From: Polaribacter sp. HaHaR_3_91
GTDB taxonomy: Bacteria; Bacteroidota; Bacteroidia; Flavobacteriales; Flavobacteriaceae
Assembly (NCBI RefSeq): GCF_019278525.1
Contig: NZ_CP058986.1
Location: 1-64,000 of the forward strand
DNA: 64,000 bases
Direction: 5' to 3'
The translations under genes and the position numbers were made by a program. Each line of letters starts with the position of its first letter. Position 1 is the first letter of the stretch. Positions 1-64,000 of this stretch are shown piece by piece. The notes beneath the pieces are model-generated. The model saw only the letters and a program-made list of their open reading frames with translations. It ran no database searches and was not told the origin of the DNA.

Positions 1-938
1 AAGTATCTGGATATCTTTTAAGTATCAAATATTTGATATGACTCATTTTTTTGGCGATGTATTTTATACTATTTATAAAAACCCTTTACTTGCATCTATC
101 GGGTTAATATTATCAATAATATTATACTATTTAAACTTTAAACAACTATCTAATATTATATATTTAGATGGAGCCATAAAACAAAAAGAAGAAGAAGTAA
201 AAAACTGCAGATTTATCTATGATCGATAAACTAGGTGATGTTGCTCCTTTTATTAAAAATGATATTCGATTAATTTGGCGAAATAAAAGAACAAGAACAG
301 TATTTTTAATGTCTTTTTTATTTTTACTAATTGGCTTAGTATTCTTCACTGTAAAAACATACAAAGATTCAGAAATATGGCAATTATATGGTTGCATTTT
401 TTTAACGGGTGGTTTTGCCATGAATTACGGACAATTTGTACCAGCATGGGATAGTGAACATTATAGAATGTTGATGACTCAAAATTTTTCTTATCGAAAA
501 TTTTTAGATTCTAAATGGTTTTTAATGGTAGTTATGACCATTATTTTATTTGTCTTATCTACACCGTACATCTATTTTGGTTTTGACAAATACCTTTTAA
601 TTGTTGCAGGTTTTTTCTTTAACCTAGGTTTTACACCATTAGTAATGCTATACATGGGAGCGTTTAATAAAAAAAGAATAGATTTAAACGCTAGTGGTTT
701 TGGTAATACACAAGGCACAAGTGCAGCGCAATTTTTAGTTATGATTCCTGTTTTAATTTTACCAATGATAATTTACGCTATTGTTAATCACTTTTTCGGA
801 TTTAATACAGCGGTAATTGTTATTGCAGGTGTTGGTGTTATTTCATTTTTATCAAAAAACAGATTAATGAATTTGATAGAAGAAAAGTACCAGCAAAATA
901 AATACAAAACACTTCACGGTTTTAAGCAATCGGAATAG
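1..938 (+). pseudogene. DUF5687-type membrane protein (ABC-2-like permease), 5' end outside window, frameshifted
   Basis: The C-terminal half of a polytopic membrane protein that resembles DUF5687 proteins, probable permease partners of the ABC ATPase that follows. The first part is open from the window edge in frame 2 and ends in a stop at 227-229. The rest continues in frame 3, open from after a stop at 198-200 to 938. Removing one A from the A6 run at 199-204 joins the frames and gives a continuous family-like junction (VKTADLSMIDKLGDVAPFIKND). At least five hydrophobic segments follow. The ATG at 219 lies inside the conserved part, so it is unlikely to be a real start. It could be a true pseudogene, a sequencing error or frameshifting at the A-run. 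Family assignment is from memory. Confidence 0.65.
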
Positions 939-962
939 ATCAACCTTAAATTTAACATCAAA

Positions 963-1664
963 ATGATTACAATAGATACAATTACTAAAAAATACGGAAA
1001 AACAGAAGTTTTAAATGTAGCTTCAATAGAAATTCCTACCGGACAAAGTTTTGGTTTGGTTGGCAACAACGGAGCAGGAAAAACTACTTTGTTTAATATA
1101 CTTTTAGATTTAATTAGACCTACAACAGGGAGTATTACAAACCATAAAATTGTTGTAAACCAAAGTGAGGACTGGAAAAAATTTACAGGTTCTTTTATAG
1201 ATGAATCTTTTTTAATTGGTTATTTAACCGCAGAAGAATATTTCGATTTTATTGGAGATTTACGTGGTATGAACAAAGCAGATGTAAAATCTTTTCTAAC
1301 TCAGTTTGATGATTTCTTTAACGGAGAAATTATAGGAAAGAAAAAATACCTAAGAGATTTAAGTAAAGGAAATCAGAAAAAAGCTGGAATTGTTGCTGCA
1401 TTAATGGGAAATCCGAAAGTAGTAATTCTAGACGAACCTTTTGCTAATTTAGATCCAACTACACAAATAAGATTAAAAACGATTATTAAAAAATTAACCG
1501 AAAACAGAGATATTACTGTCTTAATTTCTAGCCACGATTTAACACATGTAACCGAAGTTTGTGAGCGTATAGTAGTTTTAGACAAGGGGAATGTGGTAAA
1601 AGACATAGAAACATCTACAGAAACTTTAGAGGAATTAGAAAGCTATTTTTCTGTAGAAGCTTAG
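963..1664 (+). CDS. ABC transporter ATP-binding protein
   Basis: A 233-residue ABC ATPase that would power the permease encoded just upstream. Visible motifs are Walker A (GNNGAGKTT, about residues 34-42), an ABC signature variant (LSKGNQKK, about 132-139), Walker B plus D-loop (VVILDEPFANLD, from about 153) and the switch histidine (SSHD, about 189). The gene begins 24 nt after the membrane gene and is surely co-transcribed with it. The substrate cannot be read from the sequence. Flavobacterial ATPases of this pair belong to the ABC-2 export type. If the partner is truly frameshifted, this ATPase may be orphaned. Confidence 0.9.
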   Translation: MITIDTITKKYGKTEVLNVASIEIPTGQSFGLVGNNGAGKTTLFNILLDLIRPTTGSITNHKIVVNQSEDWKKFTGSFIDESFLIGYLTAEEYFDFIGDLRGMNKADVKSFLTQFDDFFNGEIIGKKKYLRDLSKGNQKKAGIVAALMGNPKVVILDEPFANLDPTTQIRLKTIIKKLTENRDITVLISSHDLTHVTEVCERIVVLDKGNVVKDIETSTETLEELESYFSVEA

Positions 1665-1778
1665 TATTCTTATTTTATTACTATTTTTACGCATCAATTT
1701 ATACTATTATCCATAGATTTTAGTTTAAATAAGAGTTTCTTACTTTTAAAATTAGTTGTTTAATTAAGATATATCTGC

Positions 1779-4001
1779 GTGAAAACCACCAAAAAAATAG
1801 TTTTAGTAATTGCCGTATTTTCAGTTCTATACTCTTGTAGTACAAGAAAAGATACTGTAATAAGCAGAAACTGGCATACCTTAAATACCAAGTACAATGT
1901 ACTATTTAATGGTAAAGAAGCTTTTAACAAAGGAATTGAAGGCATTAATGAAGGCTATAAAGATGATTGGTTCACACAAATACCTATAGAACCAATTAAG
2001 TTTGAAGAAGATAAAATTAACATCCCAAACTTTAATACAGGTATGGGTGCTGGTTTTAATAATGATGGAAACGAAGAAGAAAAAGCGAGTACTCCTTTTG
2101 GAATTGCAGAAGAAAAAGCTGTAAAAGCAATCCAAAAACACGGAATGAACATTAAAGACGTAGAGCGCAACAGACAAATTGATGATGCGTATCTATTATT
2201 AGGAAAAGCCCGTTATTATGAACAACGTTTTATACCTGCCATAGAAGCATTTAATTATGTTATTGCTACGTATCCGGATGCTAATTTAATTGCTGAAACC
2301 AAAATTTGGAGAGCAAAAGCAAATATTAGAAATGATAATGAAGAGTTTGCTATTGAATCTCTAAAATTACTTCTTCAAGTAAAAGACACGCTAGAAGTAG
2401 ATTTACCAGAAATAACTAGAGAACAAGGGTATACCGCTTTAGCAATGGCCTATATAAAATCTGACAGTATAGATAACGCTAAAAAGTATCTAAATAAAGC
2501 TACAGAAACACTAAATAATAGAAACCAAGGTGCTAGAAATCTGTTTGTTTTAGGTCAGATTTATAGTTCAGAAAATAAAAAAGACTCTGCTTCATTAGCA
2601 TTTCAGAGAATTATCGATTTTAGAAAAGCGCCCTACAAATACAAAATGCACGCGCATATAGAGTTGGCCAAAAATTCTACAAGTGACTCTACTTCCACTG
2701 CTATTTTAGAAAAAATTCAAGACCTAATTGAAGAAAGAGAAAACAGACCTTATTTAGATGAATTGTATTATCAGGCTGGTTATTTACACGAGCAAAACGA
2801 TAGTTTAAGTTTAGCTGTAGACTATTATAATAAATCTCTTAGAGCAGAATCTGACAATGTAAAACAGAAAACATTTACCTACGAAAAACTAGGAAACATC
2901 AATTATAAAAATTCAGAATACATCGTAGCAAGTTCTTATTATGATAGTATTATAAACATTGCAGCAGATACTTTAAACCTAAGATTTAGACGTATTAAAA
3001 GAAAGCACAAAAACTTAGCTTCTTTAATTAATTTTGAAAACACTGTTGCTAAAAATGATAGTATTTTAAGCATTGTAGCACTTTCTAAACCAGAGCAAGA
3101 AGCGTTTTTTCAAAAATACATAGACGATTTAAAAAAGAAAGATGAAGAAGCAGCTCAGTTAAAGCTAAATCAGCAAGCCTTTGGAGATACATTTGGCGGA
3201 AATCAATTAAAATCTAATAATAAAGGAAAATGGTATTTCTACAATTCTCAATCGATAAGTTTTGGTAAAACAGAATTTGCAAAAATTTGGGGTAATAGAG
3301 CTTTAGAAGATAATTGGAGATGGTCGGGCAGAACAGCTACTAACAACACAGACAAAGACTCTTTGGTAATAAATACAAAAAATTTACGTTACGATTTAGC
3401 AAGTTACTTAGAAACGATTCCGTCAGAAAAAGAAAAAATAGACTCTTTAAAGATTAACAGAAATGTAGCTTTATACGAATTAGGTGTTATTTATAAAGAG
3501 CAATTTAAAGACACTAAACTAGCCTTAGATAGATTAGAAAGAGTAAACAGTCTAAACCCTAGCAAAGAATTAGTTTTACCAATTAACTGGCATTTATATC
3601 AAATTTATAATGAGTTAGGTAGTGCAATAAAAACAAATCAACATAAAAACATTATTCTAACAGACTACCCTTCCACTAAGTTTGCACAAATAATAAGAAA
3701 TCCTAATAAACCTCTTGAAGAAGCTGTTTCTATAAATGAAATAGAAGAGACTTATAAAGAAATCTATTATTTATATAAAGAAGATAAGTTTGAAGAAACC
3801 GAAGCCAAAATAAACGAAATACTTCCAACATTACAAGACTCAAAATTATTGCCAAAATTCGAGCTATTAAAAGCTTACGCTATAGGAAAATACCAAGATA
3901 TAGAAACTTATAAAATTGCAATGGACTTTGTAGCTGTTAGCTACGGAAATACAGAAGAAGGAAAGAAAGCAAAAGAAATAGTAAAACAATTAAGTAAGTA
4001 A
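1779..4001 (+). CDS. sprE: Type IX secretion / gliding lipoprotein SprE (PorW), TPR-rich
   Basis: A 740-residue periplasmic lipoprotein. The N-terminus is a lipoprotein signal with lipobox LYSC (Cys at about 20), followed by the conserved segment around SRNWHTLNTKYNVLFNG that marks the SprE/PorW family. Tetratricopeptide-like helical repeats fill most of the rest. In Bacteroidota, SprE/PorW is an accessory component of the type IX secretion system, which exports proteins such as the sorted M1 peptidase at 42058. The start is GTG, the only initiator just before the signal peptide. It lies 1 nt upstream of the bactofilin gene. The length is somewhat below that I recall for gliding-species homologues. 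Confidence 0.85.
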   Translation: MKTTKKIVLVIAVFSVLYSCSTRKDTVISRNWHTLNTKYNVLFNGKEAFNKGIEGINEGYKDDWFTQIPIEPIKFEEDKINIPNFNTGMGAGFNNDGNEEEKASTPFGIAEEKAVKAIQKHGMNIKDVERNRQIDDAYLLLGKARYYEQRFIPAIEAFNYVIATYPDANLIAETKIWRAKANIRNDNEEFAIESLKLLLQVKDTLEVDLPEITREQGYTALAMAYIKSDSIDNAKKYLNKATETLNNRNQGARNLFVLGQIYSSENKKDSASLAFQRIIDFRKAPYKYKMHAHIELAKNSTSDSTSTAILEKIQDLIEERENRPYLDELYYQAGYLHEQNDSLSLAVDYYNKSLRAESDNVKQKTFTYEKLGNINYKNSEYIVASSYYDSIINIAADTLNLRFRRIKRKHKNLASLINFENTVAKNDSILSIVALSKPEQEAFFQKYIDDLKKKDEEAAQLKLNQQAFGDTFGGNQLKSNNKGKWYFYNSQSISFGKTEFAKIWGNRALEDNWRWSGRTATNNTDKDSLVINTKNLRYDLASYLETIPSEKEKIDSLKINRNVALYELGVIYKEQFKDTKLALDRLERVNSLNPSKELVLPINWHLYQIYNELGSAIKTNQHKNIILTDYPSTKFAQIIRNPNKPLEEAVSINEIEETYKEIYYLYKEDKFEETEAKINEILPTLQDSKLLPKFELLKAYAIGKYQDIETYKIAMDFVAVSYGNTEEGKKAKEIVKQLSK

Positions 4002-4002
4002 T

Positions 4003-4416
4003 ATGTTTAGTAATAAAAGTAAAAAACCACAAAATAAAAAAGTTATGGAAAGAAATGTTCTTGCTAAAAACACAAAAATTGTTGGCGACATAAAATCTGA
4101 TGGTGATTTTAGAATTGATGGAACATTAGAGGGAACATTAGTGACAAAAGGACGAGTTATTATAGGTGCCGATGGTTTTGTAAAAGGAAAGGTAGAGTGT
4201 ACCAATGCGGATATAGAAGGTAAATATTCTGGAAACCTTTTGGTATTAAATACACTAACCATAAAAACGAAAGCAAATATTTCTGGAGAGGTAATAATCG
4301 GAAAACTATCTGTAGAGCCAGGTGCTACATTTAACGCAACCTGTACTATGAAAGGAGCCGTAAAAGAATTAAATTCTAGTAATGACAAAAAAAACAGATC
4401 AGAAAAAACCGCTTAA
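4003..4416 (+). CDS. Bactofilin family protein (polymer-forming cytoskeletal protein)
   Basis: A 137-residue bactofilin. A short charged N-tail leads into a central region of repeated beta-strand turns (GDIKSDGDFRIDGTLEG, then VEGKYSG-type repeats), the right-handed beta-helix typical of DUF583/bactofilins, and ends in a basic tail. Bactofilins self-assemble into nucleotide-free filaments at the membrane and scaffold morphology or envelope machines. It starts 1 nt after sprE and overlaps the next gene by 35 nt, so sprE, bactofilin and the ATP synthase accessory genes form one tightly packed run. This order is common in Flavobacteria, as far as I recall. Confidence 0.9.
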   Translation: MFSNKSKKPQNKKVMERNVLAKNTKIVGDIKSDGDFRIDGTLEGTLVTKGRVIIGADGFVKGKVECTNADIEGKYSGNLLVLNTLTIKTKANISGEVIIGKLSVEPGATFNATCTMKGAVKELNSSNDKKNRSEKTA

Positions 4417-4600
4417 TAAAGCAATAAGACTCTCTGGTGCGGGTTTACAAATGGGCTTAACTATTTATTTAGGCTCATTATTAGGGAAATGGTTAGACCT
4501 AAAATTTAACACTGCTTTCTTAACAGAAGCTATTACATTATTCGCCATCTTTGTAGCCACCTATTCTTTGATAAAACAAGCCAATAAAATTAATGATTAG
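4382..4600 (+). CDS. AtpZ/AtpI-type F0F1 ATP synthase accessory membrane protein
   Basis: A 72-residue protein with a basic N-tail and two predicted transmembrane helices (about residues 20-38 and 45-63). The motif GLTIYLGSLLGKWLD is typical of AtpZ/AtpI-like (F0F1-ATPase subunit, putative) proteins, which help assemble the c-ring or admit Mg2+. The ATG at 4382 lies inside the bactofilin reading frame (35-nt overlap). The next gene overlaps its stop by 8 nt, suggesting translational coupling. Position directly upstream of atpB supports the call. Confidence 0.8.
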   Translation: MTKKTDQKKPLNKAIRLSGAGLQMGLTIYLGSLLGKWLDLKFNTAFLTEAITLFAIFVATYSLIKQANKIND

Positions 4601-4982
4601 AATTGTTATTACGTATTGCATTGCCTTAGTTTTACTTTTTGCTATCAGTTATGGTATTCATAGTTTTTTGATAGAAAAAAACCAGGTAATATTACATTTT
4701 AAACTAGTAGAAATATACGAATTTAACGTTGGTTTCTCTGTATTGGTTTGTACTAATTTTGTTGCATTCTCTTTTGTTGATAAATTCAAAAAAAAATTAA
4801 GTTATATATATCTTGCCGCTATTCTTATTAAACTAATACTGTTTAAATTAGCCTTCTACGACACCCTATTTCTAAAGGAAACACTCACGGTTTCAGAAAA
4901 ATTATCGTTGCTAATTCCAACCCTTATTTTTTTATCAACAGATGCATTTTTTGTAGCTAAAATACTGAACAAAAAACAATAA
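4593..4982 (+). CDS. Small integral membrane protein in the atpI position
   Basis: A 129-residue protein that is nearly all hydrophobic, with four likely transmembrane helices (about 5-20, 45-62, 70-88, 97-118). This matches the size and topology of AtpI (ATP synthase protein I), although I see no diagnostic motif. Its start overlaps the preceding AtpZ-like gene and it ends 81 nt before atpB. The role is inferred from position: assembly factor of the F0 sector. Sequence similarity within this family is weak, so the exact name stays open. Confidence 0.6.
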   Translation: MIRIVITYCIALVLLFAISYGIHSFLIEKNQVILHFKLVEIYEFNVGFSVLVCTNFVAFSFVDKFKKKLSYIYLAAILIKLILFKLAFYDTLFLKETLTVSEKLSLLIPTLIFLSTDAFFVAKILNKKQ

Positions 4983-5027
4983 AATAAAATAGCTAAAAAA
5001 AAGAGTGTAAGTATTTGAATAATTACA

Positions 5028-5035
5028 TACCTTTG
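5028..5035 (+). promoter_or_regulatory. Putative -7 box of the atpB promoter
   Basis: TACCTTTG matches the Bacteroidota -7 consensus TAnnTTTG. A TTTG lies at 5014-5017, closer than the usual -33 spacing. The box is 29 nt upstream of the atpB ATG, so atpB onward may have its own promoter as well as read-through from the atpI-like genes. Confidence 0.5.
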
Positions 5036-5063
5036 CCGCAAATTTAGAAAGCGTATTTTAAAA

Positions 5064-6197
5064 ATGGGTGTTGCACAAAAAACAATCAAATTTCTTACAA
5101 TAGCTGTAATAGCTCTTATTACAACTACAAGTTTCGCATTTGAATCAGGTAAAAAGACCGACGACCAAAACGACGGAGGACAAGTAAATACCAAAGAAGA
5201 GGTAAAAGCTTATATAGAGCATCACCTTAAAGATTCTCACGATTTCGCATTTTACTCTTACACAAATGATGCAAATGAAAGAAAACATGTAGGTTTTCCG
5301 CTTCCTGTTATTGTTTGGACTACAGAAGGTTTAGTTACTTTTATGTCATCAGCATTTCATCATAATGACGATGGACATGTAATTGTAGAAAAAAACGGCT
5401 TAAAATTCGCAAAAATACACAGTAAAATTTACGAGCTAGAAAACGGAGCTGCAACAGTTTCTTTTGACGATGCTCATCATGCTACAAACGCTAGCAGAGT
5501 TTTAGACTTTTCTATCACTAAATCTGTTGTAGGTATTTTATTTGCAGGATTTTTAATGTTCTTAGGATTCTCTAGATTAGCAAAACAATATAAATCAAGA
5601 CAAATACCAAAAGGATTTAGTCGTGTTTTAGAGCCTTTAGTTTTATACGTTAGAGACGAAATTGCAAGACCAAACATTGGTGAGAAAAAATATAAAAAAT
5701 TTACAGGCTTTTTATTAACCGTATTTTTCTTTATCTGGATCTTAAACTTATTAGGTTTAACTCCATTTGGATTTAACGTTACGGGTCAAATTGCAGTAAC
5801 ATTAGCATTGGCATTATTTACAATGGTAATCTATTTAGTAAATGGTACCAAAGATTTTTGGATGCACACATTATGGATGCCAGGTGTACCTTATATTTTA
5901 AGACCTATATTAGCCGTTATAGAATTAGCTGGTTTTATTTTAATTAAACCGTTTTCTTTACTTGTACGTTTATTCGCAAACATAACTGCGGGTCACTTTA
6001 TTGTAATGAGTTTAATTGCATTAATGGTAACAATGAAAGAAGCATTCGGACCTGTAGCATCTACAGGAATGTCTTTAGCATTGGCTTTATTTATAATGGT
6101 TATTGAATTATTGGTAGCCTTTTTACAAGCATATATTTTTACAATGTTATCATCATTATTTATTGGAATGGCTGTTGAAGAACATGACCATCACTAA
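5064..6197 (+). CDS. atpB: F0F1 ATP synthase subunit a
   Basis: A 377-residue subunit a, the stator side of the proton channel in the inner membrane. It has the long N-terminal extension seen in Bacteroidota: a signal-like hydrophobic segment (about 8-28) and a polar, His-rich domain to about residue 150, then the standard membrane helices. The essential arginine lies in LLVRLFANITAGH (about residue 305). The C-terminus is His-rich (EEHDHH). It opens the atpB-E-F-H-A-G run and is 74 nt from atpE. Confidence 0.95.
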   Translation: MGVAQKTIKFLTIAVIALITTTSFAFESGKKTDDQNDGGQVNTKEEVKAYIEHHLKDSHDFAFYSYTNDANERKHVGFPLPVIVWTTEGLVTFMSSAFHHNDDGHVIVEKNGLKFAKIHSKIYELENGAATVSFDDAHHATNASRVLDFSITKSVVGILFAGFLMFLGFSRLAKQYKSRQIPKGFSRVLEPLVLYVRDEIARPNIGEKKYKKFTGFLLTVFFFIWILNLLGLTPFGFNVTGQIAVTLALALFTMVIYLVNGTKDFWMHTLWMPGVPYILRPILAVIELAGFILIKPFSLLVRLFANITAGHFIVMSLIALMVTMKEAFGPVASTGMSLALALFIMVIELLVAFLQAYIFTMLSSLFIGMAVEEHDHH

Positions 6198-6259
6198 AAC
6201 CTTGGTGCAAACCAAGTATCAAAAGAGAGTATTAGAATTTGTTTAATTAATATATTTAA

Positions 6260-6460
<201 letters not shown>

Positions 6461-6478
6461 TTTTCTCAAAAAAAAACG

Positions 6479-6520
6479 AAAACACATTTCTGTAACGGTT
6501 GGTTACAGAAAGTGTTTTTA
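6479..6520 (+). terminator. Strong hairpin with T-run between atpE and atpF (attenuator candidate)
   Basis: The left arm at 6479-6496 pairs with the right arm at 6502-6518 around a 5-nt loop (ggttg), with a single bulged A at 6486. A short T-tract follows. The shape is that of an intrinsic terminator or mRNA-stabilising stem, set 18 nt after the atpE stop and 37 nt before atpF. Because the genes on both sides must be expressed, partial termination or 3'-end protection of the atpE message is more likely than full termination. Confidence 0.7.
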
Positions 6521-6554
6521 AATTAAACAAAGAACAATATAATTAGTAAATAGA

Positions 6555-7055
6555 ATGGAAACTTTATTAAACGACTTTTCACCAGGCTTATTTGCAATGC
6601 AAGTAGTAATCTTAATTATCTTATTAATTTTGATGAAAAAATTTGCTTGGAAGCCAATTCTAAACTCTTTAGAAGAAAGAGAAACAGGTATAGAAGATGC
6701 ATTAGAAGCTGCAGAAAATGCACGTAAAGAAATGCAAAACCTACAAGCTGATAACGAAAAATTAGTAAAAGAAGCTAGAGCAGAAAGAGAAGCAATGATG
6801 AAAGAAGCTAGAGATATTAGAGATAATATGATAGCAGAAGCTAAAGAAGATGCAAAAGAAGTTACTACTAGTTTAATTGAAAAAGCACAAGCTTCAATTC
6901 AACAAGAAAAGCAAGCAGCTTTAGCAGAAATAAAGAAAAACGTTGCCGAATTATCTATTGGTATCGCAGAATCAGTAATTAAGAAAGAATTATCTAATAA
7001 AAAAGATCAGCTAGAATTAGTTGAAGGACTTTTAAAAGATGTTACTTTAAACTAA
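6555..7055 (+). CDS. atpF: F0F1 ATP synthase subunit b
   Basis: A 166-residue peripheral-stalk subunit. One N-terminal transmembrane helix (about 10-30) is followed by KFAWKPI, the usual hinge motif, and then a long charged coiled coil (about 40-150) rich in Glu, Lys and Ala. It dimerises and links subunit a to the F1 head through delta. The length is normal. It is followed after 7 nt by atpH. Confidence 0.95.
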   Translation: METLLNDFSPGLFAMQVVILIILLILMKKFAWKPILNSLEERETGIEDALEAAENARKEMQNLQADNEKLVKEARAEREAMMKEARDIRDNMIAEAKEDAKEVTTSLIEKAQASIQQEKQAALAEIKKNVAELSIGIAESVIKKELSNKKDQLELVEGLLKDVTLN

Positions 7056-7062
7056 TTTAAGC

Positions 7063-7620
7063 ATGAAAAACGCAAGAGCAGCAATACGTTATGCAAAAGC
7101 AATTTTAAATCTTGCTAAAGATTCAAAAGAAGAAACTGCCGTAAATGACGATATGTTATTTATTGTTAGTACAATTTCTGAAAATGAAACTTTTGAAGTA
7201 ATGCTAAAAAGCCCTATTGTTAAACCATCTGAAAAAACAAAAGTTTTAAAAGCTTTGTTTGAAGGTAAAGTAAACAATATTACACTTGGCTTATTTCATT
7301 TATTACAAGATAATAAAAGAATTTCCATGCTTCTTAGTATTGCAAAGCAATATGCTATTATTTATGATTTTGATAAGAATATAAAAGTAGCAAAGGTAAC
7401 TACAGCAGTTCCTTTAACAGAAGAAATAGAAAAGAAAGTTTTAGCTAAAATTGTAGCCATAACAGGAGACAAAGCTAATATAGAGAACGTAGTTAATCCG
7501 GCTATTTTAGGAGGATTTATTTTACGTGTGGGAGATGTGCAGTATGATGCAAGTATCTCTAATTATTTATACGAATTGAAAAAGGAATTTGACAACAGTC
7601 ATTTTATTCCAAAAATTTAA
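7063..7620 (+). CDS. atpH: F0F1 ATP synthase subunit delta
   Basis: A 185-residue soluble stalk subunit. It begins with the typical RYAKAIL segment and ends with the conserved C-terminal part around VVNPAILGGFILRVGD. It joins the b dimer to the top of the alpha3beta3 hexamer. It lies 7 nt downstream of atpF and 21 nt upstream of atpA, with normal length for the family. Confidence 0.95.
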   Translation: MKNARAAIRYAKAILNLAKDSKEETAVNDDMLFIVSTISENETFEVMLKSPIVKPSEKTKVLKALFEGKVNNITLGLFHLLQDNKRISMLLSIAKQYAIIYDFDKNIKVAKVTTAVPLTEEIEKKVLAKIVAITGDKANIENVVNPAILGGFILRVGDVQYDASISNYLYELKKEFDNSHFIPKI

Positions 7621-7641
7621 TTATACATCAAATTATAAAAG

Positions 7642-9219
7642 ATGGCAAGTATCAAACCAGCTGAAGTATCAGCAATTTTAAAGCAACAGTTAACAAATTT
7701 TGAAGCAAAAGCTACTTTAAACGAAGTAGGTACTGTTTTACAAGTAGGAGATGGAATTGCTCGTGTTTACGGTCTTTCTAACGTTCAATATGGTGAATTA
7801 GTAGAATTCGATAATGGATTAGAAGGTATTGTATTAAACTTAGAAGAAGACAATGTAGGTGTTGTTTTATTAGGAGCATCAACTTCTATTAGAGAAGGAT
7901 CTAACGTTAAACGTACAGAACGTATTGCCTCTTTACAAGCAGGTGAAGGCGTTGTTGGACGTGTTGTAGATACTTTAGGTAACCCTATTGATGGTAAAGG
8001 ACCTATTACAGGTAAAACTTATCAAATGCCTTTAGAGCGTAGAGCTCCTGGAGTTATTTATAGAGAGCCAGTAACTGAGCCATTACAAACTGGTATTAAA
8101 TCTATTGATGCAATGATTCCTGTTGGACGTGGACAACGTGAGTTAATCATTGGAGATAGACAAACTGGTAAATCTACCGTTGCTATTGATACTATTTTAA
8201 ATCAAAAAGAATTTTACGATGCTGGTGAGCCAGTATATTGTATATATGTAGCTATTGGTCAAAAAGCTTCTACTGTTGCAGCAATTGCAAACATGTTAGA
8301 AGAAAAAGGCGCAATGGCTTATACTACAATCGTAGCAGCAAATGCATCAGATCCTGCTGCAATGCAAGTATATGCACCATTTGCTGGAGCTGCAATTGGA
8401 GAATTTTTTAGAGATACAGGTAGACCAGCTTTAATTGTTTTTGATGATTTATCTAAACAAGCGGTTGCATACCGTGAGATTTCTTTATTATTAAGAAGAC
8501 CTCCAGGACGTGAGGCATATCCTGGTGATGTATTTTACTTACACTCTAGATTATTAGAACGTGCTGCAAAATTAATCAATGATGATAAAATTGCTAGTGA
8601 AATGAACGATTTACCAAATTCTTTAAAAGGAATTGTAAAAGGTGGAGGTTCTTTAACTGCATTACCAATTATTGAAACTCAAGCAGGAGACGTTTCAGCA
8701 TATATTCCAACAAACGTAATTTCGATTACAGATGGACAAATTTTCTTAGATGGAGATTTATTTAACTCTGGTGTTCGTCCAGCAATTAACGTAGGTATTT
8801 CTGTATCTCGTGTTGGTGGTAACGCACAGATTAAAGCAATGAAAAAAGTATCTGGTACTTTAAAACTAGATCAAGCTCAATACCGTGAATTAGAAGCGTT
8901 TGCAAAGTTTGGTTCTGATTTAGATGCAGCTACAATGAGTGTAATTTCTAAAGGACAACGTAATGTTGAAATTTTAAAGCAAGCTCAAAATGATCCTTTC
9001 TCTGTAGAAGATCAAGTTGCAATTATCTATGCAGGTTCTAAGAACTTATTAAAAGATGTTCCTGTAGACCAAGTTAAGAAATTCGAGAAAGATTATATCG
9101 ATTACTTAAACTCAAAACATAGAGATACTTTAGATACCTTGAAGTCTGGTAAATTAACACCAGAAACAATTGCTGTTTTAGAAGCAGCAGCTAAAGAAAT
9201 TTCTACTCATTTTGAATAA
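7642..9219 (+). CDS. atpA: F0F1 ATP synthase subunit alpha
   Basis: A 525-residue non-catalytic nucleotide-binding subunit of F1. The P-loop GDRQTGKST sits at about 171-179, and the conserved [16 protein letters not shown] and [28 protein letters not shown] stretches are present (given here only in part as landmarks: [10 protein letters not shown]). The length is normal. In most Flavobacteria atpG follows directly. Here a 398-nt interval with a four-helix-bundle gene and short repeats separates them. Confidence 0.97.
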
Positions 9220-9224
9220 AGACT

Positions 9225-9255
9225 AGTTAAGAGTTTAGAGCGATGAATTATGAGT
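9225..9255 (+). repeat. Left repeat cluster of four-helix-bundle cassette 1
   Basis: Degenerate copies of a 10-mer follow the atpA stop: AGTTAAGAGT (9225-9234), a weaker AGTTTAGAGC (9232-9241) and AATTATGAGT (9246-9255). They are inverted relative to the three exact ACTCATAACT copies downstream of the gene (reverse complement AGTTATGAGT). The start codon of the enclosed gene (9250-9252) lies inside the last copy. Confidence 0.65.
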
Positions 9256-9588
9256 AAGTTAACTGAAAGCCCTATAAGAATTAAAAGCTTTCAGTTTGCT
9301 TGCGAAATAGTTAAATATTGTGATACTCTTAAAGAAAATAAAGATTTTGAATTAGCATCTCAATTAATAAGAAGCGGAACAAGTATTGGAGCCAATACAA
9401 GAGAAGCACAAAGAGGAGTTAGTAAAAAAGATTTTAAATACAAATTTGGTATTGCTTTAAAAGAAGCTGATGAAACCAAATATTGGTTAGAAATTTTAGA
9501 ATCAACAGGTAGAAAAGTACCAGCTGAATTGAATAATAAGTGTGAAGAGTTAATACGTATTTTGGTAGCAATTATCAAAAACTCATAA
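9250..9588 (+). CDS. Four-helix bundle protein (S23 / 23S rRNA intervening-sequence family)
   Basis: A 112-residue, all-helical protein of the TIGR02436/S23 type. It shows the family pattern of a helix with FACEIVKYCDTL, then QLIRSGTSIGANTREAQRG, then KEADETKYWLEIL. These proteins were first noticed in 23S rRNA intervening sequences. They occur in many copies in Bacteroidota, and their function is unknown. They form homopentamers in known structures of relatives, as far as I recall. Here it sits between atpA and atpG, bracketed by inverted families of short repeats that contain both its start and stop codons (9250 and 9586-9588). A second paralogue lies at 52249. Confidence 0.85.
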   Translation: MSKLTESPIRIKSFQFACEIVKYCDTLKENKDFELASQLIRSGTSIGANTREAQRGVSKKDFKYKFGIALKEADETKYWLEILESTGRKVPAELNNKCEELIRILVAIIKNS

Positions 9589-9611
9589 CTTAACACTCAT
9601 AACTCATAACT
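9581..9611 (+). repeat. Right repeat cluster of four-helix-bundle cassette 1
   Basis: Three exact copies of ACTCATAACT at 9581-9590, 9595-9604 and 9602-9611 (the last two overlap). The stop codon of the four-helix gene is in the first copy, and atpG starts 6 nt after the last. They are inverted relative to the degenerate copies at 9225-9255. Confidence 0.75.
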
Positions 9612-9617
9612 TGAGAA

Positions 9618-10484
9618 ATGGCAAACTTAAAAGAAATACGTAATAGAATTACCTCTATTAAATCTACAATGCAGATTACATCTGCCATGAAAATGGTATC
9701 TGCTGCAAAGTTAAAAAAAGCACAAGATGCAATTACGGCAATGAGACCGTATTCATCTAAACTAACTGAATTGTTGCAAAATTTAAGTGCAACTTTAGAT
9801 AGTAATGCTGGTGGAGTGTATTCAAATCAAAGAGAGGTTTCTAAAGTTTTATTAGTTGTTGTAACTTCTAACAGAGGTTTGTGTGGTGGTTTTAACTCAT
9901 CAATTACAAAAACAGTTATTAGAACTGTAAAAGAAAAATACAGTAATGTTGATGTAGACCTATTTACCGTTGGTAAAAAAGGTGGAGATATTTTATCTAA
10001 ACAATATAACATTGCAGAATCTAATAACGAAATTTACGACGATTTAACTTTTGATAACGTAGCTGAAATTGCTGAAAAGTTAATGAGTCTATTTGCTGAG
10101 GGTACATACGATAAAATTGAACTTATTTATAATCAATTTAAGAATGCTGCAACTCAAATTCCGCAAGTAGAACAATTTTTACCAATTAAACCTATTGAAG
10201 GTGGTGATAAAGAAGCAGTAAGCTCTGATTATATTTACGAACCATCTAAATTACAAATTGTTGAAGCTTTAATACCTAAATCTTTAAAGACTCAGTTATA
10301 TAAAGCACTTAGAGATAGTTTTGCATCCGAACACGGTGCTCGTATGACTGCAATGCACAAAGCAACAGACAACGCAACAGATTTAAGAGACGATTTATTG
10401 TTAACTTATAACAAAGCACGTCAGGCAGCAATTACCAACGAAATTTTAGAAATTGTTGGTGGTGCGGAAGCATTAAACAATTAG
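9618..10484 (+). CDS. atpG: F0F1 ATP synthase subunit gamma
   Basis: A 288-residue central rotor subunit. The N-terminal helix has the family pattern IRNRITSIKSTMQITSAMKMV (abridged landmark: TMQITSAMKMVSAAK). TSNRGLCGGFN lies in the middle, and the C-terminal coiled-coil helix carries the ARMTAMHKATDNA motif. The length is normal. It ends the atp run here. No atpD or atpC follows, in line with the split atp loci known in Bacteroidota. The last 25 nt of the gene are duplicated imperfectly just downstream. Confidence 0.96.
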   Translation: MANLKEIRNRITSIKSTMQITSAMKMVSAAKLKKAQDAITAMRPYSSKLTELLQNLSATLDSNAGGVYSNQREVSKVLLVVVTSNRGLCGGFNSSITKTVIRTVKEKYSNVDVDLFTVGKKGGDILSKQYNIAESNNEIYDDLTFDNVAEIAEKLMSLFAEGTYDKIELIYNQFKNAATQIPQVEQFLPIKPIEGGDKEAVSSDYIYEPSKLQIVEALIPKSLKTQLYKALRDSFASEHGARMTAMHKATDNATDLRDDLLLTYNKARQAAITNEILEIVGGAEALNN

Positions 10485-10541
10485 ACGAAACTTTTGTGAA
10501 GTCAAATTATTTAAAAGTGCGGAAGCATTAAATAATCAGAC
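10462..10541 (+). repeat. Partial duplication of the atpG 3' end
   Basis: The 25 nt at 10462-10486, which include the atpG stop codon, recur at 10517-10541 with two mismatches, 55 nt apart. The downstream copy carries the same gtgcggaagcattaaa core. It has no coding role and looks like a local slip or recombination duplication. Confidence 0.8.
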
Positions 10542-10575
10542 ATTTTAATTATCCTGCAAAAGCAGAAACTTATAT

Positions 10576-10612
10576 AAAAAAGAGCTTATCAAAATTGATA
10601 AGCTCTTTTTTT
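10576..10612 (+). terminator. Terminator of the atp operon
   Basis: A perfect stem of about 17 bp (left arm ending at 10592, right arm 10595-10610) built on GAGCTTATCAA / TTGATAAGCTC, followed by a T-run. It ends transcription about 90 nt after atpG. Its A-rich upstream flank could let it work in both directions. Confidence 0.9.
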
Positions 10613-10656
10613 ATACCTTGGCATATCGTTTGATTTCTATTATAAAAATAAGAATT

Positions 10657-11121
10657 ATGAAAACTTTATCTATTTTGTTATTTATCTTAAGTTTTTCGCA
10701 ATGCGGAAGTACAAAATTTCAAAAGAATACTTCTTTTATAATTGATTCAGCAAACTATATGACTTGGACTGGAGAACAACCAGGAAATCATGGTATTAAT
10801 GTTCAAATTCAATTAAAAGAAAAATCGAATATTACGTTTGATTCTTTATACTTTAGAAACAAGGCAACAAAAGTCGAAATTAAAGAAGCATCTCTTATTA
10901 TAGCAAACTACACAACTTCAAAGAGTAAAAACTTAGATATTACGCTTCATTTAGATCCTAAAAAAGAATTTAAAAATAAAATTCCCATACAAGAAAAGAT
11001 TCCTTTTGAATTATCAAAAAAGGAAGCAGTTCTATCCTATCAACTAAATGGAGAAACAAAATATTATAAAATAAAAGAGATTAAAGAGAGGGATACTAAA
11101 CTTACTCAACAAATACAATAA
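10657..11121 (+). CDS. Small secreted lipoprotein of unknown function
   Basis: A 154-residue protein using the ATG at 10657. An upstream TTG at 10618 would add residues in front of the signal peptide and is unlikely. The N-terminus (MKTLSILLFILSFSQCGS) is a lipoprotein signal with Cys at about 16. The mature part is predicted beta-rich with many Lys residues. I recognise no domain. It stands alone between two terminators. Confidence 0.65.
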   Translation: MKTLSILLFILSFSQCGSTKFQKNTSFIIDSANYMTWTGEQPGNHGINVQIQLKEKSNITFDSLYFRNKATKVEIKEASLIIANYTTSKSKNLDITLHLDPKKEFKNKIPIQEKIPFELSKKEAVLSYQLNGETKYYKIKEIKERDTKLTQQIQ

Positions 11122-11137
11122 ACAGAAAAAACATTCC

Positions 11138-11172
11138 TTAAAAACCACTCAATTATGAGTGGTTTTTATTTT
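11138..11172 (+). terminator. Intrinsic terminator
   Basis: An AAAAACCACTC / GAGTGGTTTTT stem around aattat, followed by a T-rich tail, just downstream of the lipoprotein gene that ends at 11121. The symmetrical A and T flanks make it potentially bidirectional. Confidence 0.9.
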
Positions 11173-11220
11173 TGGCACGTATTTTGAAATTACATAAGCA
11201 TAACAGTAAAATTCAAGCTT

Positions 11221-12141
11221 ATGAAATCAATAAAACTACTTATAACAATAATCATTACCGGAACACTATTAAGTTCTTGCTCTAGAGTTGACGATAATTA
11301 TGACATTTCTTTAGAACAAGTAGTCACAGATTATGACTTATGGTATGTAGATTATCATAGAACAACAGGAAGTGGAGACATACCTTATGTTTCAAGAGCA
11401 TTTACTTTATCATTTGTAAATGGAATTTTATACGCAAACAATAATATTGTAGATATTGGAAGAACCGGAAATGGATTTGGAATTGATGTTGGAACTTACA
11501 ATACGTATAATGGTATCTTAGAAACTGATCATGATATAGACGGTGCAAACGACTTTGAAGTTACTGTAATTTCTAACAATGAAATAAAATTATACAACTA
11601 CAGACAAAATGTAAGCTATTACTTAATTGGGTATCAGGTAAATCAATTTGACTATGATAAATTATTTTACGAAAACATAGAATACTTTTTACAAGAATAT
11701 ATTGGTTGGGAGAAAGTAAGTACAAAAGGAGGCTTAACAGATGCCTTTGATAATGAAAATTATTTAGCTTTTACCCCCGAAAATATAACAACATTTTATA
11801 GCTCTCAAGATCCTTCTGGCACACAAATTGATAATATCTATTGGGATTACGTTGGTGCATATGAAATCTTTGATATCAATGGATTTGAAGATATAAAGGA
11901 TTTAACATTATATTATGATGACGGAGATACAGAAGAGTTTGAGTTGGACGTTATTAATGATGGAACGATAGCACTTTATAATTATGAATCTGGAAAAACT
12001 TACGAGTTTTCTGGAAGAGGTTATTTAGAATTTAAGAAAAGTGAAAATTCTAAAACAAGTGCAAAAGATATTGTAAGGAATGATGGTAGAAAACGTACTA
12101 AGATAATAAGAGAAACAAAAGAAAGAAGAAATTTAAAATAA
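11221..12141 (+). CDS. Lipoprotein of unknown function with two duplicated beta-rich modules
   Basis: A 306-residue protein with a lipoprotein signal (lipobox LSSC, Cys at about 20). The mature part reads as two related modules: each has a Y-D-(L/Y)-W-(Y/D) start, a central LYYDDG- or LYANNN-like strand, and an ending such as IKLYNYRQNVSYYLIG (about 120-137) or IALYNYESGKTYEFSG (about 253-268). The tail is Lys/Arg-rich. It resembles proteins often labelled nicotinic acid receptor family lipoproteins in Flavobacteria, a label with no functional basis known to me. It is a single-gene unit with its own terminator. Confidence 0.65.
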   Translation: MKSIKLLITIIITGTLLSSCSRVDDNYDISLEQVVTDYDLWYVDYHRTTGSGDIPYVSRAFTLSFVNGILYANNNIVDIGRTGNGFGIDVGTYNTYNGILETDHDIDGANDFEVTVISNNEIKLYNYRQNVSYYLIGYQVNQFDYDKLFYENIEYFLQEYIGWEKVSTKGGLTDAFDNENYLAFTPENITTFYSSQDPSGTQIDNIYWDYVGAYEIFDINGFEDIKDLTLYYDDGDTEEFELDVINDGTIALYNYESGKTYEFSGRGYLEFKKSENSKTSAKDIVRNDGRKRTKIIRETKERRNLK

Positions 12142-12188
12142 AGTTTGGTTAGTTGATTTTTGATTGGAGTAGTTACCAATTGAAAGAT

Positions 12189-12216
12189 AAACCGTCCTGT
12201 GGAGGACGGTTTTTTC
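12189..12216 (+). terminator. Intrinsic terminator
   Basis: A GC-rich stem AACCGTCCT / AGGACGGTT with loop gtgg, followed by T6. It lies 48 nt after the lipoprotein stop codon. Confidence 0.92.
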
Positions 12217-12346
12217 TTTGTTTATAATTTGATGAAAATTAAACCCTAAAATTCTGACTATCAAAATATGTTTTCTTAATTTTATAAAACAATTTCACGG
12301 AATAAATTAGATTACTGCTATCGCAGGAATAATAGAAAAAAGACAA

Positions 12347-13099
12347 ATGGAACAAACAGCATTTATAACCGGAGCTACGTCTGGAATTGGAAAAGCAACC
12401 GCAGAAATTTTCGCAAAAAATAACATCCGTTTAATTCTTTGCGGGAGAAGAGCAGAACGATTATCAGAACTTAAAGAGACTTTAAGTAAACTTACAGAAG
12501 TTACCACTTTACAGTTTGATGTTTCTAAAAGAGGAGAAGTTGCAACAGCCATAAAATCATTACCCGAAAACTTTAAACAAGTTGATATTTTAATCAATAA
12601 TGCAGGGAATGCACATGGTTTATCTAGCATACAAGATGGCGATATAGATGATTGGGATGCTATGTTAGATATTAACGTAAAAGGTTTGTTATACGTTTCC
12701 AAAGCAATCATTCCGCAGATGACAGATAGAAACAATGGTTTTATTGTAAATATTGGCTCTATAGCGGCAAAAGATGTTTATCCTAACGGAAATGTATATT
12801 GCGCTTCTAAACACGCTGTAGATGCTTTAAATAAGGCAATGAGAATCGATTTAAACAAAAATAACATTCGTGTTTCTGCAATTCATCCTGGGGCAGTAGA
12901 AACTGAGTTTTCAGATGTTCGTTTTAAAGGTGATATAAAAAAGGCAAAATCTGTGTATGCAGGTTATAAAGCTTTACAAGCAGATGATATTGCAGATATT
13001 ATTTATTTTGTAATTTCTAGACCGTATCATGTTAATATAGAAGATTTAGTAGTGTATCCTACAGCACAAGCATCACCAACAATTTTGAATAGAGATTAA
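12347..13099 (+). CDS. SDR family NAD(P)-dependent oxidoreductase
   Basis: A 250-residue classical short-chain dehydrogenase. It has the cofactor motif TGATSGIG (about 9-16), the NNAGNA segment (about 84-89), the catalytic Ser in NIGSIAAKD (about 137) and the YCASK catalytic Tyr-Lys pair (about 150-154). The sequence resembles the YdfG-type serine/3-hydroxy acid dehydrogenases (NAD(P)-dependent), but substrate cannot be fixed. It is separated by 1 nt from the aldo-keto reductase, and with the following gene it forms a three-gene operon. Confidence 0.9.
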   Translation: MEQTAFITGATSGIGKATAEIFAKNNIRLILCGRRAERLSELKETLSKLTEVTTLQFDVSKRGEVATAIKSLPENFKQVDILINNAGNAHGLSSIQDGDIDDWDAMLDINVKGLLYVSKAIIPQMTDRNNGFIVNIGSIAAKDVYPNGNVYCASKHAVDALNKAMRIDLNKNNIRVSAIHPGAVETEFSDVRFKGDIKKAKSVYAGYKALQADDIADIIYFVISRPYHVNIEDLVVYPTAQASPTILNRD

Positions 13100-13100
13100 A

Positions 13101-13964
13101 ATGCCAAAATCAGAAATTATAATCGGATGCATGTCTTGGGGAAAATGGGGAAAACAATTTTCTACTAAAGAACAAATTGATATGATTCAATTCTGCGTAG
13201 AAAACGGCTATGCAACTTTTGATCATGCAGATATTTATGGTGATTATTCTACAGAAGCTGAATTTGGAAAAGCATTTGTAGAAACTGGCATTCCACGTGA
13301 AGAAATTCAATTAATATCTAAGTGTGGTATCCAACTTGTTGGAGAAGCTCGAAACAATAAATTAAAACATTATAATTATTCGAAAGAATATATTATTTGG
13401 AGTGTAGAATCTACTTTAAAAAACTTAAAAACGGATTATCTTGATACTTTTTTACTGCACAGACCAAGTCCGCTTATGCAACCTGACGAAATTGCAGAAG
13501 CCATTACTGAATTGCAAGAAAGTGGTAAAATAATCAATTTTGGAGTTTCAAACTTTACGCCTTCTCAAGTTGATTTAATTGCTGATAAAATTCCTGTTTC
13601 TGTAAATCAGATAGAATTTTCTTTAACACATCATAATGCAATGCAAAATGGCAGTTTAGATCAAATGCTACAAAAAAATATGCAGCCAATGTGTTGGAGT
13701 CCTTTAGGAAGTGTTTTTAGAGAAAAAACTACAAAAACAGAAAGAGTAAAAGCAGTTTTAAAAACATTAGTCGCAAAATATACTGTTTCTGAAGATGTGT
13801 TATTATTAGCGTGGATTTTAAAACATCCTTCAAAATTATCTCCAGTGATTGGAACTACTAATAAAGAACGAATTTTAAACGCGAATAAAGCTTTAGAAAT
13901 TAATATAGAACTACAAGATTGGTTTCTACTTTTAGAAGCTAGCCAAGGAGAAGAAATGCCATAA
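13101..13964 (+). CDS. Aldo/keto reductase
   Basis: A 287-residue NADPH-dependent oxidoreductase of the YdhF-like group. The (beta/alpha)8 barrel is indicated by FDHADIYGDY (catalytic Asp-Tyr region, about 40-49), the SKCGIQ lysine strand (about 75-80), the LLHRPSP histidine region (about 117-123), and NFGVSNFTPSQ (about 146-156). The usual C-terminal cofactor part is present (VIGTTNKERI). Its ATG comes 1 nt after the SDR stop, so the two reductases are co-expressed and may act on related carbonyls. Confidence 0.92.
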   Translation: MPKSEIIIGCMSWGKWGKQFSTKEQIDMIQFCVENGYATFDHADIYGDYSTEAEFGKAFVETGIPREEIQLISKCGIQLVGEARNNKLKHYNYSKEYIIWSVESTLKNLKTDYLDTFLLHRPSPLMQPDEIAEAITELQESGKIINFGVSNFTPSQVDLIADKIPVSVNQIEFSLTHHNAMQNGSLDQMLQKNMQPMCWSPLGSVFREKTTKTERVKAVLKTLVAKYTVSEDVLLLAWILKHPSKLSPVIGTTNKERILNANKALEINIELQDWFLLLEASQGEEMP

Positions 13965-13965
13965 A

Positions 13966-15105
13966 ATGATAAACAAAAGACTTTTAATCAAAAACCTACT
14001 TTCTCACAACGATGAGAATAGTTTTTATGATAAAAAGCAAAAATTGTCATTAAGTGCAAAAGATGGAAAAGCAAAGTTTTTAAAACATATTTGTGCCCTT
14101 TCTAATTCCAATCCAGAAAATAATTCTTACATCGTTATTGGTGTTGAAGATGAAGAAAACAAAATTATTGGTGTCGATTTTTATGATGATAGCAAGATTC
14201 AGAATTTAGTGAATGCTTATTTAAAAAACCCTCCAAAAATTGAATATGAAAATGTTCCTTTTCCTAGCTTACAGCGTCATAAAGTAATTGGTTTGGTTAC
14301 TATTCATCCGAATAATAAAATCACATCACTTTTAAAGAATACTTGGAAATATAGAAAAGGAACTACTTTTTATAGAAGAGGAAGTAACTCTATACCTTCT
14401 TCCGGAAATTTTGAATTGCGAAACACCAATAAAGATATTGTTGAGGCTATCGAAAAAAATGCGCGTAATAATATAGAATTAACCTTAGATGGTGTTTTCG
14501 ATTTCATCAACAATCATAAATCAGCCTACAACCCCCAATATAAAGTTTTTAATGAACAATTTGTGTTGTGTTGGGCAGGAAAAAAAAAGCTTATAAACGA
14601 TGAAGTTTATTTTTCTAGGGTAGATATCGAATTAATTAACGAGCAAGTAAAGTTGTTTTTTTCTGCTTTAGATGACGTTCAAATTAGTTATAATCAGCAA
14701 TCTTTCATTATCACTGAATACATCTACTTAGGATTAGAAAAGCAAGAAGAATTGTATCCATTAGAGAAAACAATTATCAATTTTAAAGAAAACGGGCAGC
14801 ATGATATTGTAAAAGAGTTTTTGTTTGTTCCTCCAAAATTTGATATAAACATTATACATCACATTTACAATGACTGCAATGCTATTGTAAAAAAAATTGA
14901 AAACAACATACCTATTTCTGTAATTGAAGGTGTGGATGTATTGCGTTTACCAACCAATTATTTAATCTGTTATTTACACGGTTATGTAGACGTTTCTAAA
15001 CAGTTAAAGAAGGTAAAAACGTACCTAAAAGATTTAAAAGATAAAACAACGTATATAAAGTATAAAGAAGCAATGCGTGTAATTAGAAAAGTGCAATATC
15101 ATTAA
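13966..15105 (+). CDS. AlbA_2 (Schlafen-type) putative ATP-binding protein
   Basis: A 379-residue protein. The N-terminal about 150 residues match the AlbA_2/Schlafen-like DNA-binding fold: the conserved GKAKFLKHICALSN helix, then YIVIGVEDEENKIIGVDF, then a strand with KYRKGTTFYRRGSNS (about 124-138). The C-terminal part is specific and unrecognised. Such proteins are annotated as ATP-binding or putative transcriptional regulators. The gene follows the aldo-keto reductase by 1 nt, an unexpected partner for two metabolic reductases. Function unknown. Confidence 0.75.
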   Translation: MINKRLLIKNLLSHNDENSFYDKKQKLSLSAKDGKAKFLKHICALSNSNPENNSYIVIGVEDEENKIIGVDFYDDSKIQNLVNAYLKNPPKIEYENVPFPSLQRHKVIGLVTIHPNNKITSLLKNTWKYRKGTTFYRRGSNSIPSSGNFELRNTNKDIVEAIEKNARNNIELTLDGVFDFINNHKSAYNPQYKVFNEQFVLCWAGKKKLINDEVYFSRVDIELINEQVKLFFSALDDVQISYNQQSFIITEYIYLGLEKQEELYPLEKTIINFKENGQHDIVKEFLFVPPKFDINIIHHIYNDCNAIVKKIENNIPISVIEGVDVLRLPTNYLICYLHGYVDVSKQLKKVKTYLKDLKDKTTYIKYKEAMRVIRKVQYH

Positions 15106-15108
15106 ATA

Positions 15109-15180
15109 AAAAGAGGTTGTCTAAAAAAGTTTTTTTTGTCAGTAAGACAAGTTTAATACTTTTAAGACAACCTCTTCTTG
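15109..15180 (+). terminator. Nested hairpin / bidirectional terminator
   Basis: An outer stem AAGAGGTTGTCT (15111-15122) pairs with AGACAACCTCTT (15165-15176). Inside, a second hairpin TTGTC / GACAA (15136-15150) follows a T8 run. It separates the plus-strand trio from the minus-strand small gene and probably ends transcription from both sides. I recall this GAGGTTGTC-type stem at several loci in flavobacterial genomes. Confidence 0.75.
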
Positions 15181-15204
15181 TAAAGGGATATTTAAATTTA
15201 TAGG

Positions 15205-15318
15205 TTACTTTCTGGACTTCCGTTTCTTCATTTTTTTATCTTCTAATTTCTTTAAAATTTTCTCTTGTTTTTTCTCGTTTAATTCTGCTTTTGTGAGCTT
15301 TTTTCTCAATACAGCCAT
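15205..15318 (-). CDS. Tiny basic Lys-rich protein (37 aa)
   Basis: Reads M-A-V-L-R-K-K-L-T-K, then an alternating Lys/Glu helix and a strongly basic tail ending KKRKSRK. About half of the residues are charged. I see no domain; the charge pattern suggests an RNA- or ribosome-associated helix. It has its own intergenic upstream region of about 430 nt and no close partner gene. It may be a real small protein, but only the ORF itself supports it. Confidence 0.4.
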   Translation of the reverse strand: MAVLRKKLTKAELNEKKQEKILKKLEDKKMKKRKSRK

Positions 15319-15749
15319 GATATTATCATTTTAAATTTATATATAAAAAAACAGTATCGTAAACTCTAAATTGACACATTATTACATATGCGAGTAAAGC
15401 CATTCAATTTGTTATTTTGAATATCTTCTATAAGAAATAATGAAATAGAGCTGTGTAGGCACACTCGAAATGCCTAATTAAGACACAAAGATAATTTTAC
15501 GTTTTCTATACATTGCAAAAGAAAAAGAAGCACAAACAAAGCCATGGACAAGCGTCTCATAAAATCCTTGTAGATATTTTCTTTTTATTGATTTCATTGC
15601 AGTATTAAAATAAAATATTGATTAATTATCAAAGATAACTTTAAGTTTTCGACTTTCCAAATTTACATGCATCGCTTAATTTTAATCCCTAAAAACAGGA
15701 TATATTCCTATAAAAGTTGAATCTAAATGTATCTTGGATATGAGAAGTA
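15319..15749. other. Intergenic region without a convincing gene
   Basis: 431 nt between the tiny basic gene and the DUF1501 stop codon. It is AT-rich. I find no ORF with a plausible start, no tRNA and no strong hairpin. It should hold the promoter of the small minus-strand gene, but I cannot point to a clear -7 box. Confidence 0.5.
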
Positions 15750-16940
15750 TTAAACAAAATTTAATTTAGAAAATGATTTGTTCAAAATAGCAACATCATC
15801 TACTTGCAACCATTTGTCTAAAATTGTTGCATAAATTTCTCTAAAATCTATTTCATAATTAAGGTTTCCATTTTTATCTAAATCACCCAAATTAGGTAAA
15901 TTATTATACAAACCTTGTTTCTTTAAGTTTTTTCCCATCACAAAAACATTGTTAGCTGTTCCGTGATCTGTTCCTTTAGATTCGTTTTGTTTTACACGTC
16001 TACCAAACTCAGAAAAAGTAAGAATTAACACATCATCAAATGTGTTGTTTTTTTGTAAATCATTTATAAACACTTCCATACTTTCTGCATAGACCTTTAA
16101 CAATCTTTCTTGTGTTCCTGCTTGGTTTGCGTGTGTATCAAAACCACTTAAACCTGCATAATATACTTGTGTTTCTAAACCAGAATTTATAAATTGAGAA
16201 ATAGTATTAAGCTGTTTTCCAAAGATATTTTTAGGGTATTCTGCAGTCCTACTTCTGGTGTTGCTTTTTTCGTAAATGTGTTTTGCAGATGATTTTGCAT
16301 CAATCATAGTATTGTACAAATAGCCTAAATTATGTTCGCTTAAATGCGCATCATTATAATTGGTTACCACATTGTTAAAAAATGGTGCACGCATAGAATT
16401 ATAAAACATTTTTGGGTCTGTAATTGCCAATCCGTTTTGTGTATTCCCTTTCATCATTAAGGACAAACTTTCATCAACTTCAATAGCAGCATATGGATTT
16501 CCTTTGGTGTAATCTAAATAACGACCTACCCAACCATTTTGTAAATACTCATTACTATCACTAGCTGTTTGCCAAATATCTGTAGATCTAAAATGTGATA
16601 AATTAGGGTTTGGATACCCTACATTATTAATAATACTTACAAAACCTTTGTTATATAAATCTTGTAAAGGTTGTAGGCTTTTGTGGAGCCCAACCTCATC
16701 AGAAATTTTAAAGACATCGTTTTGTTTTATGGCGATATTATTTCGTTGTTGATAATAAATATCGTTTTGAAAAGGAACTACAGTATTTAAGCCATCGTTC
16801 CCTCCTTTTAATTGAATAATTACTACTTTTTTATGGCTAAGTGTTTTAATAGGAAGTTGTTCAAAAGCCTTTAAAAATTGAGGCACAAAAAACATTCCTG
16901 AAGCAAAAGTTGTTTGTTTTAAAAAATCTCTACGTTTCAT
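15750..16940 (-). CDS. DUF1501 domain-containing protein, Tat-type signal
   Basis: A 396-residue secreted protein of the DUF1501 family (sulfatase-like fold). The N-terminus MKRRDFLKQ is a twin-arginine motif followed by a hydrophobic stretch, so it should be exported folded by Tat. Family landmarks are VVIIQLKGGNDGLNTVVPF (about 40-58), the LSHFRSTDIWQTA segment, the GFDTHANQ histidine motif, and ILTFSEFGRRVKQN followed by GTDHG. DUF1501 is nearly always paired with DUF1800, as here (12-nt gap, DUF1800 upstream). The pair's biochemical role is unknown. Confidence 0.9.
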   Translation of the reverse strand: MKRRDFLKQTTFASGMFFVPQFLKAFEQLPIKTLSHKKVVIIQLKGGNDGLNTVVPFQNDIYYQQRNNIAIKQNDVFKISDEVGLHKSLQPLQDLYNKGFVSIINNVGYPNPNLSHFRSTDIWQTASDSNEYLQNGWVGRYLDYTKGNPYAAIEVDESLSLMMKGNTQNGLAITDPKMFYNSMRAPFFNNVVTNYNDAHLSEHNLGYLYNTMIDAKSSAKHIYEKSNTRSRTAEYPKNIFGKQLNTISQFINSGLETQVYYAGLSGFDTHANQAGTQERLLKVYAESMEVFINDLQKNNTFDDVLILTFSEFGRRVKQNESKGTDHGTANNVFVMGKNLKKQGLYNNLPNLGDLDKNGNLNYEIDFREIYATILDKWLQVDDVAILNKSFSKLNFV

Positions 16941-16952
16941 AATCTCAAAAAA

Positions 16953-18326
16953 TTAGCAAAGTTGATATTCAGGTAAACTCATTAATTGCACAACAAAATC
17001 GTGCTTAGAAAGTTGCTGATTTCTTTCTAACATTTCTTCAGTTCCACTATTAATTTTTGATGTAATAATCTGATGTACAAGTTCCTTATTAGATTCCTTT
17101 TTATAATTTTCTTCAAAAGAATTCCAATCGGCAGAAACTTTTATAAAAGCTTTTTTACGCAATTTTCTTTTCTTAAAATCGGTAATCATAGCTTCTTCAT
17201 CACCAATTTCTGAATATGCAATTTCTGCATTGTTTAATAATACAGAAGGCAAACGCAAACGGGTAACAATGGTATTACTGTCAATCCAATTTCTACCGGT
17301 TTTCCAACCAGCAACATTTGGCGGACTCAATAGTTTTTGTCCTAATAAACGTTGTAATAATAAAACTTGTTTCGGTTTCTCTATTTTATAAGGTACAACT
17401 GTGTTTATACCAACTAAAAACTCAATAGGTGATTTTATTTTGGTTCCAATATTTTCATCAGCATAAAACCAATTAGAAAGCAAAACAAAACGCATTAAAT
17501 TTTCTATATTATAATCTTTATAAAACACCTCTACCATTTCATCTACATGGTTTTTATTAGTGTTTTCATTGACAAAATAGGTGTAAATTTTTTCTGATAT
17601 AAAACGTGCACATTGTTCTTTTTCTACAATCAGATCTATAATGTCATCACCCTTAAAATGGCCCGATTTACCAAAAAATGTCTTTTCTCCAACATCATGT
17701 TGTCCTTTTTTAAAGTTGAATTGTCCTTTAAAATCATAACTATATCCTGTAAATGATCTTGCAGACTCTTTTATATCTTGTTCTGTATAATTGTCTTGCC
17801 CCAACGTAAAAAGCTCCATTAATTCACGTGCAAAATTCTCATTCGGACTTTTTTTCTTGTTCTGTTTGTTGTTTAAATAAGAAATCATTGCGGCTTCTTT
17901 AGAAACTGCTTTTGTGAAATTTCTAAAATCACCCAAAGCATTTTTTCGCAACATATTATTGTAACTCTCTACATATAAAATGTTTTTGTTTTCACACACA
18001 AAATGATTCGCCCAAAACAAGGTCATTTTTTCACGTAAAATTTCTGATGGATTATTTAAGCGTTCAAACCAAGCTGTAGAAAGCTCTTGTACTTTTTTTC
18101 TACTAATTTTTTGAAGTTCTTTACGTTTGTTTTTATCCTTGGAATCTTTAAAAGAAATACCTTTTAAAAAAGAAGTATCTACAGATAAAACAGTTGTTTT
18201 CTTTGATGAAATAAATAATTCGTTAACTACGTTTTTTTTACTTTTCTTAGATAAACGAGCCAATTCTTTTGGTGAAATACCAAAACCAACCCTGTTATAT
18301 AAATGTTGTATATGTGCTGATTTCAT
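16953..18326 (-). CDS. DUF1800 domain-containing protein
   Basis: A 457-residue protein of the DUF1800 family. Landmarks are HLYNRVGFGISPKELARL (about 6-23), MTLFWANHFV (about 101-110), NFARELMELFTLG (about 161-173), FGKSGHFKGDDIID, and the PPNVAGWKTGRNWID stretch (about 335). No clear export signal is visible. It is the first gene of the two-gene DUF1800-DUF1501 unit. A decayed copy of its first about 29 codons plus upstream DNA lies at 26120-26250. Confidence 0.9.
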   Translation of the reverse strand: MKSAHIQHLYNRVGFGISPKELARLSKKSKKNVVNELFISSKKTTVLSVDTSFLKGISFKDSKDKNKRKELQKISRKKVQELSTAWFERLNNPSEILREKMTLFWANHFVCENKNILYVESYNNMLRKNALGDFRNFTKAVSKEAAMISYLNNKQNKKKSPNENFARELMELFTLGQDNYTEQDIKESARSFTGYSYDFKGQFNFKKGQHDVGEKTFFGKSGHFKGDDIIDLIVEKEQCARFISEKIYTYFVNENTNKNHVDEMVEVFYKDYNIENLMRFVLLSNWFYADENIGTKIKSPIEFLVGINTVVPYKIEKPKQVLLLQRLLGQKLLSPPNVAGWKTGRNWIDSNTIVTRLRLPSVLLNNAEIAYSEIGDEEAMITDFKKRKLRKKAFIKVSADWNSFEENYKKESNKELVHQIITSKINSGTEEMLERNQQLSKHDFVVQLMSLPEYQLC

Positions 18327-18458
18327 AAACTTAAGACAATAAAAACTAAAGATAGTTTAATTTAAAGCATATAATTCTAAGGATATGAAAAAACAAGCTC
18401 TTACAAATATATTATTCTAGGTTTTGTGCTATAATTATAAGTTTAAATTCTAGTATTC

Positions 18459-19322
18459 TCAAAGATTGATTTTGAGATTTTTTTTAAACCTTTTTATCAT
18501 TTCTAAAGGAGATTGATGCAATCTGCCAGTCGCTTTTTCAAAACCTGAAGGAACCTCATTTTCGCCTCCTTTTATGCCTTCGTAAATTCCAGCAATTACA
18601 GTTCCTATAAAATCTCCCAATGCTCCTTTTCGTTCAGCGGCATAAGCATCAAAAGAAACAGAATTGTAGGTTAAATTAGTGTCATAAACTTGGTTTATTA
18701 AGGATGCTAATTCACTTTGGGTAATTGCTTCTCCAACTAAATTGTAGGTATTACCATTATGTTTTTCTTCTAAAAGCATTTTTGAATATGCAAAACCTAA
18801 CTCTTCTCTGCTTGTATACATACATTTACCTTCTCCTGCACAATTTCTAATTGCGCCTTCTTTTACATAGGTATCAATATATTCTAAATCGGGTTCAATA
18901 TAAATACCGTTTCTTCCAATAACCCAATCCAAACCAGAATTGATAACGTCTTTCTCTGTTTGTCTGTTTGTTTGCACAATAGGACTAAATGCATTGTTTT
19001 CTTCTGCACCTACAATACTTGTGTACACAATTTTTTGAACGCCGTTACTTTTTGCAGCTTCAATTACATTTCTATGTTGTATAATTCTTTTTTGAGGATC
19101 ATCCATTCCAGAAACTAAAAGAACAGCATCTACTCCTTGCAATGCCTTCTCAAAATCTTCTCGGTTGTTATAATCTCCTTTTCTTATTTCTACATCTAAA
19201 TAAGCTGCCTTTTCGGGCGTACGAGCAATTCCTATTACATTTTCTTTTCCTATCGCTTTAATTAAATGTTTTACAATGGAAGCTCCTAATTTTCCGCTTG
19301 CTGATGTTACTGCTATTTTCAT
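18459..19322 (-). CDS. NmrA/QorB-type NAD(P)-binding oxidoreductase
   Basis: A 287-residue atypical short-chain dehydrogenase. The cofactor-binding turn is TSASGKLGASI (about 7-17), followed by a GDYNN segment (about 49) and the VLLVSGMD strand. There is no YxxxK active-site pair of classical SDRs. It resembles QorB-like quinone oxidoreductases and NmrA-type redox sensors. It lies downstream of the ergothioneine operon with a 99-nt gap that holds a degenerate copy of the 21-bp-spaced direct repeat seen at the two other units here. Substrate unknown. Confidence 0.8.
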   Translation of the reverse strand: MKIAVTSASGKLGASIVKHLIKAIGKENVIGIARTPEKAAYLDVEIRKGDYNNREDFEKALQGVDAVLLVSGMDDPQKRIIQHRNVIEAAKSNGVQKIVYTSIVGAEENNAFSPIVQTNRQTEKDVINSGLDWVIGRNGIYIEPDLEYIDTYVKEGAIRNCAGEGKCMYTSREELGFAYSKMLLEEKHNGNTYNLVGEAITQSELASLINQVYDTNLTYNSVSFDAYAAERKGALGDFIGTVIAGIYEGIKGGENEVPSGFEKATGRLHQSPLEMIKRFKKNLKINL

Positions 19323-19385
19323 AATATCTTTTTAATCCGTTTTATTTTAGACTACAAATATCAGAATGTTACTTTTTTTCGGACA

Positions 19386-19413
19386 GATACATCTTCTACT
19401 AAAAATGGTAAAA
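19386..19413 (-). promoter_or_regulatory. Degenerate 21-bp-spaced direct repeat (AraC-type operator candidate 3)
   Basis: GATACAT (19386-19392, 5 of 7 matches to GGTAAAT) and GGTAAAA (19407-19413) start exactly 21 bp apart. The proximal half lies 64 nt upstream of the NmrA-like start codon. The context AATGGTAAAAAT matches the distal halves of the two better copies at 24255 and 25141. Confidence 0.45.
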
Positions 19414-19421
19414 ATTAGCTT

Positions 19422-20087
19422 TTATAAGATGTTTTTTACTGCTGCTTTAATTTGAAGTTGCGCCATATCTATAATATTTATTTGGTCTGTAGGTTTTATG
19501 ATTGACAACTCCGTACAACCAAGAACTACAGGATAATTTTCGCTATATTTTTTAATCAATTGATGGTACTTATTGATGATTTCTTTGGTTTCCGTAGTAT
19601 TATAAATGTGTTTTCTAACCTCATCTATAAATATCATATCTTCTGAACACGGAAGCAGAATTTCAATAGAATTTAACTCTAAATAAGAACGAATATAACT
19701 GGACTGCATGGAATGTAAAGAACCAAAAATCACGACTTTCTTAGCATCAATTTCTTTCATTTTTAAAACTGATAAAGGCAACGGATGTAAGATGTTTTTT
19801 TGAAATTCTAACCGATCTATCGTTTCATGCAATGTAATATTGGGAATTAATATTTCCGTAACTTCTAAGGCTTCCATTTGATCTAAATAACTTTGTAAAA
19901 TAGTATCTAATTGCAATGAAGTATTTGGTAAAAGCGGATTTATGGTATCAAAATCTGTATTTAACAAAAAAAACGGACAAGTACTATACCCTCCTTTTTT
20001 AACATTGTATACCTTATTTAGTTGCTCTAAATAATATAAAGTAGATCTGCTTCCCAGTCCTAATATGGCAAGTTGCGTTTTAATCAT
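19422..20087 (-). CDS. Aspartate/glutamate racemase-family protein, single catalytic Cys
   Basis: A 221-residue member of the Asp/Glu racemase superfamily (two alpha/beta domains). The second catalytic Cys is present in VVLGCTELSI. At the first position, where PCNTAH is usual, the sequence is LIPNITLHE, with Asn in place of Cys. Known relatives that lack one Cys include arylmalonate decarboxylase and E. coli YgeA, so racemisation, decarboxylation or another reaction is possible. It starts 2 nt downstream of egtD, so it is the last gene of the ergothioneine operon, where a racemase is not part of the known pathway. Confidence 0.8.
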   Translation of the reverse strand: MIKTQLAILGLGSRSTLYYLEQLNKVYNVKKGGYSTCPFFLLNTDFDTINPLLPNTSLQLDTILQSYLDQMEALEVTEILIPNITLHETIDRLEFQKNILHPLPLSVLKMKEIDAKKVVIFGSLHSMQSSYIRSYLELNSIEILLPCSEDMIFIDEVRKHIYNTTETKEIINKYHQLIKKYSENYPVVLGCTELSIIKPTDQINIIDMAQLQIKAAVKNIL

Positions 20088-20089
20088 TT

Positions 20090-21091
20090 TTAATTTCTAG
20101 TTAAAATATAATCTGCAAAATAGGCTTTGCTATCCATAATTTTAGTGTCGATACTAAAATCTGTATTCGCTATAATTTGTTGAATCAATTCATCATTATA
20201 TTTTCTAGATATTTCTGTATGAATTTTTTCACCTTTGGTAAAACTAAAAGATGTGCCTATAGACTTAATGGTCACTATTTGATTTTCTGTACTTACAATA
20301 TAACTCTTTGCAATACCTTCTTTTTCATCATATTCTGGCTGATGCTGAAACTGATTAAGGTTAAAATCACCACCTAATTCATTATTAATTCTATCTAATA
20401 AATTCAAGTTAAACGCAGCAGTTATTCCTTTGCTGTCATCATAAGCTGGAAGCACAATTTCTTTCGATTTTATCAAATCTACGCCTAACAATAATTTATC
20501 ACCCGGATTTAAATTTGCACCTAATTTAGAAATAAATTTTGCAGCCTGTTTATCGCTCATATTCCCAATATTAGAACCCAAAAACAAGATAATTTTTGGC
20601 TGTTTGCTCTTTTTTAAGGAATCTAAAACTTCAAAATAATCTCCTTGTTGCGTTTTTACAGACAAGTTTGGTATTTCAGTATTTAAATCCTCTTTCAATT
20701 GACGCAAAGCATTCGAAGAAATATCTATTGGAAAATATTCAAAATTATAATTTTGCGTTGTTAAACTTTTTAATAGTTCTTTTGTTTTTAATCCATCTCC
20801 AGCACCTAATTCTATCAATTCAAAATAAGAATCGACTTTCATCTTAAAACTATCTATTAAATCTTTTGTTTTATTTTTGAATATATCTAGTTCGCTGCGT
20901 GTTAAATAATACTCAGGCAAATTCATTATTTCTACAAAAAGTGCATCGCCTTTTTTATCATAAAAATATTTTGAAGAAAGCGTTTTTGGATTGCTCAGGA
21001 GTCCTTTTTCAATATCGTTTCTAAATGTTTCATTGATTTCTAAATTGATTGTACTCCCTTTTTTATCTTTGTTCTTAACGATTTCAATCAT
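20090..21091 (-). CDS. egtD: L-histidine N-alpha-methyltransferase EgtD
   Basis: A 333-residue SAM-dependent methyltransferase that makes hercynine (trimethylhistidine), the first step of ergothioneine synthesis. Landmarks are KYFYDKKGDALFVEIMNLPEYYLTR (abridged: FVEIMNLPEYYLTR, about 50-63), the SAM motif ELGAGDG (about 92-98), and ILFLGSNIGNM. The length is normal for EgtD. It is encoded 4 nt downstream of egtB, which gives strong mutual support. Confidence 0.95.
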   Translation of the reverse strand: MIEIVKNKDKKGSTINLEINETFRNDIEKGLLSNPKTLSSKYFYDKKGDALFVEIMNLPEYYLTRSELDIFKNKTKDLIDSFKMKVDSYFELIELGAGDGLKTKELLKSLTTQNYNFEYFPIDISSNALRQLKEDLNTEIPNLSVKTQQGDYFEVLDSLKKSKQPKIILFLGSNIGNMSDKQAAKFISKLGANLNPGDKLLLGVDLIKSKEIVLPAYDDSKGITAAFNLNLLDRINNELGGDFNLNQFQHQPEYDEKEGIAKSYIVSTENQIVTIKSIGTSFSFTKGEKIHTEISRKYNDELIQQIIANTDFSIDTKIMDSKAYFADYILTRN

Positions 21092-21095
21092 ATTA

Positions 21096-22244
21096 TTATT
21101 TTGCTAGTCTAATTCCTGTAAATTGCCATCTTTCGGTAGGGTTAAAAAAGTTACGATATGTTGGTCTACTATGATCTTGAGAAGTTGCTACCGAAGCGCC
21201 TCTCAACACCATTTTATTGCTCATAAATTTTCCGTTGTATTCTCCAACCGCTCCATTTTCTTTTTTAAATCTTGGGTAAGGCAAGTAGGCGCTATTTGTC
21301 CATTCCCAACGTTTTCCCCAATCTAATTTTTGGGCTGCAATTTCCCATTCAAATTCGGTTGGTAGTCGCATTCCTTTCCATTCTGCAAAAGCATTGGCTT
21401 CGTAATAATTAATATGACTTAAAATAGCAGCTGTATCCACTTTTTGCAAACCTGCAAGTGTATAAGAATGCCATTCTCCATCAATTTTATGCCAATACAA
21501 AGGAGAATTAATATTGTTTTTATTTACCCAAGACCACCCCTCATCTAACCAAAGATTAAAATCTGTATAGGCGCCAGAATCCATAAAATCTATAAACTCT
21601 CCATTGGTTACCAAATGATTATTAATTTCAAAATCATCTAGATATACTTTATGAACGCCCAATTCATTATCATAACAAAAATCTGTTCCTTGGTGTCCTA
21701 TTTCATAAATTCCGGCAGGTATTTGTATGCTTTTTGTTGCAGTATTTTTATCTTTAACTAAATTATACTCATTATTAAAAACTGGAAAAATAGGATTGTG
21801 CCCAAACATATATTTCACATCAGTTACTAATAATTCTTGATGTTGTTGTTCGTGATTTAAACCCAATGTTACCAAATCAATTATTTTTTCATCGGAAAGA
21901 TCCTTTAAAAAAGCATTCATTTTAGCATCTACATACGCACGGTATTCATAGATTTCATTGGTACTTGGTCGAGACATATTACCTCTATTTGCTTGTAATA
22001 TTCTAGTACCAACATTGTTGTAATAACTATTAAAAAGAAAGTTGAAATCCGCATTAAATTCGGTATAATCCGCTATGTATTCTTTTAAAATAAAAGTTTC
22101 AAAAAACCAAGTAGTATGTGCTAAATGCCATTTGGGGGGGCTAGCAAATAGCACTACCTGAATAGCATAATCTTCTATATTTAGATGATTACAAAAAGTG
22201 GTCGTTTGCAATCTTACTTGTTTGTATTTTTCTGCTAATCTCAT
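21096..22244 (-). CDS. egtB: Ergothioneine sulfoxide synthase EgtB
   Basis: A 382-residue non-heme iron enzyme that joins hercynine to a thiol donor with O2. The N-terminal DinB-like domain carries the iron ligands: WHLAHTTWFFE (about 38-48) and NHEQQHQELL (about 128-137). The C-terminal half is the FGE-sulfatase domain, ending in YRNFFNPTERWQFTGIRLAK (abridged: FFNPTERWQFTGIRLAK). No egtA or egtC is present. That fits EgtB variants which use cysteine rather than gamma-glutamylcysteine, but the sequence alone does not prove the donor. A dedicated EgtE lyase is also absent here. Confidence 0.94.
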   Translation of the reverse strand: MRLAEKYKQVRLQTTTFCNHLNIEDYAIQVVLFASPPKWHLAHTTWFFETFILKEYIADYTEFNADFNFLFNSYYNNVGTRILQANRGNMSRPSTNEIYEYRAYVDAKMNAFLKDLSDEKIIDLVTLGLNHEQQHQELLVTDVKYMFGHNPIFPVFNNEYNLVKDKNTATKSIQIPAGIYEIGHQGTDFCYDNELGVHKVYLDDFEINNHLVTNGEFIDFMDSGAYTDFNLWLDEGWSWVNKNNINSPLYWHKIDGEWHSYTLAGLQKVDTAAILSHINYYEANAFAEWKGMRLPTEFEWEIAAQKLDWGKRWEWTNSAYLPYPRFKKENGAVGEYNGKFMSNKMVLRGASVATSQDHSRPTYRNFFNPTERWQFTGIRLAK

Positions 22245-22260
22245 TTAGGTTTTTATAGCT

Positions 22261-22989
22261 TTATTCCAATCCTTTTTTATCAGGATTCCAAAATGGTTTT
22301 GTTTTAATTTGTTTCGCACTCCAGTTTAGTTCATTTCTAAAATATTTATTTAATGCCACACAAACTCTACTGTCTCCTGCAATATAAACAATTTTATTTT
22401 CTTTTAATTTAGGTGTAATTTTTTTTACCTTTTTTAAAATTTCGTTTATTGGATTTTGCTTTAAATAATACCTATTAAATGGTTTAGAACCATCTATATC
22501 ATCAAAAAAAGCACTTTGGCTCTCACTATATAGTATACTTTCTACTTGCTTATTATTCGGTAAGTTTCTGTTTAGAATGTATAAATGTGATAAGGCAGAT
22601 AAATCTCCAATCATTAAATAGCTTTCTGCAGTTTCGTCTAATAAAAAGTTTCCTTTTTTCCATTTAAAATAGACAGTCTCTCCTACTAAACAATTAGCCA
22701 CCCATTGCGATCCAATACCTTTGCTATCGGTTGCAATGGCAATATCTAAGTAGCCTTCGGTTTGGTTTATGTCCCAAACACTATAGCTACGTACTTTATC
22801 TTTCATTGATAAATTATCATTACCAATTCCGATTCCTAAACGTAAAAAATAGCCAGGTTTAAAATCTGCTTTTTTTATACTTTCACTTTTCAACCTGATT
22901 TTATAAACGGATGCTGAAATTTTCTCCTTATGTTCAATAATAGCAGCTTCTAAAACGACCTTTTTGATTATGTTTTCTAATAATCCCAT
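22261..22989 (-). CDS. Siderophore-interacting-type FAD-binding reductase
   Basis: A 242-residue flavoreductase of the SIP/FNR-like group. The FAD-binding motif appears as VRSYSVWD (about 64-71), then LDIAIATDSKGIGSQWVANCLVGE (abridged: GIGSQWVANCLVGE, about 89-102), where family members have a similar SxWA motif. The C-terminal domain ends with the KPFWNPDKKG-type tail (family members: YWRxG). It is likely cytoplasmic and uses NAD(P)H. It lies 6 nt downstream of the MsrQ-like heme protein, which suggests an electron-transfer pair. Confidence 0.75.
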   Translation of the reverse strand: MGLLENIIKKVVLEAAIIEHKEKISASVYKIRLKSESIKKADFKPGYFLRLGIGIGNDNLSMKDKVRSYSVWDINQTEGYLDIAIATDSKGIGSQWVANCLVGETVYFKWKKGNFLLDETAESYLMIGDLSALSHLYILNRNLPNNKQVESILYSESQSAFFDDIDGSKPFNRYYLKQNPINEILKKVKKITPKLKENKIVYIAGDSRVCVALNKYFRNELNWSAKQIKTKPFWNPDKKGLE

Positions 22990-22995
22990 CTTAAT

Positions 22996-23622
22996 TTAAG
23001 ATTTTAGTATTTTTCGTTTTCTTCTTTCTATGAATTTATTTTTGATAAAAGGAATTCTTATCATAAAACCGAGACCAACAACTATTGCATAAATAAGCCA
23101 TGTTTTATCTAAAATAGCCACGTGTAATACGCTTAAGAAAATAGCTGCATACGCATAACTTTGTAATTTTTTCCAGTTCGATTTTAGGAACTTCATAGAC
23201 TTTCTGTTAGAAGTAAAAAACAACGGAATTAAAATTAAAATGGCAACAAAACCAGCTACATAATTAACTTGTGTAAAGGTTTCTAAAAAACCTTCTGCCC
23301 AAATAAAAATAATAAAATGCAGAAAACTCCAAACAGCTGTTGCAATTCCCATTGCCTGACGTACAAAAAGGTTCATTACACCAAAAATGATAAAAACCGG
23401 AGTTAACGTTAATACAGCCGTCATCCAACGGATGGCAAACTCACCAGAAACATGATACAACATTTCTAAAGTGGTTTTTCCGTCAGCTCCTTTGCCTTCT
23501 ATCAACGAAAGAGAAAATCCGTTGGACAGATCTACATCAAACATATTGATGATAACAAGCATTGGTAATAGCGCTAGAATAGCAACAATTACCCAACCGT
23601 AATTCTTTTTTATTACTTTCAC
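22996..23622 (-). CDS. Ferric reductase-like / MsrQ (YedZ)-like heme membrane protein
   Basis: A 208-residue protein with about six transmembrane helices. The pattern HVSGEFAIRWMTAVLTLTP (abridged: SGEFAIRWMTAVLTLTP), RQAMGI-WSFLHFIIFIW, then PLFFTSNRKSMKFL and LQSYAYAAIFLSVLHV follows MsrQ/YedZ: conserved His residues in helices about 2, 3 and 5 that bind heme b, and the FFTSN loop. E. coli MsrQ passes electrons to the periplasmic methionine sulfoxide reductase MsrP, but no msrP is here; the flavoreductase downstream is the likely partner. The start overlaps the NTF2-like stop by 1 nt. Confidence 0.75.
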   Translation of the reverse strand: MKVIKKNYGWVIVAILALLPMLVIINMFDVDLSNGFSLSLIEGKGADGKTTLEMLYHVSGEFAIRWMTAVLTLTPVFIIFGVMNLFVRQAMGIATAVWSFLHFIIFIWAEGFLETFTQVNYVAGFVAILILIPLFFTSNRKSMKFLKSNWKKLQSYAYAAIFLSVLHVAILDKTWLIYAIVVGLGFMIRIPFIKNKFIERRKRKILKS

Positions 23623-24002
23623 TATTTGTACATGGTATTATTGTTCAAAGCTTCTTTTGGTACTTGTTGAATGCTGTCCCAGTGTTCTACTATTTTACCA
23701 TTTTTATCGAACCTAAAAAAATCCATGGTCACATAATTATCGTTGTCTGGCCATTCTTGATAGGTATGTAAGGCAACCAAATCTCCTTCGGATATTGCTC
23801 TTACAAACTCAATCGTTTTAATAGGAAACTCCTTTTGCATTCTATCAAAATAATCAATAAACGCCTGTGGTCCATCTCCTACCATTGGGTTGTGTTGAAT
23901 ATATTTTTCACCTACATATAACGCAACAGCCTTTGTAGGGTTTCCTTCATATGCCATTTTGTAAAAAGCAATTGCATTTTTTTTATTTTGCTCTATATTC
24001 AT
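23622..24002 (-). CDS. NTF2/SnoaL-like protein
   Basis: A 126-residue cone-fold protein. The segments NAIAFYKMAYEGNPTKAV, KYIQHNPMVGDGPQAFIDYF and VEHWDSIQQVP (the last about 109-119) follow the SnoaL-like family, whose members are small hydrolases, isomerases or binding proteins. The ligand is unknown. It is joined to its neighbours by 4 nt upstream and a 1-nt overlap downstream in the ergothioneine/redox operon. Confidence 0.8.
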   Translation of the reverse strand: MNIEQNKKNAIAFYKMAYEGNPTKAVALYVGEKYIQHNPMVGDGPQAFIDYFDRMQKEFPIKTIEFVRAISEGDLVALHTYQEWPDNDNYVTMDFFRFDKNGKIVEHWDSIQQVPKEALNNNTMYK

Positions 24003-24006
24003 GGTA

Positions 24007-24204
24007 TTATAGATTTGCTTTTAAAACAGCTAATTCTTTTTCTAAAGTTTCTGCTTTTAGCTTAAATTTCTCCATAGCTTTTTTAATCTGACCTATTTTT
24101 TTGAAGGCTTCATCATCTTGTACTGCCGTATAAATAGTATTTCCTTCTTTTTCTTTTATTTTTGATTTGCTGCCACATGTTGGGCAAATTCCTACTTGAC
24201 TCAT
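24007..24204 (-). CDS. Short coiled-coil protein with a single CPTC motif
   Basis: A 65-residue protein. The N-terminus MSQVGICPTCGSKS contains one CxxC knuckle, and residues about 35-65 form a Lys/Glu/Leu heptad helix. The single CxxC could bind metal only as a dimer, or could be a redox site. It is the first gene of the seven-gene operon and is preceded 51 nt upstream by the best copy of the GGTAAAT direct repeat. I recognise no named family. Confidence 0.6.
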   Translation of the reverse strand: MSQVGICPTCGSKSKIKEKEGNTIYTAVQDDEAFKKIGQIKKAMEKFKLKAETLEKELAVLKANL

Positions 24205-24254
24205 ATTATTTGTTTTATAATTTACAAAGGTCTAATTATCTTCTTATTATAAAA

Positions 24255-24282
24255 GGTAAATCTAGGGTCCTTTATGGTAAAT
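24255..24282 (-). promoter_or_regulatory. GGTAAAT direct repeat, 21-bp spacing (AraC-type operator candidate 1)
   Basis: GGTAAAT at 24255-24261 and 24276-24282, both exact, starting 21 bp apart (two helical turns). The proximal half is 51 nt upstream of the first gene of the ergothioneine/redox operon. Same sequence and same spacing as at 25141-25168. Confidence 0.75.
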
Positions 24283-24320
24283 ATGAGAAATCTATTATTA
24301 TTTATTCATTGATATTAAGA

Positions 24321-24455
24321 CTACTTCCCTTCAAATTTAGACTCTAATTCATATTTATCGGTTTCAGCAATTACTTTTGAAAACACTTTAGATGCTGACA
24401 TATTTGCATTATCAACATAAATAATTGTTTGCTTATGAAAGTTAAGCACAAGCAT
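24321..24455 (-). pseudogene. Possible small gene or truncated gene remnant (44 codons)
   Basis: A minus-strand ORF from ATG (24455) to TAG (24321-24323). It begins MLVLNFHKQTIIYVDNANMS and ends YELESKFEGK. Composition looks protein-like rather than random (balanced charges, a short beta-alpha pattern). A lone GGTAAAT half-site lies 50 nt upstream, at about the distance found for the proximal halves of the intact units. It may be the surviving part of another regulon member. No family recognised. Confidence 0.3.
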
Positions 24456-24551
24456 ATTGAATAATGGTAAATACAATTGTTTTTATCAAAAGAAGCCTAA
24501 AAACGGTAAATATGAACCTCTTATAAATTAATTGGATTTCTATAACGCAAA

Positions 24552-24591
24552 AAAAATCTGATAAACACTATAAGGAATTTATCAGATTAGA
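24552..24591 (-). terminator. Terminator of the MoaF-like gene
   Basis: On the minus strand, an AATCTGATAAA / TTTATCAGATT stem is followed by a run of eight T. It lies about 50 nt after the stop codon of the gene at 24639-25085. Confidence 0.85.
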
Positions 24592-24638
24592 TATATTGAA
24601 TTGATAAGTAGTAATTACTTCTATTATTATAAAACTTA

Positions 24639-25085
24639 TTAGGGTCTTTTTAAATGATCTATAATACCACTTGTAAACACTGTTCTTAAAGTTCTTTCTG
24701 GTTTATTTTGATAACCCACTATAATAGAACTGTGCATTAGCATTTTGTCAAAATCAAAAACAATGGTTAAATAGTCTTTTAAACCTATTTCGTGCCAATT
24801 CACTAAATACATATCGTTTCCAAGTTTTGTTGATCTGTACGGAATGTCTTCGTTTCCGTTTCCCTTATTTGGTCCAGCAACCCATTGGTACTTTGCTTTT
24901 CCATCATTAAACTCCATATGCAAACCAGCACCGTTTTGATATTGAAAATTAAAAGAATACCCGTCTAAAAGGTGTTCTGCTTGTTCAAACTGGAAGTTGT
25001 TTTCTGTTGTTGTTTCGTTTTGTGAAAAACCAAGTCCTACTGTAAATAGTGCAAGACATACTAAAGTAATTAATTTTGCTTTCAT
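24639..25085 (-). CDS. Secreted MoaF / phenolic-acid-decarboxylase-like calycin protein
   Basis: A 148-residue protein with a cleavable signal peptide (hydrophobic 3-20, then FSQNET). The mature part shows strands in calycin order: LLDGYSFNFQYQNGAGLHMEF, KAKYQWVAGP, DMYLVNWHEIGLKDYLTIVFDF and LRTVFTSGII (landmarks, abridged). This matches the MoaF N-terminal-type and PadC-like beta-barrel group. Such barrels bind small aromatic ligands, but the ligand here is unknown. It has its own GGTAAAT operator 56 nt upstream, and the AraC gene follows upstream on the same strand. Confidence 0.65.
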   Translation of the reverse strand: MKAKLITLVCLALFTVGLGFSQNETTTENNFQFEQAEHLLDGYSFNFQYQNGAGLHMEFNDGKAKYQWVAGPNKGNGNEDIPYRSTKLGNDMYLVNWHEIGLKDYLTIVFDFDKMLMHSSIIVGYQNKPERTLRTVFTSGIIDHLKRP

Positions 25086-25140
25086 CTTTGTTGAGTTTTA
25101 AATTTAATACAAAGTTGCTATAAAACTCTTTTATGAGAAA

Positions 25141-25168
25141 GGTAAATCATCCGATAAGAATGGTAAAT
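25141..25168 (-). promoter_or_regulatory. GGTAAAT direct repeat, 21-bp spacing (AraC-type operator candidate 2)
   Basis: GGTAAAT at 25141-25147 and 25162-25168, exact and 21 bp apart, in the 90-nt gap between the AraC stop codon and the MoaF-like start. The proximal half is 56 nt from the ATG. The flanks also match copy 1 (AAAGGTAAATC, and ATGGTAAATAT). Confidence 0.75.
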
Positions 25169-25175
25169 ATAGGAA

Positions 25176-26045
25176 TTAAAAAAAATGTTGATTCTTAAAT
25201 TCTTTCGGACTTACCTTCATTTTCTTTTTGAAAAACTTCGTAAAATTAGTAACCTCATCAAAGCCAGTATCAAATGCAATTTCTTTTAAGCTTTTGTTGG
25301 TACTCATCATATCTCGCTTTATTTCTAAGATAACATAATCATCTATAAAATTTTTAGCCGTGTTTAAAGTAAATTCTTTTACGGCACTATTTAAAGTTTT
25401 GGTAGTAATAAATAATAAATTTGCGTAGTCTTTTACATTTCTAGTGTTTGTAAAATTAGTCTCTACCAAGCTTTTAAACTGATCAAAAGTATAAAACTGT
25501 TTCGACTTATTTTTTGGAATGTAATTATCAGGAGATTTACGTTCTAACTTTAATAAATACAAATCTAGAAACGCCGCCATAATATTACGATGTGCAAAAC
25601 TATTCTCTAGTGCAATTTCCGATTGCAGTTGATGTATTAGAATCTCATTGTCTATTTTATTTTTAAAAACAGGAGAAGATAAATGGTAATTGTATAAATT
25701 AGAAATTAAATTAATAGAAGATTTAGAGAAATAATTCATCAGAAACTCTTCTGTAAAAATTATTAAAAAACCTTGGTATGTTGCATTTCTTTGAAAAGAA
25801 TGTACTTGCCCTTTCGCTATTTTAAGAACCGTACCCTCTTCAACCTTATAATCCTTTAAATCTATTTGATGAGTACCAGTTCCCTTTGTAACAATTAGCA
25901 AGGCAAAAAACGAAATTCTATGTGGTTGCCTTGGCTCATGATCCTCAATATTATCTAACCTTTCAAATAAATCTGATAAGTTTAAAAGCTCAAAAACACT
26001 TTTACGATCTTTACCTTGAAAGGCTATATTTGGAATATTTTTCAA
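25176..26045 (-). CDS. AraC family transcriptional regulator
   Basis: A 289-residue regulator. The N-terminal half is a cupin-like sensor (HRISFFALLIVTKGTG, then EEGTVLKIAKGQVHSF). The C-terminal about 100 residues carry two helix-turn-helix motifs: VKDYANLLFITTKTLNSAVKEF and LKEIAFDTGFDEVTNFTKFFKKKM (abridged: GFDEVTNFTKFFKKKMKVSPKEF landmark; PKEF end). It lies upstream of the MoaF-like gene on the same strand. The direct repeats at 25141, 24255 and 19386, spaced 21 bp like AraC half-sites I1 and I2, are the likely targets. The effector is unknown. Confidence 0.92.
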   Translation of the reverse strand: MKNIPNIAFQGKDRKSVFELLNLSDLFERLDNIEDHEPRQPHRISFFALLIVTKGTGTHQIDLKDYKVEEGTVLKIAKGQVHSFQRNATYQGFLIIFTEEFLMNYFSKSSINLISNLYNYHLSSPVFKNKIDNEILIHQLQSEIALENSFAHRNIMAAFLDLYLLKLERKSPDNYIPKNKSKQFYTFDQFKSLVETNFTNTRNVKDYANLLFITTKTLNSAVKEFTLNTAKNFIDDYVILEIKRDMMSTNKSLKEIAFDTGFDEVTNFTKFFKKKMKVSPKEFKNQHFF

Positions 26046-26119
26046 TATATCAATTTATTTTTTTTGATTAAAAATAGTATTCGTTCTGTAGACCATAATA
26101 GAGAATATAATTATCTTTT

Positions 26120-26212
26120 TTAACTCTTTGTTAATAAACGAGTCAATTCTTCTGGAGAAGTTTCAAAACCAATCTTATTATATAAATATTGTATATGTGC
26201 TAATTTTACGCT
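26120..26212 (-). pseudogene. Relic of the start of a DUF1800 gene
   Basis: Read from 26212, this gives VKLAHIQYLYNKIGFETSPE and then ELTRLLTKS before a TAA. It aligns without gaps to the N-terminus of the intact DUF1800 protein at 16953-18326 (MKSAHIQHLYNRVGFGISPK, then ELARLSKKS), but the ATG has become GTA. The DNA upstream also matches (aaagatagtttaatttaa occurs in both), so promoter-proximal DNA was copied too. Divergence indicates an old duplication that decayed. Confidence 0.8.
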
Positions 26213-26275
26213 CTTTAAACTTAAGAATCTAAAGATAGTTTAATTTAAGATTAAGTAAAGAATCCCAAAAATAAA

Positions 26276-26377
26276 TTATATAGCAATAATTCCTATAATT
26301 AAATTTACAATTTGTTCTTTTTGAATTTGTGCTTTAACTCGCTTCCGAATTTTAAGTTTTTCTGATTCATTTAGTTT
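26276..26377 (-). other. Open frame without a start codon
   Basis: Between two stops, the minus strand reads KLNESEKLKIRKRVKAQIQK and then a hydrophobic end (NLIIGIIAI). A charged helix followed by a membrane-like segment looks protein-like, but there is no ATG, GTG or TTG. It may be a remnant of a small membrane protein gene in this relic-rich stretch. Confidence 0.2.
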
Positions 26378-26386
26378 TTATAAAAC

Positions 26387-26551
26387 TTATACTGACTTTT
26401 TTTTAGATTTTAACCTTTCCATCTCATCTCCATAAATGGGTTTTATTTTATCAAAAGGAACTTTATTTTTTCTAGTAAAAACGGAAGCTTTATTACCAGA
26501 CCCAATATAACCAACACCCGGACTCATTCTTCTTCTGTTTTCTCTTTTCAT
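26387..26551 (-). CDS. Small basic protein (54 aa), unknown
   Basis: An ORF starting at ATG 26551: MKRENRRRMSPGVGYIGSGN, then KASVFTRKNKVPFDKIKP, ending in a Lys-rich tail. The Arg/Lys-rich start and the GVGYIGSGNKA centre look conserved-protein-like. I recognise no family. It lies in the 638-nt gap between the AraC and sigma factor genes, among remnants, with no adjacent partner. Confidence 0.45.
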   Translation of the reverse strand: MKRENRRRMSPGVGYIGSGNKASVFTRKNKVPFDKIKPIYGDEMERLKSKKKSV

Positions 26552-26683
26552 TTTATACGAGTTACTTGGTTATAATTAATCTAAACGCATTAAATTCGAA
26601 GTAAACATAATTTTAGAAAAAATAGAAAAACTGAAACTATTATATTTCTTTATCGTTTTTAATAATAGAACTAACCAAATTGA

Positions 26684-27211
26684 ATGTCTAAAGAATTAAA
26701 TCTTTTAATTAAAAACAGTAAAAGAAGAAATCAAAAAGCTCAAATAAAGCTTTACGACTTGTTTTCTGAAGCTATGTTTTTTATATCCTATAGATATCTA
26801 AAAAACGAAGAGGAAGCAAAAGACGCTATGCAAGATGCTTTTCTTAAAGCCTTTTTAAGTTTAGATACTTTTAAAGAAGACACTAGTTTTGGTTCTTGGT
26901 TAAAAAAAATTGTTATTAATACTTGTATTGATAAATTAAAAAAGAAAAGTATAGAAACGGTTTCTTTAGAAAATTATCCTTTGGAAGTTTTAGATGATAA
27001 CGATTGGAATTTTGATGTAAAAATTGATAGAATAGAAATTATTGATGCAATTGAAAGTCTAAAAACTAAGTATCAATTGGTTGTTAAATTATATTTATTG
27101 GAAGGTTATGATCATTCAGAGATTTCAGAAATTTTAAAAATTCCGATTAAAACATCAAGAACACAATTAAGAAGAGGAAAATTAGAACTTAGAAATCTTC
27201 TAAAAACTTAG
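26684..27211 (+). CDS. ECF-type RNA polymerase sigma factor
   Basis: A 175-residue sigma-70 family ECF factor. Region 2 includes YRYLKNEEEAKDAMQDAFLKAFLSLDTF (abridged: AKDAMQDAFLKAF, about 46-58) and FGSWLKKIVINTCIDKLKKK. Region 4 includes YQLVVKLYLLEGYDHSEISEILKIP (abridged: LEGYDHSEISEIL) and TSRTQLRRGKLELR. It heads a three-gene unit with a membrane protein (4 nt downstream) and a DUF4097-type exported protein. Confidence 0.93.
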   Translation: MSKELNLLIKNSKRRNQKAQIKLYDLFSEAMFFISYRYLKNEEEAKDAMQDAFLKAFLSLDTFKEDTSFGSWLKKIVINTCIDKLKKKSIETVSLENYPLEVLDDNDWNFDVKIDRIEIIDAIESLKTKYQLVVKLYLLEGYDHSEISEILKIPIKTSRTQLRRGKLELRNLLKT

Positions 27212-27215
27212 AATT

Positions 27216-27740
27216 ATGGAACATGATATAAGAGATTTATTTAAAAATAAAGAATACCCAATAAAAAAATTACCAAAAGAACATCGTACAGATTTTATAA
27301 AAAAATTAGACGGAGTGAAAAATAGTAAGAATAAAAAGAGATCTTATTATTTCTTAAAAATTGCAGCATCAATTTTATTCCTTCTTTTCTGTGGGTATTT
27401 TTTCCAGAATACGAATTCTAAACCCGAAAAAACTGCACTTGAAATTCAATTTGAAGGAATAGAAAATGAATATTTAATCAATATAAATAAAGAATGGAAT
27501 GCTTTTATTGATGTAGCAAAGGATACTGTTTTAATTAGAAAATATAAAGAGAAACTAAAAGAGTCTGATACTGATTATAAAAAAATAACTACTCAATTAA
27601 AGGAGTTTCCAAACAATATAAATGTTTTAGAATCTTTAATAGATAATTTGCAAAGACGTTTGCAATTAATCAGAGATATTAAAGAACATATTAATGAGTT
27701 AAATCAAAAAAATACAAGTAATGAAACCATATATATATAG
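27216..27740 (+). CDS. Single-pass membrane protein, putative anti-sigma factor
   Basis: A 174-residue protein. A charged cytoplasmic N-terminus (about 1-45) is followed by one transmembrane helix (FLKIAASILFLLFCGYFF, about 47-64) and a helical, charged periplasmic part. Position right after an ECF sigma gene, size and topology suggest an anti-sigma factor. No zinc motif (HxxxCxxC) is present, so it would be of the zinc-free type. Its last 20 nt overlap the next gene. Confidence 0.55.
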   Translation: MEHDIRDLFKNKEYPIKKLPKEHRTDFIKKLDGVKNSKNKKRSYYFLKIAASILFLLFCGYFFQNTNSKPEKTALEIQFEGIENEYLININKEWNAFIDVAKDTVLIRKYKEKLKESDTDYKKITTQLKEFPNNINVLESLIDNLQRRLQLIRDIKEHINELNQKNTSNETIYI

Positions 27741-28851
27741 TATTTTATTTCTAATAAGCATCCATTTTTCTTTTTCACAAACAAAAGAATTGGTCTTAAA
27801 AGAAAGTTACGAGATTGACAAAAACACCATATTAGAGATTGATATAGACAATGCATCAATTGTATTTGAAGAATCTAATGATCATAAAGTTCATCTTGAT
27901 TATTCAATTCTTTTTGATAAAGATTCAGAAGATATTCAATATAAAATTTTTAAGGGACTTAAAGCCAAATCTTCAAAAACTAATAACAAAATAAAATTAG
28001 AGGTAAAAAACTCAATGTACCTTGGGGAATTACATCCTTTAGATGTTGATATAGAAACTTACAAAGAACATATTAGAGGTTTTTTTAAAAAGAGGAGAAC
28101 AAATGAATTTTACTATAAATCTAAAGATTCTATAGTAAAAGAAATCGACTTTAGTTTGGGTACAGATTCTAATGATTATTTTAAGAAACTTAAGTTAGAA
28201 AACCCATATAAAAATTACGGAAAATCACCACGAAAATTTAAACAAGATTTTATAATAAAAATACCAAAAAATGTAAAAATTAAAATTAAAGCACTTCATT
28301 CTAGAATAGATTTCACATATAATGTTAATACGCATCTAGATGTAAGTTCATTCAAAACTTATTATAAATTTAAAGGCATCAACAATGAGAATAACTCATT
28401 TAAATTGATGAGTGGAATTTTTCAAGCAGAAGCTATATCAGGAGGAAATTATGATTTAAAAGACATCTACAAAGTAAGAATCGGGTCATTTTCTAATGCA
28501 ATGTTAATAACGGAAACCTCAAAAATTCAGATTGGTGAAATAGGCAAAAAAGTTTCATTTAAAGATTTTACAAGTAAAGTACATTTATATAATTTTAGTG
28601 AAAGTTTTGCTGATTTTAATTTTGAAGGAAAATATTCTGAATTAAATGTATACAAAGTAAAAGAAAGTAATTATTCTGTAAAAGTTTTTGGTTTCAATAC
28701 CGTTTTAAATATGGATGGTACTAAAACTACTTTTGGTAATTCTAAAGAAGAGAAACTCACAAAAATTCTTGAAAAGAAACCAAAAGAAAATATTATTTCT
28801 AACGGAAATATTGCAATTGAGTTAGAAAATGGCATTTTAAATATTAAATAA
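27721..28851 (+). CDS. Exported DUF4097-like beta-helical protein
   Basis: A 376-residue protein with a signal peptide (MKPYIYSILFLISIHFSFSQ). The body has many short strands with regular turns (ILEIDIDNASIVFEES at the start; later repeated segments such as KIQIGEIGKKVSFKDF). This is like DUF4097-type putative adhesin/auto-transporter-fold proteins that often accompany ECF sigma/anti-sigma pairs in Bacteroidota. It overlaps the preceding gene by 20 nt and ends at a terminator. The function is unknown; an envelope-stress effector is an inference. Confidence 0.6.
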   Translation: MKPYIYSILFLISIHFSFSQTKELVLKESYEIDKNTILEIDIDNASIVFEESNDHKVHLDYSILFDKDSEDIQYKIFKGLKAKSSKTNNKIKLEVKNSMYLGELHPLDVDIETYKEHIRGFFKKRRTNEFYYKSKDSIVKEIDFSLGTDSNDYFKKLKLENPYKNYGKSPRKFKQDFIIKIPKNVKIKIKALHSRIDFTYNVNTHLDVSSFKTYYKFKGINNENNSFKLMSGIFQAEAISGGNYDLKDIYKVRIGSFSNAMLITETSKIQIGEIGKKVSFKDFTSKVHLYNFSESFADFNFEGKYSELNVYKVKESNYSVKVFGFNTVLNMDGTKTTFGNSKEEKLTKILEKKPKENIISNGNIAIELENGILNIK

Positions 28852-28857
28852 AAAAAA

Positions 28858-28894
28858 ATAATTCTCATAAATTTATGAGAATTGTTTTTTTTTT
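28858..28894 (+). terminator. Terminator of the sigma factor unit
   Basis: A perfect AATTCTCATAAA / TTTATGAGAATT stem, followed by a long T-run. It lies 8 nt after the stop at 28851 and may also serve the convergent dehydrogenase gene. Confidence 0.9.
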
Positions 28895-28913
28895 ATAAAT
28901 GTAAATCTATTTT

Positions 28914-30455
28914 TTATAAATCGAATTTAATTCCTTGTGCTAAAGGCAATTCATCGGAATAATTAATGGTATTTGTTTGTCTACGCATATACACTTTCCA
29001 AGCATCAGAACCAGATTCTCTACCGCCACCAGTTTCTTTTTCACCACCAAAAGCACCACCAATTTCTGCACCAGAAGTACCTATATTTACGTTTGCAATT
29101 CCACAATCTGAACCAGCATAAGATAAGAATTTCTCTGCTTCTTTTAATTCGTTCGTCATAATTGCTGATGATAAACCTTGCGCAACTCCATTTTGTTTTT
29201 CAATAGCATTTTCTACTTCTCCAGCATATTTCATTAGATATAAAATAGGTGCAAAAGTTTCATGCTGAACAATTTCAAAATGATTTTCTGCTTCTATAAT
29301 TGCTGGTTTTACGTAACATCCAGATTCATAACCTTCGCCTTCTAAAACACCACCTTCTACTAAAACAGTTCCTCCTTCTGCTTTTGCTTTTTCAATTGCA
29401 GCTAAATAAGTGTTTACAGCATCTTTGTCTATTAACGGACCAACATGATTGGTTTCATCTAAAGGATTCCCTATTTTAATTTGTTTGTAAGCACCAACAA
29501 TGGCATCTCTTACTTTATCATACACCGATTCGTGAATAATTAATCTTCTAGTAGATGTACAACGTTGTCCGCAAGTACCAACAGCACCAAAAACAGCACC
29601 AGGTACCACTACTTTTAAATCCGCCGTAGGCGTGATAATAATGGCATTGTTTCCGCCTAATTCTAATAAAGATTTACCGAAACGTTGGGCAACCGTTGCT
29701 CCTACAATTCTTCCCATTCTGGTAGAACCTGTTGCAGAAACTAGAGGAATACGAGTATCTGTAGTCATCATCTCTCCTACTTTATAATCGCCATTTATAA
29801 TGGAAGAAATTCCTTCCGGTAAATTATTTTTCTTTAAAACATCTGCAATAATATTCTGACAAGCAACGGTACATAAAGGTGCTTTTTCAGATCCTTTCCA
29901 AACACAAACATCACCACAAATCCACGCTAAAGAGGTGTTCCAAGCCCAAACAGCAACTGGAAAATTAAATGCAGAAATTATACCAACAACACCTATTGGA
30001 TGCCATTGTTCTCTCATAACGTGTCCTGGTCTTTCAGACGGAATTGTTTGTCCGTTTAATTGACGAGACAAACCAACAGCAAAATCGCAGATATCAATCA
30101 TTTCTTGCACTTCTCCGTAACCTTCTTGTAGAGATTTTCCCATTTCATAAGAAACTAATTTTCCTAAAGGTTCTTTTAAATCTCTTAATTTATTACCAAA
30201 CTGACGTACAATTTCTCCTCTTTGTGGAGCAGGCATATTTCTAAATGATAAAAAAGATTTTGTAGCAGTTTCCATCACTTTTTCGTAGTCTTCTTTTGAT
30301 GTAGATTTTACTTTTCCTATTAATTTCCCATCAACAGGAGAGTAACTTTCTATTAACTCACCATTAGAAAAATTATTAGATCCTGTAGAAGTACCATTAT
30401 TTATAGCTTTTAAACCTAGTTTTTGTAAAGCTTCTTTAATTCCAAAGTCTGTCAT
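28914..30455 (-). CDS. Aldehyde dehydrogenase, ALDH7 type (L-piperidine-6-carboxylate dehydrogenase-like)
   Basis: A 513-residue NAD+-dependent dehydrogenase, starting at the ATG at 30455. The upstream in-frame extension to 30560 is hydrophobic and unlike the family. Landmarks are GIISAFNFPVAVWAWN, the catalytic Glu in LLELGGNNA and the catalytic Cys in GTCGQRCTSTRR (about residue 303). The Pro-Val-Ala-Trp pattern and QRCTSTRRL are typical of ALDH7/antiquitin (AmaB). That enzyme oxidises the lysine catabolite P6C/alpha-aminoadipate semialdehyde. No other lysine catabolic gene is next to it, so the substrate rests on family. Confidence 0.85.
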   Translation of the reverse strand: MTDFGIKEALQKLGLKAINNGTSTGSNNFSNGELIESYSPVDGKLIGKVKSTSKEDYEKVMETATKSFLSFRNMPAPQRGEIVRQFGNKLRDLKEPLGKLVSYEMGKSLQEGYGEVQEMIDICDFAVGLSRQLNGQTIPSERPGHVMREQWHPIGVVGIISAFNFPVAVWAWNTSLAWICGDVCVWKGSEKAPLCTVACQNIIADVLKKNNLPEGISSIINGDYKVGEMMTTDTRIPLVSATGSTRMGRIVGATVAQRFGKSLLELGGNNAIIITPTADLKVVVPGAVFGAVGTCGQRCTSTRRLIIHESVYDKVRDAIVGAYKQIKIGNPLDETNHVGPLIDKDAVNTYLAAIEKAKAEGGTVLVEGGVLEGEGYESGCYVKPAIIEAENHFEIVQHETFAPILYLMKYAGEVENAIEKQNGVAQGLSSAIMTNELKEAEKFLSYAGSDCGIANVNIGTSGAEIGGAFGGEKETGGGRESGSDAWKVYMRRQTNTINYSDELPLAQGIKFDL

Positions 30456-30565
30456 TTTGCTATTCCGTTTTTGTTGTTTACATTCGAATGACAATTTACA
30501 AATAATTCTAAACAAAAGTAAATTAAACAAAAACAATAATAATTGTTTTATTTTAAACATAAATT

Positions 30566-31621
30566 ATGATGAAATCCTTTTTTATTACCCTGTTATTATT
30601 AATTTCTTTTGGATGTAAAAAAGAAATAACATCGCCAGAAGAAAAAACAGCTACTACAAAAAAACATGAATTTGCAATTATTATTCATGGTGGAGCAGGA
30701 ACTATTTTAAAGAAAAATTTATCTGATGAAAAAGAAGCAGCTTACAAAGCAAAATTAGAAGAAGCTATTAAAGTAGGACATACAATTCTTAAAAACGGAG
30801 GAACAAGCCAAGAAGCAGTTATTAAAACCATACAAGTTATGGAAGAATCTCCATTATTTAATGCAGGAAAAGGAGCTGTTTTTACACATGAAGAAACCAA
30901 TGAATTGGATGCTTCTTTTATGGATGGAAAAACATTAAATGCTGGTGCAGTTGCTGGGGTAACTAATGTAAAAAGTCCTATTGAATTGGCTGTAAAAATT
31001 ATGACAGATTCTGATCACGTAATGCTTTCTGGAAAAGGAGCTTCTATTTTTGCTGAAGAAAAAGGATTAGAAATTGTAGATCCAAGTTACTTTTATACAG
31101 AAAGACGTTTTCAATCGCTTCAAAAAATAAAAAATAAGAATAAAACAGCGTTAGATCATGATGATAAAAAAGCCGCTTTTTATGATGCTGATATTAAAAA
31201 TGCAAAATTTGGTACTGTGGGTTGTGTAGCTTTGGATAAAAGTGGAAATATAGCTGCAGGAACTTCTACTGGAGGAATGACAAATAAACGTTGGGGAAGA
31301 ATTGGAGACGCACCAATTATTGGTTCTGGTACGTATGCAAATAATTTAACTTGTGGTGTTTCTTCTACAGGTTGGGGAGAATATTTTATTAGAAGCCAAG
31401 TTGCTTATGATATTTCTGCACAGATGGAATATCAAAATAAATCTTTAAAAGAAGCAACTACAGACGTAATACAAAACAAACTTACAAAACTTGGAGGAAC
31501 GGGTGGTGTTATTGCTTTAGATAAAAACGGAAATATGTCTTTTGAGTTTAATACTGCAGGAATGTACAGAGCTTCTATGAATGATAAAGATGAATTAATT
31601 GTAAAAATTTACAAAGAATAA
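30566..31621 (+). CDS. Isoaspartyl peptidase / L-asparaginase (Ntn hydrolase), lipoprotein
   Basis: A 351-residue type-III asparaginase precursor. The signal has a lipobox (LISFGCKKE, Cys at about 17), so the enzyme should be anchored in the periplasm. The Ntn-hydrolase autocleavage site is FGTVGCVALD, with Thr216 as the expected nucleophile. STGGMTNKRWGRIGDAPIIGSGTYAN follows (abridged: TGGMTNKRWGRIGD). It hydrolyses isoaspartyl dipeptides and asparagine. It starts 111 nt from the divergent dehydrogenase gene. Confidence 0.92.
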   Translation: MMKSFFITLLLLISFGCKKEITSPEEKTATTKKHEFAIIIHGGAGTILKKNLSDEKEAAYKAKLEEAIKVGHTILKNGGTSQEAVIKTIQVMEESPLFNAGKGAVFTHEETNELDASFMDGKTLNAGAVAGVTNVKSPIELAVKIMTDSDHVMLSGKGASIFAEEKGLEIVDPSYFYTERRFQSLQKIKNKNKTALDHDDKKAAFYDADIKNAKFGTVGCVALDKSGNIAAGTSTGGMTNKRWGRIGDAPIIGSGTYANNLTCGVSSTGWGEYFIRSQVAYDISAQMEYQNKSLKEATTDVIQNKLTKLGGTGGVIALDKNGNMSFEFNTAGMYRASMNDKDELIVKIYKE

Positions 31622-31989
31622 GCCAACCATTCTTCTGGAATTGGTCCTAAATCTAGTTCTATCTTTTTAGATTTTACAATCTTTTTATACCCTAATCTAG
31701 AAATTATAGGTACAGATAAGTTTATATTATTCTTTTTATTAATAATTTCTAAAACCTCCCGAATAGATCTTTTGGTACATAAAACTAAGCTATTCATCAT
31801 AGCATTAGATTCTTTTTCTAAATCGTAAAAATCTACAAAATAAGCAGGTTTTTCATCCTTATAAACAACCCATTGTGTAGCTTTTCTTTCAAATGTTTCT
31901 ATAACTTCTTTCGTTCCGCTTAAAGTTCTATATGTAATTGCTAAAAATGTCATCTTATTTTCTTTTAAAAAATCAAATTTAATATAATG
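31609..31989 (-). CDS. Hypothetical protein at the end of the second sigma operon
   Basis: A 126-residue protein if the ATG at 31989 is used; an ATG at 32103 would overlap the upstream gene by 68 nt and encode an unlikely N-terminus. Central residues read WVVYKDEKPAYFVDFYDLEK, then a helix with LCTKRSIREVLEIINKKNN. I recognise no family. It lies 46 nt downstream of the barrel protein gene, and its 3' end overlaps that of the convergent peptidase gene by 13 nt. Confidence 0.5.
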   Translation of the reverse strand, partial: HYIKFDFLKENKMTFLAITYRTLSGTKEVIETFERKATQWVVYKDEKPAYFVDFYDLEKESNAMMNSLVLCTKRSIREVLEIINKKNNINLSVPIISRLGYKKIVKSKKIELDLGPIPEEWLAYSL

Positions 31990-32035
31990 CATTAGTAATT
32001 CTTTTTTAATTTCGATAGAACTACCATAAACATCG

Positions 32036-33367
32036 TTAAAATGTATATTTAATACCTGAATATATGCCAAAATTGAAAGGAGAAAAACCATTGGAATTCT
32101 CACTAAAAGTATCTAACTGAGCTTTAAACATGGGGTTTAAATTTAAAGACCATTTATTATTTAAAAAATAATTAAAATCAAAACCTAGATTCCCACTAAA
32201 GTTAATATTATTTAAATTGTTAGCACTACCCGAATTAGTAAAAAATTGAGAACTAAAATTAACTTCATTTTTATTTAAAAACAAAGAACTGAACCCAGCA
32301 ACCACCTGTGTATTGAAATTTTTAACAGTTAAAAAATTATATTTCACTTCTATAGGGACTTCAATATAACCAAATATTTGATTCAAATCTCCATTTAAAC
32401 TCGTTCTACTTATCAATGCACTGTTATCAAAATCTGAAGTTTGTAAGGGAGCTGTATTAAAAGATAGAGAAACACCACTATTAAATGCAACAGGTGATGT
32501 GCTTTTAGAAATTGAAGAAACAGCTGTTACCTGATTGTTCACAAAAATCATTTCTTGCAAATGCACACCAGATTGAATGCTCCATTTTTTATTGATTTGG
32601 TAGCCTATTTGAAAACCATAAGAAAAAGAACTCTTACCTTTTGTGGAGTTTGATAAACTTCTATTTACAGGAGATGAATTTGAAAATGAATTAGAATTTA
32701 AAACTGCAAAAACAGGTGCAATAGACCATTTATGCTTTAAATGTTTAATAGAAAAAATACTATCCTTGTCTTTTATAAATTTATTTAAATCGACCTTCTT
32801 GTTAGGCAATTCTTTTTCTACAGCTACATTGTCTACTATTTTCTCTTTTTCTTCAGTAAAAACCTCCTTATTTTTATTTACATCTATCTTTTTATCGTTC
32901 ACAGAATCTAACGTCTCCTTAGCTGTATTATTAGCTAACAAAGTTTTTTCCACAACGTTTTTATCACGAACTAACTTCTTTTGAAAACGAGGTTTTTCTA
33001 TATCCTTTTTTATACTTTCTTTCGTTTCTTTATCTGTAACCAGTATTTTTTTATCAATTTTTGTATTTTGAATAAGTGAATCTATTTTTGGCAGGTCATT
33101 TTTTTCTACTTCATTTTCGGTACTCTCTGTTACAATCGTTTTAGAATCGATTTTCATAAAATCTGTTTCGTTTGTAGAGACAGGAAAGAGTAACATTCCT
33201 AAAAGTAACATCGCTGCTGCTCCACCTGCAAACCACCAAAGAGGTACTCCCCTTCTTTTCTTCTTTTTAAGCTTAGATTCTATATTGCCCCAAACTTTTT
33301 TATCTGGAGTTACCTCCAAATTTTTAAGCTGATCTTGAAACAATTTATCTAAATTCTTATTCTTCAT
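32036..33367 (-). CDS. Single-TM protein with C-terminal outer-membrane beta-barrel-like domain
   Basis: A 443-residue protein with an unusual layout. Residues 1-40 are a charged, anti-sigma-like cytoplasmic tail (MKNKNLDKLFQDQLKNLEV). One transmembrane helix follows (about 44-62), then a Lys/Glu-rich linker (about 65-205) and a C-terminal region of amphipathic strands ending in KYTF, with a terminal aromatic as in outer-membrane proteins. It starts 3 nt downstream of the ECF sigma gene. The layout suggests an anti-sigma factor spanning the periplasm, but which membrane holds the barrel is open. Confidence 0.7.
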   Translation of the reverse strand: MKNKNLDKLFQDQLKNLEVTPDKKVWGNIESKLKKKKRRGVPLWWFAGGAAAMLLLGMLLFPVSTNETDFMKIDSKTIVTESTENEVEKNDLPKIDSLIQNTKIDKKILVTDKETKESIKKDIEKPRFQKKLVRDKNVVEKTLLANNTAKETLDSVNDKKIDVNKNKEVFTEEKEKIVDNVAVEKELPNKKVDLNKFIKDKDSIFSIKHLKHKWSIAPVFAVLNSNSFSNSSPVNRSLSNSTKGKSSFSYGFQIGYQINKKWSIQSGVHLQEMIFVNNQVTAVSSISKSTSPVAFNSGVSLSFNTAPLQTSDFDNSALISRTSLNGDLNQIFGYIEVPIEVKYNFLTVKNFNTQVVAGFSSLFLNKNEVNFSSQFFTNSGSANNLNNINFSGNLGFDFNYFLNNKWSLNLNPMFKAQLDTFSENSNGFSPFNFGIYSGIKYTF

Positions 33368-33370
33368 TAG

Positions 33371-33925
33371 TTAATCATTTACTGTTGTTTTTTGATGCAT
33401 TTCTAATTGATCTTTCAAAATTTTTCTTGCTCTAGACAGGTTCGATTTTGATGTTCCAACAGAAATCCCTAACATTTCTGCAATATCTTTATGAGCATAA
33501 TCGTCTAAAACATATAAATTAAAAACCAGTCTGTATTGATCTGGTAATTGCTGAATAAAACCCAACAACACATCCACATTAAAAGCAGTGTCTTCTATAT
33601 TAAACTCTTCTTCTGTTTCTAATTCATCAGAAAAATCACTTACATTTTTCAAAGGAGACTTTACTCTATATTTTTGCAAAACAGTATTTACAGTTACACG
33701 TTTTAACCAACCTTCAAAAGAACCTTTATGGTTATATTGTTTTATTTTTTCGAAAATAGTCATAAAACTATCTTGTAGATTATCTTCTGCATCTTGATAA
33801 TTACTCGAATATTTTAAACAAACTGCAAACAGCTTATCAGCATAAAGCTGATAAACTGTTGATTGTGCTGTAATTTTCTGCTTACAGCATTCTTGTATGA
33901 GTTCTTCTAGTTTGATGGTACTAAT
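33371..33925 (-). CDS. ECF-type RNA polymerase sigma factor, apparent ATT start
   Basis: A 184-residue ECF sigma factor when read from ATT at 33925-33923. Only codons 55 and later follow the first ATG (33763), which would cut off most of region 2. The frame upstream is sigma-like: ISTIKLEELIQECC, then YADKLFAVCLKYSSNYQDAEDN, then LQDSFMTIFEKI. Region 4 holds LPDQYRLVFNLYVLDDYAHKDIAEML and SVGTSKSNLSRARKIL (abridged). No ATG, GTG or TTG occurs before codon 55. The ATT overlaps the TAG stop of the preceding lipoprotein gene (ATTAG), suggesting coupling. ATT, ATC or a sequencing error are the options. Confidence 0.8.
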   Translation of the reverse strand: MSTIKLEELIQECCKQKITAQSTVYQLYADKLFAVCLKYSSNYQDAEDNLQDSFMTIFEKIKQYNHKGSFEGWLKRVTVNTVLQKYRVKSPLKNVSDFSDELETEEEFNIEDTAFNVDVLLGFIQQLPDQYRLVFNLYVLDDYAHKDIAEMLGISVGTSKSNLSRARKILKDQLEMHQKTTVND

Positions 33926-34325
33926 TTACAGGAACTATTACTTCCTCAAAAATATTTTCGCCCTCACTATCAGTTCCTTTAAAGAACTTAAAAATATAGT
34001 CTTCTGTTTGAGACGCTGTAACAACAAACTTCTTTTCTTCTTGTACAATTTCTTCTGTACATTCTTCATCTAATAAAACCATTGCCGTTACTGCAACAGT
34101 TCTCGTAGAATCTTCAGTCTCATAATAAATTTGTTCAAAAGAATAACAATCGTTTGGAAAAGAATATTTTATAGTAATAGTATCTGATTCTCCATATGTA
34201 AAACTTTCTGGAGTAATCGCTTCATCTATTGGCATAAACTCAAATTTGTAATTGGGTACATCATCGTTGTTTAAACAAGAAGCAAAGACAAATAATCCTA
34301 ATAAAAGTAAACTAATTTTTTTCAT
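33921..34325 (-). CDS. Small lipoprotein in sigma operon
   Basis: A 134-residue lipoprotein (lipobox FASC, Cys at about 17; MKKISLLLLGLFVFASCLNN). The mature part is acidic and beta-rich, with a single further Cys pair (DCYSF and EECTEE) that could form a disulfide. Its TAG stop overlaps the start of the sigma factor gene. Function unknown. Confidence 0.65.
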   Translation of the reverse strand: MKKISLLLLGLFVFASCLNNDDVPNYKFEFMPIDEAITPESFTYGESDTITIKYSFPNDCYSFEQIYYETEDSTRTVAVTAMVLLDEECTEEIVQEEKKFVVTASQTEDYIFKFFKGTDSEGENIFEEVIVPVN

Positions 34326-34342
34326 GGTTTTTGTGTATTAAA

Positions 34343-35032
34343 TTAATATTTAAGGGTTGGAATTCCATTTTCGCATTCAACAGAAACAGGAACACTTGCT
34401 ATTGAACAATCTGAAATTATGCCCCATCTAACGTTAAATGTTTTTTCTGCTTGTGTGTATATTTCTATTTTATTTAAAAAATCATTTGTATCTATTTCAG
34501 TAGAATAAGCGATATATCCTTGCGAACCTCCACAAGCTTTTGAACCGTAAGCGGTAAACAACCAATTTGTAGCGTCTGAGCAAGAAACACTGCTAGACAA
34601 CTCTTGAATTTCATTGAATAAATCCATTAAACTTCTATATTCTACTTCTTGTGCTGTCAGTTCTCTTTTTACAACCAATTCCTGTTCTGTAAGTGTAATA
34701 ATTCTCCAAGCATAATTTGTAGGATAGCTTTCTGTAGAAATGTTAACTAGTGTACTTTCTAGCTCAAAAGTTCCTTCAATATTAAAAAAAGATAAAGGCG
34801 GTGTACCGCACCAACCAGAAGTACGTTCTATAAAACCACCGTTTTTATGAAATGAAATTCCGTAAGCATCATTTGGCAAAGAGTTCCCTCTTTTAAATGT
34901 TGTAGTTTCTCCTTCGTAAACCGGATCTAACCAAGTACCTATTAATAAATTATTAGCATCTATTATTACCTCATTGTCTTCGCAAGAAAACAATGAAACT
35001 AGAAAAAGGAAAGCAATTATTTTTTTCATCAT
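34343..35032 (-). CDS. Lipoprotein of unknown function
   Basis: About 229 residues from the ATG at 35032 (the next codon is also ATG). A longer frame to 35059 would start before the preceding stop. The signal ends in a lipobox (SLFSC). The mature part starts with a lipocalin-like LIGTWLDPVYEG segment and has several Cys (SGWCGTPPL, SSVSCSD, SKACGG, SDCSIASVPVSVEC) that may form disulfides. It is the second of three lipoproteins ahead of the sigma factor. Confidence 0.65.
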   Translation of the reverse strand: MMKKIIAFLFLVSLFSCEDNEVIIDANNLLIGTWLDPVYEGETTTFKRGNSLPNDAYGISFHKNGGFIERTSGWCGTPPLSFFNIEGTFELESTLVNISTESYPTNYAWRIITLTEQELVVKRELTAQEVEYRSLMDLFNEIQELSSSVSCSDATNWLFTAYGSKACGGSQGYIAYSTEIDTNDFLNKIEIYTQAEKTFNVRWGIISDCSIASVPVSVECENGIPTLKY

Positions 35033-35034
35033 TT

Positions 35035-35451
35035 TTAGTATTGTATTTGAGAATCCCACCCTTCTAAATTTAAAAGAATTGTAGTGTCACTGTCTTTTAA
35101 ATCTTTAATATTAAACGTAAAATCTTTAGAAATAACAGCCAAACAAGCTTCCGTATTTTCTAAATTGATTTTAATGTTTCTTTGAGTCGGATTCGATTCT
35201 AAGATTAAATCTGCATCTACAAGCGTTGCTCTCCAACTAGTACCATCACAACCACTAGCCATAATGTTCAGAGTTAATAAATCCCCATCTAAAATTGCAT
35301 TATTAATATTGTAACCAGTGGTTGCTGTTTCATTATATAAATTATTATCTATAATTACACATTCATTACAGAGTTCTAAAGTAGTTTCTGCTGTTTCTGA
35401 ACATCCTAAAAATGCTAAAAGGGTAATTAGAAAAATACTTTTTAACTTCAT
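35035..35451 (-). CDS. Small lipoprotein, first gene of the sigma operon
   Basis: A 138-residue lipoprotein (lipobox FLGC, Cys at about 17). The mature part has four Cys (LCNEC, SGCDG, TEAC) and beta-rich character. It begins the minus-strand run of three lipoproteins, sigma factor, barrel protein and hypothetical. The genes are within about 2-20 nt of each other apart from the last, and the cargo is envelope-related. Confidence 0.65.
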   Translation of the reverse strand: MKLKSIFLITLLAFLGCSETAETTLELCNECVIIDNNLYNETATTGYNINNAILDGDLLTLNIMASGCDGTSWRATLVDADLILESNPTQRNIKINLENTEACLAVISKDFTFNIKDLKDSDTTILLNLEGWDSQIQY

Positions 35452-35509
35452 TATTTAGGTGTTTTATTACAAGATGCAGAAATTTTAAAAAGGTTGCGTC
35501 TAATATTGT

Positions 35510-35517
35510 TATTTTTG
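35510..35517 (+). promoter_or_regulatory. Putative -7 box with very short leader
   Basis: TATTTTTG fits TAnnTTTG exactly, with TTG at 35494-35496 upstream. The ATG of the LuxE-type gene follows 9 nt after the box, so the transcript leader would be only a few nucleotides. A TTG start at 35494 would overlap this promoter and is rejected. Confidence 0.5.
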
Positions 35518-35526
35518 CAAAAGTAT

Positions 35527-36501
35527 ATGCAAAACACAATTTTTAACATCCGAAATCAAGAAGAATTTAAGCAAGCTGCTTTAGCTGTTTTTAAACATCA
35601 ATTTAAAAACAATAAAGTATATCGTTCTTTTTGCGATTTATTATACATTCATCCTTCAGACGTTACTAAGGTTGAAGAAATTCCGTTTTTACCTATTCAG
35701 TTTTTTAAAAGCAGAAAAGTACTTTCTTCTTTAGAAGAAATTGAAGAAACTTTTACAAGTTCTGGTACCACAGGAAGCCTTACTAGCAAGCATTTTGTAA
35801 CAGATATTAACCTCTATAAAGAAAGTTACCTAAAAGGATTTGCACATTTTTATGGCAACATAGAAGACTATGTTGTGTTGGCTTTATTGCCAAATTATTT
35901 AGAAAGAAATGGTTCTTCTTTGGTGTATATGGTTGATGATTTAATTCAGAAATCTAATAATACTGAAAGTGGATTTTATTTAGATAACATTGAAGAATTA
36001 GCAAAAAAACTAGTAGAATTAGACAAAAAAGGACAAAAAACGCTCTTAATCGGAGTTTCTTTTGCTTTGTTAGATTTGATAGAAATGCAACAATTCAACC
36101 TAAAAAACACCATTATCATGGAAACTGGTGGTATGAAAGGACGAAGAAAAGAATTGATTAGAGCTGAATTGCATCAGCTTTTACAAAGCGGATTTGGAGT
36201 TTCTGAAATTCACTCAGAATACGGAATGACAGAATTATTAAGTCAAGGATACTCTAACGGGAACGGTGTTTTTGACACACCACCTTGGATGAAAATTTTA
36301 ACAAGAGATACAGAAGATGCTTTAACCATACAACAAGTAGAAAAAACAGGCGGCATTAATGTAATTGATTTAGCCAATTATAATTCTTGTGCTTTTATTG
36401 CTACACAAGATTTAGGCAAAGTACACCAAAACGGTACTTTCGAAATCATTGGTCGTTTTGATAACTCAGACATTAGAGGTTGTAATTTAATGGTCTTATA
36501 A
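35527..36501 (+). CDS. LuxE-type acyl-protein synthetase / acyltransferase
   Basis: A 324-residue adenylate-forming enzyme of the LuxE family, which activates fatty acids or other acyl groups with ATP. Landmarks are IPFLPIQFFKSRKV (about 50-63), the nucleotide-binding SSGTTGSLTSKH (about 75-86), METGGMKGRRKEL (about 197-209) and HSEYGMTELLSQGYS (about 227-241). No lux genes are present. Bacteroidota homologues usually occur alone or near surface polysaccharide genes. The start is the ATG at 35527. The mscL gene follows after 11 nt. Confidence 0.85.
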   Translation: MQNTIFNIRNQEEFKQAALAVFKHQFKNNKVYRSFCDLLYIHPSDVTKVEEIPFLPIQFFKSRKVLSSLEEIEETFTSSGTTGSLTSKHFVTDINLYKESYLKGFAHFYGNIEDYVVLALLPNYLERNGSSLVYMVDDLIQKSNNTESGFYLDNIEELAKKLVELDKKGQKTLLIGVSFALLDLIEMQQFNLKNTIIMETGGMKGRRKELIRAELHQLLQSGFGVSEIHSEYGMTELLSQGYSNGNGVFDTPPWMKILTRDTEDALTIQQVEKTGGINVIDLANYNSCAFIATQDLGKVHQNGTFEIIGRFDNSDIRGCNLMVL

Positions 36502-36512
36502 AGAAATTAAAG

Positions 36513-36971
36513 ATGAAGTTTAAATTAATTGAAGATTTTAAAGAGTTTGCTGTAAAAGGTAACATGATAGATATTGCTATTGGGGTTATTATTGGCGCTG
36601 CCTTTAATAAAGTTATAAGCGTATTGGTAAAAGAGGTTTTTATGCCTCCTTTGTCTTTTATGACCCAAGGTGCAAAATGGGAAAACAAGAAAATTATTCT
36701 AAGAGAAGCGGTACTTGTTAAAGAAAAAATTACAGTTGATGAAATTGCCATTGGTTATGGTAAATTATTTGAAGCTAGTATCGATTTTCTAATCATTGCT
36801 TTTACCGTTTTTATCATTGTAAAAGCAATGAATGCAATGAAAAAGAAAGCAGACGACCCAAAAAACAAAGCGGTGGTGACTCCTAAAAATATTGAGTTAA
36901 TGCACAAAACCAACGAGCTTTTAGAAAAACAAAATGAATACTTACAGAAACTTTTAGCAGAAAAAAAATAA
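36513..36971 (+). CDS. mscL: Large-conductance mechanosensitive channel MscL
   Basis: A 152-residue channel protein. It has the N-terminal amphipathic helix (EDFKEFAVKGNMIDIAIGV), TM1 with the pore-lining GVIIGAAFNKVI (about 24-35), the periplasmic loop, TM2 (IDFLIIAFTVFIIV, about 89-102) and a cytoplasmic charged helix. It opens under osmotic downshock to release solutes. It is slightly longer than E. coli MscL owing to the loop. It sits directly behind the LuxE-type gene. Confidence 0.95.
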   Translation: MKFKLIEDFKEFAVKGNMIDIAIGVIIGAAFNKVISVLVKEVFMPPLSFMTQGAKWENKKIILREAVLVKEKITVDEIAIGYGKLFEASIDFLIIAFTVFIIVKAMNAMKKKADDPKNKAVVTPKNIELMHKTNELLEKQNEYLQKLLAEKK

Positions 36972-37045
36972 CGATACATACGTTTTGTAAATTTTGTTTT
37001 TAAATTACGACTGATTTGTTATCAGCTAATTAAACACAAAACGTA

Positions 37046-37969
37046 ATGAATACTAAAACAACCCTTTTATACCTAGTCCTTTTTTCTTTTATAGGATGCC
37101 AATCCGGTCAAACCAAAACAGCACCTCAAGCAACTACAAAAAAAGAAAACACTCCTATTCCAAAAAGTGAACAATTTAATCAGTATTGGTATTCTGGAAA
37201 AGCAGAATTAAGCAGCTACACCTTAAAACAGGCTAGATATGGCGAAATACGAGACGGAGAAGTTGTTTTGGTTTTTGTTACAGAACCTTTTTCTGTTAGT
37301 AAACAAGTAAAATTAGACAATCCGCAAAAAGCAGGAACTGACAACGTTTCTGTTATGAAATTGAATCATGTTCGTAAATTTAATACCGGTATTTACGATT
37401 ATTCTATTGTCACCTCTACTTTTACACCTATTGATACTCAAAACTATCCTTTTACTTTAAAAGCTTCCACAAGTATACAAGAATGGTGCGGACATACTTT
37501 TACGCAATTAAACCTTGCTGATGACAAATACAATTTTAAACAATTCTCTTATTTTGAAGCTGACGGAGACGAAGAGAAAACAATTAATGCTACCTTTTTA
37601 GAAGAAGCATTGTTTACTAAAATTCGTATAGCAAAAGGTCAATTACCAGAAGGAGAAATCAATTTGATTCCTTCTACTATTTACAGTCGTTTTAACTACA
37701 AAAAAATGGACGTAGAGAAAGCTGAAATTAGTAAAACAACATCAGAAAAAACACTTACTTATAAGATAAAGTATCTAAATATTAATAGAACTCTTACCAT
37801 TGATGTAGAAAAAGAGTTTCCGTACAAAATTTTAGGTTTTACAGAATTTGATGGAACTAGTTTAACCACAACAGCGAAACTAAAGGCAACTAGTAATGAG
37901 CCTTATTGGGAACAAAAAAAATTATCAGATCAAGATAAAAGAAAAGCACTTAAATTAAAATACGAATAG
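37046..37969 (+). CDS. Periplasmic lipoprotein of unknown function (septum formation inhibitor Maf mislabel group)
   Basis: A 307-residue lipoprotein (lipobox FIGC, Cys at about 18) followed by a Thr/Ala/Gln-rich linker. The body has the conserved-looking core YWYSGKAELSSYTLKQARYG (about 47-66), SIQEWCGHTFTQLNL (about 145-159) and a beta-rich C-terminus. Flavobacterial homologues are often labelled septum formation inhibitor Maf, which the sequence does not support (no Maf fold motif). Role unknown. It stands alone, 75 nt after mscL. Confidence 0.7.
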   Translation: MNTKTTLLYLVLFSFIGCQSGQTKTAPQATTKKENTPIPKSEQFNQYWYSGKAELSSYTLKQARYGEIRDGEVVLVFVTEPFSVSKQVKLDNPQKAGTDNVSVMKLNHVRKFNTGIYDYSIVTSTFTPIDTQNYPFTLKASTSIQEWCGHTFTQLNLADDKYNFKQFSYFEADGDEEKTINATFLEEALFTKIRIAKGQLPEGEINLIPSTIYSRFNYKKMDVEKAEISKTTSEKTLTYKIKYLNINRTLTIDVEKEFPYKILGFTEFDGTSLTTTAKLKATSNEPYWEQKKLSDQDKRKALKLKYE

Positions 37970-38036
37970 ATTTTTTTTAAAATTTCTACTATTATTTCTT
38001 TGCTAGATAGTTACGCATTTCTCAAAAAAAACAGCT

Positions 38037-38054
38037 AACTTCGTTTAACTTCAT
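38037..38054 (+). repeat. 18-nt repeat, copy 1
   Basis: CTAACTTCGTTTAACTTC, about 75 nt upstream of the secreted-protein gene at 38131. An identical copy is at 38824-38841. The shared A-rich flank upstream extends the similarity. Confidence 0.7.
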
Positions 38055-38130
38055 GATAAAATGAAATTGAACTGAACTTGATTCCGTATTAAAACTCACC
38101 TTATCATTTTAGTTTTAAAAAACGAAAATT

Positions 38131-38640
38131 ATGAAAACTCTTTTTATCTCTATTTTATTCATTTCGCTTGGACTTTCAATGAATGCACAAGGCGAAGAAA
38201 AAAAACAATCAGAGCATAATAAAAAGAACGTAATTGCGTCGGAGAGAACAGTAATTGTCTTAATAAATAATGAAATAATTGGAAATCCATCTATTTTAAA
38301 AAACATCCCTCAAGAAAATTTAGCAACTGCTGATTTTTCAGAAGATGCTAAATTAGGTTCAAAAAAAATATTTTCGGCTGAATTGATGAGACAAGAACTA
38401 CTGAACCCTGAATTAAAAAATGGGGGAATCATAAAACTAGAAACAGCATTAAAATTTAATATTAAAACTCAGAAAGATTTAAATACTTTTTTTGGATTAA
38501 AAGAATCAAACGACATTTTTGTAAATGGATACTTATTAAATAAAAAGTATGCTATTATTAATGAATGTATAAGAGAAATTCAGTTAATAAAAGAGGGGAA
38601 TCTGTTTTTAAAGGATAAAGTATTAAACATAATAATCTGA
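38131..38640 (+). CDS. Secreted protein of unknown function
   Basis: A 169-residue protein with a signal peptide (hydrophobic 4-18, cleavage after MNA). The mature part starts with a charged GEEKKQSEHNKK stretch, then VIVLINNEIIGNPSILKNIP, and ends in alpha/beta segments (NDIFVNGYLLNKKYAI). No family recognised. It is a single-gene unit, and the 18-nt repeat lies upstream. Confidence 0.6.
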   Translation: MKTLFISILFISLGLSMNAQGEEKKQSEHNKKNVIASERTVIVLINNEIIGNPSILKNIPQENLATADFSEDAKLGSKKIFSAELMRQELLNPELKNGGIIKLETALKFNIKTQKDLNTFFGLKESNDIFVNGYLLNKKYAIINECIREIQLIKEGNLFLKDKVLNIII

Positions 38641-38994
38641 TGAAATATTTTTCAACACAGTTTATAAAAAATTACTTGCTTAACTAAATCTATGTTTGTT
38701 GCTCGTTTGCTAACTTCTAATTTCCCTTCAGAAAATCTTCTTACATAAACACAACTTACCAAATACATTAAAGTTAAACAAACCTTTTTCAAAAAAACAC
38801 TCTTGACTTTCTAAAAAAATAAACTAACTTCGTTTAACTTCTGATTTAAAACATTAAAATGTTCGATATCAATATAGTTATATGCTATTTTAAAACGAAA
38901 AACACATAAAATGTAAAAAAACAAGTAACTTGCTCAAGTTCTTTTAAAGAAAGGACATCTAAAAAAATAATATGTATAATTAAAAAATAAACTT
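38641..38994. other. Intergenic region with repeat copy 2
   Basis: 354 nt without a convincing ORF. It holds CTAACTTCGTTTAACTTC at 38824-38841 (identical to 38037-38054) and gtttgctaactt at about 38707, a short string that also occurs near 40790. No strong hairpin is seen. It should contain the promoter of the YHYH gene. Confidence 0.55.
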
Positions 38995-39963
38995 ATGAAA
39001 AGTAAACTAATATCAATGCACTTTATTACCTCGTTCTTAACATTATTTGTGATATCTTTAGGTATGGTATCTTGTAGTTCTGATGATGACTCGGATACAG
39101 ATACAGACACTACTGATTGTGTTCAACAAGACTTGGCAGAAGGAAGTGGTGTTTGTGATACAGAATTAGCTTATGATTCGTCTGTAACAATTAGTATTAA
39201 TGGAACTGATAGGATTATCACAACTAATAGTATTCCTGATCATTTAGTAGGGACCTTCATTAATGGAAATATTACCGAACAGAATGAAACTTATACAATA
39301 ACTACAGATCCTGTACTTACAGGAAATTTAACTTCGCTAGAGGGCGATAATGGTCCTGAATATATTTTTGGTATCTTATTAGACGGTGTAGAATTAGACC
39401 CTATTGCAGCTGAACCTTGGCCACATAGTGATCTTGGAGTTATGGATCCTGATGTAAATTGGGATTGGAATTTAGAAGCATTAAATGTTCCTATAGGTTT
39501 AGACTGTAACTACTCACATGTTCAGCCTACTGGTAAATATCATCATCATGGTACACCAACATTATATGATTTAGTTGCAGATGCAGACGGAACTGAAATG
39601 GTACAAGTTGGATGGGCTGCTGATGGATATCCTATTTATTATAAATACGCATATACTGATGCTGATGATAGTAGCTCTGCTGTTATAGAAATGACCTCAA
39701 GTTATGAATTGTTAACAGGTAATAGACCTGGAGATGGTGAATCGGCACCTTGTTCTGAGTACAATGGTGCATATTCTGCAGATTACGAGTATGTTGATGG
39801 GCTTGGAACTCTTGATGAGGCGAATGGAAGAACTGGTGTAACTCCTGAGTTTCCTGATGGTACATTTTATTATATATTGACTGATGGTGATTCTTTTCCA
39901 AGTATCCCAAGATACTTTAGAGGAACACCTTCTGATGACTTCCAACAAGGGCCAGGGAATTAA
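38995..39963 (+). CDS. YHYH domain lipoprotein
   Basis: A 322-residue protein. The signal (hydrophobic to about 24) ends in a VSCSSDDD lipobox-like motif, followed by a Ser/Asp/Thr-rich linker (about 28-42). The family core is present: GVELDPIAAEPW, then NYSHVQPTGKYHHHG (the YHYH-like motif, about 177-186), and DGYPIYYKYAY. YHYH proteins are exported and of unknown function, often in operons with small membrane proteins, as here (26-nt gap). The His cluster suggests metal binding (inference). Confidence 0.85.
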   Translation: MKSKLISMHFITSFLTLFVISLGMVSCSSDDDSDTDTDTTDCVQQDLAEGSGVCDTELAYDSSVTISINGTDRIITTNSIPDHLVGTFINGNITEQNETYTITTDPVLTGNLTSLEGDNGPEYIFGILLDGVELDPIAAEPWPHSDLGVMDPDVNWDWNLEALNVPIGLDCNYSHVQPTGKYHHHGTPTLYDLVADADGTEMVQVGWAADGYPIYYKYAYTDADDSSSAVIEMTSSYELLTGNRPGDGESAPCSEYNGAYSADYEYVDGLGTLDEANGRTGVTPEFPDGTFYYILTDGDSFPSIPRYFRGTPSDDFQQGPGN

Positions 39964-39989
39964 AAAAAATCTTAAAAAACTAATCAAAT

Positions 39990-40568
39990 ATGTATAAATT
40001 ATATTTATCATGTTTATTCTTTATCATGTGTATACCTTTTACGTATGCACATGATTCTGATATAGCTTATTTTGATATTACAACAGAAGGTACTCAAACT
40101 ATAATTCATGCTGAATTTTCATGGAGTATTCGAAATGCCTTAATTGCATTCGATTCTAATTATAATAATGCTAAAACAATAGAAGATATTAATGACATAT
40201 TTTTACGTTACACCAAAGAGAAGTTAAAAATTTTTGACACAAAAGACAAACAATTACATTTATTAAAAGTTATTCTTGAAAAGAATAATGAAGAACATAA
40301 CCATGCCACACGTTACACATTAATATTCGAGGGTTCAGATATTAGTAAAGTTTCAAACACCATGATGTTTGAACAGAGTAACTCTCAAAAAAATTATCAT
40401 TGGTACTTAAACAAAAACGGAAAAAAGGAAGAAGTAATTACAGACAACACTACTTCATCTTTTAATATCACCACAGAAACTAGTAGTTATTTAAAATATT
40501 ATTTAATTGTTGGCGCAATACTGTTGTTAGGTTTTCTGATTTTTTCTTTTAAAAGAAAGACAAGGTAA
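39990..40568 (+). CDS. Exported membrane-anchored protein paired with the YHYH protein
   Basis: A 192-residue protein with an N-terminal signal peptide (MYKLYLSCLFFIMCIPFTYA) and a C-terminal transmembrane helix (about 168-186) with a KRKTR stop-transfer tail. The domain between them is extracytoplasmic and beta-rich, with His residues (EHNHATR). Signal plus C-anchor is typical of small metal-handling or heme-related export proteins, but no family is recognised. Co-transcription with the YHYH gene is likely. Confidence 0.6.
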   Translation: MYKLYLSCLFFIMCIPFTYAHDSDIAYFDITTEGTQTIIHAEFSWSIRNALIAFDSNYNNAKTIEDINDIFLRYTKEKLKIFDTKDKQLHLLKVILEKNNEEHNHATRYTLIFEGSDISKVSNTMMFEQSNSQKNYHWYLNKNGKKEEVITDNTTSSFNITTETSSYLKYYLIVGAILLLGFLIFSFKRKTR

Positions 40569-40755
40569 ATTGTAATAAAATAGAATTTGTGCTAATTATA
40601 GTAAAAGATTCTATTAATTTTTAAGAGCCAAATTAGATTGAAAGTTGTACTTGTGGAAAAAAATTATGTTATGATATCTGTGAAATTGAATAAACTACTG
40701 ATTAAACAGCATATAACACAGTGTATAATTAATTGCTTTGTTCTTCACTACTTGC

Positions 40756-40776
40756 GAATATTCCTGCGGAATATTC
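40756..40776. repeat. Perfect 9-bp palindrome
   Basis: GAATATTCC-TGC-GGAATATTC, a perfect inverted repeat with a 3-nt loop. There is no T-run, so it is not a terminator. It may be a protein-binding site or part of a dispersed repeat. Confidence 0.7.
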
Positions 40777-40842
40777 ACGGGTTCGTAAAAGTTTGCTAAC
40801 TTAGTTGCTTAACCACGCACAAACACGTTAAACGAATCTCAT

Positions 40843-40880
40843 AAAAAAAGGCGAAAAATTTAAAATTTTTCGCCTTTTTT
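40843..40880. terminator. Bidirectional terminator
   Basis: An A-run, the stem GGCGAAAAATTT / AAATTTTTCGCC and a T-run, placed between the convergent 39990 gene (plus) and thiL (minus). Confidence 0.9.
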
Positions 40881-40903
40881 ATTATAAAATATCATCACTG
40901 TAT

Positions 40904-41953
40904 TTATTCATTCTTCAAAGCATTCCAACCTTGAGCTTTCAACTCAATTTCTTGGCTAGCTCTTGTAACCAAGTTCAATCCTTGGTTTTCTGCAGTAATA
41001 TGCCCAATAATAGAAAAATGAGGATTTCCTTTTATCTTATCAAAATCTGCAATAGGCACGGTAAACAACAATTCGTAATCTTCACCACCACTTAAAGCAA
41101 CCATGGTAGAGTCTAACTCAAACTCTTCACAAGCAGAAATTACTTGCGGGTCTAATGGCAATTTATCTTCGTATATTTTACAACCTACTTTACTCTGCGT
41201 ACAAATATGAAAAAGTTCCGATGAAAGTCCATCAGAAATATCAATCATAGAAGTTGGTTTAATTTCCATTTCTTTTAATAAACCAGGAATATCTTTACGA
41301 GCTTCTGGCTTTAACTGACGCTGAATTAAGTATGTGTAATTATCTAAATCTGGCTGATTATTTGGATCAACTTTAAAAACCTGTTTTTCTCTTTCTAAAA
41401 CTTGTAATCCTAAATAAGCAGCACCTAAATCTCCAGAAACCACAATTAAATCGGTTTCTTTAGCGCCATCTCTGTAGACAACGTCTTCTTTTTCTGCTTT
41501 ACCAATTGCGGTAACAGAAATTAAGATTCCTTTGGTAGATGAAGTAGTGTCTCCACCAACTAAATCTACATTATAACTTTCACAAGCCAACTGAATTCCG
41601 GCATACAATTCTTCAATTGCTTCTAGCGGAAACCTATTCGAAACCGCAATAGAAACCGTAATCTGTTCTGCAACTCCATTCATCGCATACACATCAGATA
41701 AATTTACCATTACAGCCTTATATCCTAAATGCTTTAATGGCATATAACTTAAATCGAAATGCACCCCTTCTATCAACAAATCAGTAGTAACCAAAGTTTG
41801 TTTATCCGAAACATCTAAAACCGCAGCATCATCTCCAATAGCTTTTATCGTAGATGAATTTTGCACTTTAAAATATTGTGTAATATGATTGATCAAACCA
41901 AACTCACCTAGTTCGGCCAACGACGTCTTTTGTGTATTTTTATCTTCTAACAT
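40904..41953 (-). CDS. thiL: Thiamine-phosphate kinase
   Basis: A 349-residue ATP-dependent kinase that converts thiamine monophosphate to the active pyrophosphate. Landmarks are IGDDAAVLD (about 39-47), TTDLLIEGVHFDL (about 58-70), VNLSDVYAMNG (about 83-93), GGDTTSS (about 137-143), DISDGLSSEL (about 228-237) and LSGGEDYELL (about 272-281). It belongs to the AIR synthase/PurM superfamily. No other thiamine gene or TPP riboswitch is near. A -7 box ends 4 nt before the ATG, so the message is probably leaderless. Confidence 0.95.
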   Translation of the reverse strand: MLEDKNTQKTSLAELGEFGLINHITQYFKVQNSSTIKAIGDDAAVLDVSDKQTLVTTDLLIEGVHFDLSYMPLKHLGYKAVMVNLSDVYAMNGVAEQITVSIAVSNRFPLEAIEELYAGIQLACESYNVDLVGGDTTSSTKGILISVTAIGKAEKEDVVYRDGAKETDLIVVSGDLGAAYLGLQVLEREKQVFKVDPNNQPDLDNYTYLIQRQLKPEARKDIPGLLKEMEIKPTSMIDISDGLSSELFHICTQSKVGCKIYEDKLPLDPQVISACEEFELDSTMVALSGGEDYELLFTVPIADFDKIKGNPHFSIIGHITAENQGLNLVTRASQEIELKAQGWNALKNE

Positions 41954-41957
41954 GTTG

Positions 41958-41965
41958 CAAAGATA
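41958..41965 (-). promoter_or_regulatory. thiL -7 box, predicted leaderless transcript
   Basis: On the minus strand TATCTTTG (TAnnTTTG) is followed by CAAC and then the thiL ATG. With transcription starting about 4-6 nt after the box, the first base would be at or next to the start codon. Confidence 0.55.
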
Positions 41966-42057
41966 GGTACATTCTAAAAAATGACAGAATTACTTTAACA
42001 CCTATATTTTTTATTTTAGATTTTAAACAGTACTTTTAAATTCTAAGCCTAAGAATT

Positions 42058-43977
42058 ATGATTCGTTTTAGTATTGTTTGCTTTTTTATTCTACTCCATA
42101 TTTCAAATATAACTGCTCAAGAAATCATAGAAATCGCAGAATCTGAAGCAAAATCTGCTGCTACAAAAATTCATTTTAAGGCAAATCCTAATACTTCAAA
42201 TTACGATATTACCTACCATAAACTAGAGTTTTCTGTAGATCCTGCTGTGGCAGCTATTTCTGGTAAAGTAACCACTACTTTTACCGCTTTAAACAATTTA
42301 TCTACCGTTACTTTTGATTTAGATGATACTATGACGGTGACTTCGATAACTCAAAACGGAAATGCAGTAACCTTTTCTCAAAACTCAAATGACGAATTGG
42401 TAATTACGCTTCAAGCGACTTTAAACCAAGGAAACTCAACATCAGTTGTAATAGATTACAATGGAAATCCAACAAGTAACGGTTTTGGCTCTTTTGAAGT
42501 AAACACACACGGAACAGCAAATACTCCGGTACTTTGGACACTTTCTGAACCTTATGGCGCTTTAGGTTGGTGGCCTTGTAAGCAAGATTTGAATGATAAA
42601 ATTGATACGATTGATGTATATATCACTGCTCCTGAACAATATGTTTCCGTTTCCAACGGATTAGAGCAGAGCACAACGACTAATTTAGGCTTTAAAACCA
42701 CACATTTTAAACACGAATATCCTATTCCCGCTTATTTAATTGCCATTGCAGTGACCGATTATGAAACCTATTCGCATGATGTTTCTCACAATGATAATAA
42801 TTTTCCGATTGTAAATTATGTGTATCCAGAAAGTTTAAATTCAGCTCAAAACAGCACTTTAGTCACGGTTGATATTATGGAACATTTTATTGATTTGTTT
42901 GGCGATTATCCTTATAAAAATGAAAAATACGGTCACGCCCAGTTTGGTTGGGGCGGCGGAATGGAACACACAACCGTTTCTTTTATGGGGAATTTTAACC
43001 GTGGATTAATTGCGCATGAATTAGCGCACCAATGGTTTGGAAATAAAGTTACCTGCGGAAGCTGGAAAGATATTTGGCTAAATGAAGGTTTTGCTACTTA
43101 TTTATCTGGTTTAACCATAGAACACTTAGATGGAGATGCTTCTTTTAAAAGTTGGAGAAATTCCACAATTAGTTCTGTAACCTCATCTACAAATGGTGCT
43201 GTGTACCTTACGGATGCAGATACCACAAGCGTTAGCAGAATATTTAATAGTAGATTATCTTATAATAAAGGCGCCATGGTTTTACACATGTTGCGTAAAA
43301 AATTGGGAGACACTCACTTTTTTGAGGCTTTAAAAAACTACATTTCAGACCCAAATTTGGCATATAATTATGCAAAAACTCCAGATTTAATAGCACATTT
43401 AGAAACTGCAAGTGGCTTAGATTTAGAAGAGTTTTTTAACGATTGGATTTACAATCAAGGGTATCCAACTTACCATCTAAACTGGCATCAACCAACAACA
43501 AACACCATAAATATAACATTGAATCAAACTCAGAGTGATCCTTCTGTTTCTTTTTTTGAAGCCAATGTTCCCGTTCGTTTAAACGGAACAAACGGAGAAG
43601 TTTTAGATATCATTTTAAACAACACCACAAACGGACAAACTTTTGTAGAAAACGTTACTTTCACAGTAAATTCAATAGATTTTGACCCAGACGCTGATTT
43701 AATTTCTAAAAACAACAATGTTACTTTAGGTATTGAAAACAATCTTTTTGTATCTAAAAATATTTCTTTATTTCCGAATCCTGTAAATGATATTTTAACT
43801 ATTGAAACCTCAAAAAATATCACGTTCAAAAATGTGATTCTCTATAACACACTTGGTAAAGAAATTCTTACTTCTAGCAATAAACAAATTAATCTTAGTC
43901 TACTAAGTGATGGTATTTATTTTATTAAAGTTTTTACGGATACAGGAAACTTGTATAAAAAGATTATTAAAGAGTAA
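42058..43977 (+). CDS. M1 family metallopeptidase with T9SS C-terminal sorting domain
   Basis: A 639-residue secreted aminopeptidase-type enzyme. A signal peptide is at 1-20. The zinc site is HELAHQWFG (about 320-328), with the third ligand in NEGFATYLSG. The exopeptidase motif appears as GWGGGMEHTT (about 299-308), with His where GAMEN has Asn, as in other T9SS members. The C-terminal about 80 residues are a type A sorting domain (SLFPNPVNDILTI, then LSDGIYFIKV, ending KKIIKE). It is therefore exported by the type IX system and cleaved at the surface. A single-gene unit. Confidence 0.95.
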   Translation: MIRFSIVCFFILLHISNITAQEIIEIAESEAKSAATKIHFKANPNTSNYDITYHKLEFSVDPAVAAISGKVTTTFTALNNLSTVTFDLDDTMTVTSITQNGNAVTFSQNSNDELVITLQATLNQGNSTSVVIDYNGNPTSNGFGSFEVNTHGTANTPVLWTLSEPYGALGWWPCKQDLNDKIDTIDVYITAPEQYVSVSNGLEQSTTTNLGFKTTHFKHEYPIPAYLIAIAVTDYETYSHDVSHNDNNFPIVNYVYPESLNSAQNSTLVTVDIMEHFIDLFGDYPYKNEKYGHAQFGWGGGMEHTTVSFMGNFNRGLIAHELAHQWFGNKVTCGSWKDIWLNEGFATYLSGLTIEHLDGDASFKSWRNSTISSVTSSTNGAVYLTDADTTSVSRIFNSRLSYNKGAMVLHMLRKKLGDTHFFEALKNYISDPNLAYNYAKTPDLIAHLETASGLDLEEFFNDWIYNQGYPTYHLNWHQPTTNTINITLNQTQSDPSVSFFEANVPVRLNGTNGEVLDIILNNTTNGQTFVENVTFTVNSIDFDPDADLISKNNNVTLGIENNLFVSKNISLFPNPVNDILTIETSKNITFKNVILYNTLGKEILTSSNKQINLSLLSDGIYFIKVFTDTGNLYKKIIKE

Positions 43978-44386
43978 CTTTTTGATTGAAGTGTTCTCGA
44001 TACAAAATTTCTGAAAAAGAAATTCCACTCGAACTGATAGCTTGTATTATTTAAAAAATTTATTAAGCAGAAAGGGTAAAATACAGTTTTATCATTTCGA
44101 TAATAGGAGAAATCTCATAACAGTGATACCACAACAACCACCAAACTATATGTGATTTCTCCCAAAAAGGTAGAAATAACAAAACTGGATGGAAACAAAA
44201 CTGAACGCAAAAAAAACACAAAGCTTGTCACTTCGAAATATTGAGAAGTCTCATAACAGTGGTACCACAAAATTGTATCGAGATGTTTTTCGTTTTTTAA
44301 ATAAAATTAGTACCCAACCTTTTTAAAGCCTTTCACCCGTTTATAAATTAGTTTTTCTATTTTTACCGATATAAATAAACAACTCC
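43978..44386. other. Intergenic region between M1 peptidase and LpxH-type gene
   Basis: 409 nt. The only structure seen is the repeat pair and hairpin at 44091-44270; no ORF has a plausible start. No clear terminator follows the peptidase gene. Confidence 0.6.
44091..44270. repeat. Two copies of a 44-nt intergenic repeat plus hairpin
   Basis: The repeat at 44091-44134 recurs at 44227-44270 with 35 of 44 positions equal; the 3' part CTCATAACAGTG[A/G]TACCACAA is nearly identical. Copy 1 is the left arm of an inverted repeat GGAGAAATC (44106-44114) / GATTTCTCC (44154-44162). A truncated relative (gaggaaatctc) lies at 53710-53720. The element is non-coding and of a type scattered in flavobacterial intergenic DNA, as I recall. 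Confidence 0.7.
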
Positions 44387-45145
44387 TTGATTTCTATAAC
44401 AACTTCAGAAAATAAAAAAGTCTATTTTGCATCCGATCAACATTTTGGAGCACCAACACCAGAAGCTAGTTTTCCTCGTGAAAAAAAGTTTGTTGCTTGG
44501 TTAGATGAAGTAAAAAAAGACGCAGAAGCCATTTTTTTATTAGGCGATTTATTTGACTTTTGGTTCGAATACAAAACCGTAGTTCCTAAAGGATTTGTAC
44601 GAGTTCTAGGGAAATTAGCAGAAATAAAAGATTCTGGAATTCCGATATACTTTTTTATCGGAAATCATGATTTATGGATGAACGATTATTTCCAAAAGGA
44701 ACTGAATATCCCCGTTTATAATGAACCACAAGAGTTTTTAATCAACAATAAAAAGTTTTTAATTGGTCATGGAGATGGTTTAGGTCCTGGAGATCATGGG
44801 TACAAACGCATGAAAAAAGTATTTACATTTCCATTATTCAAATGGATGTTTAGATGGTTGCATCCAGATATTGGTGTACGTTTAGGGCATTATATGTCTG
44901 TAAAAAACAAGTTGATTTCTGGTGATGATGATGCAAAATATTTAGGTGATGAAAACGAGTGGTTGGTATTGTATTGCAAAGAAAAACTAACCCAACAACA
45001 TTACGATTATTTTGTTTTTGGACACCGACACCTTCCTTTAGAAATAGAGCTACAAGAAAACAGTAAATATGTAAACCTTGGAGACTGGATTCAGTATTTT
45101 ACTTATGGTGAGTTTGATAAAGATTTTAAATTATTAAAAGCATAA
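44387..45145 (+). CDS. UDP-2,3-diacylglucosamine pyrophosphatase-type phosphoesterase (LpxH-like)
   Basis: A 252-residue calcineurin-like metallophosphoesterase. Metal-binding motifs in order are ASDQHFGAP (DxH, about 15-23), LGDLFDFWFEY (GDxxD, about 51-61), IGNHDLW (GNHD, about 90-96), IGHGDGLGPGDHG (about 126-138) and FGHRHLPLE (GHxH, about 205). This is the LpxH group that hydrolyses UDP-diacylglucosamine in lipid A synthesis. The first in-frame initiator is TTG at 44387, 12 residues before the DQHFG motif, so a TTG start is likely. It has its own terminator. Confidence 0.88.
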   Translation: MISITTSENKKVYFASDQHFGAPTPEASFPREKKFVAWLDEVKKDAEAIFLLGDLFDFWFEYKTVVPKGFVRVLGKLAEIKDSGIPIYFFIGNHDLWMNDYFQKELNIPVYNEPQEFLINNKKFLIGHGDGLGPGDHGYKRMKKVFTFPLFKWMFRWLHPDIGVRLGHYMSVKNKLISGDDDAKYLGDENEWLVLYCKEKLTQQHYDYFVFGHRHLPLEIELQENSKYVNLGDWIQYFTYGEFDKDFKLLKA

Positions 45146-45198
45146 AAATAAACCTTCACTGATTTAGTTTAAATACTTTTATAAAATAATAGACATAA

Positions 45199-45223
45199 AA
45201 AAAGCGGCAAGTTGCCGCTTTTT
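45199..45223. terminator. Bidirectional terminator
   Basis: The stem AAAAAGCGGCAA / TTGCCGCTTTTT around a single G, between the LpxH-type gene and the convergent TonB receptor gene. Confidence 0.92.
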
Positions 45224-45242
45224 AAATATAAAAATAATTCAT

Positions 45243-48119
45243 TTATTTTAAGTTAAAACTTACTCTTGCAAATAGAAATCTACCGCCAATACCAAATTGT
45301 TGTGCTCTTCTAGACCAATCGAAACGACCATCACTTCTGTTACCAAAAGAAGCTTCTGCCATATCTGGATAAATATCAAACAAGTTATTTGCACCAATTG
45401 TTAACGTTAAAGCATCTGTAGCTTTATATCCCAAAGATAAATCTGTAACCACCTTAGAACTGAATACCTGTTGGTTTGCAACCACTGTTGTAGCCTCTGT
45501 TACTTCACCAAAATATACATTTCGTAAAAAGATATTAAATTTACCTGTTGTAAAACTATTTGTTAAATTTAACTTCGTTCTTGGCACTGCTTCTTCTAAA
45601 TACACTCTACTATCTTCAGGAAAATAAGTACTTACTAAGCCTGCATTTTCTAAAACTGTAGATGCATTAATATCTCCTACCTGTTCTGTTTTAGATAAAG
45701 TTGCAGATAAATCTGTTTTTAATCTAGAATTAGCTCCAATATCTGCTTTATGCGTAATTACAAAATCTACTCCTTTAGATTGTGTATCTATTGCATTTGC
45801 GAAGAAAGACGCTGCAGAAGCATTTGCTTGTGCCAATAAATTATCTAATTCTGTGCCAGTACCAGGACCTGCAAACTGACCTGTATAAACCACTCTGTCA
45901 TCAATATTAACAACATAACCATCTAAAGTTAAAGTAATATTAGCTTCTGGTAATTTTGCAGTAAAACCTGCACTAAAACTGGTAGAAGTCTCTTCTTTTA
46001 ACTGAGGAATACCTAATAATTGAGCTGCTCTACTATCATTAGAAAAAGTACCTACTTCTTGTGGATCTCCATTCTGATCAAAAATAGTTGACGTAGAATT
46101 AAAGTTTAATTGATGTAAAGAAGGTGCTCTAAAACCAGTATTAAAAGAAGCTCTAATTCTAAAATTATCCGAAGCTTTAATTAAAGTTGCTAATTTAAAA
46201 TTTATGGTAGAACCAAAATCCGAATAATCTTCAAAACGTGTTGCGAAATTTAACGAAATAGCATCAGAAAAATCTGCATCTAAATCTAAATAACCAGCAA
46301 TACTACTTCTACCTCTAGACAACTCATTACTTGGACTAAAACCTGGAAAAACTTGCGAACCACCTGGTCTTGCTGCATCAAAAAAGTCTAATAAAGGCGT
46401 TTGAGATGATAAGGTAATTGCCTCACCTACTGCTGTATACTGAGTATAAGAAGCTTCTTCTCCGGCAGTAATTTCATAATTTTCTAAACGATATTCTGCA
46501 CCAAAAGCGACACCTAAACCTTGAAAAGTGTTTTTATAAAACTTATTTAAATCTAAGTTTACGGTATTTTGAGCAAAAGCAAAACCACCAGCATCAAAAA
46601 CTGTTGGAGAAGCATTTCCTTGAGATGCATTAAATGTATTACCAATCATATAATCGAAAGCATTTCTACCATATGTATTTGAAAAATCTACATTCCATTC
46701 TCCAATCTTACCTTTTATTCCCACTGCTAAAGATTTGTCTGAAATAGTAGAATTAATTTCTGGCAAAAAACCATTAATGTAAGCAGGTGTGTATGTTCTA
46801 CTTTGGTTTGGCAATCTATAAAAACCAGCAGAATTACCATCTCTAGACCCTAAACCAGCAAAGGAATATAATTCTGTACCATTATCATCTAGAGGTAATT
46901 TAAAGTTGGCAAAAAATCTACCTCCACGTACTTTAGACTGCCCAACTCTCATGTTAAAGTCTTTACTTTCTAAACCTCTTGCTGCTAATTCTGCAGTTGT
47001 ATTATCTCCTGATAAAATACCTTGTAATTGTGTCTTTGTGGTAGCTCCATTTAAATTAATACCAGCCTGATTTGCATATTGTATAACATCACTAACATCA
47101 TTATCTAATAATTTGGTTAAATCATAACCATCATCATTTGCAAATCTTTCAACGGTATTATATAAATTAAAGATTGTTCCTTCCCAATCTTTCATTCTGT
47201 TGTAAGCTTCTCTTACATCAAAATCTCCTGTAAAGTTAATGAACCCACCTTTATCACCAATTGGCAATCCATAGTTTGCACTAATATTGGTAGTTTGTCC
47301 GTCTACACCTCCCGTTTGTCCATTGGCATTTTTACTAAAATTAGCACCAGTAGTTACTACTAAAGCTAATTCATTTACGCTTTCATTTAAAACGATGTTA
47401 ATAACACCCGCAATAGCATCAGAACCATATTGTGCCGCTGCTCCATCACGTAAAACTTCAATTCGTTTTATAGATGCTGCAGGTATAGCGTTTAAATCTG
47501 TACCAACAGAACCTCTACCAAAAGTTCCATTAATATTTATTAAAGAAGAAGTATGCCTTCTTTTACCATTTATTAATACCAAAACCTGATCTGGTCCTAA
47601 ACCTCTTAAAGATGCTGGATCTATATGATCTGTACCATCAGAAATTGTTTGTGTATTAGACGTAAATGACGGAGCTACAAAATTTAAAATCTGATTTAAA
47701 TTTACTTGTGGAGAAGATGCAGCCAATTCTTTCATATCTACAATATCTATTGGAACCGGAGAATCTATAGCAGTTCTATTAGGGTTTCTAGAACCTATTA
47801 CAACAACTTCTTCTAAAGAATTATCTTCATTTACCAAAATTGTTAAATAAGAGGTATTTGTAACATTTACCTCTTTAGAAGCATATCCCATAGAGGAAAC
47901 TACCAATTTAATAGGTAAACTTTCTACAGTAACAGAAAACTCTCCATTAATATCTGTAACCGATCCGTTGGTTGTTCCTTTTTCAATAACATTTACATAT
48001 GGCAAACCACCACCAGATGAATCTGTAACTTTACCCTTTATAGTTTGTGCTACCATAGCCAAAGGCAACATAAATAACAAAGTGATCACTACGTTTTTTA
48101 ATAAGTAATTTTCTTTCAT
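45243..48119 (-). CDS. TonB-dependent receptor with carboxypeptidase-regulatory N-domain
   Basis: A 958-residue outer-membrane receptor. It has a signal peptide (1-24, ending VAQ), a CarboxypepD_reg-like domain (KGKVTDSSGGGLPYVNV onward, about 28-105), a plug domain (VVIGSRNPNRTAIDSPVPIDI, about 105-250, with RGLGPDQVLVLINGKRR landmarks), and a large barrel ending FARVSFNLK. No SusD partner is adjacent, so it is not a standard Sus-type polysaccharide pair. The ligand is unknown; siderophore or nutrient uptake are possible. A single-gene minus-strand unit. Confidence 0.93.
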   Translation of the reverse strand: MKENYLLKNVVITLLFMLPLAMVAQTIKGKVTDSSGGGLPYVNVIEKGTTNGSVTDINGEFSVTVESLPIKLVVSSMGYASKEVNVTNTSYLTILVNEDNSLEEVVVIGSRNPNRTAIDSPVPIDIVDMKELAASSPQVNLNQILNFVAPSFTSNTQTISDGTDHIDPASLRGLGPDQVLVLINGKRRHTSSLININGTFGRGSVGTDLNAIPAASIKRIEVLRDGAAAQYGSDAIAGVINIVLNESVNELALVVTTGANFSKNANGQTGGVDGQTTNISANYGLPIGDKGGFINFTGDFDVREAYNRMKDWEGTIFNLYNTVERFANDDGYDLTKLLDNDVSDVIQYANQAGINLNGATTKTQLQGILSGDNTTAELAARGLESKDFNMRVGQSKVRGGRFFANFKLPLDDNGTELYSFAGLGSRDGNSAGFYRLPNQSRTYTPAYINGFLPEINSTISDKSLAVGIKGKIGEWNVDFSNTYGRNAFDYMIGNTFNASQGNASPTVFDAGGFAFAQNTVNLDLNKFYKNTFQGLGVAFGAEYRLENYEITAGEEASYTQYTAVGEAITLSSQTPLLDFFDAARPGGSQVFPGFSPSNELSRGRSSIAGYLDLDADFSDAISLNFATRFEDYSDFGSTINFKLATLIKASDNFRIRASFNTGFRAPSLHQLNFNSTSTIFDQNGDPQEVGTFSNDSRAAQLLGIPQLKEETSTSFSAGFTAKLPEANITLTLDGYVVNIDDRVVYTGQFAGPGTGTELDNLLAQANASAASFFANAIDTQSKGVDFVITHKADIGANSRLKTDLSATLSKTEQVGDINASTVLENAGLVSTYFPEDSRVYLEEAVPRTKLNLTNSFTTGKFNIFLRNVYFGEVTEATTVVANQQVFSSKVVTDLSLGYKATDALTLTIGANNLFDIYPDMAEASFGNRSDGRFDWSRRAQQFGIGGRFLFARVSFNLK

Positions 48120-48274
48120 ATTAAAGTATTTTTAAAGTTATTATCTCTAAATATCGCCTTTTTAAACTAAAAATCCAATATTTTAACAATTTCTTTATAC
48201 TATAACTCTTTTTATAAATTAAAAAAATAGACATCTTTAACCTTCTTTTAACAACAATAATTTTGTTATTATTG

Positions 48275-48282
48275 TAGCTTTG
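48275..48282 (+). promoter_or_regulatory. Putative -7 box of the moxR-bat operon
   Basis: TAGCTTTG (TAnnTTTG), 36 nt upstream of the moxR ATG, with TTTTG at 48261-48265. An interrupted palindrome (ACAATAA / TTATTATTGT) overlaps the box and could bind a regulator. Confidence 0.5.
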
Positions 48283-48317
48283 TTCCTGTAAAAAATAACA
48301 CCTAACACAATATTACA

Positions 48318-49307
48318 ATGGATGTAGATGTAAGAGCTATTAATGAAAAAATAGAAAGAGAAAGTGCCTTTATAGACATTCTTACTTTAGAAATGAATAA
48401 AGTAATTGTTGGCCAAAAACAAATGATAGAAAGTTTGTTAATTGGATTGATTGGAAACGGTCATATTTTGCTAGAAGGGGTTCCTGGATTGGCAAAAACC
48501 TTAGCAATTAATACATTGTCTAAAGCGGTACAAGCCTCTTTTAGTAGAGTTCAGTTTACACCAGATTTATTACCTGCAGATGTTGTTGGAACCATGATTT
48601 ACAACATGAAAGAAAACAATTTTGAGATCAAAAAAGGTCCAATTTTCGCAAATTTTGTGTTAGCAGATGAGATTAACAGAGCACCTGCAAAAGTGCAATC
48701 TGCTTTGTTAGAAGCAATGCAAGAGCGCCAAATTACTATTGGAGACACTACTTTTAAGTTAGACGAACCTTTCTTAGTAATGGCAACTCAAAACCCTGTA
48801 GAACAAGAAGGGACATATCCTTTACCAGAAGCACAAGTAGATCGTTTTATGCTAAAGGTTGTTATTGACTACCCAAAATTACAAGACGAACAAATTATTA
48901 TGCGTCAGAATTTATCTGGCGGATTTTCTAAAGTAAATCCTGTAGTTTCTGTAGAACAAATTATTAGAGCAAGAGAAGTGGCTAATGAAGTGTATATGGA
49001 TGAAAAAATTGAGAAATACATTCTTGATATCATCTTTGCAACGCGTTACCCAGAAAAATATAATTTACCACAATTAAAAGATTTAATTAGTTTCGGAGCA
49101 TCACCAAGGGGAAGTATCAACCTTGCTAAAGCAGCAAAATGTTATGCTTTTATCAAAAGAAGAGGGTATGTAATACCAGAAGATGTTAGAGCAGTTGTTT
49201 TTGATATTTTACGTCACAGAATAGGAATTACTTATGAAGCGGAAGCAGAAAATGTAACGTCTGTAGACATTATCAATTCAATTATTAATGAGATTGAAGT
49301 ACCATAG
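48318..49307 (+). CDS. MoxR-family AAA+ ATPase
   Basis: A 329-residue MoxR AAA+ ATPase. Walker A GVPGLAKT (about 54-61), Walker B VLADEINRAPAKVQ (about 114-127), the sensor TQNPVEQEGTYPLPEAQ, and the C-terminal ASPRGS sensor-2 arginine. Such proteins act as chaperone-type ATPases with the VWA proteins encoded downstream (DUF58, BatA, BatB). The start ATG at 48318 follows a -7 box. A 96-nt gap with short repeats separates it from the DUF58 gene. Confidence 0.93.
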   Translation: MDVDVRAINEKIERESAFIDILTLEMNKVIVGQKQMIESLLIGLIGNGHILLEGVPGLAKTLAINTLSKAVQASFSRVQFTPDLLPADVVGTMIYNMKENNFEIKKGPIFANFVLADEINRAPAKVQSALLEAMQERQITIGDTTFKLDEPFLVMATQNPVEQEGTYPLPEAQVDRFMLKVVIDYPKLQDEQIIMRQNLSGGFSKVNPVVSVEQIIRAREVANEVYMDEKIEKYILDIIFATRYPEKYNLPQLKDLISFGASPRGSINLAKAAKCYAFIKRRGYVIPEDVRAVVFDILRHRIGITYEAEAENVTSVDIINSIINEIEVP

Positions 49308-49310
49308 ATA

Positions 49311-49403
49311 GTTGGCAGTAAAAACAGTTACAGTTGGCAGTTGCTTACTCATGTTTAAAAAAACCGATTCAATTACACGCTTCAACAATTAAACAATTAC
49401 ACG
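49311..49403 (+). repeat. Repeat cluster without a gene between moxR and DUF58
   Basis: AGTTGGCAGT occurs at 49311-49320 and 49333-49342. TAAACAATTACACG at 49390-49403 is identical to 52609-52622, the right flank of four-helix-bundle cassette 2, and CAATTACACG also occurs near 49366. The last repeat directly abuts the DUF58 gene, whose start codon is TTG. It looks like the footprint of a lost or partial cassette. Confidence 0.6.
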
Positions 49404-50273
49404 TTGCAAACTAAGGAGATACTTAAAAAAGTTCGTAAAATAGAAATTAAGACAAAGCGTTTGTCTAATGATATTTTTGGAGGTGAATACCATTCATCTT
49501 TCAAAGGACGTGGTATGACTTTTTCTGAAGTAAGACAATACCAATTTGGCGATGATGTTAGAGCAATCGACTGGAATGTTACTGCGCGTTACAATGAACC
49601 TTATATTAAGGTTTTTGAAGAAGAACGAGAGTTAACTATGATGCTTTTGGTAGATGTTTCTGGTTCTGAATTATTTGGAACATCAACACAATTTAAAAAA
49701 GATACGGTTACAGAAATTGCTGCAACCTTGGCTTTTTCTGCCACTCAGAATAATGATAAAGTAGGTTTAATTTTATTTTCTGATGATGTAGAACTTTTTA
49801 TTCCTCCTAAAAAAGGAAAAAGCCACGTTTTACGTATCATTAGAGAGCTAATAGAATTTAAGCCAAAAAGTAAAAAAACCAATATTGCTGCTGCTCTAAA
49901 GTTTTTATCTAGTGTGATGAAAAAAAGAGCAATTGTTTTTATGTTATCCGATTTTATGGATGATGATTATGAAAAAACATTAAAAATTGCGGCTAAAAAA
50001 CACGATTTAACAGGAATAAGAGTTTTTGATAAACACGATGAAGAAATTCCTAATTTAGGAATGGTACCTATGTTAGATTCAGAAACAGGCAATGTACAAT
50101 TAATAAACACTGCATCAAAATCTGTAAGAACTAGCTACAAAGCAAATGCCTTACGTTTGTCTGATTATTATTTAAACATGTTTAAAAGAAGTGGCGCAGG
50201 TACTGTTAACACAAGAGTTGATGAAAACTACGTAAAAAAATTATTAGGTTATTTTAAACATAAAGGAAGATAG
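49404..50273 (+). CDS. DUF58 domain protein (VWA-like)
   Basis: A 289-residue soluble protein of the DUF58 family, with landmarks GRGMTFSEVRQYQFGDDVRAIDWNV (abridged: YQFGDDVRAIDWN, about 46-58) and a VWA-like core (LLVDVSGSELFG, DVSGS about 89-93). It partners MoxR in Bat operons. The best start is TTG at 49404, directly after the repeat TAAACAATTACACG; no ATG occurs near. Family members begin with an Asp/Gln-Thr-Lys-Glu-like stretch at this place. Confidence 0.9.
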   Translation: MQTKEILKKVRKIEIKTKRLSNDIFGGEYHSSFKGRGMTFSEVRQYQFGDDVRAIDWNVTARYNEPYIKVFEEERELTMMLLVDVSGSELFGTSTQFKKDTVTEIAATLAFSATQNNDKVGLILFSDDVELFIPPKKGKSHVLRIIRELIEFKPKSKKTNIAAALKFLSSVMKKRAIVFMLSDFMDDDYEKTLKIAAKKHDLTGIRVFDKHDEEIPNLGMVPMLDSETGNVQLINTASKSVRTSYKANALRLSDYYLNMFKRSGAGTVNTRVDENYVKKLLGYFKHKGR

Positions 50274-50293
50274 TAACGCAGTTACCCTTAAAA

Positions 50294-51211
50294 ATGAAAA
50301 AACAACTATTCTACATACTACTATTCGTTTCAACCATAGGTTTTGCACAAGAATCAAAGGTAAAAGCAGAAATTGACACCACTAATATTAGAATTGGTGA
50401 ACAATTCAATTTAAAGATTACTGTTGATGACACTCAGAATGTGATCATACCCAAATTACAATTAAAAGGTTTAGAAATTATAGATTCTACTCAAGTAGAT
50501 ACTATAAAAAACTCTTTAATAAGGAAGTATATACTAACTGGTTTTGATAGTGGTGCATTTTACATTCCGCAACAACAAATATTTGTAAAAAACCAAGCAT
50601 TTTTAACAGATTCATTATTAGTAAATGTAGCCACCATTGCTATTGACACAACTAAGGTGAAAAAATTTCCAATAAAATCTATTAAAAGCGAACCTTATAC
50701 TTTTGACGATTTTAAAATATACGTTTACATACTTTTAGCAGCATTAGCTATTATCGGTTTCTGGATTTATTGGTTTGTTATCAGAAAAAGAAAAGAAGAA
50801 ATAGAGGAAGATACTTATAAAGCAATGCCTCCTTATGACGAAGCTATTTTAAAGTTAAATGAATTAGACGAAAAATTATTGTGGCAAAACAATAAGGTAA
50901 AAGAATATTATTCTGAATTAACAGAAATTGTACGTGGTTATATAGAGCGAGAATTAAAAGTACCTGCTTTAGAAAAAACAACTGATGAGGTATTAGATAT
51001 GCTAAAAGACTTTAAAGATGCAGAAACCATACAAACATCAGAAGATACTATTAAAAAATTAAGAGATTTGTTAAGAGAAGCAGATTTGGTGAAATTTGCA
51101 AAATCGAAACCTTTAGCTTTAGAAATAGAAGAAGATAGAAAAGATGCTCAGGATATTGTGAGTAATTTAAAACCTAAACCAATTATTGAAGAGAATGATG
51201 AATTGGAGTAA
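50294..51211 (+). CDS. Bat operon membrane protein with signal and one TM segment
   Basis: A 305-residue protein with a signal peptide (ending GFAQES), a BatD-like beta domain (about 20-135: EIDTTNIRIGEQFNLKITV), one transmembrane helix (about 143-163) and a cytoplasmic helical domain (about 180-290). This is the unnamed gene between DUF58 and batA in Bacteroidota Bat operons. It starts 20 nt after DUF58 and overlaps batA by about 17 nt. Role is by position: part of the VWA complex. Confidence 0.7.
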   Translation: MKKQLFYILLFVSTIGFAQESKVKAEIDTTNIRIGEQFNLKITVDDTQNVIIPKLQLKGLEIIDSTQVDTIKNSLIRKYILTGFDSGAFYIPQQQIFVKNQAFLTDSLLVNVATIAIDTTKVKKFPIKSIKSEPYTFDDFKIYVYILLAALAIIGFWIYWFVIRKRKEEIEEDTYKAMPPYDEAILKLNELDEKLLWQNNKVKEYYSELTEIVRGYIERELKVPALEKTTDEVLDMLKDFKDAETIQTSEDTIKKLRDLLREADLVKFAKSKPLALEIEEDRKDAQDIVSNLKPKPIIEENDELE

Positions 51212-52202
51212 TTTTGAGTTTCATAATCCGGAGTTTTTGTGGTTGCTAATTGTAATTCCACTAGTAGCAGTATGGCATTTTTTTATGCGCAAAAAAGATG
51301 CTGCAGTATTAACAATGCCAAGTATAAAGGGGTTTAAAACAGACTCGCTTTTATCAAAATTAAAACCACTTTTATATCTTTTAAGAATATTAGCTTTAGT
51401 AGCAATTATTGTTGCTTTAGCAAGACCGAGAAATGTTTCTGTCAGTAAAAAAACAAAAAGCAATAAAGGGATAGACATTGTAATGGCAATTGATGTTTCT
51501 GCAAGTATGTTGGCAAAAGACCTAAAACCGAACAGATTAGAAGCGCTTAAAAAAGTAGCCATAGATTTTGTAGATAGAAGACCAAACGATAGAATAGGAA
51601 TTGTTGTGTATGCCGGAGAAAGCTTTACACAAACACCTATTACAAGCGACAAAGGGATTGTAAAACGAACCATTTCCGAACTTCAATGGGGACAATTAGA
51701 AGGCGGAACAGCTATTGGAATGGGATTAGGTTCTGCTGTAAACAGGTTAAAAGAAAGCACCGCAAAAAGTAAGGTTATTATCTTATTAACAGACGGTGTA
51801 AATAACACTGGTAACATAGACCCAAGAACAGCTACAGAACTTGCAAAAGAACTAGAAATTAAAACCTACACGATAGGATTAGGAACTAATGGAATGGCAG
51901 ATTTTCCTTACAGTAAAGACCCAAGAACAGGAAAATTACAATTTAGAAAGTTGCCCGTAGAAATTGATGAAGAATTGCTAAAAGAAATAGCTACAGAAAC
52001 CCAAGGTAAATATTTTAGAGCTACAGATAATGAGTCTTTAAAAGAAATTTATGACGAAATTGACAAGCTTGAAAAAACGAAGATAGAAGAATTTAAATAT
52101 TACAATTATCAAGAAAAATATAGAATTTTTATCTTTTTAGGATTAGGATTCTTGTTGTTAGAATTTATGTTGAGAAACACGTTATTTAAATCGTTTATTT
52201 AA
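51195..52202 (+). CDS. batA: BatA, VWA-domain membrane protein
   Basis: A 335-residue protein using an ATG at 51195 (51198 is also possible; TTG at 51186 is less likely). It has two N-terminal transmembrane segments (about 12-28 and 58-76) and a VWA domain with the MIDAS motif DVSAS (about 101-105), T at TPIT and a D in LLTDGVNN. A C-terminal helix anchors it in the membrane (IFIFLGLGFLLLEF). Bat proteins were named for aerotolerance in Bacteroides. It is normally followed by batB, but cassette 2 intervenes. Confidence 0.9.
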   Translation: MMNWSNFEFHNPEFLWLLIVIPLVAVWHFFMRKKDAAVLTMPSIKGFKTDSLLSKLKPLLYLLRILALVAIIVALARPRNVSVSKKTKSNKGIDIVMAIDVSASMLAKDLKPNRLEALKKVAIDFVDRRPNDRIGIVVYAGESFTQTPITSDKGIVKRTISELQWGQLEGGTAIGMGLGSAVNRLKESTAKSKVIILLTDGVNNTGNIDPRTATELAKELEIKTYTIGLGTNGMADFPYSKDPRTGKLQFRKLPVEIDEELLKEIATETQGKYFRATDNESLKEIYDEIDKLEKTKIEEFKYYNYQEKYRIFIFLGLGFLLLEFMLRNTLFKSFI

Positions 52203-52226
52203 AGCAAGTGTAACTGTTGAATTGTT

Positions 52227-52237
52227 TAATCGTGTAA
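52227..52237 (+). repeat. Left repeat of four-helix-bundle cassette 2
   Basis: TAATCGTGTAA at 52227-52237 is the exact inverse of TTACACGATTA at 52616-52626 on the right side. TTGAATTGTTTAAT upstream extends the similarity to the reverse complement of the right flank. Confidence 0.7.
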
Positions 52238-52248
52238 ATGTAAAAAAG

Positions 52249-52611
52249 ATGTATATATTTTCATTTGAAAAGCTGAAGGTTTGGCAAGAAGATATAGATC
52301 TCTCTGTTGAAGTTTATAGTATTACCAAAAACTTTCCTACTGATGAAAAATACGGAATTACAAGTCAATTAAAAAGAGCTTCAAATTCAATTTCAGCAAA
52401 TATAGCAGAAGGCACATCTAGAATTACAAATAAAGACAAAGCACATTTTTCAACAATAGCATTTAGTTCAACTATGGAAGTTTTAAATCATATAATTTTA
52501 TGTCATAAACTTCAATTTATAAACGAAGAAATTTATAATGACTTGCGTAAGAAAATTTATAAAATATCTAACATGTTAAATGCTCTACGCAAAGCACAGT
52601 TAAACAAATAA
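52249..52611 (+). CDS. Four-helix bundle protein (S23 / IVP family), second copy
   Basis: A 120-residue all-helical protein from the ATG at 52249. It starts with the conserved FEKLKVWQEDIDL and has QLKRASNSISANIAEGTSR (about 43-61), the family signature, then a helix with STIAFSSTMEVLNHIIL. It is distinct from the copy at 9250, with little identity outside the signature. It splits batA from batB. Its stop codon (52609-52611) lies within the repeat TAAACAATTACACG. Function unknown, as for the family. Confidence 0.85.
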   Translation: MYIFSFEKLKVWQEDIDLSVEVYSITKNFPTDEKYGITSQLKRASNSISANIAEGTSRITNKDKAHFSTIAFSSTMEVLNHIILCHKLQFINEEIYNDLRKKIYKISNMLNALRKAQLNK

Positions 52612-52626
52612 ACAATTACACGATTA
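52609..52626 (+). repeat. Right repeat of four-helix-bundle cassette 2
   Basis: TAAACAATTACACG (52609-52622), also found at 49390-49403, overlaps TTACACGATTA (52616-52626), the inverse of 52227-52237. It contains the four-helix gene's stop codon and precedes batB by 13 nt. Confidence 0.75.
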
Positions 52627-52639
52627 CACATTAAAAACA

Positions 52640-53686
52640 ATGTACAAAATAGAAGAACCCGTTTATTTTTCCCTGCTCATAATCATTCCAGCAATGATTG
52701 TTGTTTTCTTGTTGGTTTTATGGTGGAAAAAAAGAACACAGAAAAAATTTGCTGACTTAAATTTACTTCAAAATTTAGCTCCAAATTCATCCACTTTTAA
52801 ATCTGTTTTAAAACTGGTATTTTTACTTTTAGGAATTACTTTTTTAGTAATTGCGTTAGTAAACCCTAAAATGGGAACCAAATTGCAAACCGTAAAAAGA
52901 GAAGGTGTAGATATTGTATTTGCCTTAGATGTTTCTAAAAGTATGCTAGCAGAAGATATTGCGCCAAACAGACTAGAAAAAGCAAAACAAATTATCTCTA
53001 AAACTATTGATAAATTAGGTTCTGATAGAGTTGGTATTATTATTTATGCAGGAAATGCATACCCGCTTTTACCAATAACCACAGATCATGCGGCTGCAAA
53101 CATGTTTTTACAAAATGCGAATCCAGATATGGTTTCTAGTCAAGGTACAGACATCAATGGAGCTCTAGAATTAGCAAAAACTTATTATAATAATGACGAA
53201 CAAACAAACCGTTTTTTAATTATTATTTCTGATGGTGAAGATCATCAAGAAGAAACAAAACAAGTAGCCCAAACATTAACCGAAGAGGGGGTAAAGATTT
53301 ACACAATTGGTGTAGGTTTAGAAAATGGAAGTCCAATTCCTATGCGAGTAAACGGTACTATGATTGGCTACAAAAAAGACAATAAAGGAGAAACTGTACT
53401 CACCAAACGCATGCCAGATGTTCTACAAGGCATTGCAGATGCTGCAAATGGCAGTTACATAGATGGTAACATTACAGAAAAACCAGTAACAGTGATTGCT
53501 GATATTATTGCTAATGCTGAAAAAAGCGAATTCGAAACAAAGCAATTCTCCGATTATAAAGACCAATTTCAATGGTTTGTAGCTATCGGATTACTATTCT
53601 TATTGATAGATATTTTATTATTTGACAAGAAAACCAAATGGTTGCGAAAAGTAGATTTGTTTGATGAAGAAAAACAGAAGAAATAA
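52640..53686 (+). CDS. batB: BatB, VWA-domain membrane protein
   Basis: A 348-residue protein. N-terminal transmembrane segments (about 10-30 and 56-74) precede a VWA domain with MIDAS motif DVSKS (about 97-101), TPLLPIT-like threonine site (PLLPITTDH) and the Asp in IISDGEDHQ. A second transmembrane helix is near the C-terminus (FVAIGLLFLLIDILLF). It pairs with BatA in the inner membrane. A terminator follows. In other Bacteroidota batC follows directly, but here a glycosyltransferase unit intervenes. Confidence 0.9.
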   Translation: MYKIEEPVYFSLLIIIPAMIVVFLLVLWWKKRTQKKFADLNLLQNLAPNSSTFKSVLKLVFLLLGITFLVIALVNPKMGTKLQTVKREGVDIVFALDVSKSMLAEDIAPNRLEKAKQIISKTIDKLGSDRVGIIIYAGNAYPLLPITTDHAAANMFLQNANPDMVSSQGTDINGALELAKTYYNNDEQTNRFLIIISDGEDHQEETKQVAQTLTEEGVKIYTIGVGLENGSPIPMRVNGTMIGYKKDNKGETVLTKRMPDVLQGIADAANGSYIDGNITEKPVTVIADIIANAEKSEFETKQFSDYKDQFQWFVAIGLLFLLIDILLFDKKTKWLRKVDLFDEEKQKK

Positions 53687-53757
53687 CGCCTTTATTCCTT
53701 CCGAGGTACGAGGAAATCTCTTAAAAATTACAACCTTTTTATAAAGTTACATTTTAG

Positions 53758-53789
53758 ATGAGCTGATTAATAATTTTAATCAGCTCATT
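53758..53789 (+). terminator. Terminator after batB
   Basis: The stem ATGAGCTGATT / AATCAGCTCAT around aataatttt, with a T-rich tail. It cuts the Bat operon into two transcription units. Confidence 0.88.
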
Positions 53790-53864
53790 TATTTTATTTC
53801 ATTTGTTAGAAAAAACTTTATCAATTACACAATAAAATCTTCCACTCATTAAATAAGGATACTT

Positions 53865-53885
53865 TTTACCCATAAAATGGGTAAA
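53865..53885. promoter_or_regulatory. Perfect palindrome upstream of the glycosyltransferase gene
   Basis: TTTACCCAT-AAA-ATGGGTAAA, 9-bp arms with a 3-nt spacer and no T-run. It lies 115 nt upstream of the ATG at 54000. It is a good candidate operator. Confidence 0.6.
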
Positions 53886-53999
53886 TAATACACACTTAAA
53901 AATACTCAAAAAAGATAACCTACTATAAACAAGCTACATACACTAATGGTACATATATTGATTTAATCTTGGTACAAAAAGTCCTAAACAAACACCATC

Positions 54000-55394
54000 A
54001 TGAAATCAACAGCATTTAATTTAAAATTACATAATAATAAATTCTCTATAGAAGACAGAAAAACTTCTCCAATTAACTTTAGAGCGGTTATTGTTCTTGT
54101 TAGTTCATTTGTTATAATGATTGGTGCCGCTTTTGCAGTTTATTTATTACAAGATGATTTTTCAAAATTTAATTTTGAAAGATTAAACAATAGTTTCGGA
54201 GCTGTATTTTTTAATCTTGCAGCTGTATTATTTGTTTTTACATCATTAACCTTTCTTTACGATGTATACTTATATTTTAAATACAAACCTATTGAGTCTG
54301 TAAGTGATGAAGAACTGCCAACAGTTACCGTTATTGTACCAGCGTATAACGAAGGGAAGCAAGTTTGGGCTACCTTAAAAAGTTTAGCTAAAAGTGATTA
54401 TCCTAAAGAAAAATTACAATTATTATCTATTGATGATGGTAGTAAAGATGATACTTGGGAGTGGATGAAAGAAGCTAAAAGAATTTTAGGAGATCAAGTA
54501 ACCATTATGCAACAGCCTAAAAACATGGGGAAGCGTCATGCTTTATACCGTGGTTTTAATATGGGAACAGGAGAAATTTTTGTTACAGTAGATAGTGATT
54601 CAATCGTTAAGGAAGACACACTACGTAACCTAGTAAGCCCATTAGTTGTAGATGAAAAATGTGGAGCAGTGGCTGGTAATATTCAAGTACTGAATAATAA
54701 AAAAGCTTTATTACCAAAAATGCTAAATGTAAGTTTTGTAATGAGTTTCGAATTTAAACGTTCTGCTGAAAGTAGTTTAAACTCAGTATTATGTACTCCT
54801 GGTGCTTTAGCTGCTTATAGATCAAACGCTGTTTTTGCTTGTTTGCCAGAGTGGATAGATCAAAAATTTATGGGGAAAGCTTCTGATATTGGAGAAGACA
54901 GAGCATTAACTAACATGATATTAAAGCAAGGTTACAGCGTTTTATTTCAAAGAAATGCTTTTGCTTACACAAATGTACCAGAAGATTATAAAGGTTTATA
55001 TAAGATGTTTATTAGATGGGGAAGAAGTAATGTTAGAGAAAACATTGCAATGTCTAAATTTGTATTTACAAACTTTAAAGAAGGAAACAAGTTCGGATCT
55101 AGATTATTATTTTTTACACAATCAATTAAAATGATTATGTCTTATCCTTTCTTAATATTTATGTTATATTTTATAATTGCACATCCAGCATTATTTATAA
55201 GCTCTACGTTATTAAGTATTTTAATAATATCTACTTTTCCAGTACTATTTTATGCAAAAAGATATGATTTTAAAGAAGCATTTTGGGCGTATTCATATAG
55301 TATACTATATACTTTTGGGTTGTTCTGGATTACTCCGTATGCCATTGCAACAGCAGGAAAAAGTGGTTGGTTAACTAGAGAAATAGCCGCTTAA
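54000..55394 (+). CDS. Processive family 2 glycosyltransferase, membrane-bound
   Basis: A 464-residue GT2 enzyme of the hyaluronan/chitin/cellulose synthase type. It has two N-terminal helices (about 28-47 and 65-85), then VTVIVPAYNEGKQVW (about 103-117), IDDGSKDDTW, the catalytic DSDS (about 198-201), the GEDRALT motif (about 299-305), and RWGRSN (about 339-344), the site equivalent to QxxRW. Three or more C-terminal helices follow. It is flanked by terminators on both sides and sits between batB and batC, a place where no GT is expected. The product polysaccharide is unknown. Confidence 0.88.
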   Translation: MKSTAFNLKLHNNKFSIEDRKTSPINFRAVIVLVSSFVIMIGAAFAVYLLQDDFSKFNFERLNNSFGAVFFNLAAVLFVFTSLTFLYDVYLYFKYKPIESVSDEELPTVTVIVPAYNEGKQVWATLKSLAKSDYPKEKLQLLSIDDGSKDDTWEWMKEAKRILGDQVTIMQQPKNMGKRHALYRGFNMGTGEIFVTVDSDSIVKEDTLRNLVSPLVVDEKCGAVAGNIQVLNNKKALLPKMLNVSFVMSFEFKRSAESSLNSVLCTPGALAAYRSNAVFACLPEWIDQKFMGKASDIGEDRALTNMILKQGYSVLFQRNAFAYTNVPEDYKGLYKMFIRWGRSNVRENIAMSKFVFTNFKEGNKFGSRLLFFTQSIKMIMSYPFLIFMLYFIIAHPALFISSTLLSILIISTFPVLFYAKRYDFKEAFWAYSYSILYTFGLFWITPYAIATAGKSGWLTREIAA

Positions 55395-55415
55395 GTAGCA
55401 TAAAAACAACATATA

Positions 55416-55447
55416 AATAATTCTACCCCCTATTTTGTAGAATTATT
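55416..55447 (+). other. Hairpin downstream of the glycosyltransferase gene
   Basis: AATAATTCTAC / GTAGAATTATT, perfect 11-bp stem, 22 nt after the stop. There is no clear T-run directly after it. It is followed by a second, terminator-like hairpin. Confidence 0.7.
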
Positions 55448-55451
55448 AAGA

Positions 55452-55494
55452 AAACATCCAGGAGGCTCTTTTATAGAGCAAACTGGATGTTTTT
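55452..55494 (+). terminator. Terminator of the glycosyltransferase gene
   Basis: AAACATCCAG (55452-55461) / CTGGATGTTT (55483-55492) with an inner GCTC / GAGC stem and a T-run. Together with the hairpin at 55416 it isolates the unit from the batC-D-E genes. Confidence 0.88.
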
Positions 55495-55635
55495 ATTTGT
55501 AGAAAATTAAACACAATACTTTTCATCCCAAACCACTTCATTATACAATAAGTTCATTAAAAGCAACCTAAAACAATGAATATTAGGCTCCTTAAAAATA
55601 ACAACTTATTAACAAAATTCTTTTTTTGAATACCT

Positions 55636-55643
55636 TACTTTTG
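55636..55643 (+). promoter_or_regulatory. Putative -7 box of batC-D-E
   Basis: TACTTTTG (TAnnTTTG) lies 34 nt upstream of the batC ATG. A promoter is required here because terminators precede it. No good -33 TTTG at normal spacing. Confidence 0.5.
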
Positions 55644-55676
55644 TAATCATTACTTTTATGTAAAAAGATACAAATT

Positions 55677-56519
55677 ATGAAAGAAGTTAAAGATAACATG
55701 AAGATCTTACAGTACATCCTTATCGTTTTCTTGATGCTATTTTCACCGAAAGAAATTTTAGCACAAAAAGACTCTATTGCCTTACAACGAGAAGCTAGAA
55801 AGTTGTTAAGACAGGGAAATGATTTATACAATAAAAAGCAATTTACAGATGCTTCAGTTGCGTATCAGAAATCATTAGCAAATAATACAAAATACGATAA
55901 AGCATCATACAATTTAGGTAATGCTTTATATGAAAATAATAATTTTAAAGAAGCGGTACCACAATACGAATTAACCGCAGAAACTGCAAAAGATAAATTT
56001 ACAAAAGCAGAAGCGTACCATAACATTGGTAATGCAATGATGGAGCAAAAACAATATCAACCTGCTGTAGATGCCTACAAAAATTCGTTAAGAAACAACC
56101 CTAATGATGATGAAACTCGTTATAATTTAGCCGTTGCTCAATCCTTACTAGAAAAGGAAAATCAGGATAATAAAGACGACAAAAACAAAGACAACAAGGA
56201 TAAAAAAGATCAGGACAAGAAAGACAAAGACGATAAGAAAGAAGGAGACGACAAAGATAAAAATAAGGATAAAGACAAGGATCAAAAAGACCAAAAGGAT
56301 AAGGACGGCAAGGGAGATGATGAAAAAGATAAGAATAAAGACCCTAAAAAAGATGAGAAAAAGGAACAAGAAAAGCCTAAGCCTCAACCAGGAAAAATGT
56401 CTCCAGAACAAGTAAAGCAATTGTTAGAAAGCTTAAATAACGAGGAAAAGAAAACTCAAAAGAAAATGAATGCTCAAAAAGCGAAAGGCAAAAAAGTAAA
56501 ACAAGAAAAAGATTGGTAG
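55677..56519 (+). CDS. batC: BatC-type TPR protein with a long Lys/Asp-rich tail
   Basis: A 280-residue exported protein. A signal segment (about 8-30, ending LAQ) precedes TPR repeats (about 45-155: YNLGNALYENNNFKEAVPQY and similar). Residues about 160-240 consist almost only of Lys, Asp, Asn, Glu and Gln in repeated KDKD / KDNK-type units. A Met/Lys/Gln-rich C-terminus follows (LLESLNNEEKKTQKKM). BatC homologues carry shorter charged tails. The low-complexity tract may vary in length by slippage. It is encoded ahead of batD and batE. Confidence 0.85.
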   Translation: MKEVKDNMKILQYILIVFLMLFSPKEILAQKDSIALQREARKLLRQGNDLYNKKQFTDASVAYQKSLANNTKYDKASYNLGNALYENNNFKEAVPQYELTAETAKDKFTKAEAYHNIGNAMMEQKQYQPAVDAYKNSLRNNPNDDETRYNLAVAQSLLEKENQDNKDDKNKDNKDKKDQDKKDKDDKKEGDDKDKNKDKDKDQKDQKDKDGKGDDEKDKNKDPKKDEKKEQEKPKPQPGKMSPEQVKQLLESLNNEEKKTQKKMNAQKAKGKKVKQEKDW

Positions 56520-56597
56520 AAAACTACCCTTAATCTTAATTGAAGCTAGCGTACATCATATTCTAAAAATTAGTTTGTTTAAAAAATAAGTACAAAA

Positions 56598-58418
56598 TTG
56601 AATACCTATAAAATTAAAATAATAAATAAAACTCAAGAGTGGCTCTCACAAATGGGGAAAGTTAGAGGTGCCTTTATGCTTATATTTTGTTTAGTAACCA
56701 CTTTTGTAGCTGCTCAAGAAGCTACCCTAACAGCAACTGTAAGTAAAAATAAATTGGCAGTAAACCAACGTTTACGAATTGAGTTTACCATTAATAAACA
56801 AGGTGGAGACAATTTTTCTCCTCCTAAGTTTACAAATTTTAAAGTAGTTGGTGGCCCAAGTCAATCTGTTAGTCAGTCTTGGGTAAATGGAAAAACAAGT
56901 TTTTCACAATCTTACACCTACGTTCTTCAACCAAATAAAAAGGGAGAATTAACTATTGGAGAAGCTAGTATTAAAATTTCTGGTAAAACCATAAAATCTG
57001 AAGCTATAAAAATTATAGTTTTAGATGCTGTAGATATTCCTAAAAACCCAAATGACCCAAATTATATTGCACAACAAAACATTCATTTAGTAGCAGAAAT
57101 ATCTAAATCTAGACCTTATGTAGGAGAAGGTATTTATGTAGAATATAGATTGTATGTTAGCGAAAATGTTAGTGTGTACGATACTAATGTTACAGAAGCA
57201 CCACAATATAATGGTTTTTGGAACCAAGCCATTAAAATAAGTAATTACCCTGTAAAAATGGGAAAATACAATGGCGAAGATTATAGATACATTGTACTTC
57301 AGAAAGCATTATTGATACCTACAAAAACAGGGAATTTAACAATAGACCCCATGAAAATGGATATTGTTATAGGCGTTCCTACAGGTAGAGCAGATTTTTT
57401 TGGAAATGTAATTACAAGAAATGTACAAAAAGAATTTGCATCGGCTAAAAAAGTAATTAACCCAAGAAGTCTTCCTTTACAAGGGAAACCAACAAACTTT
57501 ACAGGTGCCGTTGGTGATTTTAATTTTGATGTTACTCTAAGTAAAGAGGTTTTAAAAGCAAATGAAAGCTCTCAAATTAAAGTGGCTGTTTCTGGTAAGG
57601 GAAATTTAAAGTTGTTTGAATTACCAGAGGTAACAACTCCTGTTGAGTTAGAAAAATATCAACCAGAAAGAAAAGAAAAAGTTCAGGTAAATTCTAGTGG
57701 AGTTTCTGGTGAAATATCAGATTTATATACCGTAGTTCCACAATATAAAGGAAAGTATAAAATACCGAATGTTTCTTTCTCTTATTTTAACCCAAATGAA
57801 CGAAAATACCATACAATTACAACAGATGATTTCTTTGTAGATGTCTTAGAAGGAAAAGAATTAAAACCTGCAATAGATACAAATGCTACGCAAAAACAAG
57901 ATGTGGTTTCTACAGGTAATAATTTTAGATACATACAAACAAAAAGTAATTTAGAACTTGTAGACACAGAAGATTTCTTTAAGTCTAACTTGTTTTACAT
58001 TTTGTTATTGTTGCCGTTAATAACAATTCCTATTGGTGTTTTTATTGCTAAAAAAGCAGAAGAAAGAAGTAATGACCTTATTGGAAATAAATTAAGAAAA
58101 GCAGAAAAATTAGCTAAAAAATATTTGTCTGAAGCGCAAAAACAACTAGGTAAAAAAGAAGCTTTTTACGAAGCCTTAGAAAGAGCGTTACACAACTACC
58201 TAAAAGCAAAATTAGGTATTGAAACAGCAGATATTAGTAAAGAAAAAATTACAGAAATTTTAGAAAATAAAAAAGTTGAACCAACAACAATTATTCAATT
58301 TATAGAAGTTTTAAAACATTCTGATATGGCACGTTACTCACAGATAACAAATACAGAAATGGAAGCTGAATTTGAGCGTGCTAAACAAGTTATTGTTCAA
58401 TTAGATAAACAATTATAA
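56598..58418 (+). CDS. batD: BatD oxygen-tolerance family protein
   Basis: A 606-residue membrane protein. The first in-frame initiator is TTG at 56598; an ATG at 56652 gives a good signal peptide start (MGKVRGAFMLIFCLVTTFVA, cleaved after AAQ) and may be the true one. The periplasmic part is a series of beta domains (QEATLTATVSKNKLAVNQRL and KISKSRPYVGEGIYVEYRLY-type, abridged), followed by a transmembrane helix (about 468-488) and a cytoplasmic helical domain. BatD is a standard member of Bat operons. Confidence 0.88.
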   Translation: MNTYKIKIINKTQEWLSQMGKVRGAFMLIFCLVTTFVAAQEATLTATVSKNKLAVNQRLRIEFTINKQGGDNFSPPKFTNFKVVGGPSQSVSQSWVNGKTSFSQSYTYVLQPNKKGELTIGEASIKISGKTIKSEAIKIIVLDAVDIPKNPNDPNYIAQQNIHLVAEISKSRPYVGEGIYVEYRLYVSENVSVYDTNVTEAPQYNGFWNQAIKISNYPVKMGKYNGEDYRYIVLQKALLIPTKTGNLTIDPMKMDIVIGVPTGRADFFGNVITRNVQKEFASAKKVINPRSLPLQGKPTNFTGAVGDFNFDVTLSKEVLKANESSQIKVAVSGKGNLKLFELPEVTTPVELEKYQPERKEKVQVNSSGVSGEISDLYTVVPQYKGKYKIPNVSFSYFNPNERKYHTITTDDFFVDVLEGKELKPAIDTNATQKQDVVSTGNNFRYIQTKSNLELVDTEDFFKSNLFYILLLLPLITIPIGVFIAKKAEERSNDLIGNKLRKAEKLAKKYLSEAQKQLGKKEAFYEALERALHNYLKAKLGIETADISKEKITEILENKKVEPTTIIQFIEVLKHSDMARYSQITNTEMEAEFERAKQVIVQLDKQL

Positions 58419-58476
58419 CCTATTTCCTAGAAGGCTTCAAAACCTTTTAAGTATATTTCAATATAGACTATTTCGA

Positions 58477-59235
58477 ATGAAAAGAATATTTTTTTTATTG
58501 TTGATAATTGCCAATTCGGTTACTGCACAAAATGTAGATAGCTTATTTGTTTCTGCAAATATTTTATACAAAGATGGTAAATTTAGCGAGGCAATTGAGT
58601 TCTACAAACAAATAGAAACTAAAGAATTAGTATCATCAGAATTGTATTACAATTTAGGTAACTCTTATTACAAGCTTAACAAAGTTGGACCAGCTATTTA
58701 TTATTATGAAAAGGCGTTAATATTAGATCCTTTAAATGCTGATGTAAAAAACAACTTGGTTTTTGCACAACGTTTAGCATTAGATAATATAGAAGAATTG
58801 CCAAAAACTGTTTTACAAAAATTTAAAGCAAATTATTTACAAAAGTTATCTTACAACCAATGGGCAATAGTAGTTGTAGTATTTTCGATTTTAGGTAGCT
58901 TCTTATTTTTACTCTTTTATTTTGCTGATGGACCTACTAAAAAAAGGTTCTATTTTACAACAAGTATTATTAGCTTTATACTTCTTATTGCATCATTATT
59001 TATCACTTATAATCAATATAATTTTGCGCTTAACAATAAAGAAGCTATCGTTTTTGCAGAAGAAACAGACGTTAGAAATGCACCTACATTAAACTCCGAG
59101 GAAATATTTACGTTGCACGAGGGAACTAAAATTATAGTTTTAGATGGCGTGGATGAATGGAAAAAAGTTAAAATTAATGATGGTAGATTAGGTTGGATAC
59201 ACGCTGAAGACATTAAGTTATTAAACGATATTTAA
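58477..59235 (+). CDS. batE: BatE-type TPR-SH3 membrane protein
   Basis: A 252-residue protein: signal peptide (1-17), TPR repeats (about 20-95: FSEAIEFYKQIETKEL; YYYEKALILDPLNADVKNN), two transmembrane helices (about 130-150 and 158-175) and a C-terminal bacterial SH3 domain (VRNAPTLNSEEIFTLHEGTKIIVLDGVDEWKKVKIND landmarks, about 195-250). This is the BatE architecture. It closes the Bat cluster. Confidence 0.88.
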   Translation: MKRIFFLLLIIANSVTAQNVDSLFVSANILYKDGKFSEAIEFYKQIETKELVSSELYYNLGNSYYKLNKVGPAIYYYEKALILDPLNADVKNNLVFAQRLALDNIEELPKTVLQKFKANYLQKLSYNQWAIVVVVFSILGSFLFLLFYFADGPTKKRFYFTTSIISFILLIASLFITYNQYNFALNNKEAIVFAEETDVRNAPTLNSEEIFTLHEGTKIIVLDGVDEWKKVKINDGRLGWIHAEDIKLLNDI

Positions 59236-59288
59236 TTTTTTTTTAACACTAAATACAAAAAGCTTTCTTAAATTCGCAAAAAAAATAC

Positions 59289-59582
59289 TTGAAAGTTAAA
59301 GTAGCACTTTTCTTTATATTGATATTTTCCTCCCTATTAATTACGCCTACAGTAATTAGTTTAATTGACAGTACCCAAGACATTTCTGTCTTAATTAACA
59401 TGAATGAGGAAGAAGAAAATCATGGAAAAAACACTTTAAAAGAAGTAAAAATTATTCCTTATTCTGATGTTTCTATCTCTTTTAGAAAAAATCAGAAGAT
59501 AAAAAATGTACGTTACAGATCTAAAAACTACATTTCTGAATACCCAAAGATAGTTACTCCTCCACCTAAGTTTGTACTATAA
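59289..59582 (+). CDS. Small exported protein of unknown function
   Basis: A 97-residue protein. A TTG at 59289 starts MKVKVALFFILIFSSLLITP, a signal/anchor segment. The remainder is polar (STQDISVLINMNEEEENHG, then a basic KKIKNVRYRSKNY stretch) and ends with PPPKFVL. It lies 53 nt after batE and 80 nt before the SulP gene. No family recognised. Confidence 0.5.
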   Translation: MKVKVALFFILIFSSLLITPTVISLIDSTQDISVLINMNEEEENHGKNTLKEVKIIPYSDVSISFRKNQKIKNVRYRSKNYISEYPKIVTPPPKFVL

Positions 59583-59662
59583 CTTCTGTACAAAAAAACA
59601 AAATTTATAAAACTTAACAAATAGCTCTACTCTAAAAAGAATAGAGTAAAAATATATTACAT

Positions 59663-61255
59663 ATGTTTAAAAATATTAAAAATGACTTACCTGCAAGTAT
59701 TGTAGTGTTTTTCGTAGCATTACCATTGTGTTTAGGTATTGCATTAGCAAGTGGTGCACCATTATTTTCTGGAGTTATTGCAGGTATAGTTGGTGGTGTT
59801 GTTGTAGGAGGACTAAGTGGCTCTAAGCTTGGTGTTAGTGGACCTGCAGCAGGTTTAGCAGCTATTGTATTAACTGCCATTGCTACTTTAGGTAGTTATG
59901 AAAACTTCTTAGTAGCTGTAGTTTTAGGTGGAATTATTCAAATAATTTTTGGCTTTTTAAAAGCAGGAGTTATTGGTTATTATTTTCCTTCATCAGTAAT
60001 TAAAGGAATGTTAACCGGTATTGGAATTATCATCATATTAAAACAAATACCAAACTTTTTTGGTTATGATGAAGAATCTGCTTGGGATCTAGAGTTTTTT
60101 GAAATTGATGGTGGAAATACATTTTCTGAGCTTGTTAAAATGTTTAGTAACATAAACCCAGGAGCTGCTTTAATAGGTTTTTTAAGTTTAGCAATTATAC
60201 TTTTTTGGGACATTATTTTAAGTAAGAAAGCAAAAATATTTAAAGTTATACAAGGCCCATTTATTGCTGTGGTTGCAGGAATTATATTTTATACGCTTAC
60301 TCTAGGTGATGAAACACTTTCAATTGCTAGTAAACATATGGTAAGTGTACCAATTCCAGAGGATTTAAGTTCTTTTATAGGGCAGTTTAGTTTTCCTAAC
60401 TTTTCAGTTATTTTTCAACATGAAGTATGGATTGTAGCATTTACGATTGCTTTGGTTGCTAGTTTAGAAACTTTATTAAGTGTAGAAGCTTGTGATAAAT
60501 TAGATCCAGACAAAAATGTAACACCAACCAATAGAGAATTATTGGCACAAGGAACTGGTAACATTATTTCTGGTTTAATTGGTGGATTACCAATTACACA
60601 AGTAATTGTAAGAAGTTCTGCCAATGTACAATCTGGCGGAAAATCAAAATTATCTACCATTTTACACGGTATTTTATTATTGATATCAGTAGTTTTAATT
60701 CCTACTTTATTAAATAAAATTCCATTAGCCGTATTAGCTTCAATTCTTTTAGTTGTAGGATACAAATTAGCAAAACCAGCTCTTTTTAAACAAATGTATA
60801 AATTAGGTTGGAAACAGTTTATTCCTTTTATAGTTACGGTTGTAGGTATTGTTTTTACAGATTTATTATCAGGAATTGCTTTAGGTCTTTTAGTAGGAAT
60901 TGTTGTGATCTTATTAAAAAGTTACCAAAACTCTCACTTTCTTCACATTGAAGACAATAGTAACGGTAAACATAAGATAAAAATGACCTTAGCAGAAGAA
61001 GTAACTTTCTTTAATAAAGGAGCAATTTTAAAAGAATTAGACAGCTTACCTGGAGATTCTTACTTGGAAATAGACCTTATTAAAACAAGGTATTTAGATA
61101 ATGATATTATAGAAATTCTTGAAGACTTTTTATACAAAGCCAAAGAAAGAAATATTGACATTAAACTTATATCTAAACGAGGAACAGTAGAAAACCCAAA
61201 AAGTTTTATTAATTTCTTTAAGGAAAATCCAAAGTCTAGTATTAGTTTAAGTTAA
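59663..61255 (+). CDS. SulP (SLC26-type) anion / bicarbonate transporter
   Basis: A 530-residue inner-membrane transporter with about 10-12 transmembrane segments (NDLPASIVVFFVALPLCLGI start; GPAAGLAAIVLTAIATL about 60-76) and a C-terminal STAS domain (about 430-530; the substrate region includes LSVEACDKLDP about 272). SulP members move sulfate, bicarbonate or other anions. Two beta-carbonic anhydrases follow, which points to bicarbonate uptake. Distances are 139 nt and 150 nt, so operon membership is likely but not forced. Confidence 0.85.
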   Translation: MFKNIKNDLPASIVVFFVALPLCLGIALASGAPLFSGVIAGIVGGVVVGGLSGSKLGVSGPAAGLAAIVLTAIATLGSYENFLVAVVLGGIIQIIFGFLKAGVIGYYFPSSVIKGMLTGIGIIIILKQIPNFFGYDEESAWDLEFFEIDGGNTFSELVKMFSNINPGAALIGFLSLAIILFWDIILSKKAKIFKVIQGPFIAVVAGIIFYTLTLGDETLSIASKHMVSVPIPEDLSSFIGQFSFPNFSVIFQHEVWIVAFTIALVASLETLLSVEACDKLDPDKNVTPTNRELLAQGTGNIISGLIGGLPITQVIVRSSANVQSGGKSKLSTILHGILLLISVVLIPTLLNKIPLAVLASILLVVGYKLAKPALFKQMYKLGWKQFIPFIVTVVGIVFTDLLSGIALGLLVGIVVILLKSYQNSHFLHIEDNSNGKHKIKMTLAEEVTFFNKGAILKELDSLPGDSYLEIDLIKTRYLDNDIIEILEDFLYKAKERNIDIKLISKRGTVENPKSFINFFKENPKSSISLS

Positions 61256-61358
61256 AACTAAGTCGACTAAAAAAGAATATAAAAACCAAATAGCATCTAA
61301 ACTACAAATACTGTAAGGTAATAGATAACGGTGCTAAATTTTAAAACAAATAATTATT

Positions 61359-61372
61359 GAAACAAACGTTTC
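61359..61372. promoter_or_regulatory. Small palindrome upstream of the first carbonic anhydrase
   Basis: GAAAC-AAAC-GTTTC at 61359-61372, 22 nt before the ATG of the carbonic anhydrase gene. No terminator is seen in the gap to the SulP gene. A possible operator, weak evidence. Confidence 0.25.
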
Positions 61373-61394
61373 TTTAATACAAAACATAAAGAAC

Positions 61395-62024
61395 ATGAAA
61401 GCACATACTAAAGAAACACAAGCAACAATGACGCCTAAAAAAGCGTTAAATTTTTTAACAGAAGGAAACCAAAGATTTCAAGATAACTTAAAGGCACATA
61501 GAAACTTATTAGAACAAGTAAATGATACAAGTACAGGTCAATTTCCTTTTGCTACAATTTTAAGTTGTATCGACTCTAGAGTTTCTGCAGAGTTAATTTT
61601 TGATCAAGGTTTAGGAGATGTTTTTAGTATTAGAATTGCAGGTAACTTTGTAAACCAAGATATTTTAGGATCTATGGAGTTTGGTTGTAAACTTGCTGGA
61701 ACAAAACTTGTTGTAGTTCTAGGACACACAAGTTGTGGCGCCATAAAAGGTGCTTGCGACAATGCAAAATTAGGAAACTTAACTGCAATGCTTAACAATA
61801 TTAAACCAGCCGTAAACGCTGTTTTAGAGCCAAAAGAAGCTAGTTCTAGAACATCATCTAACTTAGATTTTGTGGATAATGTTGCTGCCAGAAATGTAGA
61901 ATTAACGATTGAAAGAATTAGACGCGAGAGTGAAGTTTTAACAACAATGGAAGAAAGTGGTGAAATTATGATTGTTGGAGCTATGTACAATATTAATGAT
62001 GGATCTGTTAATTTTATCAATTAA
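61395..62024 (+). CDS. Beta-carbonic anhydrase, copy 1
   Basis: A 209-residue beta-class carbonic anhydrase. Zinc ligands are in LSCIDSRVSAE (Cys about 57, with the Asp-Arg dyad DSR) and GHTSCGAIKGA (His and Cys, about 113-116). FSIRIAGNFVN follows the ferredoxin-like strand. It interconverts CO2 and bicarbonate. No signal peptide is visible, so it should be cytoplasmic. It follows the SulP transporter gene by 139 nt and is only distantly similar to the second copy. Confidence 0.9.
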   Translation: MKAHTKETQATMTPKKALNFLTEGNQRFQDNLKAHRNLLEQVNDTSTGQFPFATILSCIDSRVSAELIFDQGLGDVFSIRIAGNFVNQDILGSMEFGCKLAGTKLVVVLGHTSCGAIKGACDNAKLGNLTAMLNNIKPAVNAVLEPKEASSRTSSNLDFVDNVAARNVELTIERIRRESEVLTTMEESGEIMIVGAMYNINDGSVNFIN

Positions 62025-62039
62025 AAAATAAAACAGCTT

Positions 62040-62072
62040 AATAAAAGAGGGAGCACAAGCCTCTTTTATTAA
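62040..62072 (+). terminator. Terminator between the carbonic anhydrase genes
   Basis: AATAAAAGAGG / CCTCTTTTATT, perfect 11-bp stem, after the first carbonic anhydrase. It weakens read-through to the second copy, which likely has its own promoter. Confidence 0.85.
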
Positions 62073-62174
62073 GTTATAATAATTACCTTTCCATTATTAA
62101 TGCACAGCATAATCATATATAAATGTGCAATTAGAAAAAGTATAAACTAAAAAATACTAACTAAAACTTTAATA

Positions 62175-62801
62175 ATGAACTTAGAAACTGTATTTAAGAA
62201 CAATGAAAATTGGGTTAAAGAAAAATTAGCTACAGATAAAAACTATTTTGAAGAATTAGGGAAAGGTCAAAAACCAGAGTTACTATACATTGGTTGTTCA
62301 GACAGTAGAGCTACCGCAGAAGAACTAATGGGAGCAAAACCTGGAGAAGTTTTTGTGCATAGAAATATTGCGAATATGGTTATTAGTATAGACTTAAACG
62401 TAATGTCTGTAATTAATTATGCCGTAGATCATTTAAAAGTAAGCCATGTTATTGTTTGTGGCCATTATGGTTGTGGTGGCGTTAAAGCTGCTATGCAATC
62501 TGCAGATCTTGGTATTTTAAACCCTTGGTTACGTAATATTAGAGACGTGTATAGAATTCATGCTACAGAATTAAATGCTATTGAAAACGAAGAAAAAAAA
62601 TACGAACGTTTGGTAGAATTAAACGTAAAAGAACAATGTGTAAACCTTATTAAAACAGCGGCTGTACAGAAAGCATATAGAGATCGTGGTTTAAAAGTAC
62701 ATGGTTGGGTTTTTGATGTACATACAGGTAAATTAATTGATCTAAAAATTGATTTCGAAAAATACCTAAATGATATTATGAAAATTTATCATTTGGATTA
62801 A
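62175..62801 (+). CDS. Beta-carbonic anhydrase, copy 2
   Basis: A 208-residue beta-carbonic anhydrase of the Can type. Zinc-site motifs are YIGCSDSRATAEE (Cys about 42) and VCGHYGCGGVKAA (His and Cys about 98-101), with VFVHRNIANMV between. The sequence reads closer to E. coli Can than copy 1 does. It is preceded by a terminator and followed by another, so it is probably a single-gene unit. Confidence 0.93.
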   Translation: MNLETVFKNNENWVKEKLATDKNYFEELGKGQKPELLYIGCSDSRATAEELMGAKPGEVFVHRNIANMVISIDLNVMSVINYAVDHLKVSHVIVCGHYGCGGVKAAMQSADLGILNPWLRNIRDVYRIHATELNAIENEEKKYERLVELNVKEQCVNLIKTAAVQKAYRDRGLKVHGWVFDVHTGKLIDLKIDFEKYLNDIMKIYHLD

Positions 62802-62807
62802 AAAATA

Positions 62808-62834
62808 AAACCCAAGGAAAATTCCTTGGGTTTC
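62808..62834. terminator. Terminator of carbonic anhydrase copy 2
   Basis: AAACCCAAGGAA / TTCCTTGGGTTT stem around a short A-rich loop. It also lies between convergent genes and may serve the cvpA gene on the minus strand. Confidence 0.9.
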
Positions 62835-62860
62835 TTATTGCCGTAAAGTTTATGCAATTT

Positions 62861-63364
62861 TTATAAAGCTTTATCTTGTTCTTCTTCCTTTATTATTGAT
62901 GGAAAAATAGTAGGTGCTACCTTTTTAACTGGAGCATATAAAATAGATTCTTGCAATGTTTCCTTTTCTACAAAAGGAATTGTATCATTCATTTTACCAA
63001 AAAAAATGAAAACAACACTTAGTATCAATCCTATTTTTAAGGCGCCAAATACACCACCCAATATTTTATTTAAAATTCCTAAAGAAGCAAAATCTGCTAT
63101 TTTAGTCAATGCTTTTCCTAGCAGTGCAATTACTAAAATAATTATAACAAAAGTAACGGCAAAAGCCGCTAAAGAAATATATTCTGGATTCCAAGAAACA
63201 TACTCTTTTAAAAAATCTGAAACAAAATAAGAGAAATGAATTGCACCATACACACCACCAATAAGTCCTACCAAAGAAGCAACTTCAACAAATAAGCCTT
63301 TTAATAACCCTCTAACAAAACCAAAAAGTAATAAAGAAGCTATAACAATGTCAAAAATATTCAT
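62861..63364 (-). CDS. CvpA family protein
   Basis: A 167-residue protein with four transmembrane segments (about 4-20, 24-42, 58-82, 95-118). The start MNIFDIVIASLLLFGFVRG and the G-F-x-R-G-L motif match CvpA (colicin V production protein) relatives. These are conserved inner-membrane proteins of uncertain role. No pur or other genes are beside it. The C-terminus is acidic. Confidence 0.9.
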   Translation of the reverse strand: MNIFDIVIASLLLFGFVRGLLKGLFVEVASLVGLIGGVYGAIHFSYFVSDFLKEYVSWNPEYISLAAFAVTFVIIILVIALLGKALTKIADFASLGILNKILGGVFGALKIGLILSVVFIFFGKMNDTIPFVEKETLQESILYAPVKKVAPTIFPSIIKEEEQDKAL

Positions 63365-63447
63365 GAAATTAATTTTATCAAACCTACATAATTTTTTGTC
63401 AATTTAAAAATGCCAGTTGTATCTTTACAACTTATAAAAAAAGTAAG

Positions 63448-63798
63448 ATGCCAAAAACACTCACCTTAAAAGAAAAATGGGAATTGTTAGTTAGTAAATT
63501 AACCAATCAATTTGCAGATGGAGACGAATTAAATATGGATGGAATTATCTATTTAATTGGTGTACAAGAATTAGGACAAGGACAAAGAGAATTTAAAAAA
63601 GACGAAAAAGTAAACCTTATGCATATTGCCATTTGTAAGCTTTTAGAACCTTATGGCTATTACGAATTCGATTATTATGATGATGATACTTGGCCACATT
63701 ATAAAACACTAACAGAGTTACCAAACTTAAAACCTGGTGAACAAACGGTATTAATGAAAGAAGCTATTATTAATTATTTTGAAGCTTTAAATTATTAA
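63448..63798 (+). CDS. Conserved hypothetical protein of Bacteroidota
   Basis: A 116-residue soluble protein. It reads LTLKEKWELLVSKLTNQFAD, then LNMDGIIYLIGVQELGQGQR (about 33-52), KVNLMHIAICKLLEPYGYYE and DDTWPHYKTLTELP. It looks strongly conserved but I know no function. No domain motif for catalysis is visible. It lies 83 nt from the divergent cvpA gene. Confidence 0.75.
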   Translation: MPKTLTLKEKWELLVSKLTNQFADGDELNMDGIIYLIGVQELGQGQREFKKDEKVNLMHIAICKLLEPYGYYEFDYYDDDTWPHYKTLTELPNLKPGEQTVLMKEAIINYFEALNY

Positions 63799-63822
63799 TA
63801 AGACTTTAAAATAGAGAAATAG

Positions 63823-63830
63823 TACTTTTG
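63823..63830 (+). promoter_or_regulatory. Putative -7 box
   Basis: TACTTTTG (TAnnTTTG), 51 nt upstream of the ATG of the last, partial gene. Confidence 0.45.
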
Positions 63831-63880
63831 GTATGCTTCTTGAAAATAGTTTAACAAGACCAAAAAATCAATTTAGAAAG

Positions 63881-64000
63881 ATGAAAAAAATACTCGCTCT
63901 TATATTCTTAATTTCTTCATTTGCACAAGCACAATATACTGTTAACGGAACCATGTCTCCTACAATAGATACAGATTGGGTTATTTTATACAAAATAGAA
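63881..64000 (+). CDS. Exported protein, 5' part only (DUF4369/thioredoxin-type start)
   Basis: The first 40 codons of a gene cut by the window edge. The signal peptide is MKKILALIFLISSFAQA, followed by QYTVNGTMSPTIDTDWVILY. The YTVNG-T segment resembles the start of DUF4369-thioredoxin (TlpA-like) proteins of Bacteroidota. The call depends on the missing part. Confidence 0.45.
   Translation, partial: MKKILALIFLISSFAQAQYTVNGTMSPTIDTDWVILYKIE

Follow-up and report, generated by a model that had tools for sequence, protein, structure and literature searches.

In Escherichia coli, AraC acts at the araI1-araI2 sites of araBAD, which are direct repeats 21 bp apart with a strong distal and a weak proximal half. 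AraC-family proteins can also act as repressors, and one regulator, RclR, senses oxidants through cysteines. The window analyzed here, a stretch of 64,000 nucleotides from Polaribacter sp. HaHaR_3_91, contains a locus that resembles the E. coli system in its 21-bp direct repeats, in the strong distal and weak proximal halves, in the position of the proximal half at -35/-33 and in a regulator that combines a cupin domain with a double helix–turn–helix (HTH). It differs from araBAD in motif and target genes, and its promoters are of the Bacteroidota -33/-7 type. None of the titles and abstracts listed in our literature searches concerns this regulon. We consider it highly probable (roughly 0.88) that the repeats are operators of the adjoining AraC-family protein, which would act as a class-II activator. 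The basis of this model is sequence, conservation, geometry and co-occurrence, from which we infer binding, activation and a ligand.

The regulator and its candidate operators

The regulator is a protein of 289 aa encoded on the minus strand (25176..26045), with a cupin-like N-terminal domain and two HTH motifs. Both parts score above their Pfam cut-offs: the C-terminal double HTH matches HTH_18 with 60 bits (cut-off 33.6) and the N-terminal domain matches AraC_binding with 36.8 bits (cut-off 21.1). In a structure model with a pLDDT of 84.6, the individual domains match AraC-family structures, the DNA-binding domain resembling AraC-type domains such as 3lsg (TMt 0.84) and the N-terminal domain the regulatory domain of RhaR (TMt 0.65-0.72). 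Full-length fits are poor (TM 0.36-0.40) because the domains are placed differently. The best NCBIfam match is HpaA (TIGR02297), an AraC/XylS protein of 4-hydroxyphenylacetate catabolism; it spans 243 residues at 95 bits, far under the family cut-off of 274.65, and no hpa-like gene was recognised among the genes scanned.

The initial annotation had proposed that this protein controls three minus-strand units through repeats of GGTAAAT. The exact pairs at 24255/24276 and 25141/25162 were recovered with their 21-bp step, as was a degenerate pair, GATACAT/GGTAAAA, at 19386/19407, and the distances of 51, 56 and 64 nt from the proximal halves to the start codons (24204, 25085 and 19322, respectively) are correct. 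Read on the minus strand, the first candidate operator (25141..25168; proximal half 25141-25147, distal half 25162-25168) precedes a MoaF-like gene, has an exact pair and is conserved in relatives. The second (24255..24282; proximal half 24255-24261, distal half 24276-24282) precedes a seven-gene operon, and its exact pair is identical in the genome G050. The third (19386..19413) precedes an NmrA-like gene and consists of a proximal ATGTATC (19386-19392) and a distal TTTTACC (19407-19413). The same degenerate proximal half occupies the identical place in G050, and better copies are present in G037 and G076.

A fourth, decayed operator, also on the minus strand (24484..24511), lies before the remnant of an O-methyltransferase gene. 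It retains a distal ATTTACC (24505-24511) and a proximal TTTGATA (24484-24490) at a 21-bp step, and has no -7 element; its intact counterpart in a relative (L034:9652) carries CAAATTTG at 23 nt. This fourth site had been overlooked earlier, as had the near-constant distance between the operators and the -7 element.

Exact 21-bp pairs are rare: the window contains two, compared with 0.0095 expected from its 34 single copies, and the whole genome (4.2 Mb) contains three, the third of them inside an ORF of 791 aa, with none for the reversed control. The bare pair becomes unspecific once mismatches are allowed, with 19 matches against 16.3 expected in the window at up to three mismatches, and 172 matches against 151 for the control in the genome at two. 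This last comparison is what could be said for chance pairing in an AT-rich genome, an explanation that we regard as practically dismissed by the excess of exact pairs, the promoter geometry and, already decisive, the conservation in relatives. As far as sequence goes, the specificity of the sites is a matter of conserved flanks, promoter element and conservation, not of the degenerate bare pair.

A composite of operator and -7 element

Across 23 sites chosen by their half-sites alone, the promoter strand follows a consensus of approximately YTCAYATTTACCATT-N11-ATTnACC-N23-nAnnTTTG. The nAnnTTTG box, which is the Bacteroidota -7 element, occurs in 21 of them, always 22-23 nt past the proximal half and at exactly 23 nt in 20, and was found at none of 45 other offsets in the same 23 sites. 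Pair matches within ORFs were left out of this set, as were L034:18823, L096:5455, and L047:17896 and 17917 (outside the cluster), and L105:9362, which overlaps a better site. Three loci with an orthologous regulator (L092, L094 and L104) have no strict pair and are absent from the set; their variant sites were found separately, and the half-site step in L104 is apparently 20 bp, not 21. In the window, the -7 elements lie on the minus strand and read CAACTTTG for the MoaF-like promoter (25110..25117; 23 nt past the proximal half), GACCTTTG for the operon promoter (24225..24232; 22 nt) and GATATTTG for the NmrA-like promoter (19355..19362; 23 nt).

Promoter positions are taken from PMC6847099; judged by the -7 position given there, transcription would start about 5 nt past nAnnTTTG, which in the window would be near 25105, 24220 and 19350. 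The half-sites have the geometry of class-II AraC operators, being direct repeats 21 bp apart with the proximal half beside the -33/-35 element. The usual T-12 is missing in 19/23 sites and the TTTG near -33 in 22/23. We read them as probable class-II activator sites for AraC, with promoters that are weak and would depend on the activator. An AraC protein that binds these sites as a repressor or dual regulator, a mode open to this family, seems quite improbable: the operator core reaches no further than about -36, so that positions -33 to -5 stay unoccupied, and promoters short of both elements do not look strong enough to call for a repressor.

As an activator, each subunit of the regulator would grip one half-site with its two HTH motifs. 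The distal half (approximately YTCAYATTTACCATT, with its core near -63 to -57) would be the strong, well-conserved contact, and the proximal half (ATTnACC, about -42 to -36) a weaker one that abuts the -33 region. Proximal halves vary (ATTnACC, ATGTATC, TTTGATA), and the second contact is therefore less certain. Since the promoters mostly lack both the -33 TTTG and T-12, they would be expected to show almost no activity before the regulator, carrying a small bound ligand, recruits RNA polymerase.

Conservation of the sites with the regulator

All 18 loci with an orthologue of the regulator (54-100% identity, 12 genera) have one or more such sites in front of a downstream gene. A matrix built from the distal half and the -7 element gave 36 sites scoring at least 25, compared with a control maximum of 19.3 (0.94 Mb); the scores of 23 of these are circular because the matrix was trained on them, and 13 lie outside the training set. 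Among 95 genomes of the same genus, the refined operator pattern with 0-1 mismatches was confined to the four with an AraC orthologue; four others had a single two-mismatch match each, and the reversed control gave three matches. In a scan of 26 genomes, all 16 zero-mismatch matches of the composite pattern fell at the AraC gene or in its vicinity; the most distant one (G381), before CPTCG-NmrA genes, was 9.7 kb away. One further match, with one mismatch, stands on another contig in G464, before CPTCG and MsrQ-like genes. With up to two mismatches, the composite pattern was not found in three of the 18 orthologue genomes (G374, G159 and G107). Outside the loci it gave 13 matches against 10 for the control, which are therefore chance matches, that in G464 excepted.

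Regulator and NmrA-like orthologues also co-occur, the latter being present in 15/15 genomes with the AraC gene and in 16/382 others; the corresponding Fisher values are optimistic because related genomes are not independent. In six genomes that carry the NmrA gene and lack an AraC match at E 1e-20 (G009, G171, G316, G322, G382 and G429), none of the six stretches examined contains a site. Among 31 genomes chosen by their NmrA gene, the site was absent from two of the 22 loci in which an AraC-like match was full-length (G135 and G198) and present in three of the nine without such a match (G307, G464 and G110); in G110 the AraC gene is broken. More distant AraC genes (32-35%) are likewise accompanied by sites in four loci, and G078 (35%) has none. 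In three loci of a class with 40% identity (L106, L107 and L037), no matrix score reached 12, though by eye their intergenic sequence is laid out in the same way. A search of named genomes with the AraC protein gave only relatives of 22-28% and was excluded from the results.

Some of these observations would suit operators that belong to another regulator, such as an AraC-like protein encoded elsewhere in the genome. G307 has a site and no AraC gene within the 10 kb examined, in G464 the site and a 41% AraC homologue lie on different contigs, and three additional AraC-like matches (E 1e-20) are present in the genome to which the window belongs. This explanation, only marginally less improbable than repression, is opposed by the pairing of site and orthologue in 18/18 loci and by the six stretches that lack both. 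It is opposed as well by the second HTH, whose segment TNFTKFFK does not vary across the 18 orthologues; in six members of the 40% class it is ANM-KFFK, and their half-sites are different too.

The comparison strongly supports the proposal that one AraC regulator would control the three units, through its 18/18 loci, the near-fixed -7 geometry, the absence of sites from 6/6 stretches of genomes without an AraC match at E 1e-20 and the matches on the same genes away from an AraC gene. Lack of conservation in relatives and equal frequency at random sites had been named beforehand as grounds for rejecting it, and the sites passed both tests, with exceptions such as G135 and G198. Even the weakest pair, GATACAT/GGTAAAA, proved genuine, as it fronts the gene that is kept in every orthologue genome. 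The conserved layout strongly suggests that the adjoining regulator directly switches on a limited group of genes for detoxification and antioxidant functions.

Candidate target genes and the predicted signal

All candidate target genes in the window lie on the minus strand. The MoaF-like protein (24639..25085; 148 aa) matches PF22036 with 35.3 bits (cut-off 27). The adjacent 44-aa remnant (24324..24455) was assigned by tblastn and clustering to the C-terminal end of a class-I (catechol-type) O-methyltransferase, which is intact in the nearest relative (209 aa, PF01596). The operon begins with a small CPTCG-motif protein (24013..24204; 64 aa) that is conserved with the cluster and zinc-ribbon-like by eye; the relative's copy has no Pfam match. 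It is followed by a SnoaL-like protein (23622..24002; PF12680/PF07366), a ferric-reductase-like, MsrQ-like membrane protein (22996..23622; NF003831 at 43 bits, below the cut-off of 130, and PF01794 at 23.7 bits, below 28) and an FAD/NAD(P)-binding reductase (22261..22989; SIP/FAD_binding_6). Next come two enzymes known from bacterial ergothioneine genes, both above their NCBIfam cut-offs: the ergothioneine sulfoxide synthase EgtB (21096..22244; TIGR03440, 522 bits, cut-off 360) and the histidine N-alpha-methyltransferase EgtD (20090..21091; TIGR03438, 298.6 bits, cut-off 290.9). An Asp/Glu racemase-family protein (19422..20087; PF01177) completes the operon, among whose genes no C-S lyase, EgtA or EgtC was recognised. 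The NmrA-like protein (18459..19322) is predicted from sequence to be an NAD(P)H reductase, its nearest solved relatives being triphenylmethane reductase and the YtfG (QOR2) quinone reductases (2vrb, 129.5 bits; 2zcu, 116.8 bits).

The NmrA-like gene accompanies the AraC gene in 18/18 genomes and is the sole target kept in all of them. The genes for CPTCG, MsrQ-like, flavin reductase, MoaF-like, SnoaL, O-methyltransferase and metallo-beta-lactamase-fold proteins and for EgtB/EgtD come and go. The regulon would thus be local, a single locus of variable content in which the NmrA-like reductase is constant.

The initial annotation had described a thiol/redox regulon. EgtB/EgtD and the MsrQ-like gene in the operon would suit a thiol-redox stress system whose regulator senses oxidants through cysteines in the manner of RclR; we consider such a system unlikely, if less so than the other alternatives. 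Cysteine is absent from the regulator and from 11 of the 18 orthologues, one of which was represented by a shortened ORF; no cysteine is therefore conserved. EgtB/EgtD occur in 8/18 loci. Direct cysteine sensing was dropped as a candidate, there being no conserved reactive cysteine. The earlier description is supported only in part, and 'thiol regulon' names too little of the locus.

A system that detoxifies electrophiles of aromatic or quinone type would fit the locus better than a thiol regulon. Ergothioneine would be an optional part of it, serving as a scavenger in species with EgtB/EgtD. Going by gene content alone, the signal is most likely an aromatic or quinone-type electrophile. More tentatively, and with rather less than even confidence, we propose an AraC regulon found throughout what would be the Flavobacteriaceae, which senses aromatic or quinone-like electrophiles and has in some species recruited ergothioneine biosynthesis into an inducible defence, its fixed composite element being an AraC operator merged with a crippled Bacteroidota promoter that lacks the -33 element and T-12.

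For the phylum Bacteroidota, whose promoters are unlike those of E. coli, the locus would provide an activator element that is both precise and open to testing. It would also tie ergothioneine synthesis genes to one regulator and to few promoters to test, and its conserved core target, the NmrA-like reductase, may offer an entry point for finding the inducer.

Paired repeats and predicted promoters in the window

The initial annotation had placed two exact GGTAAAT pairs (24255/24276 and 25141/25162) and a degenerate pair (19386/19407), each with a 21-bp step, 51, 56 and 64 nt upstream of the minus-strand seven-gene operon, MoaF-like gene and NmrA-like gene, and these positions and start-codon distances were verified. 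Chance would produce 0.0095 exact 21-bp pairs in the window; genome-wide there are three (none in the control), the third of which sits within an ORF. At two mismatches, the bare motif lacks specificity (172 matches versus 151 in the control).

Alignment on the promoter strand of 23 sites, picked by their half-sites alone, revealed nAnnTTTG past the proximal half in 21 of them, at 23 nt in 19 and at 22 nt in two, and none at the other 45 offsets tested. The remaining two sites (loci L097 and L102) have a terminal A in place of the G. According to PMC6847099, Flavobacterium johnsoniae promoters carry the -7 element TANNTTTG, whose T falls at -12 and G at -5, together with a -33 consensus of TTTG; PMC9723704 concurs on the position. 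Given the -7 position in PMC6847099, the proximal half would span roughly -42 to -36, and the distal half roughly -63 to -57. T-12 is absent from 19 of the 23 sites, and TTTG within -38 to -28 is absent from 22. From general knowledge of AraC-type activators, we infer that these features match those expected of a class-II, activator-dependent promoter.

The degenerate pair at 19386 has a -7 element, GATATTTG, 23 nt on. Its degenerate proximal half is shared by genome G050, and genomes G037 and G076 contain better copies upstream of the same NmrA-like gene. Scored with a matrix of distal half and -7 element, a site stands immediately upstream of this gene in 8 of the 18 loci with an AraC orthologue (window, L034, L035, L036, L095, L098, L102 and L103). 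A fourth pair, ATTTACC and TTTGATA 21 bp apart, lies on the minus strand at 24484–24511 and explains the GGTAAAT at 24505. Its counterpart in G050, the nearest relative, is followed by CAAATTTG at 23 nt and then by the gene of a 209-aa O-methyltransferase; of this gene the window retains, at 24324–24511 on the minus strand, the last 44 codons and the upstream candidate activator site, the -7 element being lost. A further GGTAAAT (24466–24472) is without a partner at 21 bp. Elsewhere in the window, a 112-aa plus-strand ORF (9250–9588) presumably resembles a four-helix-bundle (IVP/S23-type) protein, flanked by genes that we take to resemble atpA and atpG.

Conservation and co-occurrence of regulator and sites

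Among 97 same-genus genomes, the AraC protein (25176–26045, minus strand) has three orthologues (87, 64 and 63% identical), after which the best match drops to 40%. A family search of 397 genomes added 14 at 54–64%, the window's own not counted; four family matches at 39–41% were set apart as another AraC class, here the 40% class. The element is present in the region after the AraC gene in 18 orthologue loci, window included. By the matrix, 36 sites score at least 25 (23 in the training set, 13 outside it), with at least one per locus, versus a best control score of 19.3 (reversed and complementary strands, 26 loci, 0.94 Mb). The operator pattern at 0–1 mismatches occurs only in the four orthologue-bearing genomes among 95 of the same genus; four other genomes have one two-mismatch match each. 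The reversed control has three matches.

The composite pattern of both half-sites and -7 element, allowing up to two mismatches, gave 38 matches versus 10 in the control across 26 genomes (18 with an orthologue, eight with the 40% class only). All 16 zero-mismatch matches lie at or close to an AraC orthologue, the farthest (G381) 9.7 kb away, directly upstream of CPTCG-protein and NmrA genes. Four of six one-mismatch matches fall within the loci; another, in G464, precedes CPTCG, MsrQ-like, NmrA and flavin-reductase genes on a different contig from its 41% AraC gene, and G275:C12 was taken as chance. At two mismatches, 5 of 16 are in the loci and the 11 outside are at control level. Three of the 18 orthologue genomes (G374, G159 and G107) have no match at up to two mismatches, because their proximal halves or spacing vary, and neither have seven of the eight 40%-class genomes.

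NmrA orthologues (E 1e-90 or better) were found in 31 of 397 family genomes: in 15 of 15 with an AraC orthologue versus 16 of 382 others (Fisher, kinship ignored, both family samples taken as the same 397 genomes). The stretches fetched for 22 of these 31 loci contain an orthologue or a full-length AraC-like match. A site (lowest accepted score 21.4, G440) is present in 20 of the 22 versus 3 of the 9 others (Fisher p = 0.003, uncorrected for kinship). G135 and G198 have an AraC-like gene and no site in the stretch fetched, and G307, G464 and G110 have a site although AraC is distant, elsewhere or broken. For G307, no AraC gene lies within the 10 kb fetched, the genome's best match being 31%; its strong site (L211:3121) is upstream of MoaF-like and NmrA genes. 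In G110 (L222), the AraC gene is fragmented into several tblastn pieces, and sites upstream of CPTCG-protein and NmrA genes are kept. Site-less G451 has a 30% AraC-like gene just beyond its stretch. Six genomes (G009, G171, G316, with a contig of only 4.7 kb, G322, G382 and G429) have an NmrA gene, zero AraC matches at E 1e-20 and no site in the stretch; G009 lies outside the 31-locus sample, as does G078 (AraC at 35%, no site). Site conservation and this co-occurrence argue strongly that the initial annotation was right to propose the AraC protein as the regulator acting through the repeats.

The regulator and the 40% class

AraC-type domains were found in the protein by Pfam and in a structure model. 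Cysteine is absent from 11 of the 18 orthologues, one of them (L101) being represented by a shortened ORF. All 18 orthologues have TNFTKFFK as their second HTH segment, where six 40%-class proteins have ANM[TIV]KFFK. By eye, their loci (L037, L045, L106–L109) have the distal half [AT]TTTAC[TC], and four of the six the proximal half TTTGATA, with nAnnTTTG again 23 nt downstream; the sites have diverged (TTTTACT ... TTTGATA in most) with unchanged geometry. It is suggestive that HTH segment and half-sites appear to change together between the two classes. These 40%-class genes mostly adjoin SnoaL genes.

Gene content and possible function

Across the 18 loci, genes are present for the NmrA-like protein in 18, the CPTCG protein in 13, the MoaF-like and MsrQ-like proteins in nine each, EgtB with EgtD in eight, and an intact O-methyltransferase in eight. 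The flavin-reductase (SIP) gene of L035 (G037) gives two overlapping match pieces and may be frameshifted. The closest solved relatives of the NmrA-like protein are triphenylmethane reductase and YtfG, the O-methyltransferase is of class-I/catechol type, and the MoaF-like protein faintly matches phenolic acid decarboxylase (23 bits). Together, these matches tentatively suggest aromatic or quinone electrophiles, a reading we consider rather less likely than not. The proposed "thiol" label holds in that ergothioneine enzymes are there, above NCBIfam cut-offs, but is too narrow, with EgtB/EgtD in only 8 of 18 loci; these enzymes are optional in the regulon. Overall, sequence comparison points to a real, conserved and local AraC regulon with predicted operators of class-II type.
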